Source: Lachnospiraceae bacterium (GTDB lineage Bacteria > Bacillota > Clostridia > Lachnospirales > Lachnospiraceae). From it: DNA of 44,989 bases. The stretch lies in contig JAGAQZ010000050.1 of the NCBI GenBank assembly GCA_017622505.1, positions 1 to 44,989 on the forward strand. The letters run 5' to 3'. Under the pieces are notes generated by a model. That model worked only from the letters and a program-made list of their open reading frames with translations. It had not been told where the DNA came from and ran no database searches. Both the position numbers and the translations under genes were made by a program. This document shows, piece after piece, positions 1-44,989 of this stretch (position 1 is its first letter; each line of letters starts with the position of its first letter).

Positions 1-84
1 CTCTTCAATGCATCGTCTTGCCACGTTGTAGATTCTCTCTTTGTTGGCAACCGATGTTCCACCGAATTTCTTAACTACTAACAT
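1..84 (-). CDS. lysC: Aspartate kinase, N-terminal fragment (runs off the window)
   Basis: Only the first 28 codons are present, ending at the window edge. They read [20 protein letters not shown] and on, and KFGGTSV is the nucleotide/aspartate-binding signature of aspartokinases. The enzyme phosphorylates aspartate, the first step of the lysine, threonine and methionine pathway. An AGGAGG site sits just upstream of the ATG at position 84. The start lies 18 bases after the stop of the phosphoglycerate-mutase-like gene, so it is probably the fourth gene of the threonine operon. Whether it carries ACT domains or is fused to another enzyme cannot be seen. Confidence 0.9.
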
Positions 85-102
85 TCTTTCTGCCTCCTAC
101 TA

Positions 103-1305
103 TTAAGCTTCAAAAAGCTTCTCGATTATATTATGACCCTGCGCCGTAAAATGTCCTGTTGTTTCGGCACATTTCTCACAATAAAGTACACCGTCTCCGG
201 TCTTCTTTGTACTGTCGTATAAAAGATAAGGTACGCTGTCTGCCGTATGGGTTCTGATGCGTACCGGCGTGGGATGGTCGGGTAAAATCAACATTCTGAA
301 ATCTTCGCCCTTTTCTTTCATTCTTTCCACAAAAGGTCCCACAATCATTTCATCAATATTTTCAATAGCTTTGACTTTGCGCTCGAAGCTGCCCTGATGA
401 CCCATTTCATCCGGTGCCTCAATATGGATATAAACAAAATCATTGCCTTCTTCGGTCACTGCTTTGACCGCAGCTTCCATTTTACCTGTATAATTGGTGT
501 GAAGTCCACCGTTTGCGCCCTCCACTTCAATTACCTTCATATTTGCACCGATGGCGATTCCTTTTAAAAGGTCAACCGCAGAAATCATCGCGCCCTTTTT
601 ACCGGTCTTTTCCGTAAAATCAGACAACATAGGCTTGGTGCCTGCGCCCCAGAACCACACACAGTTTGCAGGATTTAAGCCTGCTGCCTTACGTGCTACG
701 TTAATAGGATGGTCTTTTAAAATTTCATAACTCTTCTTCATCATAGAAAGGAACACTTCGTTTGCCGGAAGGTGCGGTTTAATCACCTGTTCCAACACGT
801 CATGGGGCGGTGTAAGTTTCTCTACCTTTCCGCCTTTCCAAATCAGGCAATGGCGATAGCTGGTTCCCACATAAAACTTATATTCATCGGTCTCTACCGC
901 TTCTCTTACCGCATTTAAAAGCACTGCCGCATCTTCCGTACTGATTTCGGAAGAACTGTGGTCGATAATCGTCTTTTCTTCAAACGGCACATCGTCATCG
1001 GAAATGGTAACGATATTGCAACGGATTGCGATATCGTCATCTTCCATATCTACACCAATACTTAATGCCTCCAGCGGTGAACGGCCGGAATAATACTTCT
1101 TAGGGTCATACCCAAGAACCGACAAATTTGCCGTATCGCTTCCCGGTGACATTCCTTCGGGAATGGTATGCACCATACCGATTTCTGACATCGGTGCCAA
1201 CGCATCCATGTTAGGCGTCTTAGCATATGCTAACGGTGTTTTACCGCCCAACTGCTCTATAGGTTCATCTGCCATGCCGTCGCATAAAACAACAACATAT
1301 TTCAT
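103..1305 (-). CDS. Cofactor-independent phosphoglycerate mutase-like protein, probable homoserine kinase analogue
   Basis: This 400-residue protein belongs to the archaeal-type (ApgM) branch of the alkaline phosphatase superfamily. Visible marks are VVLCDGMADE at the N terminus (metal-binding Asp9), SPGSDTANLSVLGYDP around residues 53-68 (catalytic Ser region), HIEAPDEMGHQG, and LPDHPTPVRIRTH near the C terminus. By family it could interconvert 2- and 3-phosphoglycerate. Its position argues otherwise: it lies 2 bases after homoserine dehydrogenase and 18 bases before aspartokinase, and no ThrB homologue is seen here. COG3635 proteins in this context have been proposed as functional homoserine kinases. 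The family call is firm; the kinase role is inference from context. A GGAGGG site inside the end of hom sets the start. Confidence 0.85.
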   Translation of the reverse strand: MKYVVVLCDGMADEPIEQLGGKTPLAYAKTPNMDALAPMSEIGMVHTIPEGMSPGSDTANLSVLGYDPKKYYSGRSPLEALSIGVDMEDDDIAIRCNIVTISDDDVPFEEKTIIDHSSSEISTEDAAVLLNAVREAVETDEYKFYVGTSYRHCLIWKGGKVEKLTPPHDVLEQVIKPHLPANEVFLSMMKKSYEILKDHPINVARKAAGLNPANCVWFWGAGTKPMLSDFTEKTGKKGAMISAVDLLKGIAIGANMKVIEVEGANGGLHTNYTGKMEAAVKAVTEEGNDFVYIHIEAPDEMGHQGSFERKVKAIENIDEMIVGPFVERMKEKGEDFRMLILPDHPTPVRIRTHTADSVPYLLYDSTKKTGDGVLYCEKCAETTGHFTAQGHNIIEKLFEA

Positions 1306-1307
1306 AA

Positions 1308-2519
1308 TTAGCCCTCCAAACGAATTCTTGTAATTACGTTCTTTACGCCTTTAATCATTTCATCGAATTCTTTTTCACTTACTTCATCTGTAATAAAAGC
1401 AAATTCATCTGCACATTCAGGCAATTTGATGATTTCGGTTTCGCCGAATACTTCTTTTACGCCGGATTCTTCAAGATTTCCTTTTACTCTTACAAAGAAC
1501 TTCCAGCTCATTTCATCCTTAGAAGAAAGCTCTACCTTTTCCTGATCCCAGAAGCAGAAGATAAACTTGCCCTGATGTTTTGCACAGTCAATGATATCGG
1601 ATACTACTGCTGATGCGGTAGGAAGCTTTCCTGCGCCTCTACCGTAGTACATTGTGCTTCCAAGCATATTACCATGTACGCAAACAGCGTTAAATACGTC
1701 TTTTACGCAATACAAAGGATTATCTGAACGGATCATAAAAGGTGCTACCATAGCGAAACACTTTCCATCCATATCCTTGCTCATTGCAAGCAACTTAATG
1801 CTTCTCTTCATTGCCTTAGCATACTTGAAATCTTCCTTAGAAATCTTAGTAATACCTTCTGTATAAATATCTTCGTAACGAACTGTCTTTCCGTATACAA
1901 GAGATGAAAGGATTGCAATTTTACGGCAGGCATCATAACCTTCCACGTCAGCCTCAGGATTGCGTTCCGCATAACCCTTTGCCTGCGCCTGCGCAAGGAC
2001 TTCTGCATAGTCCATTCCTTCATCGTCCATCTTGGTCAACATATAGTTTGTGGTACCGTTTAAAATACCTGTAATACCGTCAATCTTCTCCGGTGTTAAC
2101 GAAGCGTTCAAAGGACGGATAATGGGAATACCGCCACCAACACTTGCTTCAAATAAGTAGTTACAGTTATTGTCTTTGGCAATCTGAATCAATTCAGGGC
2201 CATGGTTTGCAACCAATTCCTTGTTGGAAGTACATACACTCTTACCTGCTAAAAGTGCCTTCTTAGAGAAGGTGTATGCAGGTTCCACTCCACCCATGGT
2301 TTCACAGATGATTTTTACTTCGGGATCATTTAAAATCACGTCAAAATCATGTACCACGTGCTTTTCCATAGGATCTCCGGGAAAATCTCTTAAGTCCAAT
2401 ATGTATTTAACGGCAATGCCAACGCCTGCCTTCTTGCTTACTTCATTCTGATTTTTGTTGATTACCTCAACTACACCGCTACCTACGGTACCATATCCTA
2501 ATACTGCAATCTGAATCAT
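1308..2519 (-). CDS. hom: Homoserine dehydrogenase
   Basis: The 403-residue enzyme reduces aspartate semialdehyde to homoserine with NAD(P)H, at the branch point to threonine and methionine. The N terminus has the Rossmann nucleotide-binding motif (VLGYGTVGSGVV, residues 6-17). The catalytic domain follows, with SVGGGIPIIRPLN and GILNGTTNYMLTKM, both diagnostic of the family. The last 80 or so residues look like an ACT domain (VRVKGNLEESGVKEVF), which suggests feedback control by threonine. Length is close to the usual 400-430 residues. AGGAGG precedes the ATG by 8 bases. It is the second gene of the operon, between the ACT regulator and the mutase-like protein. Confidence 0.95.
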   Translation of the reverse strand: MIQIAVLGYGTVGSGVVEVINKNQNEVSKKAGVGIAVKYILDLRDFPGDPMEKHVVHDFDVILNDPEVKIICETMGGVEPAYTFSKKALLAGKSVCTSNKELVANHGPELIQIAKDNNCNYLFEASVGGGIPIIRPLNASLTPEKIDGITGILNGTTNYMLTKMDDEGMDYAEVLAQAQAKGYAERNPEADVEGYDACRKIAILSSLVYGKTVRYEDIYTEGITKISKEDFKYAKAMKRSIKLLAMSKDMDGKCFAMVAPFMIRSDNPLYCVKDVFNAVCVHGNMLGSTMYYGRGAGKLPTASAVVSDIIDCAKHQGKFIFCFWDQEKVELSSKDEMSWKFFVRVKGNLEESGVKEVFGETEIIKLPECADEFAFITDEVSEKEFDEMIKGVKNVITRIRLEG

Positions 2520-2569
2520 TTCTTTTCCTCCTGCTTTCCTTTTAACATTTTATTATAAAAGCTTTAATG

Positions 2570-3013
2570 CTATTCTTTCGCAACAATCTTTACGTATTTA
2601 ACACCGGGCCTGCTCTCAATTGCGTGTACCATCTCTCCCACATCATGGGTAGAAGGCAGTATTTGCAAACTGATACTCAAAGATGCCATATTGTTGATAG
2701 GAATACTCTGATGTATAGTCAAAACATTGGCGCCGAAATCTGCTATGATTTTTAATACATCGGAAAGAATTCCCGGCTCATCTTCCATTTCACAGGTAAA
2801 AGTAAGTGTCTTTCCCTCCGTATTGTCGTGGAACGGAAAAATGTCATCCTTATATTTATAGAAAGAACTACGGCTGATGCCGGTTCTGTCTACCGCCTCC
2901 TGAATGGTGGCTGCTTTGCCGGTTCGTAAAAGTGCCTGGGTTTCTACTACTTTTAAAAGAACTTCCGGCAGTGCTTTCTTTTTCACAACGAAATATCCAC
3001 TGTTCTCGCTCAT
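2570..3013 (-). CDS. pheB: UPF0735-type ACT domain protein (PheB-like)
   Basis: The 147-residue protein has an N-terminal helix-turn-helix-like segment (TIQEAVDRTGISRSSFYKYKDDIFPF, about residues 37-62) and a C-terminal ACT domain (EDEPGILSDVLKIIADFGANVLTIHQSIP), an amino-acid-binding fold. This matches the UPF0735 family, called PheB in Bacillus, which often heads or neighbours hom-thr genes in Firmicutes. It is the first gene of the run to hom, the mutase-like gene and lysC, 50 bases before hom. It probably senses an amino acid and regulates the operon or an enzyme, but the ligand is unknown. GGAGGCAACC precedes the ATG. Confidence 0.8.
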   Translation of the reverse strand: MSENSGYFVVKKKALPEVLLKVVETQALLRTGKAATIQEAVDRTGISRSSFYKYKDDIFPFHDNTEGKTLTFTCEMEDEPGILSDVLKIIADFGANVLTIHQSIPINNMASLSISLQILPSTHDVGEMVHAIESRPGVKYVKIVAKE

Positions 3014-3063
3014 TGGTTGCCTCCGCGCGACCTAAAACACCGTTTCACATCCACACTTGTCGG

Positions 3064-3129
3064 ACATTTGTCTTTCTGTGGTGGATTTTATTTGTTTATG
3101 TCTTTCTGTCGCAAACATTTGTCTTCCGG
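3064..3129. repeat. Three imperfect direct repeats in the leader of the threonine operon
   Basis: On the plus strand, ACATTTGTCTTTCTGT at 3064-3079, TTTATGTCTTTCTGTC at 3095-3110 and ACATTTGTCTTCCGG at 3115-3129 repeat at about 31 and 20 bases. They lie between the predicted promoter and the first gene of the threonine operon. They may be binding sites or simple drift; nothing in the sequence identifies a binder. Confidence 0.5.
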
Positions 3130-3137
3130 CGAAAGAT

Positions 3138-3166
3138 ATTGTAACACGATAAAAGGGCTTTTGCAA
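3138..3166 (-). promoter_or_regulatory. Predicted sigma-A promoter of the threonine operon
   Basis: On the minus strand, TTGCAA (3166-3161) and TACAAT (3143-3138) are separated by 17 bases. The -35 box overlaps the terminator hairpin of the upstream TetR gene, so termination and initiation are packed together. The leader to the first start codon is about 115 bases. Confidence 0.6.
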
Positions 3167-3174
3167 GCCCTTTT
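3151..3174 (-). terminator. Rho-independent terminator of the TetR gene
   Basis: A 10-bp stem (AAAAGGGCTT / AAGCCCTTTT) with a 4-base loop lies 18 bases past the TetR stop codon and ends in a short T run on the minus strand. Confidence 0.75.
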
Positions 3175-3191
3175 CCCTAGAATTATTCAGT

Positions 3192-3800
3192 TTATTCCTC
3201 AATTTCAACCAGTGCCGACATCATTCTCAGATAACTCTCTACTTCCTGCTTATAATTCTCTTCAGAGAAGTTATCCTCTTCATACTCTTCTCTTAAAAAT
3301 CCGTCTAAAGTAAGTCCCAGGGTTCTTGCAAGCACTTCCATAGATACCACATCCCTGAAATTGTCCATTTGAACTTTCTCATACGCCTTCAAACGTGCCT
3401 TACGATATGCATCTTTATATTCGCCCAGTACGGTCAATGCTTCCTCGTCCTTCTCGCGCTCCATTGATGATAAAAACAACGGTATGTACGGGTAGGATTT
3501 CCTTACGGACAACTTGGTCAATTCCACCGCCAGGGTAGTTTCGAAATAATCCTCCGGGTGTCGGTTTGACATTGCCATAAGCTCCATATTCATATATTTT
3601 ACGGCATAATCCGCAATAAAATCATACAAACCAAGCTTATTGCCAAAATAGTGGAACCATAAGCCCTTGCTAACACCGGCTTCTTTAACCATATCGTCTG
3701 TACTTGCTCTTTTATATCCGTTACGGGCAAAGACTTTCATTGCGCCGTTAATCATTCGATCCTGTTTCTCTTTCTTTAATTCAAAAAACTTCTCATTCAT
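3192..3800 (-). CDS. TetR/AcrR family transcriptional regulator
   Basis: The 202-residue protein has a TetR N-terminal helix-turn-helix: KEKQDRMINGAMKVFARNGY followed by STDDMVKEAGVSKGLWFHYFGNK, then LYDFIADYAVKYM. The C-terminal ligand domain is not recognisable. The start is taken as the second methionine (position 3800), because the GGAGG site lies 9 bases before it but touches the first ATG. It is divergent from the YtxH-like gene. An inverted repeat (AATTGAC at 3824-3830, GTCAATT at 3868-3874) in the shared upstream region could be its operator, which would suggest autoregulation. Target genes are unknown. Confidence 0.88.
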   Translation of the reverse strand: MNEKFFELKKEKQDRMINGAMKVFARNGYKRASTDDMVKEAGVSKGLWFHYFGNKLGLYDFIADYAVKYMNMELMAMSNRHPEDYFETTLAVELTKLSVRKSYPYIPLFLSSMEREKDEEALTVLGEYKDAYRKARLKAYEKVQMDNFRDVVSMEVLARTLGLTLDGFLREEYEEDNFSEENYKQEVESYLRMMSALVEIEE

Positions 3801-3823
3801 AACCTTCATCCTCCAATAATTAT

Positions 3824-3874
3824 AATTGACTTATTGGGTCTATTCATCAGCATATCACAGCTTATCGGTCAATT
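3824..3874. promoter_or_regulatory. Inverted repeat upstream of the TetR gene, possible operator
   Basis: The arms AATTGAC (3824-3830) and GTCAATT (3868-3874) are perfect 7-base complements 37 bases apart, just upstream of the TetR start. TetR proteins usually bind more compact palindromes, so this could equally be two half-sites of separate operators or chance. Confidence 0.3.
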
Positions 3875-3917
3875 CAATGCAAAAATAAAAATGTTTTGTG
3901 ATTTTTTGCATATTCTC

Positions 3918-3946
3918 TTTTCATTTTCCCAAAATAGTATTAAAAT
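3918..3946 (+). promoter_or_regulatory. Weak predicted promoter of the YtxH-like gene
   Basis: TTTTCA (3918-3923) and TAAAAT (3941-3946) are separated by 17 bases, 46 bases before the start codon. The -35 box is poor, so another sigma factor may be used. Confidence 0.35.
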
Positions 3947-3992
3947 AGAGATATCATTTAGGAACGGCTATTTTGAAAGGAGTATTATTGAC

Positions 3993-4385
3993 ATGAAGAA
4001 ACAGACCAAAGGCTTTTTACTTGGTATTGGTGTAGCTGCTGCCGCTGCAGGCGCATACTACGTATACAAGAACAAAGAGAAATTCGTGAAGACTGAAGAA
4101 GTGGTAAATCCTGACGGAACTACCGAAATCAAACGTACTTACGTACCTCTTGACATGGACAATGCCAAGGCAAAAGTTAGCGAAGCATACAAGAAAACCG
4201 TAGATAAGGCCAAAGAAACCTGGGAAAAGGTTGAAGATAAGATCGAAGAAATGAAAGACAGTAAGAAGGAAGTTGCTGCAGACGCTGCTGAAATCGTAGA
4301 AGACGCAGTAGAAGTTGCAGAAACCGCTGTTGAAGAAACTGTTGATGCAGTGGAAGAAGCTGTAGAAGACGTGAAGGCAGAGTAA
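3993..4385 (+). CDS. YtxH-like small membrane-anchored protein with acidic helical tail
   Basis: The 130-residue protein starts at the ATG at 3993, preceded by GAAAGGAG; an in-frame extension to 3834 has no ribosome site and crosses the promoter region. The N terminus (KGFLLGIGVAAAAAGAYYVYKN) is a membrane segment, then comes a short soluble part with DGTTEIKRTYVPLD. The rest is a charged helix ending in alternating Ala/Val and Glu, Asp residues (for example VEVAETAVEETVDAVEEAVE), likely a coiled coil or amphipathic helix. This layout resembles YtxH/general-stress or late-embryogenesis-like proteins of Firmicutes. A cell-envelope stress role is only a guess. It diverges from the TetR gene, which may control it. 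Confidence 0.7.
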   Translation: MKKQTKGFLLGIGVAAAAAGAYYVYKNKEKFVKTEEVVNPDGTTEIKRTYVPLDMDNAKAKVSEAYKKTVDKAKETWEKVEDKIEEMKDSKKEVAADAAEIVEDAVEVAETAVEETVDAVEEAVEDVKAE

Positions 4386-4417
4386 GAAATATTTACTTTT
4401 TCAATTTTATAAGAGAT

Positions 4418-4445
4418 AAAACCCGGACCACATTGTCCGGGTTTT
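4418..4445. terminator. Bidirectional terminator between YtxH-like and DUF2225 genes
   Basis: An 11-bp perfect stem (AAAACCCGGAC / GTCCGGGTTTT) with a 6-base loop lies between two convergent genes, 32 bases past one stop and 12 bases past the other. A-rich and T-rich ends on both sides allow it to serve both strands. Confidence 0.85.
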
Positions 4446-4457
4446 GTTTATTTAAAA

Positions 4458-5327
4458 CTACTCGTTCTGTTTCTTCGCCTGAATATCTTTCTTCAATACT
4501 TCCTTCAATATTCCGGTCTTCTCTTTAATACGCCTGTTTGCAGTCGGCTTCGCCATAATTTCTCCAACCAGCCTTGCACTTACATCCAAATGTCCCAGTC
4601 GGTGCGCCAAAGTTGCAAGCAAATAGTCAAAGGTCAATTCGTCCATTCCGCATATCGGAAACAACTCCTTCCTTCGCGCAGCAACCATACCGTCATATGC
4701 TTTAGATAAAAACGCTTCTTCTTCTTTTTCGCATCTCTTAATTTCTTCAACTTCGGACTCAGGCAAATGTTCCGCTTTCCCGCGGAATAACCAAGCTGTT
4801 TTCAAACAAACATATGCCTTCTCACTATCTTTGCCAACTTTAATCACTGAAGATAAAAGTGCCAGCTTACTGCGCTCAATTGCCTCCTCATAAGAATAGA
4901 TTTTGCTCTTCTTTTCCTCTTTTATCTTATAATTCTTGCTGATAGCCTCTTTAATCTTCTTAACCTGCATAGAAGTCAGTGGTGCAAAATATCGGTTCAA
5001 AACCGCATATCCGCAACAAGGACAAGCCACCACATCATATTTTACAGTATCAATATTCTGATGCACCGGACGCAAATCCATATCTGTGCTAATAAGCTTT
5101 GCCTTATTTGACTTTAAAGTTTTACTCTTAAAACTTTTGTCACAAACCGGGCAGGTATACGTTTTATCAAAAACATACTCCGCCTCTACCTCTTCCGGAT
5201 CCCTGACTTTAACGGTCTTTTGACTTTCTTCCGCACCATCTTCATTCTTTGCAGAATCATCATCATAAATATCTAAATCGCCTAACCCTTCAATTCCCAA
5301 ACTTTCTAATCCTGAAAATAAATCCAC
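4458..5327 (-). CDS. DUF2225 family zinc-ribbon protein
   Basis: The 289-residue protein has an acidic N terminus (to about residue 50), then two cysteine pairs: CPVCDKSF near residue 59 and CPCCGYAVLNRYF near residue 102. These suit a zinc ribbon and match the DUF2225 family common in Firmicutes. The rest is helical with a TPR-like feel (SKLALLSSVIKVGKDSEKAYVCLKTAWLFR). The start codon is GTG, with GGGGTAG upstream. It follows glnS on the same strand with a terminator between. The function is unknown; some family members are called cytosolic proteins of unknown role. Confidence 0.8.
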   Translation of the reverse strand: MDLFSGLESLGIEGLGDLDIYDDDSAKNEDGAEESQKTVKVRDPEEVEAEYVFDKTYTCPVCDKSFKSKTLKSNKAKLISTDMDLRPVHQNIDTVKYDVVACPCCGYAVLNRYFAPLTSMQVKKIKEAISKNYKIKEEKKSKIYSYEEAIERSKLALLSSVIKVGKDSEKAYVCLKTAWLFRGKAEHLPESEVEEIKRCEKEEEAFLSKAYDGMVAARRKELFPICGMDELTFDYLLATLAHRLGHLDVSARLVGEIMAKPTANRRIKEKTGILKEVLKKDIQAKKQNE

Positions 5328-5358
5328 AATACTACCCCATTCTGTTTTTATTGTTGAA

Positions 5359-5394
5359 AAATGCAGTCCCGGTATTTTACCCGAAACTGCATTT
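5359..5394 (-). terminator. Terminator of glnS
   Basis: A 9-bp outer stem (AAATGCAGT / ACTGCATTT) with an inner GGTA/TACC pairing lies about 30 bases past the glnS stop and is followed on the minus strand by TTTTTC. Confidence 0.7.
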
Positions 5395-5421
5395 GCTGTT
5401 TCTCATATTATTATACTACAA

Positions 5422-7128
5422 TTAGTCATTCTTCGGCAATACGAAAGAACTCTTAAGTGATACAATTCTGTTAAATACAGGCTCACCTTCCTTGGAATCC
5501 TTGTAGTCCACACAGAAGAAACCGTTTCTTACAAACTGGAAACTTTCATATGCCTTTGCATCTTTTAATGCAGGTTCCAAATAAGCTGTAATTACAGTCT
5601 TGGAATTCGGATTCACGTTAATGCTTCCGTCTTCCTCGTTGTATACACCCTTCTCTTCATCAATGATGTTTTCAAAGAGACGAACTTCTGCCTGAATTGC
5701 TGTAGATGCATTTACCCAATGAATGGTACCTTTAACCTTACGCGCATTGAAACCTGAACCTGACTTTGTCTCAGGATCGTAGGTACAGTGAATTTCAACT
5801 ACCTTACCGGTCTCATCCTTCACGCAGCCTGTACAGGTTACAAAATATGCATTCATCAAACGAACTTCATTTCCGGGGAACAATCTGAAATACTTCTTAG
5901 GCGGTTCCTCCATAAAGTCTTCTCTTTCAATCCAAAGTTCCTTACCGAAGGGTAACTGTCTGCTTCCCAAAGACTCATTTTCCAAGTTATTGGGTGCATC
6001 AAGCATTTCGATTTTACCATCTTCCCAGTTATCGATTACTAATTTCACCGGGTCTAAAATCGCCATCATACGGGGGCGTTTCAACTTCAAATCCTCACGG
6101 ATACAATACTCAAGCATTGCCATATCTGCAGTTGACTGTGCCTTAGACACACCACAAAGTTCTACGAACTTCTTAATGGACTCAGGTGTATAACCTCTTC
6201 TGCGAAGCGCAGCTACGGATACCAAACGGGGATCATCCCAACCATCTGCAATACCGTCTTCTACCAACTTCTTGATATATCTTTTACCGGTAACAACGTT
6301 CTTTAAATAAAGCTTTGCAAACTCAATCTGCTTGGGCGGGTGAGGATATTCCAACTCGGTTACAACCCAATCATATAAGGGTCTGTGGTCCTCAAATTCC
6401 AAGGTACAGATAGAATGTGTAATACCTTCAATGGCATCCTCGATGGGATGTGCAAAATCGTACATAGGATAAATACACCAGGTATCTCCGGTACGATGAT
6501 GTGTCATATGTGCCACACGATAAATAACGGGGTCTCTCATGTTCATATTGGGTGATGCCATATCAATTCTTGCACGAAGAACCTTTTCACCATCCTTGTA
6601 AACACCGTTTTTCATATTCTCAAAGAGTTCCAAGTTTTCTTCTACGCTTCTGCTTGCATAAGGATCTTCTTTACCGGGCTCGGTAAGAGTTCCTCTGTAC
6701 TCTCTGATTTCATCTGCGGTAAGATCTGATACATAAGCCTTACCTTTCTTAATCAATTTTACGGCAGCTTCATACATCTGACCAAAGTAATCCGATGCAA
6801 AGAATAATCTGTCATCCCACTTTGCACCAAGCCACTTAATGTCTTCCAACTGCGAATTTACGAACTCCACCTTCTCCTTTGTAGGATTGGTATCATCAAA
6901 TCGCATATTAAACAAGCCGTTATACTTCTCAGCCAAACCATAATTCAAAAGAATACTTTTGGCATGTCCGATATGCAAATAACCGTTAGGCTCCGGCGGA
7001 AAACGTGTATGCACGGTCTCATAAACACCTTCCTCCAAGTCCTTGTCTATAATCTGCTCAATAAAATTGCGGGAAACAACTTCCTTTTCTTCATTTTCCA
7101 CACCGTTAAGCATTTCATTCTTTTCCAT
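5422..7128 (-). CDS. glnS: Glutamine--tRNA ligase
   Basis: The 568-residue class I synthetase charges tRNA-Gln directly with glutamine. It shows [15 protein letters not shown] (HIGH at 52-55), [26 protein letters not shown] and [26 protein letters not shown], followed by the two C-terminal anticodon-binding barrels. The KMSKS-equivalent loop reads VVTGKR (278-283), where E. coli has VMSKR: the Lys-Arg is kept, the Met-Ser is not. Many Firmicutes lack GlnRS and use GatCAB, so this gene implies a direct route, possibly acquired in the lineage's past. The start is the ATG at 7128 with GGAG 8 bases upstream; a GTG at 7164 has no spacing to its Shine-Dalgarno. No T-box is visible in the short leader; a TATTAT -10 box lies at 7194-7189. 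Confidence 0.95.
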
Positions 7129-7252
7129 AACTCTAACTCCATTCCAAAAGGGCCTACTTTCCACCCTTTCTCAATTCTCAACATTTCCATAATATCACAA
7201 ACCCCTAAAATAATAAAGACTTCCCTCAAAATATTTTTCAACCTATATTGGC

Positions 7253-7755
7253 AACTTTTCAAGCCTGCTTTTGTCAGCCGGAAAGCGGGGGAGGGGCTTT
7301 TCATAAAGAGGATTTGCTTTTTGTACGTTTCCTAGAAATTGCATATGTTTTCTTTTTTGCGATGAAGCCACTGCTTTTTCGTTGTTTGAACCTATTGTTT
7401 GCATTGAACAAGCGGGGTCGCTTTCGACTTCATAAATGCGGATTTTCTAAAAGTGTACGGCAGACAATGCTTTTAATGCCGGGCTTCGACAAAAACTCGC
7501 TTCGCTCAAACAATTGTCTTTCGCCCGGCAATCGGGATAAGGCATTGTCTGCTACGTACACTAAGAAAATCTCGCATTTACTTGCAAAGAAACCTGCCCC
7601 GGCTTGTCAATGCAAACAATGGGTGAGTTTAGAAAAGGCAGTGGCAATCAGACATCGTAAAAAGAAACATATAGCAATTTGTTGAAACGTACAATTGCAA
7701 GACGATTATGAAAAGCCCCTCCCCCGCTACCAACTCAAAAAAGCTTTGAAAAGTT
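7253..7755. repeat. 503-bp imperfect palindrome (giant hairpin) between divergent genes
   Basis: The stretch between glnS and the DHH gene (7129-7854) has no convincing gene. Most of it is one long inverted repeat centred near 7504. Paired segments, outside to inside: 7253-7262 with 7746-7755 (10 bp); 7284-7306 with 7706-7728 (23 bp perfect, including GCGGGGGAGGGGC); 7323-7331 with 7684-7692; 7336-7342 with 7674-7680; 7344-7351 with 7666-7673; 7368-7380 with 7632-7645; 7394-7406 with 7608-7620; 7434-7448 with 7564-7579; 7452-7471 with 7542-7562; 7478-7484 with 7523-7529; 7488-7492 with 7514-7518. Because both flanking genes point away, it is not a terminator. It could be a non-autonomous mobile element, a structured RNA, or a cruciform. 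Confidence 0.85.
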
Positions 7756-7777
7756 ACAAATATAGTGGGGATATGCC

Positions 7778-7806
7778 TTGCGTGTTGGGTGGAAATGAAG
7801 TATAAT
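7778..7806 (+). promoter_or_regulatory. Predicted sigma-A promoter of the DHH gene
   Basis: TTGCGT (7778-7783) and a perfect TATAAT (7801-7806) are separated by 17 bases. The promoter begins 22 bases after the end of the giant palindrome, so transcription of the DHH gene does not cross the hairpin. Confidence 0.75.
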
Positions 7807-7854
7807 TTTAAATGGTATAGCTTTTATAAAATGATAGCTAAGGGGGACTTAAAT

Positions 7855-8772
7855 ATGAGACTTATTACACGTTCAGACTTTGACGGTCTGGCTTGTGGCG
7901 CTCTTTTAAAAGAGGCCGGAATTATCGATTCCTGGAAGTTTGCGCATCCGAAGGATTTGCAGGACGGCTTGGTAGAAGTTACCGAAAATGACTGCCTTGC
8001 AAACGTACCTTACGTAGAAGGTTGCGGTTTATGGTTCGACCATCATTCCAGCGAACATGAAAGAAATGAATTAGCAGGTAAGTATAAGGGTGAAAGCCGT
8101 ATTACACCGTCTTGCGCACGTATAATTTATGACTACTACGGTGGCAAGGAACGCTTCTCTCACTTTGACGATATGATGGAAGCCGTTGATAAGGTTGACT
8201 CCGGAAATCTTACCATTGATGATATCCAGAATCCTAAGGGATGGGTTTTAATCGGTTTCTTAATGGATCCCAGAACAGGTCTCGGACGTTGGCGTGAGTT
8301 CACCATTTCCAACTATCAGTTAATGGAAAAGTTAATCGAAGCCTGCCGTACCATGACTACCGAAGAAATTCTTGCACTTCCCGATGTAAAAGAAAGAATT
8401 GATGTATACTTTGAACAGACGGATAAATTCAAAGAAATGGTATCCGCACACACTAAAGTAATCGGCGATTTAATCGTTTCCGATTTACGTGGCGTAGACC
8501 CCATTTATTCCGGCAACCGTTTTATGATTTACAGTATGTATCCCGAACAGAACATTTCAATGTGGATTGTTAACGGTAAGGGCGGCAAAGGTTGTTCTTG
8601 TGCAGTAGGCTACAGCATCTTAAACAGAACTTCTAACGTAAACGTAGGAAGCCTTATGTTGAAATACGGCGGTGGCGGTCACAAGGCCGTAGGAACCTGC
8701 CAGTTTGCAGATGAAGTAATGGACGAGAACATCAAGGCGTTGATTGATGATATCGTAAATTACAAAGAATAA
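7855..8772 (+). CDS. DHH-family phosphoesterase (exopolyphosphatase-like)
   Basis: The 305-residue protein has the DHH superfamily motifs: ITRSDFDGLACGALL (residues 4-18), FDHHSSEHE (about 62-70), the VDKVDSGNL motif, and a C-terminal DHHA1-type glycine-rich motif (KYGGGGHKAVGTCQF). These proteins use two manganese ions to cut phosphoester or phosphoanhydride bonds; substrates range from oligonucleotides and cyclic dinucleotides to polyphosphate, and this subfamily's substrate is not evident. The start is the ATG at 7855, with AGGGGGA 7 bases upstream; an in-frame extension to 7765 would run through the promoter. It is monocistronic, closed by the hairpin at 8804-8883. Confidence 0.85.
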   Translation: MRLITRSDFDGLACGALLKEAGIIDSWKFAHPKDLQDGLVEVTENDCLANVPYVEGCGLWFDHHSSEHERNELAGKYKGESRITPSCARIIYDYYGGKERFSHFDDMMEAVDKVDSGNLTIDDIQNPKGWVLIGFLMDPRTGLGRWREFTISNYQLMEKLIEACRTMTTEEILALPDVKERIDVYFEQTDKFKEMVSAHTKVIGDLIVSDLRGVDPIYSGNRFMIYSMYPEQNISMWIVNGKGGKGCSCAVGYSILNRTSNVNVGSLMLKYGGGGHKAVGTCQFADEVMDENIKALIDDIVNYKE

Positions 8773-8803
8773 AATCTGATATTTTTTCAATTTTATATAC
8801 AAC

Positions 8804-8883
8804 AAATCCCGTGCTCTTTTGGTACACTTTGGGTTGTTAAATTCTCATACAACCTTCGAATGTATCAAAAAAGCGCGGGATTT
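8804..8883. terminator. Long-loop terminator between convergent genes
   Basis: AAATCCCGTGCT (8804-8815) pairs with AGCGCGGGATTT (8872-8883) with one wobble, closing a loop of 56 bases; T-rich tracts flank both sides. It follows the DHH gene and also lies past the end of the minus-strand membrane protein. The loop is longer than usual for a simple terminator. Confidence 0.6.
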
Positions 8884-8919
8884 TTGTATTTACCATGTGT
8901 TTCACACGAAAGCCAAAAC

Positions 8920-9285
8920 TTAATAAATATTTGCCAGGGGCATAAACATTGCTACCACTGCTTTGGCTATCATCGCCAAGGCAAAGTAAGTCAGCGCAAA
9001 AACAGGATTTCCCAAAATCCAAAACTGAAATCCAAAAATCTGAATCACCAAAAGCACCGTACCTATAATGGCAAAAACACTTCCCAGCATGGCAATCGGG
9101 TGCAAAGGATTTCGAAGCACATATCCCATAGTATTGGTTATATAAAACAACAGTCCGATAATTCCCAGTGTAATTGCCGCAGTTCTGGGGCCGCTGATAA
9201 ACAAAACGTTGATGTTTGACAGTCCAATCCAGTAGATTACCACCGCAACAATAATTTCAAAAATATAACTCACTCTTTTACTCAT
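8920..9285 (-). CDS. Small four-helix membrane protein of unknown function
   Basis: The 121-residue protein is almost all hydrophobic, with likely membrane segments at about 7-27, 36-53, 63-84 and 91-115. No charged catalytic residues or named family could be recognised. AAAGGAGGAATTTT precedes the ATG, so it is probably translated well. It stands alone, divergent from the asparagine synthetase gene; the 180-base gap between them contains short A/T-rich inverted repeats but no clear promoter. Confidence 0.6.
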   Translation of the reverse strand: MSKRVSYIFEIIVAVVIYWIGLSNINVLFISGPRTAAITLGIIGLLFYITNTMGYVLRNPLHPIAMLGSVFAIIGTVLLVIQIFGFQFWILGNPVFALTYFALAMIAKAVVAMFMPLANIY

Positions 9286-9465
9286 AAAATTCCTCCTTTA
9301 CGTAAAAACTTCTGCTTGTAGTATTTACGCTTACGTTAAAAATATGAATCTTCACCTTTGAAAAATTTATCCATTTTTGTTGTGTTCATTACCCACACAA
9401 CACAATTCACCTCTTGTAATTTTTTGCATAAAATAAAGCGACACTTCTTTTACAGGAGATTATGT

Positions 9466-11322
9466 ATGAGTGGTTTTTCAGGCTTTTATCAGACCCAATC
9501 TTCTTTTTTAAACAATTATGATTATTATTACGGACTTTTGGATAAAATGTGGCGCACGCAATTACATCGCGGCAATACGGAAGATGCACTGCTTCTTACC
9601 GCAAACTGCGGTCTTGCCCATAATCATTTCAGCAAAGATGCCGACGCCAAGTCGGTCTTTAAACCTTTTACACGCAGATTATTCGGTAAGACTTTCCACA
9701 TCGCATTGGCAGGCGAATTGTACAACAGGAATTCTTTGCAAAAAGAACTTGCCGGATTTGACTTTTCTTTCGATACGGATACCGACGAAGAAGTTATTCT
9801 TTACGGCTTTATCCATTATGGCAGTGAATTTTTCAAGAAGTTAGACGGTGTATTTTCTTTTGCATTGTTGGAAGAAGATGACCGGCGTCTTTATCTTGTA
9901 AGGGACGGTTTCGGCTGCAAGCCACTCTTCTACGCATACTTAGACAACACAATGATTTTTGCAACAGAGTTAAAAGCTTTGCTTGCCCACCCTTACGTCA
10001 AGCCTGTACTTAGTAAGCGCGGATTAAACGAAATTTTCTCCTTAGGCCCCGCCAGAAGCCCCGGAAACGGCGTCTTTAACAACGTGTACGAAGTAAAACC
10101 CGGCGAGTGGGTCTGCTTATCACCCTACGGACTTTACAAGGAAACCTACTGGCGCATGAAAGCCATCCCCCATACAGACTCTTATGACGCTACCATCGCC
10201 AAAACTTTAGAACTTGTAAGCAACGCCGTTAAAAAACAAAGCAAACATTCCAGAAGCATCGGTGCTCTTTTATCCGGCGGTGTAGACTCCAGCGTTGTTA
10301 CTGCCGTAGGTTCGGAATATTTAAAGAAGGACAGCGTGGATTTTAAAACCTTTTCCTTCGACTATAAAGATAATGCAGAATATTTTAAATCAAATTCATT
10401 CCAGCCCTCAATGGACCGCCCGTACGTGGATATTATGGTGAATGCGCTGGATACGGACCATATCTACTTGGAATGTACCCAAGAGAAACTGGTGGAAGGT
10501 TTGCGCGCTTCCGTACTTGCCCACGACTTGCCCGCAATGGCAGATGTAGACTCTTCGCTTCTGTACTTCTGCAAACAGGTCAAAAAAGAAGCCGACATTG
10601 TTTTAACAGGCGAATGTGCCGACGAAGTATTTGGCGGTTACCCTTGGTTCCACCGCGAAGACTTACTCAATGCGGATACCTTCCCTTGGACGCCCTCAGT
10701 GGAACCGCGCACCAAGCTTTTGAAAAAAGATTTCTCGGAAGCTCTTGATATGAAAGATTACATCCAAAATGCCTATTATAAAACCTTGCAAATGATTGAT
10801 TATCTCCCCGGCGAAAGCGATGCCGACAAAGCCAAGCGCCGCAACGGCTACTTAAGCCTTTACTGGTTTATGGTTACTCTTTTAAACCGTATGGAACGGT
10901 GCAGTGCACAGGCTGACCTAACAGCCCGCGTTCCTTTTGCCGACCGCTCCCTTGCGGAATACATTTACAATGCACCTTGGGATATGAAAATGCGCAGTGG
11001 CGTGGTAAAAAATCTTCTGCGCGAAGGTTTTCGCGGAATTGTTCCGGACGAAGTGCTTTTCCGCAAAAAATCGCCCTTCCCCAAAACTTATCATCCGGCT
11101 TACGAAAAGCTTCTTAAAGATCAGCTTCGTGAAATTATTACGGATACCGCAAGTCCTTTACACACGTTTGTTGACAAAACTGCGCTCCTTCATTTTATGG
11201 ATGAAGAGAAAGATTTAGGCGCTCCCTGGTATGGTCAGCTAATGGCCGGTCCGCAGATGATGGCCTATTTGATTCAGATTGATTGTTGGATATGTGAATA
11301 CAAAATTCAGATCACCATTTAA
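9466..11322 (+). CDS. Asparagine synthetase-like protein lacking the glutaminase cysteine
   Basis: The 618-residue protein has the two-domain layout of glutamine-hydrolysing asparagine synthetase (AsnB). The synthetase half is intact: PP-loop LLSGGVDSSVV (SGGVDSS at 270-276), TGECADEVFGGYPWF, and the late KKSPFPKTYHPAY. It also keeps LDGVFSFAL and RDGFGCKPLFY. The N-terminal glutaminase half is degenerate. The start gives MSGFSGFY, where the family has MCGF or MCGI, so the catalytic Cys2 is Ser. HRGNTED replaces HRGPDD, and AGELYNR replaces NGEIYN. The start is supported by AGGAGA 6 bases upstream; an in-frame extension has no site of its own. Likely it uses free ammonia, or amidates something else. 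It stands alone, with a terminator at 11394. Confidence 0.85.
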   Translation: MSGFSGFYQTQSSFLNNYDYYYGLLDKMWRTQLHRGNTEDALLLTANCGLAHNHFSKDADAKSVFKPFTRRLFGKTFHIALAGELYNRNSLQKELAGFDFSFDTDTDEEVILYGFIHYGSEFFKKLDGVFSFALLEEDDRRLYLVRDGFGCKPLFYAYLDNTMIFATELKALLAHPYVKPVLSKRGLNEIFSLGPARSPGNGVFNNVYEVKPGEWVCLSPYGLYKETYWRMKAIPHTDSYDATIAKTLELVSNAVKKQSKHSRSIGALLSGGVDSSVVTAVGSEYLKKDSVDFKTFSFDYKDNAEYFKSNSFQPSMDRPYVDIMVNALDTDHIYLECTQEKLVEGLRASVLAHDLPAMADVDSSLLYFCKQVKKEADIVLTGECADEVFGGYPWFHREDLLNADTFPWTPSVEPRTKLLKKDFSEALDMKDYIQNAYYKTLQMIDYLPGESDADKAKRRNGYLSLYWFMVTLLNRMERCSAQADLTARVPFADRSLAEYIYNAPWDMKMRSGVVKNLLREGFRGIVPDEVLFRKKSPFPKTYHPAYEKLLKDQLREIITDTASPLHTFVDKTALLHFMDEEKDLGAPWYGQLMAGPQMMAYLIQIDCWICEYKIQITI

Positions 11323-11393
11323 TTATCAACTAGTTTGCCATTGATGTATGCTTTGCTTAGATAAATCAATTCTTATAATTTTCTTTTACACAA

Positions 11394-11428
11394 AAAAGGT
11401 ATCACTGCCAATAACAGTGATACCTTTT
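11394..11428. terminator. Bidirectional terminator between the asparagine synthetase and DUF1189-like genes
   Basis: A perfect 14-bp stem (AAAAGGTATCACTG / CAGTGATACCTTTT) with a 7-base loop lies between two convergent genes, 71 bases past one stop and 33 bases past the other. Confidence 0.88.
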
Positions 11429-11461
11429 AGCTTTTTATATCATTTTACTTTTATGTTTTAA

Positions 11462-12502
11462 TTAATACTGACGATACTGCTGACTTTTCTGGGGTAAAAA
11501 CCACACGCCGAAGCCAAACAGAATCAATGTAGCCAACACACGTAAGAATCCGGGGAAGCTTACTTCAAGCGGCAACATATTAAATAAGCTCACCAATACA
11601 AACATCGGAATCTTAGCAAAAACTGCCGCCTTGAAAATATGTCCGGCATCAATCTTTTTACCATAGATTAACGCAAGCAACATACCGATTAACAGATATA
11701 CACCGGCACAAAGGAAATACCAGAATACTCTCAACACGAACCAAATAACATACATAATAAGCATGAACACCCAAATAAACGGTCCGGTCCACTTCTGAAG
11801 ATCATCTTTTGTAAACGACAAACCACCAAATTCATCAAAATACATTTCCTGGTATTCGTAATCTTCATACAAGCAAATATTATATCTGCCCACCAACATA
11901 ATATCTGTAAAACCTTCATCCATTAAAGATTCTACATCATAATAGTCGAATTCATCGATTTCATCGGTCATATAAATAACCACATCTTCTTCTTCCACAT
12001 AGAAGGTTTCATCGATTGAAAACTCACCGTCTGACAGCTCAAAATAAGGGAACAAATCCAGCATCTCGCTTACGCCACCGGTCAATACATATCCGGCCAA
12101 CATACTCAAAAAGCCAAATCCGGTAAGCAAAAATACCAATAAAATAATCAGCCAAATCATGCTTCCCACTTTGGCTCTGGCAAGGTCTTTGTACTTAGGA
12201 GGTACAAAAGAAAATGCAAATTGTTTAAAAATATTGGGTGCCTTTACAGGCTGCTGATAGCCCATATTATTCTGATAATTCGGCATCTGCTGATAGCCAC
12301 CATTATTCTGATAAATTGGCGCCTGCTGGTAACCACCATTATTCTGGTAGTTCGGTGTCTGCTGGTAGCCACCGTTATTCTGGTAATTCGGCACCTGTTG
12401 ATAATCACCATTATTCTGATAAGGCGGCGCCTGCTGATAACCAGCGTTGTCCTGATAGGGCGGCATCTGCTGATAACCGCTGTTAAATTCATTATTATCC
12501 AT
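11462..12502 (-). CDS. DUF1189-like membrane protein with N-terminal Tyr/Gln-rich repeats
   Basis: The 346-residue protein starts with six copies of a 12-residue repeat of the form GYQQxPxYQNNG (residues 9-80), a low-complexity disordered tail. FKQFAFSFVPPKYKDLARAKVG follows, the typical opening of DUF1189 proteins, then a membrane segment (about 113-140), an acidic extracellular-type stretch with many Asp, Glu and Tyr (about 145-235), and three or four more membrane segments at the C terminus. The family role is unknown. GAGGGG precedes the ATG. The repeats create open frames on the other strand that should not be read as genes. Confidence 0.75.
   Translation of the reverse strand: MDNNEFNSGYQQMPPYQDNAGYQQAPPYQNNGDYQQVPNYQNNGGYQQTPNYQNNGGYQQAPIYQNNGGYQQMPNYQNNMGYQQPVKAPNIFKQFAFSFVPPKYKDLARAKVGSMIWLIILLVFLLTGFGFLSMLAGYVLTGGVSEMLDLFPYFELSDGEFSIDETFYVEEEDVVIYMTDEIDEFDYYDVESLMDEGFTDIMLVGRYNICLYEDYEYQEMYFDEFGGLSFTKDDLQKWTGPFIWVFMLIMYVIWFVLRVFWYFLCAGVYLLIGMLLALIYGKKIDAGHIFKAAVFAKIPMFVLVSLFNMLPLEVSFPGFLRVLATLILFGFGVWFLPQKSQQYRQY
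12263..12478 (-). repeat. Six in-frame 36-bp tandem repeats inside the DUF1189-like gene
   Basis: The repeat unit encodes G/D-YQQ-x-P-x-YQ-N/D-N-G. Copies differ mainly at the residues either side of the proline. A partial seventh copy (GYQQP) follows. Such arrays change length by slippage between strains. Confidence 0.9.
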
Positions 12503-12575
12503 ACAATTCCCCTCACTTATTTAAAAATTAATATTAGTATATATTTTGTCATTCTCTTTGTCAATTCAACTAAAT

Positions 12576-13439
12576 CTATACTTCAACCAACTCGTACTCT
12601 CTGTTTCCGTATCCCTGTCCGGCTGCCGCTTCAATGGTAAGCACACCATTACGGGATTCAATACGCTCCAAAAGATGGTCTCTGCCGGGGTCATCAGATG
12701 CATATACAAGATCAATGCAAGCCTGATCAATTGCAATCGGATCTGCCGAAACCAAAATACCGATGTCTTTCATACAAGGGTCTTCTGCAACCGCACAGCA
12801 ATCACAATCTACCGACATATTCATCATAACATTAACGTACACTACATTACCTTTGAAATACTCCACCACACTGCCTGCCGCATCCGCCATGGAACGTAAG
12901 AACAAATCATGGTCTGCCGTCCAAATTTTCTCCGGTTCACCTGCACCATGAATATATGCTTTACCAAAAGACGATGCCACGCCAATAGATAACTGCTTAA
13001 TCGCTCCGCCGTAACCTCCCATGGGATGTCCCTTAAAGTGTGACAATACCAGCATAGAATCATAGCGGTCAATATTTTTACCTACGTAGTTTTTCTGAAT
13101 CACCTTACCGTTTGGAATATCCAATTCCTTATCAGGTCCTTCTGCATCCATCAAATCCACATCAAAATACTTACTCCAGCCATGCTTTTCAAAAGTTTTC
13201 AAATGCTTTTCGGTGGTATTTCTTTCACCTTCATATGCTGTATTACATTCAACCACAGTACCTTTTACATAATCAATGGTCGGCTTCCAGAATTCCGGTG
13301 TAAGAAAGTTCTGATTACCCACTTCTCCGGAATGCACCTTAATTGCCACCTTGCCCGGCAGTTCTTTCCCTAAAAACTTATACAATTCCAACACCTTCTC
13401 CGGAGAAATTTCTCTTGAAAAATAAACCTTTGATTTCAT
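12576..13439 (-). CDS. DUF362 domain protein
   Basis: The 287-residue protein matches the DUF362 / COG2768 family: MKSKVYFSREISPEKVLELY at the start, VLSHFKGHPMGGYGGAIKQLSIGVASSFGK in the middle, a MSVDCDCC segment near residue 206, and GILVSADPIAIDQACIDLVY. Many relatives carry a ferredoxin-type 4Fe-4S domain after this region, but here the protein ends without a CxxCxxCxxxCP cluster motif. The function is unknown; a redox or Fe-S link is suggested by the longer relatives only. GGGAGGG precedes the ATG. The next gene on the strand ends 32 bases upstream, so the two may be cotranscribed. Confidence 0.8.
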   Translation of the reverse strand: MKSKVYFSREISPEKVLELYKFLGKELPGKVAIKVHSGEVGNQNFLTPEFWKPTIDYVKGTVVECNTAYEGERNTTEKHLKTFEKHGWSKYFDVDLMDAEGPDKELDIPNGKVIQKNYVGKNIDRYDSMLVLSHFKGHPMGGYGGAIKQLSIGVASSFGKAYIHGAGEPEKIWTADHDLFLRSMADAAGSVVEYFKGNVVYVNVMMNMSVDCDCCAVAEDPCMKDIGILVSADPIAIDQACIDLVYASDDPGRDHLLERIESRNGVLTIEAAAGQGYGNREYELVEV

Positions 13440-13471
13440 AATTTACCCTCCCGTCAATTCCACATTTATAC

Positions 13472-14032
13472 CTATGTATCACTCACATCACTAAACAACT
13501 TTGTTTTTTCCAAAGCCACTATGATAATCGGCAATAAAATCAACTGCGCAATCATCCCCGGCCACGCAGTTGTAAAACCGCCTGCAATAAAAGCCGCCCA
13601 GGTAAAAGGTTCTGTCGTGAACAATCCGCACACGGCCCTTCCGACGCCCCACACCACACGACCAAGCAACATAGCCGGAATGACAGACAAATAAATTGTC
13701 GCCATCTTTTGCCTCTTCTTTTTGGCAAACATCCGATACAAACTTCCGCTTATAAGACCGTATGCTGCCATTTCAAATGCCATACAAAGTGCTCGCGGAT
13801 ACAAAACCGGCATACCGAATAAAACCGAACGGCTTAACGGAATCAGAAAGCCCAGCAACAAACCGTACCACGGTCCTAATAAAAAGCCGCTCAAATATGC
13901 AGGTATATGTATCAAACTTAACATATTTCCCAAATCACGATTCTGTCCCGTCAGTAACGGCAAAAGCCATCCCAACGCCAATAACAATGCAGCAAAACAT
14001 AATTTTCTTGTTCGCATACTGTTTTTCTTCAT
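13472..14032 (-). CDS. ECF transporter S component
   Basis: The 186-residue integral membrane protein has about six hydrophobic segments and the look of an energy-coupling factor substrate-binding subunit: LCFAALLLALGWLLPLL, then IHIPAYLSGFLLGPWYGLLLGFLIPLSR. S components catch vitamins or other micronutrients and share the EcfA-EcfA'-EcfT module, which is not in this window. The ligand cannot be told. GAGGGGAATCAG precedes the ATG. It lies 41 bases after ybaK, so probably in one transcript. Confidence 0.75.
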   Translation of the reverse strand: MKKNSMRTRKLCFAALLLALGWLLPLLTGQNRDLGNMLSLIHIPAYLSGFLLGPWYGLLLGFLIPLSRSVLFGMPVLYPRALCMAFEMAAYGLISGSLYRMFAKKKRQKMATIYLSVIPAMLLGRVVWGVGRAVCGLFTTEPFTWAAFIAGGFTTAWPGMIAQLILLPIIIVALEKTKLFSDVSDT

Positions 14033-14073
14033 CTGATTCCCCTCATATCCTTGTTGCCCCGATTACAACTCTT

Positions 14074-14565
14074 CTAGTTTGCCTTCAGGATTAAGTCCGC
14101 GAATTCACCATCGCACGCCTTTAATAAATCTTCCGGCTTTAATTCCAATTGGACACCGATTTTACCCCCGCTGACTATCATAGTCATTAATTCTTTTGCT
14201 GACTCATCCACTTTGGTAACATACTTTTTCTTCATACCGATCGCCGTACAACCGCCACGAATATAGCCGGTAATACTATTTATTTCTTTGACATGAATCA
14301 TTTCTACAGACTTCTCGCCCACAACTCTTGCGGCCTTTTTTAAGTCCAGTTCTTCTGCTATAGGAATTACAAATACATAAAAATTTTTACTCGCTGCCCT
14401 GGTCACCAATGTCTTATATACCTTTTCATAAGGCAGACCAAGCTGGTCAGCAATTTTTAATGCATCAATAAACTCATCGCACTCATAAAAGTAACTTTCG
14501 TATGATATTTTTAGCGAATCCAGAATTCGCATAGCGTTTGTTTTAATTTCTTTGTTTTTTGCCAT
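14074..14565 (-). CDS. ybaK: Cys-tRNA(Pro)/Cys-tRNA(Cys) deacylase, YbaK family
   Basis: The 163-residue protein matches YbaK, a trans-editing enzyme that hydrolyses mischarged Cys-tRNA-Pro. Marks are YEKVYKTLVTRAASKNFYVFVIP with the conserved lysine (KVYKTL), and the SITGYIRGGCTAIGMKKK loop, which carries the family GG.CS/T-PxG-type signature. Length is normal (about 160). GGAGTG lies 10 bases before the ATG. The cell also has a standard MutY gene upstream, 85 bases away, on the same strand. Confidence 0.9.
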   Translation of the reverse strand: MAKNKEIKTNAMRILDSLKISYESYFYECDEFIDALKIADQLGLPYEKVYKTLVTRAASKNFYVFVIPIAEELDLKKAARVVGEKSVEMIHVKEINSITGYIRGGCTAIGMKKKYVTKVDESAKELMTMIVSGGKIGVQLELKPEDLLKACDGEFADLILKAN

Positions 14566-14650
14566 TTTATATTCACACTCCGAAAAATATATTACTCGCT
14601 ATTTTCCTCCGAAATAGTTTTATGATATTATCCTAAATTTTATAAAATCC

Positions 14651-15712
14651 CTACTTCTCCTGCTCGATATATTTACGATAAGGCGCAAAGGCAGACGGAA
14701 GGGGATACTTTACCATAATCTCGTCTTTTTTAACAAAGAAGAAATCATTGCGTTCATCCTTCTTCATACTATCCGAAATCTCGTCAATCCGCAACATAAA
14801 AGCCTTCATATGCCACTCTATATGACTAAAAATATGAACATGGTCTTCCAGCTGCTGAATATGAAGCGGGTGATATCCTATGGATTTGACATATTCCAAA
14901 ACTTCCGTTTCATCTATATAGCCCTGTAACGCAGGAATTTCATACATTCCGGCCAACAAACCTTTCGTCGGACGCTTTCGCAATGCAATTCCATTACTTC
15001 CCGATAAAAGAATCAACGTACGCTCTTCTACTTTGCGTTTCTGCGGTTTATTCTTCACCGGCAGGTCGGAAATAATGCCCTGTTTCCTTGCTTTACAAGC
15101 AGACTTCCATGGACATTCTTCGCATTTCGGTTCTCCGTTCGGCAAACAAACCGTAGCCCCAAGTTCCATTAAAGCCTGGTTAAAATCCCCCGGATTATCC
15201 GGCATACATTTCATTAATTCAGCGCGAATCGCTTTGGTCGTAGCAGGTTCCGAAATATTGGAATAATCACCGTTTAATCTTGTCATAATGCGCAGTACAT
15301 TACCATCTACTGCGGGAACCTTTTCATTACCCGCTATAGACGCTACCGCTCCTGCCGTATAAGGACCTATACCTGACAATTCAATTAAAACATCATATTC
15401 TGTAGGCATTGTACCGCCGCACATTTCCTTTACCTGCAAAGCTGCCTTTTGCATATTACGGACGCGGTTATAATACCCCAATCCTTCCCAATATTTGAGA
15501 AGTTCCTCTTCCTTGGCATCTGCCAACGCAAGTACATCCGGATACTTTTCCAAAAATCTTTTATAATAGGGTTTTACCGCTTCCACTCTGGTCTGTTGCA
15601 ACATAATCTCCGACACCCACACACAGTACGCGTCAGGGCGTTCGCGCCAAGGCAAATCTCTTTTATTTGCATAAAACCAGGAAAGCAAATGATCTATTTC
15701 TCTTTTCTTCAT
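14651..15712 (-). CDS. mutY: A/G-specific adenine glycosylase
   Basis: The 353-residue enzyme removes adenine mispaired with 8-oxoguanine. It shows LPWRERPDAYCVWVSEIMLQQTRVEAV (catalytic Glu in EIMLQQT), the helix-hairpin-helix LSGIGPYTAGAVASIA and the catalytic aspartate in VPAVDGNVLRIMTRL. The iron-sulphur loop is C-LPNGEPK-C-EE-C-PWKSA-C, so the first spacing is seven residues, against six in E. coli. The C terminus is a NUDIX-like 8-oxoG recognition domain (TKGLLAGMYEIPAL). The upstream ribosome site (GAAGAAG) is weak. Confidence 0.95.
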   Translation of the reverse strand: MKKREIDHLLSWFYANKRDLPWRERPDAYCVWVSEIMLQQTRVEAVKPYYKRFLEKYPDVLALADAKEEELLKYWEGLGYYNRVRNMQKAALQVKEMCGGTMPTEYDVLIELSGIGPYTAGAVASIAGNEKVPAVDGNVLRIMTRLNGDYSNISEPATTKAIRAELMKCMPDNPGDFNQALMELGATVCLPNGEPKCEECPWKSACKARKQGIISDLPVKNKPQKRKVEERTLILLSGSNGIALRKRPTKGLLAGMYEIPALQGYIDETEVLEYVKSIGYHPLHIQQLEDHVHIFSHIEWHMKAFMLRIDEISDSMKKDERNDFFFVKKDEIMVKYPLPSAFAPYRKYIEQEK

Positions 15713-15800
15713 ACTTCTTCAAGTTGTCCGCGCATCTATCTATAACAAAAAAACCGGACAATCTGCTCCTTTAAACCAATAAAACATCTACATACAAAAC

Positions 15801-15826
15801 ATGGGAAGAAGCGCACTTCTTCCCAT
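15801..15826 (-). terminator. Terminator after the DUF1653 gene
   Basis: A perfect 11-bp stem (ATGGGAAGAAG / CTTCTTCCCAT) with a 4-base loop lies 13 bases past the DUF1653 stop on the minus strand, followed by TGTTTTG. Confidence 0.7.
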
Positions 15827-15838
15827 ATTATTTCTAAC

Positions 15839-16318
15839 TTATCTTAATCTTTTTCCCTCATACATCTGCATTGTCTGAATGCACTTACGTAAAGAGCGGA
15901 ATTTCTCCTCCACGGTACCGTCGTTTAATTCAATGTCCATTGAAACTGCCATCGCAATGACGGTCTGTTCGGAAACGTTGTATTCCATACCGTCTAAAAT
16001 ATCCAATTTACCCTGATAATCCTTTGCTTCCAAAAAAGCAATCAAACGCGGGTCAATTTTCTTCTCTTCTTCCTTTGCTTCCTGCGCCGGATCAATCTTT
16101 TCAAAACGGTATTCCTGAACCGCATTGGGATATTTCTCTCTATTCACCGGTTCCATAAACATTTCCAAGGGACGCACATAAACAGTATAGGGCGGATATA
16201 ATGCTTTATATACTACCTGTGACTCTCCATCTTCGGATCCCATAGCAATGGATATCACCTCATAATTATTCCCCTTAAAATGTCTGTAAACTTCTCCTGC
16301 CTTGGGAATTTCTCTCAT
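15839..16318 (-). CDS. DUF1653 domain protein
   Basis: The 159-residue protein opens with a DUF1653 domain (GEVYRHFKGNNYEVISIA, then VVYKALYPPYTVYVRPLEMFMEPV; residues 7-65), a small beta domain of unknown function common in gut Firmicutes. The remaining 90 residues, from about residue 70, are charged and helical and have no recognised motif. GAGGTG precedes the ATG. A good promoter lies at 16403-16431 and a terminator follows, so this is likely a single-gene transcript. Confidence 0.82.
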   Translation of the reverse strand: MREIPKAGEVYRHFKGNNYEVISIAMGSEDGESQVVYKALYPPYTVYVRPLEMFMEPVNREKYPNAVQEYRFEKIDPAQEAKEEEKKIDPRLIAFLEAKDYQGKLDILDGMEYNVSEQTVIAMAVSMDIELNDGTVEEKFRSLRKCIQTMQMYEGKRLR

Positions 16319-16402
16319 TTTCTACACCTCACTGTTTACTATCGTAAGTGTCGCATTCTTAATTCTCAGCCAGCAAATATCTGACATTAACACTTCTTTT
16401 TC

Positions 16403-16431
16403 ATTATACTTCTTTTTTAACATTTTGTCAT
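16403..16431 (-). promoter_or_regulatory. Predicted sigma-A promoter of the DUF1653 gene
   Basis: On the minus strand ATGACA (16431-16426) and a perfect TATAAT (16408-16403) are separated by 17 bases. The promoter lies immediately after the stop codon of the upstream gene. Confidence 0.72.
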
Positions 16432-16433
16432 TC

Positions 16434-16805
16434 TTATCTTACCAATAAATCAAGAGAAATTTTGCCAAGGCTGTCACTGCCCGCATTCTCGAGTTTCTGT
16501 TCCAGCATCATAGCATCTGCCTCATCCATCCATTCAAAAGAACGATGGTAAACCACTACCGTATATTCCCAATCCCCATCTTCATTGGTTTCTTTCGTCA
16601 TATTCACGCCGCAATTGCTGAATCCTTCTGCCCGTAATTCATCCTTTACCAAATTAAGATATACACTTTCATTTGCTTCACGCTGTTCTCTTTCTGCTAC
16701 CTCCACGCTGTTCGCATATGCCTTAGTACCGATTAACATTGCAAATATCAGAACCAATACACCAATTACTACTGCGGGAATAATCATATCCATATATTTT
16801 CTCAT
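16434..16805 (-). CDS. Small single-pass membrane protein of unknown function
   Basis: The 123-residue protein has one N-terminal membrane segment (MIIPAVVIGVLVLIFAMLIG, residues 7-26) and a soluble remainder outside or inside the cell, rich in Glu and Asp. A TKAYANSVEVAEREQ segment could be a signal-peptidase site (after AYA) rather than an anchor, so secretion is possible. No family was recognised. AGGAGGAC gives a strong start. It follows holA on the same strand by 124 bases. Confidence 0.65.
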   Translation of the reverse strand: MRKYMDMIIPAVVIGVLVLIFAMLIGTKAYANSVEVAEREQREANESVYLNLVKDELRAEGFSNCGVNMTKETNEDGDWEYTVVVYHRSFEWMDEADAMMLEQKLENAGSDSLGKISLDLLVR

Positions 16806-16929
16806 AAAAAAGTCCTCCTCATCATACTTATTTTTCGCTTCTTACATCGTAAGGATAGCAAACTGCAAGTACGATAAAAAGGACTTTTATTTTATCTTTC
16901 GTTCACTTAATATAGAGATTTTATATATT

Positions 16930-17934
16930 TTATTCACTTTTACCACTGTATTTTACCAAAAGCAACTCTACGCACATCCGGTCACTCAAATTACCTTTTT
17001 TCACCGCATCATCGAAGTTCACGCAATCTTCCATTGCTGCCTTAAGTGTAGCGGTACTGAACTTCGCCGCCTGTCCCATATATTTATCTACGATAAAAGG
17101 CTTAAGCTCTGTTTTCTCGGCAATTTTTCTTTTATCGAATCCACGATTACGCAAATCCTTAATCATCAGCATTTGTGCAAACTGACGGCCTATTAAACTT
17201 AAAATCTTCATCGGCGGTTCACGAAGTGCCAACAATTCATAGTATAAACGCAAAGCTTCCATTTGATTTTTATTTGCCATTGCCGAAATCATATCAAAAA
17301 TATGATTTCCGATCACCGTAGTACAAATCGCCTCTACATCCGGCAAATCAATGGAATCTTTCTCCTGCGTATAACAGAATAATTTCTCCAGCTCCTTGGA
17401 CAGAAGTTCCATATCCGATGCAGTTCGCTCCAGAAGCGCTTCCACCGCCCGCACTGTAATCTGTTTATTTTCTTTACGAACAATGGACACAATCCAACGT
17501 TTCAACGTATCTTCATCCTGTACGCGAAACTCCGCCGCATGGCCCGCATTGGTTACGGCTTTATACAATTTGGAACGTTTGTCTGCGGCACTTTCCACAA
17601 AAATGAAAACCGTAGTCTCAGGCTTGTCAGCCAGATACTCCGCCAGCTTGTCTCCGTCTTTCATAAAAAGACCGGAATCCTCTATCAAAATCACTCTGCG
17701 CTCCGCAAAGAAGGGTAAGGTTTCAGCCAAGTCAATCACTTGTCCCACCGTCACTTCCTTGCCAATAAAAGCATTGAAATTCATATCGTCCGACAATGCT
17801 TTCTTACTACTGCTGCCACAGAATGCATTCAACAGCTTATCCCGGTATCTTCTAACAAGATACCCTTCGGGCCCATATAAAAGATATACGGATTTGTATT
17901 TACCTGTTTTTAAATCCTCGTTTATCGCGTACAT
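16930..17934 (-). CDS. holA: DNA polymerase III delta subunit
   Basis: The 334-residue protein opens the sliding clamp in the clamp loader. It shows the N-terminal KYKSVYLLYGPEGYLVRRYRDKLL and LAETLPFFAERRVILIEDSGLF segments, then the helical middle (ALLERTASDMELLSKELEKL) and the collar domain with LLALREPPMKILSLIGRQFAQML, all typical of HolA. The start is the ATG at 17934 because GGAGGGAAC sits right before it; five extra codons in frame upstream are unlikely. Length is normal. It is usually followed by rpsT in Firmicutes, which is not the case here. Confidence 0.93.
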   Translation of the reverse strand: MYAINEDLKTGKYKSVYLLYGPEGYLVRRYRDKLLNAFCGSSSKKALSDDMNFNAFIGKEVTVGQVIDLAETLPFFAERRVILIEDSGLFMKDGDKLAEYLADKPETTVFIFVESAADKRSKLYKAVTNAGHAAEFRVQDEDTLKRWIVSIVRKENKQITVRAVEALLERTASDMELLSKELEKLFCYTQEKDSIDLPDVEAICTTVIGNHIFDMISAMANKNQMEALRLYYELLALREPPMKILSLIGRQFAQMLMIKDLRNRGFDKRKIAEKTELKPFIVDKYMGQAAKFSTATLKAAMEDCVNFDDAVKKGNLSDRMCVELLLVKYSGKSE

Positions 17935-17973
17935 GTTCCCTCCGGGCATCTGAAATAATAATAGTCACATAAC

Positions 17974-18117
17974 AATTCAGCGCATGCATTCGCAAAATCG
18001 TTGCTTCGCAGCTTTCCTTTTGCTCATGTATGGCTTCTCGCCATATAAATTTAGTGAATCGTCCTTATGTAAGCAAGCTTACACGGCCGTTTCACTAAAT
18101 TTGCATTGCTCTGAATT
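17974..18117. repeat. Palindrome-rich structured intergenic element
   Basis: The 183 bases between holA and the purine permease hold an element of 144 bases. The outer arms AATTCAG (17974-17980) and CTGAATT (18111-18117) are complementary. Inside lie three hairpins: GCAAAA/TTTTGC (about 17992-18022), TATGGC/GCCATA (18029-18045), and a 12-bp stem AAATTTAGTGAA/TTCACTAAATTT (18047-18102) whose loop holds GTAAGC/GCTTAC. The overall shape is a multi-arm junction. It ends one base from the permease stop, so it lies in the 3' region of that gene. It looks like a repeat or mobile hairpin element. Confidence 0.8.
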
Positions 18118-18118
18118 T

Positions 18119-19483
18119 TTACAAAAAGATATACTTACAAATAAACAATACTGTAAGAATATACATAAGCGGTGTTAACTTCTTAAATTTACCGCAAACT
18201 AAGTTGATTAATGTGTAAGAAATAACGCCTACTGCAATACCTTCTGAAATGCTGTAAGCCAAAGGCATAAACAGAATTGTAAGGAATGCAGGAATCGCTT
18301 CTGACATATCTTCAAAGTTAATCTTTACAACAGAACCCATCATATAGAAACCTACGGTAATCAATGCGGGTGCAATTGCGAAAGAAGGAATGGTAAGGAA
18401 CAAGGGTGAGAAGAACATAGATAACAGGAATAAAAGACCTGTTACAATTGCTGTCAAACCTGTTCTACCGCCTGCAGTAACACCTGATGCACTTTCTACA
18501 TAAGTTGTGGTTGTAGAGGTACCAAAAATCGCACCAAGAGTGGTTGCAATCGCGTCTGCAAACAAAGCACCTTTGATTTTTGGAAGTTTACCGTCCTTAT
18601 CAAGGAAATCTGCCTTGCTGGATACACCAATCAATGTTCCCAATGTATCAAAGATATCGACAAAAAGGAATGCAAACATAACTACAATAAAGTTCAACCA
18701 GTCAATGCTTGCAAAATCAGCCTTAAATACCTGACCGAAGGTCAATCCGAAAGAACTTAAGTCAAAGCTGATGAATGCAGAAGGGATTGTGCTGTACATT
18801 CCGGCATCTGCATTGGGTACATAAATACCACAAAGTTCAGCAATAATACCAAGAATCCATGTGGCAAAAATACCTAATAAGATACCGCCTTTTACCTTCT
18901 TTACAAGAAGAATGGCTGTAATTATAACACCGATTAAGGCAAGGATTGCACCAACGCCTACAGAAGAAAATAACTCGCCTTTGAAAGTCTGATAGGTAAT
19001 AAGGGTTGCATCACTTTTTACAATTAATTTCGCATCCTGCAAACCAATGAAAGCAACGAATAAACCGATACCAACACTAACTGCTGATTTCAATGTCATG
19101 GGAATCGCATTAAAAATCGCTTCACGCACATTGGTTAAAGAAAGGATAATAAAAATAATACCTTCCGCAAATACTGCCAGCAATGCAATCTGCCATGAAT
19201 AGCCCATACCAAGAACAACAGTATAAGCAAAATATGCATTCAAGCCCATACCGGGTGCCAATGCAAAAGGATAATTAGAGAACAACGCCATACATAAGGT
19301 TCCCACAAAGGAAGCCAACGCTGTCGCAATTAATACTGCATTTGCATCCATTCCGGTTGCGGAAAGAATACTGGGGTTAACTGCCAAAATATATGCCATT
19401 GTCATAAAAGTTGTAACACCGGCAATAATTTCGGTTTTTACGTTTGTTTTGTTGTCTTTTAACTTAAATAGTTTCTCGAGCAT
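18119..19483 (-). CDS. NCS2 family purine permease (AzgA/PbuG type)
   Basis: The 454-residue membrane protein has 12-14 hydrophobic segments. It matches the AzgA/PbuG branch of the nucleobase-cation symporter family: TEIIAGVTTFMTMAYILAVNPSILS at the start, FALAPGMGLNAYFAY (residues around 72-86), and GTSTTTTYVESASGVTAGGRTGLTA near the middle. Substrates of this branch are hypoxanthine, guanine or adenine. It sits 11 bases after apt, so adenine is the most likely cargo: import followed by conversion to AMP. AGGAGG precedes the ATG. Confidence 0.92.
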   Translation of the reverse strand: MLEKLFKLKDNKTNVKTEIIAGVTTFMTMAYILAVNPSILSATGMDANAVLIATALASFVGTLCMALFSNYPFALAPGMGLNAYFAYTVVLGMGYSWQIALLAVFAEGIIFIILSLTNVREAIFNAIPMTLKSAVSVGIGLFVAFIGLQDAKLIVKSDATLITYQTFKGELFSSVGVGAILALIGVIITAILLVKKVKGGILLGIFATWILGIIAELCGIYVPNADAGMYSTIPSAFISFDLSSFGLTFGQVFKADFASIDWLNFIVVMFAFLFVDIFDTLGTLIGVSSKADFLDKDGKLPKIKGALFADAIATTLGAIFGTSTTTTYVESASGVTAGGRTGLTAIVTGLLFLLSMFFSPLFLTIPSFAIAPALITVGFYMMGSVVKINFEDMSEAIPAFLTILFMPLAYSISEGIAVGVISYTLINLVCGKFKKLTPLMYILTVLFICKYIFL

Positions 19484-19494
19484 ACCTTTTCCTC

Positions 19495-20019
19495 CTATTT
19501 GCCCTCGTATGTTATGACCGAAGCCACATCATACTTCTGTAACTTGTCCCGGCCTTTTAATCCGGCCAGTTCCATTAAAAAGATAATTTTTACCACTTCA
19601 CCGCCAAGCATCTCTATCATCTTGGCACACGCTTCAATCGTTCCGCCTGTCGCGATCAAATCATCCACCAAAACAACCTTCTGCCCGGGTTTAATGGCAT
19701 CTTTGTGCATTTCTACCTCTGCACTTCCGTACTCCAAATCATACGTTACCGAAATGGTCTCACAGGGCAATTTACCTTTCTTTCTTGCCGGCACGAAAGG
19801 TTTTCCCATTTCGTACGCAATCGGCACACCGAAGATAAAGCCTCTTGACTCGGTACCGACAATCACATCGAATTCAACCCCATCCAGTAATCCCATCATA
19901 GAATCGATTGCCAGTTTCAAACCATCAGCATCCTGCAACACACTGGTAACGTCACGGAAGATAATTCCTTCTTCCGGAAAATCAGGAATACTTCTTACGT
20001 ATTCTTCGATTTTTTTCAT
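19495..20019 (-). CDS. apt: Adenine phosphoribosyltransferase
   Basis: The 174-residue enzyme turns adenine and PRPP into AMP. It shows YVRSIPDFPEEGIIFRDVT, FVPARKKGKLP, and the PRPP-binding motif VVLVDDLIATGGTIEA (about 115-130). Length is typical. It is cotranscribed with the purine permease, making a small salvage unit. AAAGGGG lies 6 bases before the ATG. No purine riboswitch was seen in the 90-base upstream region. Confidence 0.96.
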   Translation of the reverse strand: MKKIEEYVRSIPDFPEEGIIFRDVTSVLQDADGLKLAIDSMMGLLDGVEFDVIVGTESRGFIFGVPIAYEMGKPFVPARKKGKLPCETISVTYDLEYGSAEVEMHKDAIKPGQKVVLVDDLIATGGTIEACAKMIEMLGGEVVKIIFLMELAGLKGRDKLQKYDVASVITYEGK

Positions 20020-20070
20020 CTCATACCCCTTTCTTCTTTGGTTGTATAAAACAATAAAAAATACAGAAAT

Positions 20071-20100
20071 ATTGTATCACATTTGAATCCGTTTTAACAA
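20071..20100 (-). promoter_or_regulatory. Predicted promoter of the apt-permease operon
   Basis: On the minus strand TTGTTA (20100-20095) and TACAAT (20076-20071) are separated by 18 bases, about 50 bases before the apt start and just after the comEC stop. Confidence 0.55.
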
Positions 20101-20112
20101 GAATAAAGATAG

Positions 20113-22377
20113 TTAACTCTGCTGATTTATATAAATTTTATTCCGCACCGTATAAATCTCAAGCATACCTTTTTCGAAAGTAATCCAAATATTGCTGCCG
20201 ACAGCCTCTAAACTGCGGATTGTCTGTTCGTGTGGGTGCCCGTAAACATTATTTTCTCCACAGGAAATAACCGATACGGCAGGACTCATTGTTTCGATAA
20301 ATGCCTCTGTATTGGCCTCTATGGAAGATCCGTGATGACCTACTTTTAACAAAGTAACATCCTTAATTCCTTGGTTTATTATACTTCTTTCTGCCTCGGC
20401 TCCGGCATCTCCCATAAAAAGTGCATCAAAACCTCCATACTCTAAAAATAAAACCAGCGAAGCCGCATTTTCATCTCCATATAATTGTTTTATCGCCGGC
20501 GAAAGCACTGTCATTGTCATATCACCTATATTTATTTTATTGCCGGTTTCCAGCATAATCACCTCTATCCCGCATAGTTCAGCCAGCATTACAATTTCCG
20601 CAAACTCCTCTTCCAATGCCTTTGGAATATATAGTGTCTCCACACTTATTTCTCCTATGTCACCATCTTCACACAACTCCGTAAAAGCACTCGTATGGTC
20701 CTTGTCCGGATGGGTCAAAAACCATCCGTCAATTTCATCAATCCCTCTATATTTCAAAAACGGTGCAAGGGTGTACTTTCCGATATTCTCCCGCGATGTA
20801 CTTCCGCAATCAATCAAAAATACCTCCCCTTGCGTTTCAATACAAATACCATCTCCTTGTCCCACATCCAAAAATGTAAGGCGGCAGTCAAACTGTTTGG
20901 GTACTGCAAGTAGAATGACCAAAAAAGTCATTATAGCAGCCTGCACAAAATGCACGCTTCGCATAATTTTATGAATTCTTTTTTGCACTCTTACATATTC
21001 CTGCTGTCTGCCTTCCGCATAATCGTTTTCACTTTTCAAGGATTGAATTAAAAGCTTTCTTTTTATTTTAAGTACAATCCAAATCATAATTCCAAGCACA
21101 ATATAAAAAACAGCTATACGCCACGTTTCCGATGCTCCTGTCACATAACTGTTTCCGGGAAGGCTTGCAAATATGGCTAAAATTCTTTCATAGAACCAAA
21201 GTATCACATGAATAATCATTGCCGACAACTTTGCCGGAAAACTCCAAATACCACCCAATATGACAATCATCAGACCAAGTCCGATTAACACCGGCACAAA
21301 AGGAAGTACGCAGACATTTGCAAGAAGTGAATAAATCGGCACCTCATAGTAAGTTCGCATAATAACCGGCACAGTCATATAAATAACGGCAAAGCTGACC
21401 CACAAACCGTCGGCTATTTTCATATGATGCCTATGAATATCAAGAAATGTAGGGTAAAGCGATACAATCCCCATTACCGCAAGAAAAGAAAGCTGTACTC
21501 CGGCATCAAACATCAGCAACGGCTCCCAAACCGCCAGACAGGCTCCCGCAAATGCCAAAGACGTTAACTTATCATGACTTCGGTAGAATATTGGTGCTAT
21601 CAATCCAAAGGCAAACATCATAATCGCCCGAAATGCCGAAGGCGGCATCCCAATCATAATTCCGTAGAAAACAATGAAAATCAGACTGATTACAACAGCC
21701 GGTATCGGCCTCATCTGCATCTTTTTCAGTAATTTATAAATGCATCCGCCAATCATCGATATATGCAATCCGCTGATTGCCAAAATATGATAGATGCCCA
21801 CTTCCTTGTATAACTCCTTAGTCTCTGTCTCCATATGACTTTTATCGCCAAGAAGCATTGCCGACATAATCCCTGCATCTTCCGGCATAAGATAATGCTC
21901 TAACTGTCTTTGGACATATCTACGGATTTCATCCAGACCTTGCATCACATAATCATATTTTTCTCCATAAGAGAGTATTTTACCCTCATACATCACATAA
22001 TCGTAGCCCTTACTTTTATAATATATATTCGCATCAAATTCTCCCGGATTACGGGCACTTTCCGGCAACGTCAAAAAGCCCTGCACCGCCACTGTTTGTC
22101 CAAGTTTAAAATCCTCCTTTGCCTTCACATAGCATCGGACTCCTATGGAATTATCATTGTTGATTTCTTTGGCAGAATCGCCGTAAAAATAGATTTCTGA
22201 TAAATAAAGAATTGTCTGTTCGTTTCTGACTTCCCATGCATCAATCCGCCCCTGCAGGGTAACTGTCGTTTCCGGCAGTTCCCGTGGCGGTAATATTTTC
22301 TCACCTATATAATGTTTTGCAATGCATATGGCAATAATCAGAATACAGAACAGCATAAAAGGTCTTTTGATTCTCAT
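20113..22377 (-). CDS. comEC: ComEC/Rec2 family DNA-import channel protein
   Basis: The 754-residue protein should move single-stranded DNA across the membrane. It has an N-terminal membrane anchor, an OB-like DUF4131 region, the competence membrane domain (YHILAISGLHISMIGG, then VVISLIFIVFYGIMIGMPPSAFRAIMM), and a C-terminal metallo-beta-lactamase domain. The latter starts at LTFLDVGQGDGICIET and shows THPDKDHTS and LLKVGHHGSS, the metal ligands. Length is normal. The start is the ATG at 22377 with AGGA 8 bases upstream; the longer frame begins with TTG inside the previous gene. It is last in the comEA-RR-HK-GerMN-comEC run. Confidence 0.93.
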   Translation of the reverse strand: MRIKRPFMLFCILIIAICIAKHYIGEKILPPRELPETTVTLQGRIDAWEVRNEQTILYLSEIYFYGDSAKEINNDNSIGVRCYVKAKEDFKLGQTVAVQGFLTLPESARNPGEFDANIYYKSKGYDYVMYEGKILSYGEKYDYVMQGLDEIRRYVQRQLEHYLMPEDAGIMSAMLLGDKSHMETETKELYKEVGIYHILAISGLHISMIGGCIYKLLKKMQMRPIPAVVISLIFIVFYGIMIGMPPSAFRAIMMFAFGLIAPIFYRSHDKLTSLAFAGACLAVWEPLLMFDAGVQLSFLAVMGIVSLYPTFLDIHRHHMKIADGLWVSFAVIYMTVPVIMRTYYEVPIYSLLANVCVLPFVPVLIGLGLMIVILGGIWSFPAKLSAMIIHVILWFYERILAIFASLPGNSYVTGASETWRIAVFYIVLGIMIWIVLKIKRKLLIQSLKSENDYAEGRQQEYVRVQKRIHKIMRSVHFVQAAIMTFLVILLAVPKQFDCRLTFLDVGQGDGICIETQGEVFLIDCGSTSRENIGKYTLAPFLKYRGIDEIDGWFLTHPDKDHTSAFTELCEDGDIGEISVETLYIPKALEEEFAEIVMLAELCGIEVIMLETGNKINIGDMTMTVLSPAIKQLYGDENAASLVLFLEYGGFDALFMGDAGAEAERSIINQGIKDVTLLKVGHHGSSIEANTEAFIETMSPAVSVISCGENNVYGHPHEQTIRSLEAVGSNIWITFEKGMLEIYTVRNKIYINQQS

Positions 22378-22408
22378 TCTGACTTTCCTGTTTCGAATAC
22401 CATATTTC

Positions 22409-23344
22409 TTATTCCTGATTTGGTTTATCTTCCACCAAATCAAGATTTCGTCCGAATGTCGTATTAAGGTTCATACTCTCACGATAACTGATTTGACTCT
22501 CTCCGTTTACAAGAATCTGGACCTTATTGACATTATCCAATTCCACCAATGAATTAACAATGGAATATATGGTAACTTCTGAATTTACGGAATATACCTG
22601 AGTCAAAAAAGTCTCATCCAAATTCACATAACAGGTACCATCATTAACCGTTACATTAATCACCTTGGTAGAAGGATTTACGGTTGGGTTGCCTTCCGTC
22701 GGTCCGGGTCCGCTGATTAACTGCTCCATTACCAGCTTTTCCAACGAAACATTGGTGTTATACTCTATTGTGCGATTTACCGGCACCAACGCCGTACCGT
22801 CACTGTTTGCAAAATACAAGCAAAGCGTAACTTCTTGATAAGCATTGATTTCCGTACCCGCATTATCAATAAACTGCCCTGAGTTCATAGCTCCTACAAG
22901 GATACCTGCATAATCAATCATCGGCTCGCCTTCGATTTCAAACTCTACCGTTTCAATTCCCTCTATTTGCGTCACCGTTCGCACAATTGCTGCCCTGACA
23001 AGAATCTCTGTTGTAGGTGGCATATCTTTATACGTTTTGGCAAAGTCAATAATCAATTTATTCTCATTGATTCTGCAGGAATAAATATCAATACCGGAAG
23101 AAATCGAAGCCTTCAGCTTATTGTCTTCGGGTTCTCTCTTCATTACATTCAAAACCTCTGCCACCGCATCGGTTTTATCCGTAGAAAGCAACGCATAATC
23201 AACTGCTACTATAGCGGTTTCTTCACGGTTCATATAATAAACCTTCACTATATTCTGTTGTTCCATATTGTCGCCGTCATTTTTGCAGGCACACATTATG
23301 CCACACATCAGCACTATGACAAACAGTCCAAGCCATTTCTTCAT
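22409..23344 (-). CDS. Lipoprotein with two GerMN domains
   Basis: The 311-residue protein starts with a signal peptide (KKWLGLFVIVLMCGIMC) ending in a lipobox-like MCAC, so it is likely tethered outside the membrane. Two GerMN domains follow (VKVYYMNREETAIVAVD to about residue 140, and QEVTLCLYFANSDG to the end), the fold first seen in spore germination protein GerM and in LpqB. LpqB is the partner of the MtrAB two-component system in Actinobacteria. Here too the gene follows a response regulator and histidine kinase, and comEC comes after it. The start at 23344 has GGAG 6 bases upstream; a TTG four codons earlier is unlikely. Confidence 0.82.
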   Translation of the reverse strand: MKKWLGLFVIVLMCGIMCACKNDGDNMEQQNIVKVYYMNREETAIVAVDYALLSTDKTDAVAEVLNVMKREPEDNKLKASISSGIDIYSCRINENKLIIDFAKTYKDMPPTTEILVRAAIVRTVTQIEGIETVEFEIEGEPMIDYAGILVGAMNSGQFIDNAGTEINAYQEVTLCLYFANSDGTALVPVNRTIEYNTNVSLEKLVMEQLISGPGPTEGNPTVNPSTKVINVTVNDGTCYVNLDETFLTQVYSVNSEVTIYSIVNSLVELDNVNKVQILVNGESQISYRESMNLNTTFGRNLDLVEDKPNQE

Positions 23345-23365
23345 AAAATACTCCAATACTACTTA

Positions 23366-24820
23366 TTACTGGATATAAGACAAAGGCACTTTTACCGTAA
23401 ACACTGTTCCCTCTTCCGGTACACTGCTTACCTTAATCGAACCTCTGTGCATCAAAATTGTACTTCTCGTAATTGCCAGTCCGAGACCGGTTCCGCCGAT
23501 TTCCCTGGAATGAGACTTATCTACACGATAAAAACGCTCAAAAATATGCTTCTGCGATTCTTCGTCAATACCAAGTCCGGAATCCGCCACTTCAAAAGTA
23601 AAAAACTGATGATCCGCATCCAGCGTTACTTTTACCCAGCCTTCTTCGCGATTATATTTGATACCGTTTTCAATCAAATTCGTGATGGCAAGAGATAATT
23701 TTACTTCATCCACTTCCGCAACTACCTGACGCTGACTTTCAAAAATCAAATCAATTCCCTGCTCCTTAGCAAGGGGCATCAGACGTTTAAAAATAGACTC
23801 CATCAACTTATTAATATCCACGCTCTCTATATTTAACTCAGAAGCGGTTTTATCTAATTTAACCAGTGAAAGCAAATCATTGATAATTTTATTTTCTCTG
23901 TCGATTTCATTTACAATATCCGACATAAACTCTTTATACAGCTCTACCGGAACATCCTCTTGCGTATTCAAAGAATCCGCCAATACCTTAACGGAAGTAA
24001 GCGGTGTCTTTAATTCATGGGACACGTTGGATACAAATTCCTGACGGGAATCATCCAACACCTTCATGCGCGCCATCAACTGATTGAACGCATCCGCAAT
24101 ATGCTCTAATTCCGTATAATCTTCCGCCACAATTTTATCACTGGTAAATCCGGCCTTAACCTCGTTAATCGCTGACGTCACCTTATCGAAAGGTTTCATA
24201 ATTTCCCTGGGCACCGCAACCGCAATTCCGAACACAATAATCAAAATTACAATGGCAATCAAGACCGCCTGTCTGTCCAGAATCTCTTGATTATTTACAA
24301 TACTGTCCGCCGATACACTGGTTAAAATAACTCCCACTACCCGCTGCTCTTCATCAACAGTCATTGTAATCGGCACCGTCATTTCTATGTAATTGTTGTT
24401 GTCATCATAATTAGTAATACTCTCGCCCTTGAAACAACGGATCACTTCTTCCGAAATAATGGTTTTACCCTGACTAACATTATAAGTATCTTTGATTACA
24501 TTAAAACTGTTGTTAATAATCAGCACTCGCCCGTCATACAGATTGGATAACATATTCAGCTCTGCATTTACGACTTCGGAACGCTGGTCCTGAAGATAAT
24601 CATACGTAATTAAGTGGTCTGCAAGAATTTTAATCTGGTTCTGAACATCCAAAGTACGCACTTCCAAAGCTCTGTTAAAATAACTTTGCATAATACCGAA
24701 ACGCATGATCAAACAACAGAACAAGCCTACCAGCATCAATATCAGCCCCAGTCTGAATCTAAGACTTCGAAGCATTGTGATTTTATTCAGTTCGCTTTTG
24801 ATTCGTCCGAATAAATTCAT
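23366..24820 (-). CDS. Sensor histidine kinase
   Basis: The 484-residue protein has two membrane segments (about 24-44 and 185-203) around an extracellular sensor of 140 residues, then a HAMP linker, an H-box FVSNVSHELKTPLTS with His268, and an ATPase domain with N (LIENGIKYN), G1 (DSGLGI), F (FERFYRVD) and G2 (GGTGLGLAI) boxes. It belongs to the WalK/ResE/PhoR type. It starts 6 bases after the response regulator stop, so the two are translationally close, and the GerMN lipoprotein follows by 21 bases. The lipoprotein may be an accessory to its sensor domain; that is inference. Confidence 0.93.
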   Translation of the reverse strand: MNLFGRIKSELNKITMLRSLRFRLGLILMLVGLFCCLIMRFGIMQSYFNRALEVRTLDVQNQIKILADHLITYDYLQDQRSEVVNAELNMLSNLYDGRVLIINNSFNVIKDTYNVSQGKTIISEEVIRCFKGESITNYDDNNNYIEMTVPITMTVDEEQRVVGVILTSVSADSIVNNQEILDRQAVLIAIVILIIVFGIAVAVPREIMKPFDKVTSAINEVKAGFTSDKIVAEDYTELEHIADAFNQLMARMKVLDDSRQEFVSNVSHELKTPLTSVKVLADSLNTQEDVPVELYKEFMSDIVNEIDRENKIINDLLSLVKLDKTASELNIESVDINKLMESIFKRLMPLAKEQGIDLIFESQRQVVAEVDEVKLSLAITNLIENGIKYNREEGWVKVTLDADHQFFTFEVADSGLGIDEESQKHIFERFYRVDKSHSREIGGTGLGLAITRSTILMHRGSIKVSSVPEEGTVFTVKVPLSYIQ

Positions 24821-24826
24821 TTTCTA

Positions 24827-25510
24827 TCATCCTTTATAGTAATATCCCTGTCCCCATTTGGTGCATACATACTTAGGCTCGCTTGCCTTTGGTTCAATCT
24901 TCTCGCGAAGACGTCTTACATGCACGTCAACCGTACGCACATCGCCCGGGAAATCAGCTCCCCATACCGCACGCAAAAGTTTCTCTCTGTCATATACTTC
25001 ATCCGGATGCGTAACCAAAAGTTCCAACACATCAAACTCTTTCGCAGTTACATTGATTTCCTTGCCGCAGATATGCAGACGCTTGCAATCTCTTTCCATA
25101 CGGATATCTCCGGATACAATCAAATTCGGATTTCCCTTTTTAGGCGGATCCAGACGACGCATAACCGCCTTCATTCTGGCTTTCACCTCTAATACATTAA
25201 AAGGCTTGGTGATATAATCATCTGCACCGTATTCAAGACCCATAATTTTATCCATATCATCGCCCTTGGCGGTAAGCATAATAATCGGTACATTGGAATA
25301 TTCGCGAATCTGCTGACAAACCTCCATACCTGACAATTTCGGCAACATAATATCCAATAAAATAATATCGTATGCGGTGTTGCGTGCCAATTGCAACGCT
25401 TCCTCACCATCATAAGCACAATCTACCTTAAAGCCTTCCTGTTCAAGACTAAATTTCAGACCTTTTACGATTAACTTTTCATCATCCACAACCAAAACTC
25501 TGTTACCCAT
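24827..25510 (-). CDS. OmpR/PhoB family response regulator
   Basis: The 227-residue protein has a receiver domain (VLVVDDEK, phosphorylation site Asp53 in IILLDIMLP, LTAKGDD, YITKPF) and a winged-helix DNA-binding domain (VTAKEFDVLELLVTHPDEVYDREKLL, then VRTVDVHVRRLREKIE). It is close in type to WalR or ResD. It pairs with the adjacent histidine kinase. GGAGTGTAAA precedes the ATG. It lies 43 bases after comEA, probably in the same operon. Its targets are unknown. Confidence 0.95.
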   Translation of the reverse strand: MGNRVLVVDDEKLIVKGLKFSLEQEGFKVDCAYDGEEALQLARNTAYDIILLDIMLPKLSGMEVCQQIREYSNVPIIMLTAKGDDMDKIMGLEYGADDYITKPFNVLEVKARMKAVMRRLDPPKKGNPNLIVSGDIRMERDCKRLHICGKEINVTAKEFDVLELLVTHPDEVYDREKLLRAVWGADFPGDVRTVDVHVRRLREKIEPKASEPKYVCTKWGQGYYYKG

Positions 25511-25553
25511 TTTACACTCCGCCTTTCTCTTCCAACCTGTATATCTAAAAATT

Positions 25554-26147
25554 TCATCTGCATTCTATGTATGGACTGACCCGGGCATAAATACCCTCTT
25601 TGATGCCCGGCACCTGCATTAATTCTTCCGGACTGTCAAATCCGCCGTTTGCATCCCGATACTTAATAATAGCCTCAGCCCTGCTTTCGCCGATTCCGGG
25701 AATTTGACACAATTGCTTGGCATCCGCCGAATTAAGGTCAATCAAACCGCTTCCTGCGTTAATCTGCCCTTCCCCGATAAAAGGAATCCGCACCTGCTGT
25801 CCGTCTGCAATTTCTTCCACCAGATTCACGCTTTCCCGGTCCGCTTCTTCATCAAAACCACCGGCTGATACAACCGCATCATTAATTCGACTTCCTACCG
25901 GCAATTCATAGACGCCCGGGGTTGTTACCGCACCGCATACGTGGACCCAGATGGTCTCATTAATTCCCGATACGGACGCCATTGTTTCATTCCCTGTTTC
26001 CAAGGCAATAATGTCCGCATCTTCCGCCATTTCATCTGCCTGCACATAATCCTCTTCGTCCAATAATAACTCCGTATCCGCGCACGCCGAACACAGCATT
26101 GCAACAAGCAAAATCAACCCTGCAATTTTCCATATTTTTTTATTCAT
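25554..26147 (-). CDS. comEA: ComEA family DNA-binding lipoprotein-like protein
   Basis: The 197-residue protein starts with a hydrophobic signal (IAGLILLVAMLCSAC), probably a lipid anchor although the lipobox is loose. An acidic stretch follows, then a SLBB domain (IWVHVCGAVTTPGVYELPVGSRINDAV), then a C-terminal helix-hairpin-helix pair (GLIDLNSADAKQLCQIPGIGESRAEAI and LMQVPGIKEGI). This is the layout of ComEA, which binds incoming DNA for ComEC. The start at 26147 has AAGGAAG upstream; the longer frame also has a possible site. It begins the run with the two-component genes. Confidence 0.9.
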   Translation of the reverse strand: MNKKIWKIAGLILLVAMLCSACADTELLLDEEDYVQADEMAEDADIIALETGNETMASVSGINETIWVHVCGAVTTPGVYELPVGSRINDAVVSAGGFDEEADRESVNLVEEIADGQQVRIPFIGEGQINAGSGLIDLNSADAKQLCQIPGIGESRAEAIIKYRDANGGFDSPEELMQVPGIKEGIYARVSPYIECR

Positions 26148-26237
26148 TTTGTCAGCTTCCTTTCGTATTTTCATACAAAAGTCCCTCAAACTGACCGCTA
26201 TTTTTAGTTTAAAATAAATCCCCGCTTATTACAAGAT

Positions 26238-26263
26238 AAAATGCCGAAAATTTTCGGCATTTT
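26238..26263. terminator. Perfect palindromic terminator after the small DMT transporter
   Basis: AAAATGCCGAAAA (26238-26250) is followed at once by its reverse complement TTTTCGGCATTTT (26251-26263), 15 bases past the transporter stop. It separates that gene from the comEA operon. Confidence 0.75.
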
Positions 26264-26278
26264 TCATCGACAATTCTT

Positions 26279-26707
26279 TTACCACTTAAATAAAATTACC
26301 CCGGCAATCGCAATCGCCATTCCAATCACCTTGCGCCATTCCAAGGGTTGCTTATCCACGCCAAACATTCCGAACAATTCGATTACATAGGCAACAATCA
26401 ACTGGGATATTACAATAAACATAACTGCCTTGGCCGGTCCTAACATCTCCATGGCTTTGATGACCGTAACCGTGATAAAAGCACCGATTACTCCGCCAAG
26501 CAACATATACTTCGGCTGAACAAAAAGCAGTGACGTAACCGGCGTCCGCTCCTTAATAAGCCATGCTGCAACACATACCATCAATGCCGTCAGCTGCACG
26601 AAACCGCTGGCCAGCCACATCCCTGACGTCTTCGTCACCTGCGTATTAAAAACCCCCTGTACACTCATAAGTGCACCGGATAAAATTGCAATCAAAAAAC
26701 CGATCAT
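26279..26707 (-). CDS. Small DMT family transporter (YdcZ/DUF606 type)
   Basis: The 142-residue membrane protein has about five hydrophobic segments, and IGFLIAILSGALMSVQGVFNTQV and the late KVIGMAIAIAGVILFKW agree with the YdcZ (DUF606) branch of the drug/metabolite transporter superfamily. These proteins often work as pairs or homodimers; substrate unknown. The start at 26707 has GAGGTG upstream, while the longer frame to 26740 does not. It follows the solute-binding protein gene by 93 bases. Confidence 0.8.
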   Translation of the reverse strand: MIGFLIAILSGALMSVQGVFNTQVTKTSGMWLASGFVQLTALMVCVAAWLIKERTPVTSLLFVQPKYMLLGGVIGAFITVTVIKAMEMLGPAKAVMFIVISQLIVAYVIELFGMFGVDKQPLEWRKVIGMAIAIAGVILFKW

Positions 26708-26800
26708 TTTGCACCTCACTTTTTTCTTTAGTGTGTTCAAAACAATCGGTTTTATTCTTTGTAATTGTGATTGGATTTTCAGGCATCTTTTACTGCCGTT

Positions 26801-28270
26801 TTACTCATCCTTAATATAACTTTCCTGAACAACGGGCGTTTCCAGTTTCAGTTCATTTACTTCCTCACCGGAAATCTCTTTTTTTACCTGAGACGACAAA
26901 GACATCAATTCGGTGTTGACATCACCGCCATCCCAAATATTGGTGTAACACATTTCCGCAAGAATCCAGTAATTACTGTTCTCAACAATTTTGGGAAGTG
27001 CTACGCTGTTTTCATAACAGGTCATCATATCCGCAATAGCAGGCACCGGATACTCTTCCAGGTAATGCGCGCACAATTTGCCGGAGCGCGCATATAAATT
27101 GTCCACATAGTCGCAAGTAATAAACTGTGCAAAATCCTCAGCAACTTCCTGCTTCTCACTGTATTCGTTTACCGCAACCACTGTTGTAACGGATAACGGC
27201 TTAAACTGCAGATTGGCATTTAACATTTCAATCGATACGACACCGTATTCGCCGGTAAAAGTTCCGTCCGCTTTGGCTTTCTCCAAGGTATTTAACATAC
27301 TCGTTCCGCCAATGGTAAACATCACCTTACCGCCGACAAAATCTTCTACCACGCCTTCATAATCCACTTCCTCAGCCTCAATGGAGAAGAACTGGTTAAA
27401 ATCCTGGTAAACGGACAAGCAATACATCGCATCCGTATTGTAAATATCAATCTCCTCACGGTTATCACCATGCACACCGCCCATATTCATATAGGCACCG
27501 GCAAAACCGTAGTTGTACATAACGTCCGCCACATCCCACAAAAGGAAGGTTTCCATATTCTCTGCAGGATCGTAGGTATTGGCAAATTCCAGCAACTCAA
27601 TCATGGAAGCAGGCAGAATTTCATCCTTCTTTGCAAGCACCTGCTCCTCCGTGATTTCTGCACTTTCCTCAATTTCATCCGCCGTCACTTCAGAATCCGG
27701 TTCGGCACCTTCTTCCAATTCCTCCATGGCCTCTTCGCCTTCAGCTTTATTTCTTTCGGCCTCAATTGCTTTTCCCGCCATTTCGGTCAAGTAAGTATCA
27801 TTATAAAAGAATGCCGCTGTTTCGTAAGTGAACGGGTAGCCGAGAATTTTATCATTATAGGTTACCGCATTCAAAGCAATCTGCGGATAGTTATCGGTAT
27901 TCAACACACCATTCGGGTCATCCATAGGGGTAGCAAGTCCCGCAAGTCTGGCTTTCTCAAGAGAATCACTGTTTACAATATAAGCATCCGGCCCTTCCGT
28001 GCTGTGCAAGGACGCTTCCTGGATGCCTTCCAGGTACTCTAAACCGGAAACCATTTTCAGGCTGACCGCAACACCGGTCTGTTCCTGATATGCAATCGCA
28101 GCCTCATTTAAATATGCCGCCATTGCTTCGTCCGTATACCATACGGTTATATTATGAACTTTCGTATCTCCAAGATGATTATCTTTTGCCCGTGGCACAT
28201 AAACTCCTGCACTTACTGCCAGAAGTACAACGCAACAAAGCAAAATTATGGATAGTACTTTTTTTGACAT
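26801..28270 (-). CDS. Orphan extracellular solute-binding protein with acidic insert
   Basis: The 489-residue protein has an N-terminal membrane segment or uncleaved signal (LSIILLCCVVLLAVSAGVYV) with no lipobox, then a family 1 solute-binding fold (ITVWYTDEAMAAYLNEAAIAYQEQTGV, EGPDAYIVNS, YPFTYETAAFFYND). A strongly acidic insert lies at about 165-220 (rich in Glu, Asp, Ala) between the two lobes. No ABC permease or ATPase gene is nearby. The start lies only 22 bases after argD, so it appears to be the last gene of the arginine operon. A role as transporter subunit, or as a sensor, is not shown. Confidence 0.75.
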   Translation of the reverse strand: MSKKVLSIILLCCVVLLAVSAGVYVPRAKDNHLGDTKVHNITVWYTDEAMAAYLNEAAIAYQEQTGVAVSLKMVSGLEYLEGIQEASLHSTEGPDAYIVNSDSLEKARLAGLATPMDDPNGVLNTDNYPQIALNAVTYNDKILGYPFTYETAAFFYNDTYLTEMAGKAIEAERNKAEGEEAMEELEEGAEPDSEVTADEIEESAEITEEQVLAKKDEILPASMIELLEFANTYDPAENMETFLLWDVADVMYNYGFAGAYMNMGGVHGDNREEIDIYNTDAMYCLSVYQDFNQFFSIEAEEVDYEGVVEDFVGGKVMFTIGGTSMLNTLEKAKADGTFTGEYGVVSIEMLNANLQFKPLSVTTVVAVNEYSEKQEVAEDFAQFITCDYVDNLYARSGKLCAHYLEEYPVPAIADMMTCYENSVALPKIVENSNYWILAEMCYTNIWDGGDVNTELMSLSSQVKKEISGEEVNELKLETPVVQESYIKDE

Positions 28271-28292
28271 ATTTCTTGTGTTCCTTTTTTAC

Positions 28293-29483
28293 TTATGCAT
28301 TCGCTGCGAATGACTCATCCAAAATAGCAATCATGCGGTCCACATCAGCCTCTGTAATGATAAGGGGCGGAAGGAAACGAATGATATTGGTTCCTGCGTT
28401 AATTAACACAAGGCCGTTTTCCAATGCAGTATTAATAATTGCCGCAACCGGTTCCTTGCATACAAGCCCCTGCATAAGTCCGGCACCTCTGCGCAATTCT
28501 ACCACATCATATTTTGCTGCTATTTTATCCAATTCCGTTTCAAGATATGCGCCGACTTTCTGTACATGTGCGCAGATATTTTCTTTTTCAAAAATTTCAA
28601 ATACTTTGGTAATTGCCGCACCAACTAATGGATTACCGCCGTAAGTACTGCCGTGGTCACCTGCCACTAATGAACTGTCAGCCACCTTCTGTGTCATAAG
28701 GAATGCACCTACGGGCACACCGCTTCCGAGTGCCTTGGCTGTAGTCATAATGTCAGGGCGGATACCAAACTTCTGCCATGCAAACATATAGCCGGTTCTA
28801 CCCATACCGCACTGTACTTCATCTAAAATCAGTAAAATATCCTTTTCATCACAGAGTGCACGTACCTTCTTTAAGAAATCCTCCGTTGCGGGAGTAATAC
28901 CGCCCTCACCCTGTACGGTTTCCATGATAATCGCGCAGGTTTTATCTGTTACCTGTGCCAAAACGCTGTCAAAATCATTGATTTCGGCAAATTTAATATT
29001 ACCAATCATAGGCTGAAATGCTTCACGGTATTTCGGAGTTCCCGTTACAGACAAAGCACCCATGGTTCTGCCGTGGAATGAATGCTCCAAGGCAATGATT
29101 TCATGATCTGTCTTGCCATCTTTGTTATAGGCATATTTTCTTGCCGCTTTGATGGCACCTTCCACTGCTTCCGCACCGCTGTTTGTAAAAAATACGCGGT
29201 CAAGTTTCGCTGCCTTAGTCAAAGCCTTGGCTGCCGCAATGGCAGGCTCGTTATAGTAATAATTTGAAGTATGTGTAATTTTATCAATCTGCGCTTTCAA
29301 TGCGTCGTTGTATTCTTTGTTGTTATAACCCAACGCAAACACACCGATTCCTGATACAAAGTCCAAATATTCCTTGCCGTTTGTATCATATAAACATACG
29401 CCGTCACCGTGGTCAAAAACCACCTGAAAACGATTATAGGTGTGAAGCAGAACGGACTCTGCTTCGTTAATCATATTCTGCAT
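28293..29483 (-). CDS. argD: Acetylornithine aminotransferase
   Basis: The 396-residue PLP enzyme makes N-acetylornithine from N-acetylglutamate semialdehyde. It shows FTNSGAEAVEGAIKAARKY, HSFHGRTMGALSVTG, LLILDEVQCGMGRTG and the PLP lysine in DIMTTAKALGSGVPVGA. The start is set at the ATG at 29483 because GAGGA lies 5 bases before it; the longer frame to 29528 has no site. It follows argB by 90 bases in the arg operon. Confidence 0.95.
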   Translation of the reverse strand: MQNMINEAESVLLHTYNRFQVVFDHGDGVCLYDTNGKEYLDFVSGIGVFALGYNNKEYNDALKAQIDKITHTSNYYYNEPAIAAAKALTKAAKLDRVFFTNSGAEAVEGAIKAARKYAYNKDGKTDHEIIALEHSFHGRTMGALSVTGTPKYREAFQPMIGNIKFAEINDFDSVLAQVTDKTCAIIMETVQGEGGITPATEDFLKKVRALCDEKDILLILDEVQCGMGRTGYMFAWQKFGIRPDIMTTAKALGSGVPVGAFLMTQKVADSSLVAGDHGSTYGGNPLVGAAITKVFEIFEKENICAHVQKVGAYLETELDKIAAKYDVVELRRGAGLMQGLVCKEPVAAIINTALENGLVLINAGTNIIRFLPPLIITEADVDRMIAILDESFAANA

Positions 29484-29573
29484 AATATTCCTCATTTCTG
29501 AACGCTTTATCGCGAAGTAGCGACGCAAACATCAAATTTACGTCTTTCATAAAAGCTATCTGTTTTCGCTCAA

Positions 29574-30470
29574 TTAGTTCTCGTAATTCAAAGGATCTTC
29601 ATCTGCAATAATCGCAGTACCGATACCTTTCTTAGTAAAGATTTCAAGCAAGAGACAGTGGGGCATACGACCGTCCAAAATATGTACTCTGCTTACACCG
29701 CTTTCGATTGCTGATGTACAGTTATTCAACTTAGGTAACATACCGCCACCGATAATACCGCTGTTAATTAATTCGTGCGCCTGGGATGCGCTGATTCTTG
29801 AGATAAAAGAACTCTTATCGTTGATATCACGATACAAGCCCTCAATATCGGTTAAGAACGCCAACTTCTCTGCGCCTACAGCCTTGGCAATTTCACAAGC
29901 CGCATCATCCGCATTGATGTTATAGCTCTGGAAGTTATCGTCTAAACCAATAGGTGCAACGATGGGAAGGAAATCCTTTTCCAATAAATCATATAAAATC
30001 TTAGTATCCACCGACTTGATATCGCCTACGAAACCGATATCCTTACCGTCGGAATACTTCTTATCTACTTTTAAAAGGCCGCCGTCTTTACCGCTGATAC
30101 CAACTGCCTTAACCCCCAGTTCCTGTACCATGGATACAAGACTCTTGTTTACTTTGCCAAGCACCATTTCCGCAATTTCCATAGTTTCCGCATCGGTTAC
30201 ACGAAGGCCATTTACGAATTCGGGAGTCTTGCCTACCTTATCTACCCAACGGCTGATTTCCTTACCGCCGCCGTGTACGATAATCGGCTTAAAACCAACT
30301 AATTTCAGAAGGGTAACGTCAGCGATAACTTTCTTCTGCAATTCCACATCGGTCATTGCGCTGCCGCCGTATTTTACAACAATAATTTTACGATTGTATT
30401 TCTGAATATAAGGAAGGGCTTCGATTAAGACATTCGCCTTCGCCAATAACTGTTCCATATCTTTTTCCAT
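29574..30470 (-). CDS. argB: Acetylglutamate kinase
   Basis: The enzyme phosphorylates N-acetylglutamate, the second step in arginine synthesis. It has [12 protein letters not shown] at the N terminus, [30 protein letters not shown] and [12 protein letters not shown], all family marks. The start is given at 30470 with AAGG 8 bases upstream; an ATG at 30491 with a more distant GGAG would add seven residues. Length (298) is usual. It follows argJ by about 94 bases. Confidence 0.96.
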
Positions 30471-30564
30471 TACTTTTACCTTGCCTTTCATTTTGCAGAA
30501 TGCTCCGCATTTATGTTGCAGTACGAATCAGCTCGCCTGCTCATTCTTTTATACTTTATAAAAG

Positions 30565-31788
30565 TTACGAACGATAGTCCGCGTTAATTTTAACATAATC
30601 ATAGCTTAAATCACAACCCCAAGCTGTAGCTTCTTCGGTACCGTTTTTCATATCTACCACAACGGTTACTTCAGGCTGGGATAAAATCACGGTTGCTTCT
30701 TCTTCGCTATAGTCGGTTGCAACCCCGTCTTTGTAAATCCGAATGCGTTTTCCGCCGCCTTCAAAGAAAAGTTCCAACTGCTCAGGATCAAACTGTGCCC
30801 CGGAATAGCCAAGTGCGCAAAGGATTCTTCCCCAGTTTGCATCGTGTCCGAAAATCGCTGCCTTGGTAAGACTTGAACAGATGACAGACTTCGCAAGGAT
30901 TCTCGCATCTTCCTTGGTTCTGGCATTGATTACCTTGGTTTCAAAAAGTGCGGTTGCACCCTCGCCGTCGCCTGCCATTTTCTTGGCAAGTGTCATATTT
31001 ACATAGTGAAGTGCTTCTTTAAACTTCGCATAATTTTCATCTTCTGCAGTGATTTCTGCATTACCTGCACAGCCGTTTGCAAGTACAAGTAAAGTATCGT
31101 TGGTGGAAGTATCACCATCTACGGAAATCATGTTAAAAGTATCCACCACGTCTTCTTTTAATGCCTTGGTTAAAAGCTCCTTGCTGATTGCCACGTCGGT
31201 AGTTACAAAACCTAACATAGTGCACATATTAGGGTGAATCATACCACTACCCTTGCACATACCGCCCATAGTAACGGTTACGCCATCGATATCAAAAGAT
31301 ACTGCCACTTCTTTCGATACGGTATCTGTGGTCATAATGGCTTCTGCTGCCATAAGCCCTGCTTCAAGACCTGCCTGCTTAGCACCAGCCAACTTCTCAA
31401 CACCTGCCGCAATGCGATCCATGGGAAGCTGCATACCGATTACACCGGTAGATGCCACAAGCACTGAATTTTCAGGTACGTTCAATGCCTTGGATGCCAC
31501 TTCTGCAGTTTCCTTACAATATGCATAGCCCTGTTTTCCTGTACAGGCATTGGCAATACCTGCATTTACCACAACCGCATGAACTGCGGGAGAATTGTCA
31601 ACAATATCCTTATCCCACAATACCGGCGCAGCTTTTACCACATTGGTTGTAAAAGTACCTGCCGCCTTACAGGGTGCCTCACTGTAAACAAGTGCCATAT
31701 CTTTTCTGTTCTTATATTTAATTGCAGCCTCAACGCCTGCTGCCTCAAAACCTTTTGCCGCGGTCACACCGCCTTTGATTATCTCCAT
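30565..31788 (-). CDS. argJ: Bifunctional ornithine acetyltransferase/N-acetylglutamate synthase
   Basis: The 407-residue enzyme recycles the acetyl group from acetylornithine to glutamate. It shows GIANACTGKQG, KGSGMIHPNMCTMLGFVTTD with the self-cleavage threonine (CTML), ISVDGDTSTNDTLLVLANG and the late IFGHDANWGRILCALGYSG. It should process itself into alpha and beta chains before that threonine. AGGAGG lies 8 bases before the ATG. It starts 12 bases after the GNAT gene stop. Confidence 0.96.
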   Translation of the reverse strand: MEIIKGGVTAAKGFEAAGVEAAIKYKNRKDMALVYSEAPCKAAGTFTTNVVKAAPVLWDKDIVDNSPAVHAVVVNAGIANACTGKQGYAYCKETAEVASKALNVPENSVLVASTGVIGMQLPMDRIAAGVEKLAGAKQAGLEAGLMAAEAIMTTDTVSKEVAVSFDIDGVTVTMGGMCKGSGMIHPNMCTMLGFVTTDVAISKELLTKALKEDVVDTFNMISVDGDTSTNDTLLVLANGCAGNAEITAEDENYAKFKEALHYVNMTLAKKMAGDGEGATALFETKVINARTKEDARILAKSVICSSLTKAAIFGHDANWGRILCALGYSGAQFDPEQLELFFEGGGKRIRIYKDGVATDYSEEEATVILSQPEVTVVVDMKNGTEEATAWGCDLSYDYVKINADYRS

Positions 31789-31800
31789 ATGTATATCCTC

Positions 31801-32265
31801 CTACTGATTAAACTTCTCAATATTTTCTTTATTCAATGTAAAATCGTAATAATTCAAATCTTCTCTTTTGGTCCATCCGATTTGGTTCCAGAAACGATTG
31901 CCGATATCATTCCTTGTAAAAGCAATCAGCGAAACCTTGTTAATCTTCTCACGTCGCAATGCATCCATACAGAATACCACCATCTGCTTACCGATGCCCC
32001 GCATACGGTAATCTTCGTGCACGCATACGTGATACATACAACCTCGTCGGCCGTCGTGTCCGCAGAGAATTCCGCCAACAATCTTGCCGTCTACTTCCGC
32101 AACCGCGCTGGTGGTGGGATTTCGTCGCAGGAAAATCTCAACGCCTTCCCTGGAATCATCCACGCTTCTTATTACAAAGCCTTTGATGCTTAACCATAAT
32201 GCTTTTATCTGATCGTAATCCTCCGGTGTCATCACACGAATGATTACCTTATTCTTATCTTCCAT
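31801..32265 (-). CDS. GNAT family N-acetyltransferase at the head of the arg operon
   Basis: The 154-residue protein is a single GNAT domain: IRVMTPEDYDQIKALW at the start, TSAVAEVDGKIVGGILC, HVCVHEDYRMRGIGKQM (acetyl-CoA loop RMRGIG) and FWNQIGWTKRED. Being the first gene before argJ, argB and argD, it could make N-acetylglutamate or acetylate another arginine intermediate, but the sequence alone does not show the substrate. argC, commonly first in such clusters, is absent here. AGAGGA lies 8 bases before the ATG. Confidence 0.82.
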   Translation of the reverse strand: MEDKNKVIIRVMTPEDYDQIKALWLSIKGFVIRSVDDSREGVEIFLRRNPTTSAVAEVDGKIVGGILCGHDGRRGCMYHVCVHEDYRMRGIGKQMVVFCMDALRREKINKVSLIAFTRNDIGNRFWNQIGWTKREDLNYYDFTLNKENIEKFNQ

Positions 32266-32300
32266 AATTCTTATCCTCTGGTCTCCTCCGAACTCCGCAA

Positions 32301-32324
32301 TGCATAAAAATACATTTTATACAT
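32301..32324. promoter_or_regulatory. ARG-box-like operator in the leader of the argJBD operon
   Basis: TGCATAAAAATACA (32301-32314) runs into TACATTTTATACAT (32311-32324), two overlapping near-palindromes. It lies downstream of the minus-strand promoter, where ArgR/AhrC would block transcription. It agrees with the array at 32428-32451 at 20 of 24 positions. That ArgR binds is inference. Confidence 0.65.
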
Positions 32325-32360
32325 CTGCAAAAAGAGTACCTTTTCCAATATATCATTGTT

Positions 32361-32388
32361 ATCATATCACTATTTTTGAAAAAGTCTA
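32361..32388 (-). promoter_or_regulatory. Predicted promoter of the arg operon
   Basis: On the minus strand TAGACT (32388-32383) and TATGAT (32366-32361) are separated by 16 bases, about 95 bases before the GNAT start. Confidence 0.55.
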
Positions 32389-32427
32389 GCTTTTTTTTAT
32401 AAAATTATTCACTTTTCTTGTATATTA

Positions 32428-32472
32428 TGCATAAATTTGCATTTTATGCATCGTTTTATGTATTTTTATGCA
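32428..32472. promoter_or_regulatory. Central ARG-box-like operator array between arg operon and argG
   Basis: TGCATAAATTTGCA (32428-32441) overlaps GCATTTTATGCAT (32439-32451), and TGTATTTTTATGCA (32459-32472) is the exact reverse complement of the first box in the arg operon leader. Centre-to-centre distance between the first and third boxes here is 31 bases, about three helical turns. The array lies between the two divergent promoters. Confidence 0.65.
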
Positions 32473-32491
32473 ATCTTTTTTAAAATTGTCC

Positions 32492-32520
32492 TTGATTTTA
32501 GAGAAATAGTGTTGTATATT
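32492..32520 (+). promoter_or_regulatory. Predicted sigma-A promoter of argG
   Basis: TTGATT (32492-32497) and TATATT (32515-32520) are separated by 17 bases. The leader to the argG start is about 95 bases and holds another partial box (TTATGCATACATAC, 32561-32574). Confidence 0.68.
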
Positions 32521-32621
32521 AGCTTTGGTAAGGGCAAAAATGAAGCTGCGAAGCTGTGTTTTATGCATACATACTTTAAATAGTTATAACCTTAATAATA
32601 AAATTTCAGGAGGATAAAAAA

Positions 32622-33845
32622 ATGAAAGAAAAAGTTGTTTTGGCATATTCCGGTGGTCTGGATACCACAGCCATTATTCCCTGGTTAAAAGAGAATTTTG
32701 ACTATGAAGTTATCTGCGTATGTATCGACTGCGGTCAGGAAAGCGAACTTGACGGGCTTGAGGAACGTGCAAAGTTAAGCGGTGCAGAGAAGCTCTACAT
32801 CGAAGACGTAATCGATGAGTTCTGTGACGAGTACATCGTTCCCTGTGTACAGGCACACGCAGTTTATGAGAATAAGTACCTTCTCGGTACATCTATGGCA
32901 AGACCTGTTATCGCTAAGAGACTGGTTGAAATCGCACGTAAAGAAGGCGCTACCGCTATCTGCCACGGTGCAACCGGTAAGGGTAACGACCAGATCCGTT
33001 TCGAACTCGGTATCAAGGCACTTGCTCCCGATTTAAAGATTATCGCTGCATGGCGTAACGATAAATGGACAATGGATTCCCGTGAATCAGAAATCGAATA
33101 CTGTGAAGCACACGGCATCCATCTTCCCTTCTCAGCTGACAGCAGCTACAGCCGCGACCGTAACATCTGGCACATCAGCCATGAAGGTCTTGAATTGGAA
33201 GATCCCGCTAACGAACCTAACTTTGATCACCTTTTGGTTCTCGGCACAACTCCCGAGAAGGCTCCCGATGAAGGCGAATATGTAACACTTTCTTTTGAAA
33301 AGGGTGTTCCTACCGCTATCAACGGCAAGGCTATGAAGGTTTCAGACATCATCCGCGAATTAAACAAGCTCGGTGGAAAGCATGGTATCGGTATTGTTGA
33401 TATCGTAGAAAACCGTGTAGTTGGTATGAAGTCCCGTGGTGTATATGAAACACCGGGCGGAACCATTCTTTACGAAGCACATCAGCAGTTGGAAGAACTC
33501 ATTCTCGACAGAGATACATATACCTTAAAGAAAGACCTTGGCAACAAGTTTGCTGATATCGTATACGAAGGAAAATGGTTCACACCGATTCGTGAAGCAC
33601 TTCAGGCATTCATCGAATCTACACAGCAGTATGTAACCGGTGAAGTTAAGTTCAAATTGTACAAAGGAAACATCATTAAGGCAGGTACTACATCTCCTTA
33701 CACATTGTACAACGAAAGCATTGCTTCCTTCACAACAGGTGATATGTACGACCACCACGACGCAGAAGGATTTATCAATCTCTTCGGTCTCTCTTGCAAG
33801 GTACGTGCATTGAAGATGCAGGAAGTTGGCGAATTAAAGAAATAA
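32622..33845 (+). CDS. argG: Argininosuccinate synthase
   Basis: The 407-residue enzyme joins citrulline and aspartate using ATP. The N terminus has the PP-loop [38 protein letters not shown] and [20 protein letters not shown] are also family marks. CAGGAGGATAAA precedes the ATG. It is divergent from the argJBD operon and likely shares its control through the operators between them. No argH follows; the next gene is a DUF1294 protein and no clear terminator separates them. Confidence 0.97.
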
Positions 33846-33924
33846 GGATTTGTTAACATCAATACGAAAGATACAAATCAGGTAACTTAAAGTTTAAGTG
33901 TTTTAGAATTTACAGGGTGGCTTT

Positions 33925-34218
33925 ATGGAAACAATCTACTGGCTCATTTCTTATGTGGTTATTATTAATATCATCGCTTTTGTTGCGATGGCTATTGATA
34001 AGCGCAAAGCGAAGAAACGTGCATGGAGAATTCCGGAAGCCACCCTTTTTATTCTTGCGGGTGTAGGCGGAAGCATCGGTGCAATTGCCGGAATGTATAC
34101 CTTCCGTCATAAAACAAAGCACCGCTCTTTTACCTGGGGAATGCCCGCCATTCTCATTGCGCAGATTATTTTAATTGCCTTACTGTTCTTCTTAACGGGA
34201 GACATTAAGCTTTTATAG
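33925..34218 (+). CDS. DUF1294 membrane protein
   Basis: The 97-residue protein has three membrane segments (about 5-22, 42-59 and 73-91). AMAIDKRKAKKRAWRIPEATLF and FRHKTKHRSFTWGMP are the conserved cytoplasmic loops of DUF1294 proteins. The function is unknown. AGGGTGG lies just before the ATG. It is 79 bases after argG, on the same strand, and may be transcribed by readthrough. Confidence 0.85.
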   Translation: METIYWLISYVVIINIIAFVAMAIDKRKAKKRAWRIPEATLFILAGVGGSIGAIAGMYTFRHKTKHRSFTWGMPAILIAQIILIALLFFLTGDIKLL

Positions 34219-34329
34219 TTACATCGATATAACATAAAATGATTAGGGGACAGTTCATTTTATAATTATAAAAAACAATTTTATATAGACTTATCAAATT
34301 ATCATAAAAGGAAAAACAAGGAAAACATT

Positions 34330-35025
34330 ATGCATATAGCAATTTGTGATGACAACATTGCGGACCGAAAGCATCTGGAACGTTTGCTCCAGCGCGAGTC
34401 GGACCGCCGAAAAGATACAGCAGGAATTCTTTATATCGACTCCTACGGCAACGTAGATGCATTGACCAAGTCGCCTATGATTTACGACTTGTTTTTTATT
34501 GATATGACCGGGCTTCCGCCTCATGGCATGGAAACTGCACTTTTACTGCGTGATATGGGTGTTGTGGCGCCTATCGTGCTTTGCACTTCAAGCATCCGCT
34601 ATGAAGATTACGCCAAGCCCCCGGTAGAACTGCTTTATATTGATAAACCCTTTAAACCGGAAGAATTAACCAACATAGTCAATAAAGTTGATGCCTTGAA
34701 AAAAAAGGCCGCTCCGACAATCGAAGTCAGAGACGACCTAAATACCTATTACATCTATGAAGATGATTTCATCTATGCATATCCCGACGGTTACCGCACC
34801 AAAATTGTGTTAAAAAACGGTCGCGTTATTATGCAGTTAGGCACATTACAGGAATTAATTCCGGTACTACAACCCTTTGACTGCTTTCTTCTTTTAGGAA
34901 AAAAGTACGTGGTCAATTATAATCATATCGAGAAGATTGAACGAACTTATGTGTTACTGAGTGACCATTCGAAAGTGCCCTTATCTTTTGGGGATAAAAA
35001 GAGAATAAATGAATTTAAACAATAA
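34330..35025 (+). CDS. LytTR-type response regulator, orphan
   Basis: The 231-residue protein has a receiver domain (IAICDDNIADRKHLERLL, phosphorylation Asp58 in YDLFFIDMTGL, and a switch region with IDKPFKPEEL) and a C-terminal LytTR DNA-binding domain (FIYAYPDGYRTKIVLKNG, LLLGKKYVVNYNHIEKIE). No histidine kinase gene is adjacent, so it is an orphan here. The receiver is shorter on conserved residues than usual: the Thr/Ser switch sits in VLCTSSIRYED. Targets are unknown. A terminator follows at 35033. Confidence 0.85.
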   Translation: MHIAICDDNIADRKHLERLLQRESDRRKDTAGILYIDSYGNVDALTKSPMIYDLFFIDMTGLPPHGMETALLLRDMGVVAPIVLCTSSIRYEDYAKPPVELLYIDKPFKPEELTNIVNKVDALKKKAAPTIEVRDDLNTYYIYEDDFIYAYPDGYRTKIVLKNGRVIMQLGTLQELIPVLQPFDCFLLLGKKYVVNYNHIEKIERTYVLLSDHSKVPLSFGDKKRINEFKQ

Positions 35026-35032
35026 GCACTAC

Positions 35033-35064
35033 AAAACAGCCCATCTGTATAGACGGGCTGTTTT
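35033..35064. terminator. Bidirectional terminator after the LytTR gene
   Basis: AAAACAGCCC (35033-35042) pairs with GGGCTGTTTT (35055-35064), with TCT/AGA pairing inside. It lies between two convergent genes, the regulator and spoVAE. Confidence 0.82.
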
Positions 35065-35068
35065 GCAT

Positions 35069-35425
35069 TTAACTCCGGCTCTTCGGATTAAAAATCAAAC
35101 TGGCAATATAACCAAAAATTAGTGCCGCGCTGGTGCCAAGGGCACCTGCTTTTAACCCACCTTGAAAAATTCCCAGGAAGCCGTTCTCGTCAACGGCTTC
35201 TTTTACGCCTTTCATAAGCACATGTCCAAAGCCAAGTAATGGAACAGACGCTCCCGCTCCGGCAAATTCCAGAAAGGGCTCATACACACCGATAAAACTT
35301 AATACGGCGCCCAGGCAAACCAACAATACCATAACGCGCCCCGGCATCATCTTGGTCTTTTCCAGAAGGATCTGGCAAAGCATACATATCAATCCGCCGA
35401 TTATAAATGCCTTTATATATATCAT
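35069..35425 (-). CDS. spoVAE: Stage V sporulation protein AE
   Basis: The 118-residue membrane protein has four hydrophobic segments and matches SpoVAE, part of the channel that moves dipicolinic acid into the spore: FIIGGLICMLCQILLEKTKM, then GAGASVPLLGFGHVLMKGVKEAV, and GLKAGALGTSAALIFGYIASL. The spoVAD partner is about 3.7 kb upstream on the same strand, with two transporter genes between. A GCATTC/GAATGC inverted repeat lies just before it (35472-35486). AGAGAGG precedes the ATG by 10 bases. spoVAC is not in this window. Confidence 0.9.
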   Translation of the reverse strand: MIYIKAFIIGGLICMLCQILLEKTKMMPGRVMVLLVCLGAVLSFIGVYEPFLEFAGAGASVPLLGFGHVLMKGVKEAVDENGFLGIFQGGLKAGALGTSAALIFGYIASLIFNPKSRS

Positions 35426-35508
35426 ATCTTTTATACCTCTCTACACATCACAATCAAATTAAACACGCCTCTGCATTCTCCGAATGCTATATCTATTCAC
35501 GCAGGTCT

Positions 35509-37770
35509 CTACTCATAAAAGTCTACCGCAAACAGTTCTTCTCCGGCCTCGATTTTACCGGTTTTTAACACTCTGATTTCCTGGTTTTCATTCATTTCGG
35601 ACAAAATCACCGGCGACATTGTGCTTGGTGCATTGGCCTGAATATATGACAAGGCGACCCGCATCAGAAGTTCACCTTTCTTGACCTTTTGTCCGCTTTC
35701 CACCAGCACTTCAAAGCCCTGACCGTTTAGTTTGACCGTATCAATACCGATGTGAAGAAGCAAAGGAATCCCTGTATAGGATAAAAATCCAATTGCATGT
35801 TTGGTGTCATAAACGAACACCACTTCCCCATCTTCCGGTGCATAAATATTGCCGTCAGAAGGCGTAATCGCCATACCGTCTCCTACAATTTTATTTGCAA
35901 AAGCTTCATCCGGCACTTCCGATAATTCCGTGGCAATACCGGTAATCGGACTGCAAACCACAACGGATCTGGTAATTCTTCGTTCCTTACCGCCACCCAT
36001 TTTCTCATCTGCATTTTGATCCGCATAAATCACTTTGCTGCATCCCTTACTCTTTTCTTTTATATTCTGTCGTTTGGCATTCATCGCTTCTTTTTCAAGT
36101 TCTTCACTGTGGCGCACTTCGATGTGTTCTCCTTCCGGAAACTGCTCAATATATTCTTCCAAATCCGACTTAATTACGCTTACCCGGGGCCCGTAAATAA
36201 TCTGCACGCCATTTCCCTTATGAATGACGCCCGCTGCCCCTGTCTGTCTTAACAATGCATCATTTACCTTATCAGCCGTATGCACGGTGCAGCGAAGTCT
36301 GGTAGCACAACAATCGATGTCTACGATATTTTTTACACCGCCAAGCCCCAGGCAAATATCTCTTGAAAGCGAAGATGCAGCAGAATGCGAAATTCCTCTA
36401 TCGGCTGTATTCTCACCGTCACGGACCTCACCTCTATGCTTTGCCTTGCGTTCGTCCACATCTTTTCTTGTATATAATTTAATATCATCCTCGACTTCAC
36501 CTCTGCCGGGCGTTTTATAATTCAGCTTTTGAATCAGAAAACGGAATACGAAATAATACACGACAAAGTAAAAGATTCCCACTACCACAATCCAAATCCA
36601 GTTTGTCTTGGCATTTCCCTGCAAAATACCAAATAAAAATAAATCAATCAAGCCACCCGAGAAGGTCATTCCGACACCAACCTCAAGCACATGCATCAGC
36701 ATATACGCCAAACCGGCAAAAACACAGTGAATGCCATACAATAAAGGTGCCACAAACAAAAACGTAAATTCCAAGGGTTCCGTAATACCGGTCAACATAG
36801 ACGTTAAGGCTGCCGATAACAGTAAGCCCCCGACCTTTTGCCGGTTTTCAGGACGCGCCGTATGATACATAGCAAGTGCCGCCCCCGGCAAACCAAAAAT
36901 CATCAGCGGAAACTTTCCTGACATAAAACGTGTAGCAGACACTGCAAACTTCGTCACATTGGACGACGCAAGCTGGGCAAAATAAATATTCTGCGCACCT
37001 TCAATAAGTTGCCCGTCAATTTCCATAGTACCGCCAAGGGCAGTCTGCCAAAACGGCAGGTAAAAGACATGATGCAAACCAAAAGGAATTAGCAATCGTT
37101 CCATTAGACCATAAATCCAAGTCCCAAAATATCCCGAACGCAACACCAAATCACCCACCGCGTAAATCCCGCTTTGAATAAAGGGCCAAACAAAAAACAT
37201 TAAAATTCCCACAAGGGTGTACACAAGCGCACTGATAATTGGTACAAACCGTGTACCACCGAAGAAAGATAAAACCTGCGGCAATTCTATTTTATAAAAG
37301 CGGTTATGAAGTGCCGCAACGCCGAGACCTACAAGAATACCGCCAAATACACCCATCTGTAACGACGTAATACCGCATACCGATGCCGTCGCTCCGCTTA
37401 ACATATTTTCAGGTCCGCCGTTTATGGTAATCAATGCACCAATAGATGCGTGCATAATCAGAAAAGCAATCGCCGCCGCAAGTGCCGCAACTGCCTTCTC
37501 CTGCTTTGCCATACCGATGGCTACGCCGATTGCAAATATAATCGGCAGATTGGCAAATACAATATCTCCTGCATCACGCATAACAATAAAGATTGCGTTT
37601 AATATGGTTCCCGGCCCCATAATACCAACCAGTCCATAGGTCTCCAAGGTTGTATAATTGCTAAAAGACCCACCAATTCCAAGCAATAAGCCTGCTGCCG
37701 GCAAAATCGCAATCGGAAGCATAAAAGAACGACCCACGCGCTGCAATACGCCGAAAATTTTATCTTTCAT
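35509..37770 (-). CDS. PTS permease EIICBA, glucose/GlcNAc family
   Basis: The 753-residue protein imports and phosphorylates a sugar at PEP's expense. The EIIC domain (about 1-420, GRSFMLPIAILPAAGLLLGIGG to GITEPLEFTFLFVAPLLYG) is followed by EIIB with NIVDIDCCATRLRC (the phosphocysteine in CATRLR), and a C-terminal EIIA of the Crr type (SPITGIATELSEVPDEAFA, TKHAIGF and LLLHIGIDTVKLNGQGF with the phosphohistidine). The linker between IIC and IIB is long and charged. Sugar specificity cannot be told. The start at 37770 has AGGAG 7 bases before; no LicT-type RNA antiterminator or PTS regulator is near. It lies between spoVAE and an EamA transporter. Confidence 0.92.
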   Translation of the reverse strand: MKDKIFGVLQRVGRSFMLPIAILPAAGLLLGIGGSFSNYTTLETYGLVGIMGPGTILNAIFIVMRDAGDIVFANLPIIFAIGVAIGMAKQEKAVAALAAAIAFLIMHASIGALITINGGPENMLSGATASVCGITSLQMGVFGGILVGLGVAALHNRFYKIELPQVLSFFGGTRFVPIISALVYTLVGILMFFVWPFIQSGIYAVGDLVLRSGYFGTWIYGLMERLLIPFGLHHVFYLPFWQTALGGTMEIDGQLIEGAQNIYFAQLASSNVTKFAVSATRFMSGKFPLMIFGLPGAALAMYHTARPENRQKVGGLLLSAALTSMLTGITEPLEFTFLFVAPLLYGIHCVFAGLAYMLMHVLEVGVGMTFSGGLIDLFLFGILQGNAKTNWIWIVVVGIFYFVVYYFVFRFLIQKLNYKTPGRGEVEDDIKLYTRKDVDERKAKHRGEVRDGENTADRGISHSAASSLSRDICLGLGGVKNIVDIDCCATRLRCTVHTADKVNDALLRQTGAAGVIHKGNGVQIIYGPRVSVIKSDLEEYIEQFPEGEHIEVRHSEELEKEAMNAKRQNIKEKSKGCSKVIYADQNADEKMGGGKERRITRSVVVCSPITGIATELSEVPDEAFANKIVGDGMAITPSDGNIYAPEDGEVVFVYDTKHAIGFLSYTGIPLLLHIGIDTVKLNGQGFEVLVESGQKVKKGELLMRVALSYIQANAPSTMSPVILSEMNENQEIRVLKTGKIEAGEELFAVDFYE

Positions 37771-37839
37771 AATCAATCTCCTGTTCTGTGTTTTTCAGTG
37801 TGCTGTATAGGAACAAAACACATTTTTTAGAAATAAAAA

Positions 37840-37873
37840 AGTACATACCCACCTTGCAAGGTGAATATGTACT
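37840..37873 (-). terminator. Terminator between the EamA gene and the PTS gene
   Basis: AGTACATA (37840-37847) pairs with TATGTACT (37866-37873), with CACCTT/AAGGTG inside. On the minus strand it is followed by TTTTTTATTT. It lies 131 bases past the EamA stop and 70 bases before the PTS start, so it could also act as an attenuator of the PTS gene. Confidence 0.72.
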
Positions 37874-37997
37874 CTCTTTAATCTATGCATATGTTTTTTC
37901 ACAAAAAGTAAGATTTCATATACCAATCATTTATTCTGAAAATATTATTTTACATTCCATATTTTATGTCATTTTTCCCGAATTATTCCTATATGAT

Positions 37998-38064
37998 GCA
38001 GGCTCATCTATTATTTGCAGGCTCTTCTACCATTTGCAGGCTCTTTTTATCATCTGCAAGCTCT
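37998..38064 (-). repeat. Four tandem 19-20 bp repeats over the EamA gene's stop codon
   Basis: On the plus strand GCAGGCTC or GCAAGCTC recurs at 37998, 38017, 38036 and 38056 (spacing 19, 19, 20). The copies run across the 3' end of the gene, and the TGA stop (38006-38004) lies in one of them. Since 19 is not a multiple of 3, gain or loss of a copy would shift the reading frame at the C terminus. Confidence 0.8.
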
Positions 38065-38996
38065 TCTTTCTGCACAAACTGCGCCAGAATAATCGCCACA
38101 AACATGATAACACAACCAATCAACTCTCGAATGCTTAAAGCCTGGCTTAAAAGCAACCATCCCGCCAGCACCGACACAACCGATTCCAGACAAAGAATCA
38201 AAGATGCACGGGTGGGCTCCACATATTTCTGCCCGAGAATCTGGAAGGTATAAGCTACGCCACAAGATAATACACCGGTATAAAGAATCGGTATATATGC
38301 TTTTAACACACCTGCAAAACTCGGCGTTTCAAACAGAAACATTGCCACCATACAACAAACTCCGGCCACAAAAAACTGCACGCAGGATACCAACACTCCG
38401 TTGGTTCCCGGCGATATATAATCGATAAAAATAATATGAAACGCAAAAAACAACGCACATGCCAGTAACAAAAGATCCGCCAACTCTAAACGATATCCGT
38501 CGGATACGCATAAAAGATAAAGACCAACTACCGAAATGACTACACAAATCCATACCAAAGGTTTGGTTTTTTTACGTAAGAAGATGCCCAGTACCGGCAC
38601 CAGAATGATGTAGAGTGCCGTAATAAAACCTGCTTTACCGACTACATTTGTGTACATGATACCAAACTGCTGTAGCATACTTGCAATGCAGAGAAGAAAA
38701 CCGCAACCGATACCACCGATGATGGATTTCTTGATAACAGCCTTCTGCTTCGCCTTCACCTCAGCATTCTGTTCTTTTAAATCATCCTCTAAAGATTTAT
38801 CCCCCGTACTCTTCTTCCCTGTCGACGGATTTCCAAGCTTTAAAAACGGCAACAACACAACGGCGCCAATAATATATCGTGCAAAATTAAAGGTAAAAGG
38901 CTCTACATAATCCATTCCAACGCTTTGCGCCACAAACGCCACGCCCCATATAATTGCCGTAAGAAGAAGCATACCGCTTCCCAACCACTTTTTCAT
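38004..38996 (-). CDS. EamA/DMT family transporter
   Basis: The 330-residue membrane protein has two EamA halves of about five segments each: LTAIIWGVAFVAQSVGMDYVEPFTFNFARY, then AGFITALYIILVPVLGIFLRKK, and in the second half LVSCVQFFVAGVCC and VEPTRASLILCLESVVSVLAGWLLL. A charged loop of about 40 residues (residues 56-90) separates the first two segments from the rest. Substrate unknown; relatives include metabolite exporters. GAGGTAC precedes the ATG. It sits between the spoVAD and PTS genes on the same strand. Confidence 0.88.
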   Translation of the reverse strand: MKKWLGSGMLLLTAIIWGVAFVAQSVGMDYVEPFTFNFARYIIGAVVLLPFLKLGNPSTGKKSTGDKSLEDDLKEQNAEVKAKQKAVIKKSIIGGIGCGFLLCIASMLQQFGIMYTNVVGKAGFITALYIILVPVLGIFLRKKTKPLVWICVVISVVGLYLLCVSDGYRLELADLLLLACALFFAFHIIFIDYISPGTNGVLVSCVQFFVAGVCCMVAMFLFETPSFAGVLKAYIPILYTGVLSCGVAYTFQILGQKYVEPTRASLILCLESVVSVLAGWLLLSQALSIRELIGCVIMFVAIILAQFVQKEELADDKKSLQMVEEPANNR

Positions 38997-39093
38997 CTAA
39001 TTGTACCTCGATTATTTTATTAAAAAATATTTTTTATCATACAAAGGATATCTATTCCCAAGAGTATATGTCCTCTTTATCGCATACGCTATT

Positions 39094-40215
39094 TTACATC
39101 CGTTCAATTACCACCGCATGTGCAATACCGGGAATACTCTTTCCTTCATTAAAACTTACTTTACTAAGCAATGCACCTGTCGGCAGAAATAAAATCCGTT
39201 TCCACTCACCGCTTGCAAGCCTGGGTAAAAGATATGCCGCCAATACGCTTGCCGCGCAACCACATCCGCTGCCACCCGCATTGGTTCCCTGTTCTTCACT
39301 GTTAAAAATCTCAATACCGCAATCCATATGACGTTCGCTGATATCAAAACCTTTTTGCTTTAACAGGTCTAAAAGGACTGTCTGTCCAACCGTCCCCAAA
39401 TCGCCGGTAATGATTTTATCATAATATTCGGGCTCACGCTCAAAATCTTTCAAATGACGATAAATGGTGTCACAAGCCGCCGGTGCCATACATGCCCCCA
39501 TATTCATGGAATCCTTGATGCCGTAATCAATAATTTTACCTGTCGTAACCGCAGTAATCGCCACTTCATATTTGCGTTCAATCACACATTTTCGCGGCAA
39601 ATCAGACGCGATGCTTTCCATTGCACAATCTCCCGGATTATTCTTTCCGCAGTCTTTAGGAGTTTGCGCCCTATTTTCATGCTTCTCTCTGCTTAACAAG
39701 TATGCACCGCTTCCGGTCACTGTCCACGTAGAACAAGGCGGCCGCTGACTGCCGTAGTCAAGCGGATATCGAAACTCCTTTTCTGCGCTGGCAAAATGAC
39801 TTGACGTTACACATACCACCTGTTCGGCAAAACCTCCGTCAACCAGCATAGAACCTAAGCTTAACGACTCTCCGCAAGTAGAACACGCCCCATATAAGCC
39901 AAACATCGGAAATCGAAAATCTTTCAATCCAAAGGAAGATGCAATTTCCTGCCCCAACAAATCCCCGGCCAAAATGAAACGTACCCGATTATACGCTTCA
40001 TTGTCCTTCTCAAACAAAAGGGAAACTGCTTTCTTTTGAAAAGCACTTTCCGCTTCTTCCCAGGTTTTATTTCCAAGAAGGTCATCACCACCTACAAAAT
40101 CAAACAATTGCCCCAGTGGTCCTTCCCCTTCTTTTTTACCGACTGCCGAAGCCCATTCCCTGATATAAATCGGCTTCGTTAACTGCGTACTGCTCATTCC
40201 GACTTGTTTACTCAT
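39094..40215 (-). CDS. spoVAD: Stage V sporulation protein AD
   Basis: The 373-residue protein has a thiolase-like fold and, by family, binds dipicolinic acid for uptake into the spore. It shows RFPMFGLYGACSTCGESLSLGS (Cys111 and Cys114), YPLDYGSQRPPCSTWTVTGSGAYLL, and IIDYGIKDSMNMGACMAPAACDTI. It is about 35 residues longer than B. subtilis SpoVAD; the extra part is a hydrophilic insert near 176-213. AAGGTG lies 7 bases before the ATG. A sigma-G-like promoter is seen at 40247-40276. spoVAC, usually next upstream, is absent. Confidence 0.92.
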   Translation of the reverse strand: MSKQVGMSSTQLTKPIYIREWASAVGKKEGEGPLGQLFDFVGGDDLLGNKTWEEAESAFQKKAVSLLFEKDNEAYNRVRFILAGDLLGQEIASSFGLKDFRFPMFGLYGACSTCGESLSLGSMLVDGGFAEQVVCVTSSHFASAEKEFRYPLDYGSQRPPCSTWTVTGSGAYLLSREKHENRAQTPKDCGKNNPGDCAMESIASDLPRKCVIERKYEVAITAVTTGKIIDYGIKDSMNMGACMAPAACDTIYRHLKDFEREPEYYDKIITGDLGTVGQTVLLDLLKQKGFDISERHMDCGIEIFNSEEQGTNAGGSGCGCAASVLAAYLLPRLASGEWKRILFLPTGALLSKVSFNEGKSIPGIAHAVVIERM

Positions 40216-40246
40216 ACCGTTTCACCTTTCTCATTAAAGATAATAT

Positions 40247-40276
40247 CAGTATGGTAATTTCTGCTACAGAATATGC
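40247..40276 (-). promoter_or_regulatory. Sigma-G-like promoter of spoVAD
   Basis: On the minus strand GCATA (40276-40272) and CATACTG (40253-40247) are separated by 18 bases. This agrees with the B. subtilis sigma-G form (GNATR, 18, CATNNTA) in all but the last base. It would give a leader of about 25 bases, and spoVA is a known forespore gene. Confidence 0.55.
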
Positions 40277-40382
40277 ATTTTTATATATATGTATAAAATT
40301 GGCTATAAAACAATTGTCCAATGCCCGAACGAACTGTTCTAACTTACACTAATCGCTTTCTGCACGGGTAAATACTTTCGAC

Positions 40383-40610
40383 TTACATCGAACCGCCAAT
40401 ACCCTTAATGAATTCCACATCTTCCGGTGTAATCTTCATATTCGACTGATAAGTTCTTCCATCCGGTAAGGTAACAGTCACATCAATGATGCTGCCTTCA
40501 CCTACACCATTCTGCATAATTGTCATAAGGAACTGCACAAATCTCGGGTGTCTGCCCGCAAATGCTTCCCAATCCTTCTTAAATGTCAATAATTTTGCCG
40601 GATTCATCAT
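40383..40610 (-). CDS. Small protein of unknown function, 75 residues
   Basis: The protein begins MMNPAKLLTFKKDWEAFAGR and ends MKITPEDVEFIKGIGGSM. The middle part (SIIDVTVTLPDGRTYQSN) looks like a small beta sheet. No family was recognised. AGAGGAAACAG precedes the ATG, and the frame has normal codon use. It lies between the histidine phosphatase gene and spoVAD on the same strand; the 167 bases to spoVAD carry that gene's promoter. Confidence 0.7.
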   Translation of the reverse strand: MMNPAKLLTFKKDWEAFAGRHPRFVQFLMTIMQNGVGEGSIIDVTVTLPDGRTYQSNMKITPEDVEFIKGIGGSM

Positions 40611-40689
40611 AATCTGTTTCCTCTTTTCTGTTTATCTATGCCTTGCGTAAAAGCAATGCTCTTACACTCAATATCATTAATTATTCTGC

Positions 40690-41403
40690 CTACAATTGGA
40701 ATGTATCCGTAAAATAGCCTGAAGCCGAAATCGGTTCGCCCGCTTCAGACAAATGTCTGGTATCACCCATAATCTGTACACGAAAAGCCGCTTCACCCTT
40801 GGTACGCTCTTCACAACCAAGTACTGTCACTGCTGTTGGTGCCACGAAAAATCCCTGCCAGAGAACAGGCGGTGCAATGCCAAGCAAATGGCTCATAATA
40901 ACGAAACTTACACCAAGATGACAGAAGAACACCAGAGTTGCGTCACTGCTTTCTTTCACACGATACATCCCGCCTTCTTCTCTCTCATAACCGTATTCTT
41001 TTAAGATAGCATCAAAGCCTTCACATACCTCACGGTAGTGCTCACCCATATTGCCGGACTTCATAATCTCGGTTTCATACCACTTATTCTTGTCGTGTAA
41101 TTCTTCCTGCTTCGAGAAATAAGACGGCATAAAATCCCAGGCAATAATATCTTCCCCGTTAAAAGGACTCTTTACGCGATAATAGAATTCCTGCAACCAA
41201 GGTAATTCTTCCGCCTCGCGTCCGCATTTCTTAAGGGATAAAGATGCTGTATCCTTAGCTCTTCCCATGGGGGAAACAAAGAACCTGTCCACCTTCCAGT
41301 TCTTCACTCTTTCCGATAAAATCTCGGCTTCTCTCCAACCCTTCTCCGTAAGCGAGTCGATTGAATAATCAGGCTCTGCATGTCTTATAAAAATAATCTT
41401 CAC
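40690..41403 (-). CDS. Histidine phosphatase family protein
   Basis: The 237-residue protein has the catalytic signature IIFIRHAEPDYS near its N terminus, a second arginine in VSPMGRAKDTA, the Glu in PWLQEFYY, and the late histidine in LVFFCHLGVSFVIMSHLLG. These make up the phosphoglycerate mutase/histidine acid phosphatase active site. The substrate is unknown. The start is taken as the GTG at 41403, with GAGGA 7 bases before it; the longer frame begins with TTG at 41436 and lacks a site. It lies 56 bases after birA on the same strand. Confidence 0.85.
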   Translation of the reverse strand: MKIIFIRHAEPDYSIDSLTEKGWREAEILSERVKNWKVDRFFVSPMGRAKDTASLSLKKCGREAEELPWLQEFYYRVKSPFNGEDIIAWDFMPSYFSKQEELHDKNKWYETEIMKSGNMGEHYREVCEGFDAILKEYGYEREEGGMYRVKESSDATLVFFCHLGVSFVIMSHLLGIAPPVLWQGFFVAPTAVTVLGCEERTKGEAAFRVQIMGDTRHLSEAGEPISASGYFTDTFQL

Positions 41404-41459
41404 AACAATATCCTCTTTATATTTTCTTTTATCCAAATTAATTCCCGGCTCTACAAAAA

Positions 41460-42245
41460 CTATTCTTCCAAACGAACCGTGATTTCTCCGGTTTTAAGCA
41501 CTTTCACGCTTCCGTCCGCTAACTCGACCATCAAACCGCCTTCCGAATCAATATCCAAGGCTCTTGCCCGAATCAGCGCATCGCCCTCATTATAACGGAT
41601 TTCCTTGCCAAGTACAATGGACAGTTCACGATACTCGTCTACGAAAGAACAGTCTTTTAAATCCTTTGCAAAATCAAGCAAACCGTTGGCAATGCGTGCC
41701 ACCAGTTCATTTCGTTCCACTACATTTGTAGTCGCACCAAATCCTCCCGCTATTTCCTGCAGTTCTTCCGGAAATACTTCTGTACTTAAATTGATACCAA
41801 TTCCTACAACCACAGCCGGCATTTCTGTAGGATTCGCTTCCATCACAGCCTCAGTCAGTATACCACAGACCTTTTTGCTTTTGAAATATAAATCGTTGAC
41901 CCACTTAATTCCGACTTCTGCACCCAAATACTGCTTAAGTACCTTGGCTACTACCACCGCCGTTGCCGTCGTAATGTGTACCGCATCTTCCAAACCGCTC
42001 TCAGGTTGTAAAAGCAACGACATATAAATCCCTGTACCTCCCGGCGAATAGAAACTTCGTCCTCTTCGTCCTCTTCCGGCGGTCTGTTCATCACTGACAT
42101 AAATTGCCGGTGCTGTTTTGGTCTCTTTCCACTGCCTTTTCGCTTCATCATTGGTAGAATCAATACAGTCAAAAACGGAAATGCCTATTTCTTGATATTC
42201 TGTTTTTAAATTATCTCTGATTTTTTTTGCCGAGAGAATATTCAT
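41460..42245 (-). CDS. birA: Biotin--[acetyl-CoA carboxylase] ligase
   Basis: The 261-residue enzyme attaches biotin to carrier proteins. It shows VFDCIDSTNDEAKRQ, the biotinyl-AMP loop QTAGRGRRGRSFYSPGG, and IKWVNDLYFKSKKVCGILTEA. The C-terminal SH3-like domain follows (IRARALDIDSEGGLMVELADG). It lacks the N-terminal helix-turn-helix of E. coli or B. subtilis BirA, so it should not regulate biotin genes. GGCGGGAAAG precedes the ATG. Confidence 0.95.
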   Translation of the reverse strand: MNILSAKKIRDNLKTEYQEIGISVFDCIDSTNDEAKRQWKETKTAPAIYVSDEQTAGRGRRGRSFYSPGGTGIYMSLLLQPESGLEDAVHITTATAVVVAKVLKQYLGAEVGIKWVNDLYFKSKKVCGILTEAVMEANPTEMPAVVVGIGINLSTEVFPEELQEIAGGFGATTNVVERNELVARIANGLLDFAKDLKDCSFVDEYRELSIVLGKEIRYNEGDALIRARALDIDSEGGLMVELADGSVKVLKTGEITVRLEE

Positions 42246-42333
42246 AGTCTTTCCCGCCTGCTAGTATTTTTTAATTTACTTACTATTTTTCAAATTTATT
42301 ACGCATTTTAATTATGTTACGTATTGCTCTTTG

Positions 42334-44220
42334 CTACTTATTCTCTTCTTCTGAATTACCTGCGCTCACCGTTTCATCGCTTTCCGCAGTTCCAATCGCT
42401 TTGTGCCTATCTTCGTTTTTCTCCGCACTGTCACAGCCTACTCCAAGAAGTTCATAAACACACACTCCCTGGGATTTACCCTTCAACGGAATCTCCCCGA
42501 TTTCCTGCACTTTTACACGGTCTTTGACTCTCTGATAAATATGCTCGCTAATAAGCACCTGCCCACGCTTTGCATTAGACTCCAAGCGTGCCGCCGTATT
42601 TACGGTATCACCGATTGCCGTATAATCCATACGGAAATCGCAACCGATATTACCAACTACGGCTTCACCACAATTAACGCCCACACCAAATGCAACGCTC
42701 TTACCGAAACGTTCCAAACACTTTTGTTCAAGTTCTTTCGCGCCGGCAACAATATCCCATGCTGCACAAACCGCCTTATACTCATAATCTTCCAAATCAA
42801 AAGGTGCATTAAACACCGCCATTGTAGCATCGCCAATAAACTTATCCAAAGTACCGCTGTTTTTAAAAATAGCGTTGGTGGTCAAATTCAAATATTCGTT
42901 GAGAATTTCTACAACCTCTGCCGGCTTCAAGCTTTCAGACAAGGGTGTAAAACCGCGGATATCCACAAACAAAACCGCAATATCCCTGCTTTCACCGCCG
43001 AGTTCTACCTTATACCGACCGGATTTCATAATATCGTCCACTACCTGTGGTGCCACATATTTGCGGAATACAGAAGCAATTTTTCTTCTTTTTGCCCACT
43101 CATAAAGATAACCGCCCGCCAAAGCAATTACATAAGCAAGTGCCAGCATCAAAACCAGATAAAATCCCGGAATACTGATGCCTGCCTTTGTAAAAAGCAC
43201 AATGCCGCTCACTACCGTAGCAATCTCTGCCAGTACAAAAATCACGGTTCCCCATTTCAAATGCAATTTAGAGAAACACACAAACATAGCCATTGCTATC
43301 AAAGCAAAAATTACTGATACAGCCAAACGATTGGCCGGTAACGGAAACTGTTCGTCCAAGAAACTTTGTATCAGGTTTGCGTTTATTTCCACTCCAAACA
43401 TCTGATTATTACTGTTGGGCACAGTAAACTGATCTTGAAGACCTGTTGCATAGGCACCTACCAACACAATACAATCCGTAAAAACTCTGGCATCCACTTT
43501 CCCTTCCAGCACATCAATCAGGGAAATGCTTTCATACTCATAAGGTTTGCCTGCATAATAAATCCACTGCACTCCATTATCATCCGTAACCGGTGATATT
43601 GGCGTCATATTCATACTCTCGCAATACTCTAAATAAATTTGGTAAGATAAAGACGTATACTCCGTCACAGTGCCATTCTCATTCTCCACCTGCGTTACCG
43701 GCAAATATGAACGGATTTTACCATCAAAATCCGGTGAAGTATTGGCATAGCCAATCGGTGTCGCATCACCTGTATAAGGCACTTCAACCTGCGACACATG
43801 CATATGGTCCACATCAAACTCTCCGTTTGGCAACATCTCCACTTTTGTCTCATATACAAGGTGCGCAGCCAGAACTACATTATCCCGTTCTTTCAATGCA
43901 TTTAAGAAAACAGCGTCATCTTCTTCATTCATAGTTCCCATCAGCATAATATCAAAACCTACTACCGCAGGATAATCCCCTAAAATATCCAAAATTTCGG
44001 CATAAGTACTTCTGGGCCAGGTACCAAACGGTCCCAAAGCTTCCATCGTTTTCTCATCTATGGATATAATTTTAATTGTCGGGTCCACAGTTCTCGGTTG
44101 CTGATATAATCTGTCTTTATACAAAGAATCCAACGAGTAAAAAATATCCGTATAACAAAATACAAACGTCAATAAACCGATTAATAAAATCTCAATTGCA
44201 AGAACAAAGTTTTTCTTCAT
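42334..44220 (-). CDS. CHASE2-domain adenylate/guanylate cyclase
   Basis: The 628-residue protein has one N-terminal membrane segment, a CHASE2 sensor outside the cell (about 30-285: DPTIKIISIDEKTMEALGPFGTWPRS, VGAYATGLQDQFTVPNSN), three membrane segments (about 300-370), and a class III cyclase domain (from about 400). The latter has VLFVDIRGFTPLSE (metal site), LDKFIGDATMAVF and YTAIGDTVNTAARLES. The lysine of DKFIGD and the aspartate of IGDTVN favour ATP, so cAMP is the likely product. AGGGGAG precedes the ATG. It is divergent from a GAF-GGDEF gene. Confidence 0.9.
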   Translation of the reverse strand: MKKNFVLAIEILLIGLLTFVFCYTDIFYSLDSLYKDRLYQQPRTVDPTIKIISIDEKTMEALGPFGTWPRSTYAEILDILGDYPAVVGFDIMLMGTMNEEDDAVFLNALKERDNVVLAAHLVYETKVEMLPNGEFDVDHMHVSQVEVPYTGDATPIGYANTSPDFDGKIRSYLPVTQVENENGTVTEYTSLSYQIYLEYCESMNMTPISPVTDDNGVQWIYYAGKPYEYESISLIDVLEGKVDARVFTDCIVLVGAYATGLQDQFTVPNSNNQMFGVEINANLIQSFLDEQFPLPANRLAVSVIFALIAMAMFVCFSKLHLKWGTVIFVLAEIATVVSGIVLFTKAGISIPGFYLVLMLALAYVIALAGGYLYEWAKRRKIASVFRKYVAPQVVDDIMKSGRYKVELGGESRDIAVLFVDIRGFTPLSESLKPAEVVEILNEYLNLTTNAIFKNSGTLDKFIGDATMAVFNAPFDLEDYEYKAVCAAWDIVAGAKELEQKCLERFGKSVAFGVGVNCGEAVVGNIGCDFRMDYTAIGDTVNTAARLESNAKRGQVLISEHIYQRVKDRVKVQEIGEIPLKGKSQGVCVYELLGVGCDSAEKNEDRHKAIGTAESDETVSAGNSEEENK

Positions 44221-44302
44221 GCAAATCTCCCCTTTTATGCTAATTTATCATTACTTTCCGTTTCTTAACTTCTTTGGCAATATGCCTATTTTTCTATTCC
44301 AA

Positions 44303-44331
44303 ATAATAGCATAAATTACCATATGTGTCAT
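44303..44331 (-). promoter_or_regulatory. Predicted sigma-A promoter of the cyclase gene
   Basis: On the minus strand ATGACA (44331-44326) and TATTAT (44308-44303) are separated by 17 bases, and TGC just before the -10 box makes an extended -10. Confidence 0.68.
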
Positions 44332-44338
44332 TCTTTTC

Positions 44339-44367
44339 TTTTCACACAAACGCTTTTATGATATAAT
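44339..44367 (+). promoter_or_regulatory. Predicted promoter of the GAF-GGDEF gene
   Basis: A perfect TATAAT (44362-44367), preceded by TGA (extended -10), has TTTTCA (44339-44344) 17 bases upstream. It lies 65 bases before the start codon and back-to-back with the cyclase promoter. Confidence 0.65.
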
Positions 44368-44432
44368 TTATCCAGTCAATTTTAAACAAACATATTGCTA
44401 TAGGTTCAACATATTTTAGAAAGGGGAAAAAT

Positions 44433-44989
44433 ATGGATACAACAAAGAAAGCATTGTCATCAGACGAATTACTTGAAAAGATATTTTACTATATGGAGAG
44501 ACTTTTTGAAGAAAAGGAACTTTCCGAAACCTTACACCTTCTCACCGATTTAGGTAAAACCCTGGTGAATTCAGACCGTGCAAGTTTCTGGTTCTGGGAT
44601 AAAAAGAATCATCAGATTTGGACTTTGGCCGCTTTGGATATCAGCAAGATTACCATTCCCGAAAATACCGGTTTGGTGGGGGCTTCCATTATGAACAACG
44701 AATTGCTGGTAATCAACGACCCGTACAACGATCCCCGTTTCAACAGCGACGTAGATAAAAGTTCCGGTTATGTAACCAAATCCATTCTTACCGTACCTGT
44801 TACCAATTCGGAAGGTAAGGTAATCGGTGCTTATCAGGCCGTGAATAAATTAGATGAAGACGGCAACGACTCTGCTTTCACTGAAGCAGATATTAAGCGT
44901 ATAAAACTCGCAACCGCATTCTGCGGAAGAACATTGGAATCACATCTTCTTTACAGCGAAGCTACAGAAGATCAGCTGACAGGTTTAAA
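44433..44989 (+). CDS. GAF domain protein, probable diguanylate cyclase (cut by the window end)
   Basis: The first 185 residues are present. A GAF domain runs from about residue 30 to 165 (TDLGKTLVNSDRASFWFWDKKN, GLVGASIMNNELLVINDPYNDPRF, SILTVPVTNSEGKVIGAYQAVNK). The last residues, YSEATEDQLTGLK, are the typical entry to a GGDEF domain (DxLTGLxNR). So it should make cyclic di-GMP in response to a small molecule or redox signal; the catalytic GGDEF motif itself lies outside the window. AAGGGG precedes the ATG. It is divergent from the CHASE2 cyclase. Confidence 0.8.
   Translation, partial: MDTTKKALSSDELLEKIFYYMERLFEEKELSETLHLLTDLGKTLVNSDRASFWFWDKKNHQIWTLAALDISKITIPENTGLVGASIMNNELLVINDPYNDPRFNSDVDKSSGYVTKSILTVPVTNSEGKVIGAYQAVNKLDEDGNDSAFTEADIKRIKLATAFCGRTLESHLLYSEATEDQLTGL

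Follow-up and report, generated by a model that had tools for sequence, protein, structure and literature searches.

A 523-bp palindrome beside glnS in a Lachnospiraceae genome carries a hairpin tip motif common to many bacteria

The 44,989-nucleotide stretch of Lachnospiraceae DNA analysed here (hereafter the window) contains a 523-bp imperfect palindrome (7243-7765, centre ~7504) in the intergenic region between two diverging genes, which raises the question of what such an element is and how its arms stay complementary. The original prediction placed an imperfect palindrome at 7253-7755 and proposed a non-autonomous transposon, a long structured RNA or a cruciform as its nature. Comparison of the palindrome with the same locus in related genomes, and of its centre with hairpins in other bacteria, provides a context for choosing among these readings.

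The inverted repeat is real, and is seen alike in the arm pairs, in the match of the element to its own complement and in its predicted fold. When the 523-bp element is compared with its own locus by BLAST, a minus-strand match extends across positions 1-523 with 70% identity, and a repeat finder reports five arm pairs within the element (Table 1) out of 20 inverted repeats across the window (at least 20 nt, with arms no more than 1500 apart). The innermost pair spans 33 nt at 7441-7473 and 7539-7571 and is 73% identical. Both the centre near 7504 and the perfect 23-bp pair, found at 7284-7306 and 7706-7728, are as originally described; the palindrome does occupy 7253-7755, but it reaches ~10 bp further out on each side. 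From the alignment with G005 and G027, the 23-bp arm at 7284-7306 is likely the edge of a segment inverted between species, as discussed below. The inner core bears a resemblance, and only that, to the internal loop, CTTAG../..TTAG, seen in other Lachnospiraceae members. The minimum-energy fold of the 523 nt contains 198 pairs, and when 7253-7755 is folded as RNA the plus strand gives -247.9 kcal/mol (z -19.0) and the minus strand -246.5 kcal/mol (z -21.5), with none of 100 shuffles as good on either strand. A separate 58-bp overlapping palindrome with 32-nt arms (78%) lies at 37828-37885, just upstream of a minus-strand PTS EIICBA gene (35509-37776); no relation to the 7243-7765 element was seen.

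Table 1. Coordinates of the palindrome, its paired segments and its neighbours in the window
Feature	Position	Strand	Basis or remark
Whole imperfect palindrome (element)	7243..7765	.	Self-inverse BLAST, arm pairs, fold z
Outermost left arm (CTATATTGGCAACTTTTC...)	7243..7271	+	29 nt, partner 7737-7765, 79%
Outermost right arm (...GAAAAGTTACAAATATAG)	7737..7765	+	Repeat finder, partner 7243-7271
23-bp perfect arm, left	7284..7306	+	Repeat finder, partner 7706-7728; G005/G027 alignment
23-bp perfect arm, right	7706..7728	+	Repeat finder, partner 7284-7306
Paired segment, left	7321..7356	+	Partner 7659-7694, 72%
Paired segment, right	7659..7694	+	Partner 7321-7356
Paired segment, left	7390..7425	+	Partner 7589-7624, 78%
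Paired segment, right	7589..7624	+	Partner 7390-7425
Inner core, minus strand GATTTTCTTAGTGTACG ... tip ... CGTACACTTTTAGAAAATC	7440..7572	-	By-eye comparison with L062, L070 and L079
Tip (apical) motif TGTTTGAGCGAAGCGAGTT	7494..7512	-	Common to many bacteria
GCGAAGC, GNA-loop mini-hairpin at the very tip	7499..7505	-	Sequence; G005 has GCGTAGC
glnS, glutamine--tRNA ligase, diverging neighbour	5422..7128	-	ATG 7126-7128, derived from the 726-nt intergenic distance
Conserved 305-aa protein, diverging neighbour	7855..8772	+	No Pfam/NCBIfam match
Candidate -10 box (TATAAT) of the right-hand gene, beyond the element	7801..7806	+	Aligns with TATAAT in four element-free relatives

Several simple explanations can be set aside. 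No credible gene lies within the palindrome, as had been predicted: a 145-aa ORF at 7248-7685 matches neither Pfam nor NCBIfam, and indels of 1, 1, 2 and 1 nt disrupt its frame in genome G005, so that protein-coding content is rejected. An intrinsic terminator, with a short GC-rich stem and a T-run at a gene 3' end, was rejected at the outset and is rejected here, since the flanking genes diverge and no terminator-like site was found in 7050-7900. A known RNA family is likewise discounted, with no match to the Rfam 15 covariance models at gathering score anywhere in the window, and four Rfam matches at 20 loci of other members of the class described below, none of them over the hairpins.

The protein encoded to the right of the palindrome is 85-98% identical among its matches in the genus, is present in 22 of the 31 genus genomes, and contains DFDG and DHH motifs by eye, from which we take it to be DHH-phosphoesterase-like. 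The promoters of the two genes had been placed outside the palindrome, and this is plausible given the conserved TATAAT upstream of the right-hand gene; however, that box is missing from the hits of a promoter consensus scan, which reports weak hits inside the element. We searched the element DNA in 99 genomes, consisting of its own and 98 others (30 of them congeners), scoring six candidates in each. Among the matches listed, only those in G005 (92%) and G027 (85%, in two pieces) are more than short, and both copies lie between the same two genes as the window copy, such that the element is present at this locus in two of the 30 congeners. The original prediction was to be doubted if copies, conservation at the locus and a folding signal were all lacking; conservation and folding are both present. 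Copies in other genomes are represented by these two orthologous sites but otherwise, among the matches listed from its own genome and the 98 others, by segments of no more than 54 nt with E values no better than 1.7e-4, among which the strongest lies at the tip. BLAST of distant sequences gave no phage or plasmid copies of the window element, and weak BLAST matches outside query positions 248-270 appear by eye to be unrelated coding or chance similarity.

The distance between the two start codons is 726 nt in the window genome (G000), 724 nt in G005 and 630 nt in G027, whose copy has lost ~106 nt of one arm. The same gene pair is present without the element in G030, G012, G018, G022 and G011, with 161-294 nt between the start codons, and the remaining genomes listed with the right-hand protein have different sequence upstream of it. 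Because only G005 and G027 share the element and five congeners with the gene pair lack it, its gain or retention is confined to one small clade. The intergenic flanks of the five element-free congeners are too diverged for such a comparison, and neither a clean empty site nor a target duplication was found.

Alignment of the three copies shows that the palindrome changes in a paired fashion. Over the securely aligned part of its interior, G000 shares 92.7% identity with G005 (413 columns) and 85.8% with G027 (309 columns); for third codon positions in the right-hand gene the corresponding values are 63% and 62%, and for the non-element intergenic flanks (left/right) 90.4%/80.7% and 83.3%/76.7%. 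Both partners have changed at three pairs in G005, compared to 0.31 expected (P 0.002), and at six in G027, compared to 0.83 expected (none of 20,000 shuffles), with pairing kept at three of the three and five of the six; the structure used is that of G000, which gives a slight bias toward kept pairs. Single changes at pairs number nine in G005 (one keeps pairing) and three in G027 (two keep pairing). The differences between the arms had been described as drift in paired positions, and the description is apt in that paired positions co-change more often than by chance. Both selection on the fold and conversion between the arms predict such co-change.

Selection on the fold is central to the main rival explanation, in which the palindrome is a structured non-coding RNA, or a domain of one, that is kept in place by selection, with the strand bearing the tip motif transcribed, a tip that binds protein or RNA, and stems that covary. 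The two-sided compensatory changes agree with this, as does the identity of the interior to that of G005 compared with the third codon positions of the neighbouring gene; the lost arm segment in G027 and the lack of an Rfam family, both in the window and over the hairpins of 20 loci, do not. The behaviour of related hairpins, described below, adds to both sides, and on balance we consider a structured RNA unlikely.

A more complex relationship with other bacteria emerges at the centre of the palindrome. Query positions 248-270 of the element matched several unrelated genomes, and several of these matches sat in the middle of palindromes with arms different from those of the window copy, which itself has a GAGCGNAGCGAG tip at the centre of its complementary arms. 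A 17-mer, corresponding to TGTTTGAGCGAAGCGAGTT without its first two bases, has a single site in its own genome with up to two mismatches, at the palindrome centre, and is present exactly in 19 of 299 family genomes with up to 10 sites per genome. At all 30 of the 17-mer loci that were fetched the flanks pair better than in the best of 20 left-arm shuffles, if only weakly at two of them (L057, at a contig end, and L075). The 19-mer is present in at least 117 stretches (one genome per species), and its hosts among the matches listed are Lachnospiraceae, other Clostridia, Bacteroidota, Burkholderiales, Haemophilus parainfluenzae, Halanaerobium and CPR bacteria.

The two site sets together hold at least 150 distinct sites with the exact 19-mer, identical sites having been merged on 69 nt; some genome entries are in the set twice (for example G027/L188 and G148/L125), and 18 sites with fewer than 60 nt on a side were dropped. 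Among 132 tested sites, 112 have an arm score greater than 10, which is the 99th percentile of 441 random control positions in the same loci, and 20 fall at or below this threshold; one control scored 46, and 29 sites exceed every control. The 19-mer thus marks hairpin tips and is not a chance repeat. Viral contigs gave 54 motif hits, of which only five score above 10 among the matches listed, and in these contigs (L201-L254) the 19-mer lies mostly in two fixed, repeated contexts without a hairpin.

When one mismatch is allowed in 18 genomes, 26 of 46 one-mismatch sites vary at the same base to give GAGCGNAGCGAGTT, where N is A, T, C or G (a subset folded), and the tip variants fit GAGCGNAGCGAG with its GNA mini-hairpin. 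GCGNAGC is described as a very stable GNA mini-hairpin of DNA (PMC4686876), and the GA/GA beside the loop could stack as sheared pairs. The motif strand may work single-stranded. At 107-112 of the 112 sites RNA folding favours the motif strand over its complement, and when the loop is masked by A it still does so at 96, 89 and 99 sites, with the reverse at 13, 20 and 12 (for 30, 45 and 60 nt of flank, respectively); both results also favour a structured RNA. A single-stranded intermediate predicts strand asymmetry, and the evidence for this is mixed: G.T mismatches outnumber A.C mismatches by 165 to 112 over the 112 sites, with 56 versus 53 in the 29 strongest, and local GC skew divides the sites 103 versus 110 in partly overlapping sets. 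A replication-strand bias is therefore rejected overall, although the window-genus set, which includes several orthologues of one locus, divides 2 versus 14. MAFFT and RNAalifold on 60 of 81 prepared sites aligned only the invariant loop, and as the stems begin at slightly different offsets we make no claim of covariation across phyla.

The cores of these hairpins are alike within one genome, and between genera little is shared beyond the tip, apart from a few extra bases around it in several Lachnospiraceae genera (CGAGGACTG...CCGCAG). G148 has 23 exact TGAGCGNAGCGAGTT sites, and its 22 fetched copies have two-sided compensatory changes at 22 of 35 predicted pairs, a further point in favour of a structured RNA; in the G148 genus the motif is present in five of 10 genomes, with from 1 to 23 sites each. 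G365, G291 and G182 each have their own, different core. The tip is found in 11 of the 31 genomes of the window genus, where G006 and G026 carry cores of ~140-160 bp that are 86-97% alike between unrelated flanks, together with one further G026 copy that is 78-82% alike. A single core occupies a locus common to G010, G013, G023, G026, G006 and G007, with similar cores elsewhere in G006 and G026; the G023 locus includes a frame, read by eye, that we take to be mnmE-like. At the 29 strongest sites the arms range from 78 to 160 nt, the latter being the longest examined. In Bacteroidota and Haemophilus a further short hairpin, TTACTTTT...AAAAGTAACCAAAA or similar, flanks the tip hairpins (L147:3150-3850, L154:2250-2850, L155:4600-4790 and L159:1860-2060), and at L147 it is mirrored on both sides, as if in a larger composite element.

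Dispersal is seen in two sister species, G377 and G379. With a 411-bp copy from G377 as the query, there are 37 match pieces in G377 itself, 30 in G379, none in G376, G380 and G381, and two in G378 that cover the tip only; these are match pieces and not copies, as one copy can give several, or self-inverse matches. The flanks differ among the copies compared, and no consistent target duplication was seen in them by eye. Cores at differing loci constitute dispersal, albeit with no clean empty site caught, and dispersal in some genomes argues against an RNA held in place. We note that G377:C229:9182-9431 and G377:C199:4186-4403 are apparent deletion derivatives in which element positions 1-200 are joined to 331-383, with one inner arm gone in a manner similar to the loss in G027. 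At L397, L404 and L406 in these two species, both sides of the element are bounded, by eye, by inward-facing terminator-like stems, and the outer bounding stretches of L397 are exact inverted copies over 32 nt.

The L397 structure, with its terminator-like stem included in the inverted copies, fits a second rival explanation in which nothing is mobile or selected, and a small hairpin simply triggers fold-back or template-switch synthesis of inverted local copies whose arms are then kept alike by conversion. The arms are indeed site-specific and near-perfect in some copies, such as the 317-nt palindrome of L007/L058, and stable GNA mini-hairpins (PMC4686876) could prime the fold-back. However, a 19-mer conserved across phyla exceeds the needs of a mini-hairpin, cores at different loci within one genome share ~140-400 bp, and the five element-free congeners, with just 161-294 nt between their genes, gave no more than short element matches among those listed. 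Passive growth of a palindrome ranks second to a structured RNA among the rivals, and we think it improbable.

Placement and partner genes were examined at 89 sites with enough flank, using simple ORF calling and leaving out 28 sites in ORFs of at least 90 aa, many of which are perhaps spurious. The 61 intergenic sites comprise 45 between tandem genes, 12 between converging genes and four between diverging genes, compared to 91, 33 and 47, respectively, of 171 motif-free gaps of 150-900 nt in the same loci. Diverging regions are thus avoided, and the window copy is an exception. The motif lies ~100 nt from a stop codon at many of the sites examined, which puts the foot of the hairpin directly behind the stop codon. 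At the tandem sites the motif strand is opposite to the genes in 25 and the same as the genes in 20, and this near-random orientation argues against a structured RNA. A Y1 transposase (PF01797) is encoded in 12 of 18 motif genomes, with one match in G000 and none in G005 or G027, and the motif is absent, with up to three mismatches, from all 29 transposase loci fetched; a RAYT/Y1 transposase is therefore rejected as the partner. Among 91 neighbouring ORFs (40 loci in four genomes) no Pfam family is found in more than two members and no transposase family is shared.

A feature that the original prediction did not include, like the tip motif itself, is inversion in place. The window palindrome is reversed with respect to its flanking genes relative to both G005 and G027, whose copies share the same orientation; for G005 and the window, the flanks match in one orientation and the element gives its better match in the opposite one (92% versus 67%). 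A second case is seen between G045 and G375, in which a flank aligns on the minus strand at 86% and the hairpin on the plus strand at 90% (72.5% in the other orientation), and at another orthologous pair from these genomes (L361/L362) the orientation is unchanged. The G045/G375 hairpin resembles the tip-bearing L058 hairpin at 76-78%, and its tip in G375 is altered to TTTGAGC / GCGAGTT around a 9-nt loop, with two further changes in the G045 copy. In these L058-related copies (L357:1486-1686 in G375 and L360:1489-1689 in G045) the 9-nt loop replaces the GNA triloop, and TTTGAGC is changed in G045; the hairpin is kept with an altered tip, and the tip can therefore change while the hairpin stays. 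G045 also contains a second long palindrome (L354:1230-1607, ~378 nt, 80% self-complementary) ~70 nt from the hairpin that lies on the side of what is presumably purC, a name taken from a frame read by eye.

The simplest cause of the inversions would be recombination or template switching between the arms, and two independent insertions in opposite orientations could mimic the same outcome. The window copy is best read as old, single and flipped, probably by recombination between its own arms. An orientation that differs between species at two loci is a further difficulty for a structured RNA. It also invites comparison with a site-specific switch whose inversion would control the two diverging genes, a reading that fits the position of the window copy but is very improbable given that no recombinase was found among 20 window ORFs scanned, that the neighbours are glnS and a conserved protein, that the candidate promoter lies outside the element with only weak consensus hits inside it, that inversion changes little in an interior that is itself palindromic, and that the second inversion is at another gene pair.

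The best explanation, which we hold to be somewhat more probable than not, is that the palindrome belongs, as an old member present in single copy, to a widespread class of non-coding repeats of the foldback kind, apparently mobile and tagged at the tip. On the best reading the class is REP- or MITE-like, and is defined by a conserved tip motif, TGTTTGAGCGNAGCGAGTT, carried on arms that are free to vary while remaining complementary. Among the natures first proposed, the transposon-like one fits best, in that this is a dispersed repeat defined by its tip; the window copy itself is at most putatively mobile. This explanation accounts for the association of tip and hairpin, the families within genomes, the dispersal in two sister species, the covariation and the inverted orientation at two loci. 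A plausible route is that the motif strand, once single-stranded, would fold into a long hairpin that ends in the very stable GNA mini-hairpin, where a putative host or mobile-element factor acting in trans could recognise it and spread copies to intergenic sites, mostly at gene ends, presumably by transposition. After insertion the two arms may recombine or template-switch with each other, and such exchange would keep them complementary, let the palindrome absorb neighbouring sequence and flip it in place; pairing may further be maintained through selection on the hairpin. More tentatively, the class may be a pan-bacterial selfish hairpin in which the conserved 19-nt tip is the sole sequence needed by a shared putative machinery, present in Bacillota, Bacteroidota, Pseudomonadota and CPR bacteria, that would spread, extend and flip palindromes whatever the sequence of their arms. 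This is doubtful, and if true what is inherited would be structure and not sequence.

Comparison with known systems places this class among the small dispersed repeats. MITEs and foldback (snap-back) elements are short, non-coding, multi-copy elements with inverted repeats, and relatives with the same tip in G377 and G379 are similar in having several copies, the window copy being single. The tip-tagged elements differ from them in being most conserved at the centre, and not at the ends, and the loci compared have shown neither a terminal repeat in common nor a target duplication or parent transposase. In integron attC sites the base, with its core sites, is conserved and the tip varies, whereas the tip-tagged elements conserve the tip and vary the base. 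The likeness to attC (for which see PMC11641012) lies in variable hairpins, which in attC are recognised as folded DNA and in the tip-tagged class would be. Palindromic candidate structured RNAs of the human microbiome are likewise palindromic structured candidates from gut bacteria, and as described they appear to differ, 230 of the 250 palindromic candidates (among 3161) being predicted terminators and the four named examples spanning 80-132 bp and occurring mostly or entirely in Bacteroidetes (PMC8040213).

The nearest described class is that of REPs and BIMEs, palindromes of 20-40 bp whose foot carries a GTAG or CGTC tag, with the GTAG superfamily tied to RAYT transposases (PMC3733652; for the transposase side, PMC6006769). 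As described, most of them lie downstream of coding regions, where the flanking genes are unidirectional or convergent; they are often paired in opposite orientations, and in some families are species-specific (PMC3733652). The dispersed intergenic palindromes reported here are alike in their bias toward gene 3' ends and their paired orientation, but they are tagged at the tip, are ~140-520 bp in length with arms free to vary, and have no RAYT alongside; at 523 bp the window copy falls outside the unit size of REPs, and by eye neither GTAG nor CGTC is present at its two feet on either strand. GTAG does occur beside the stem in some Bacteroidota members (for example L155, L105 and L154), for which a link to GTAG REPs is conceivable. 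Literature searches by motif letters and by words found, among the papers listed, no description of a tip-tagged class, which is apparently undescribed.

Bacterial genomes are shaped by small palindromic repeats, among which the superfamilies described in the work cited here are tagged at the foot, one of them being tied to a single type of transposase (PMC3733652). A class whose tag sits at the tip, and whose arms vary freely yet remain paired, points to a different mechanism of recognition, and one that may span phyla. Bacterial chromosomes are usually considered to destabilise long palindromes, and the arms and flips of these elements provide a natural record of how such palindromes persist, grow and invert within them.
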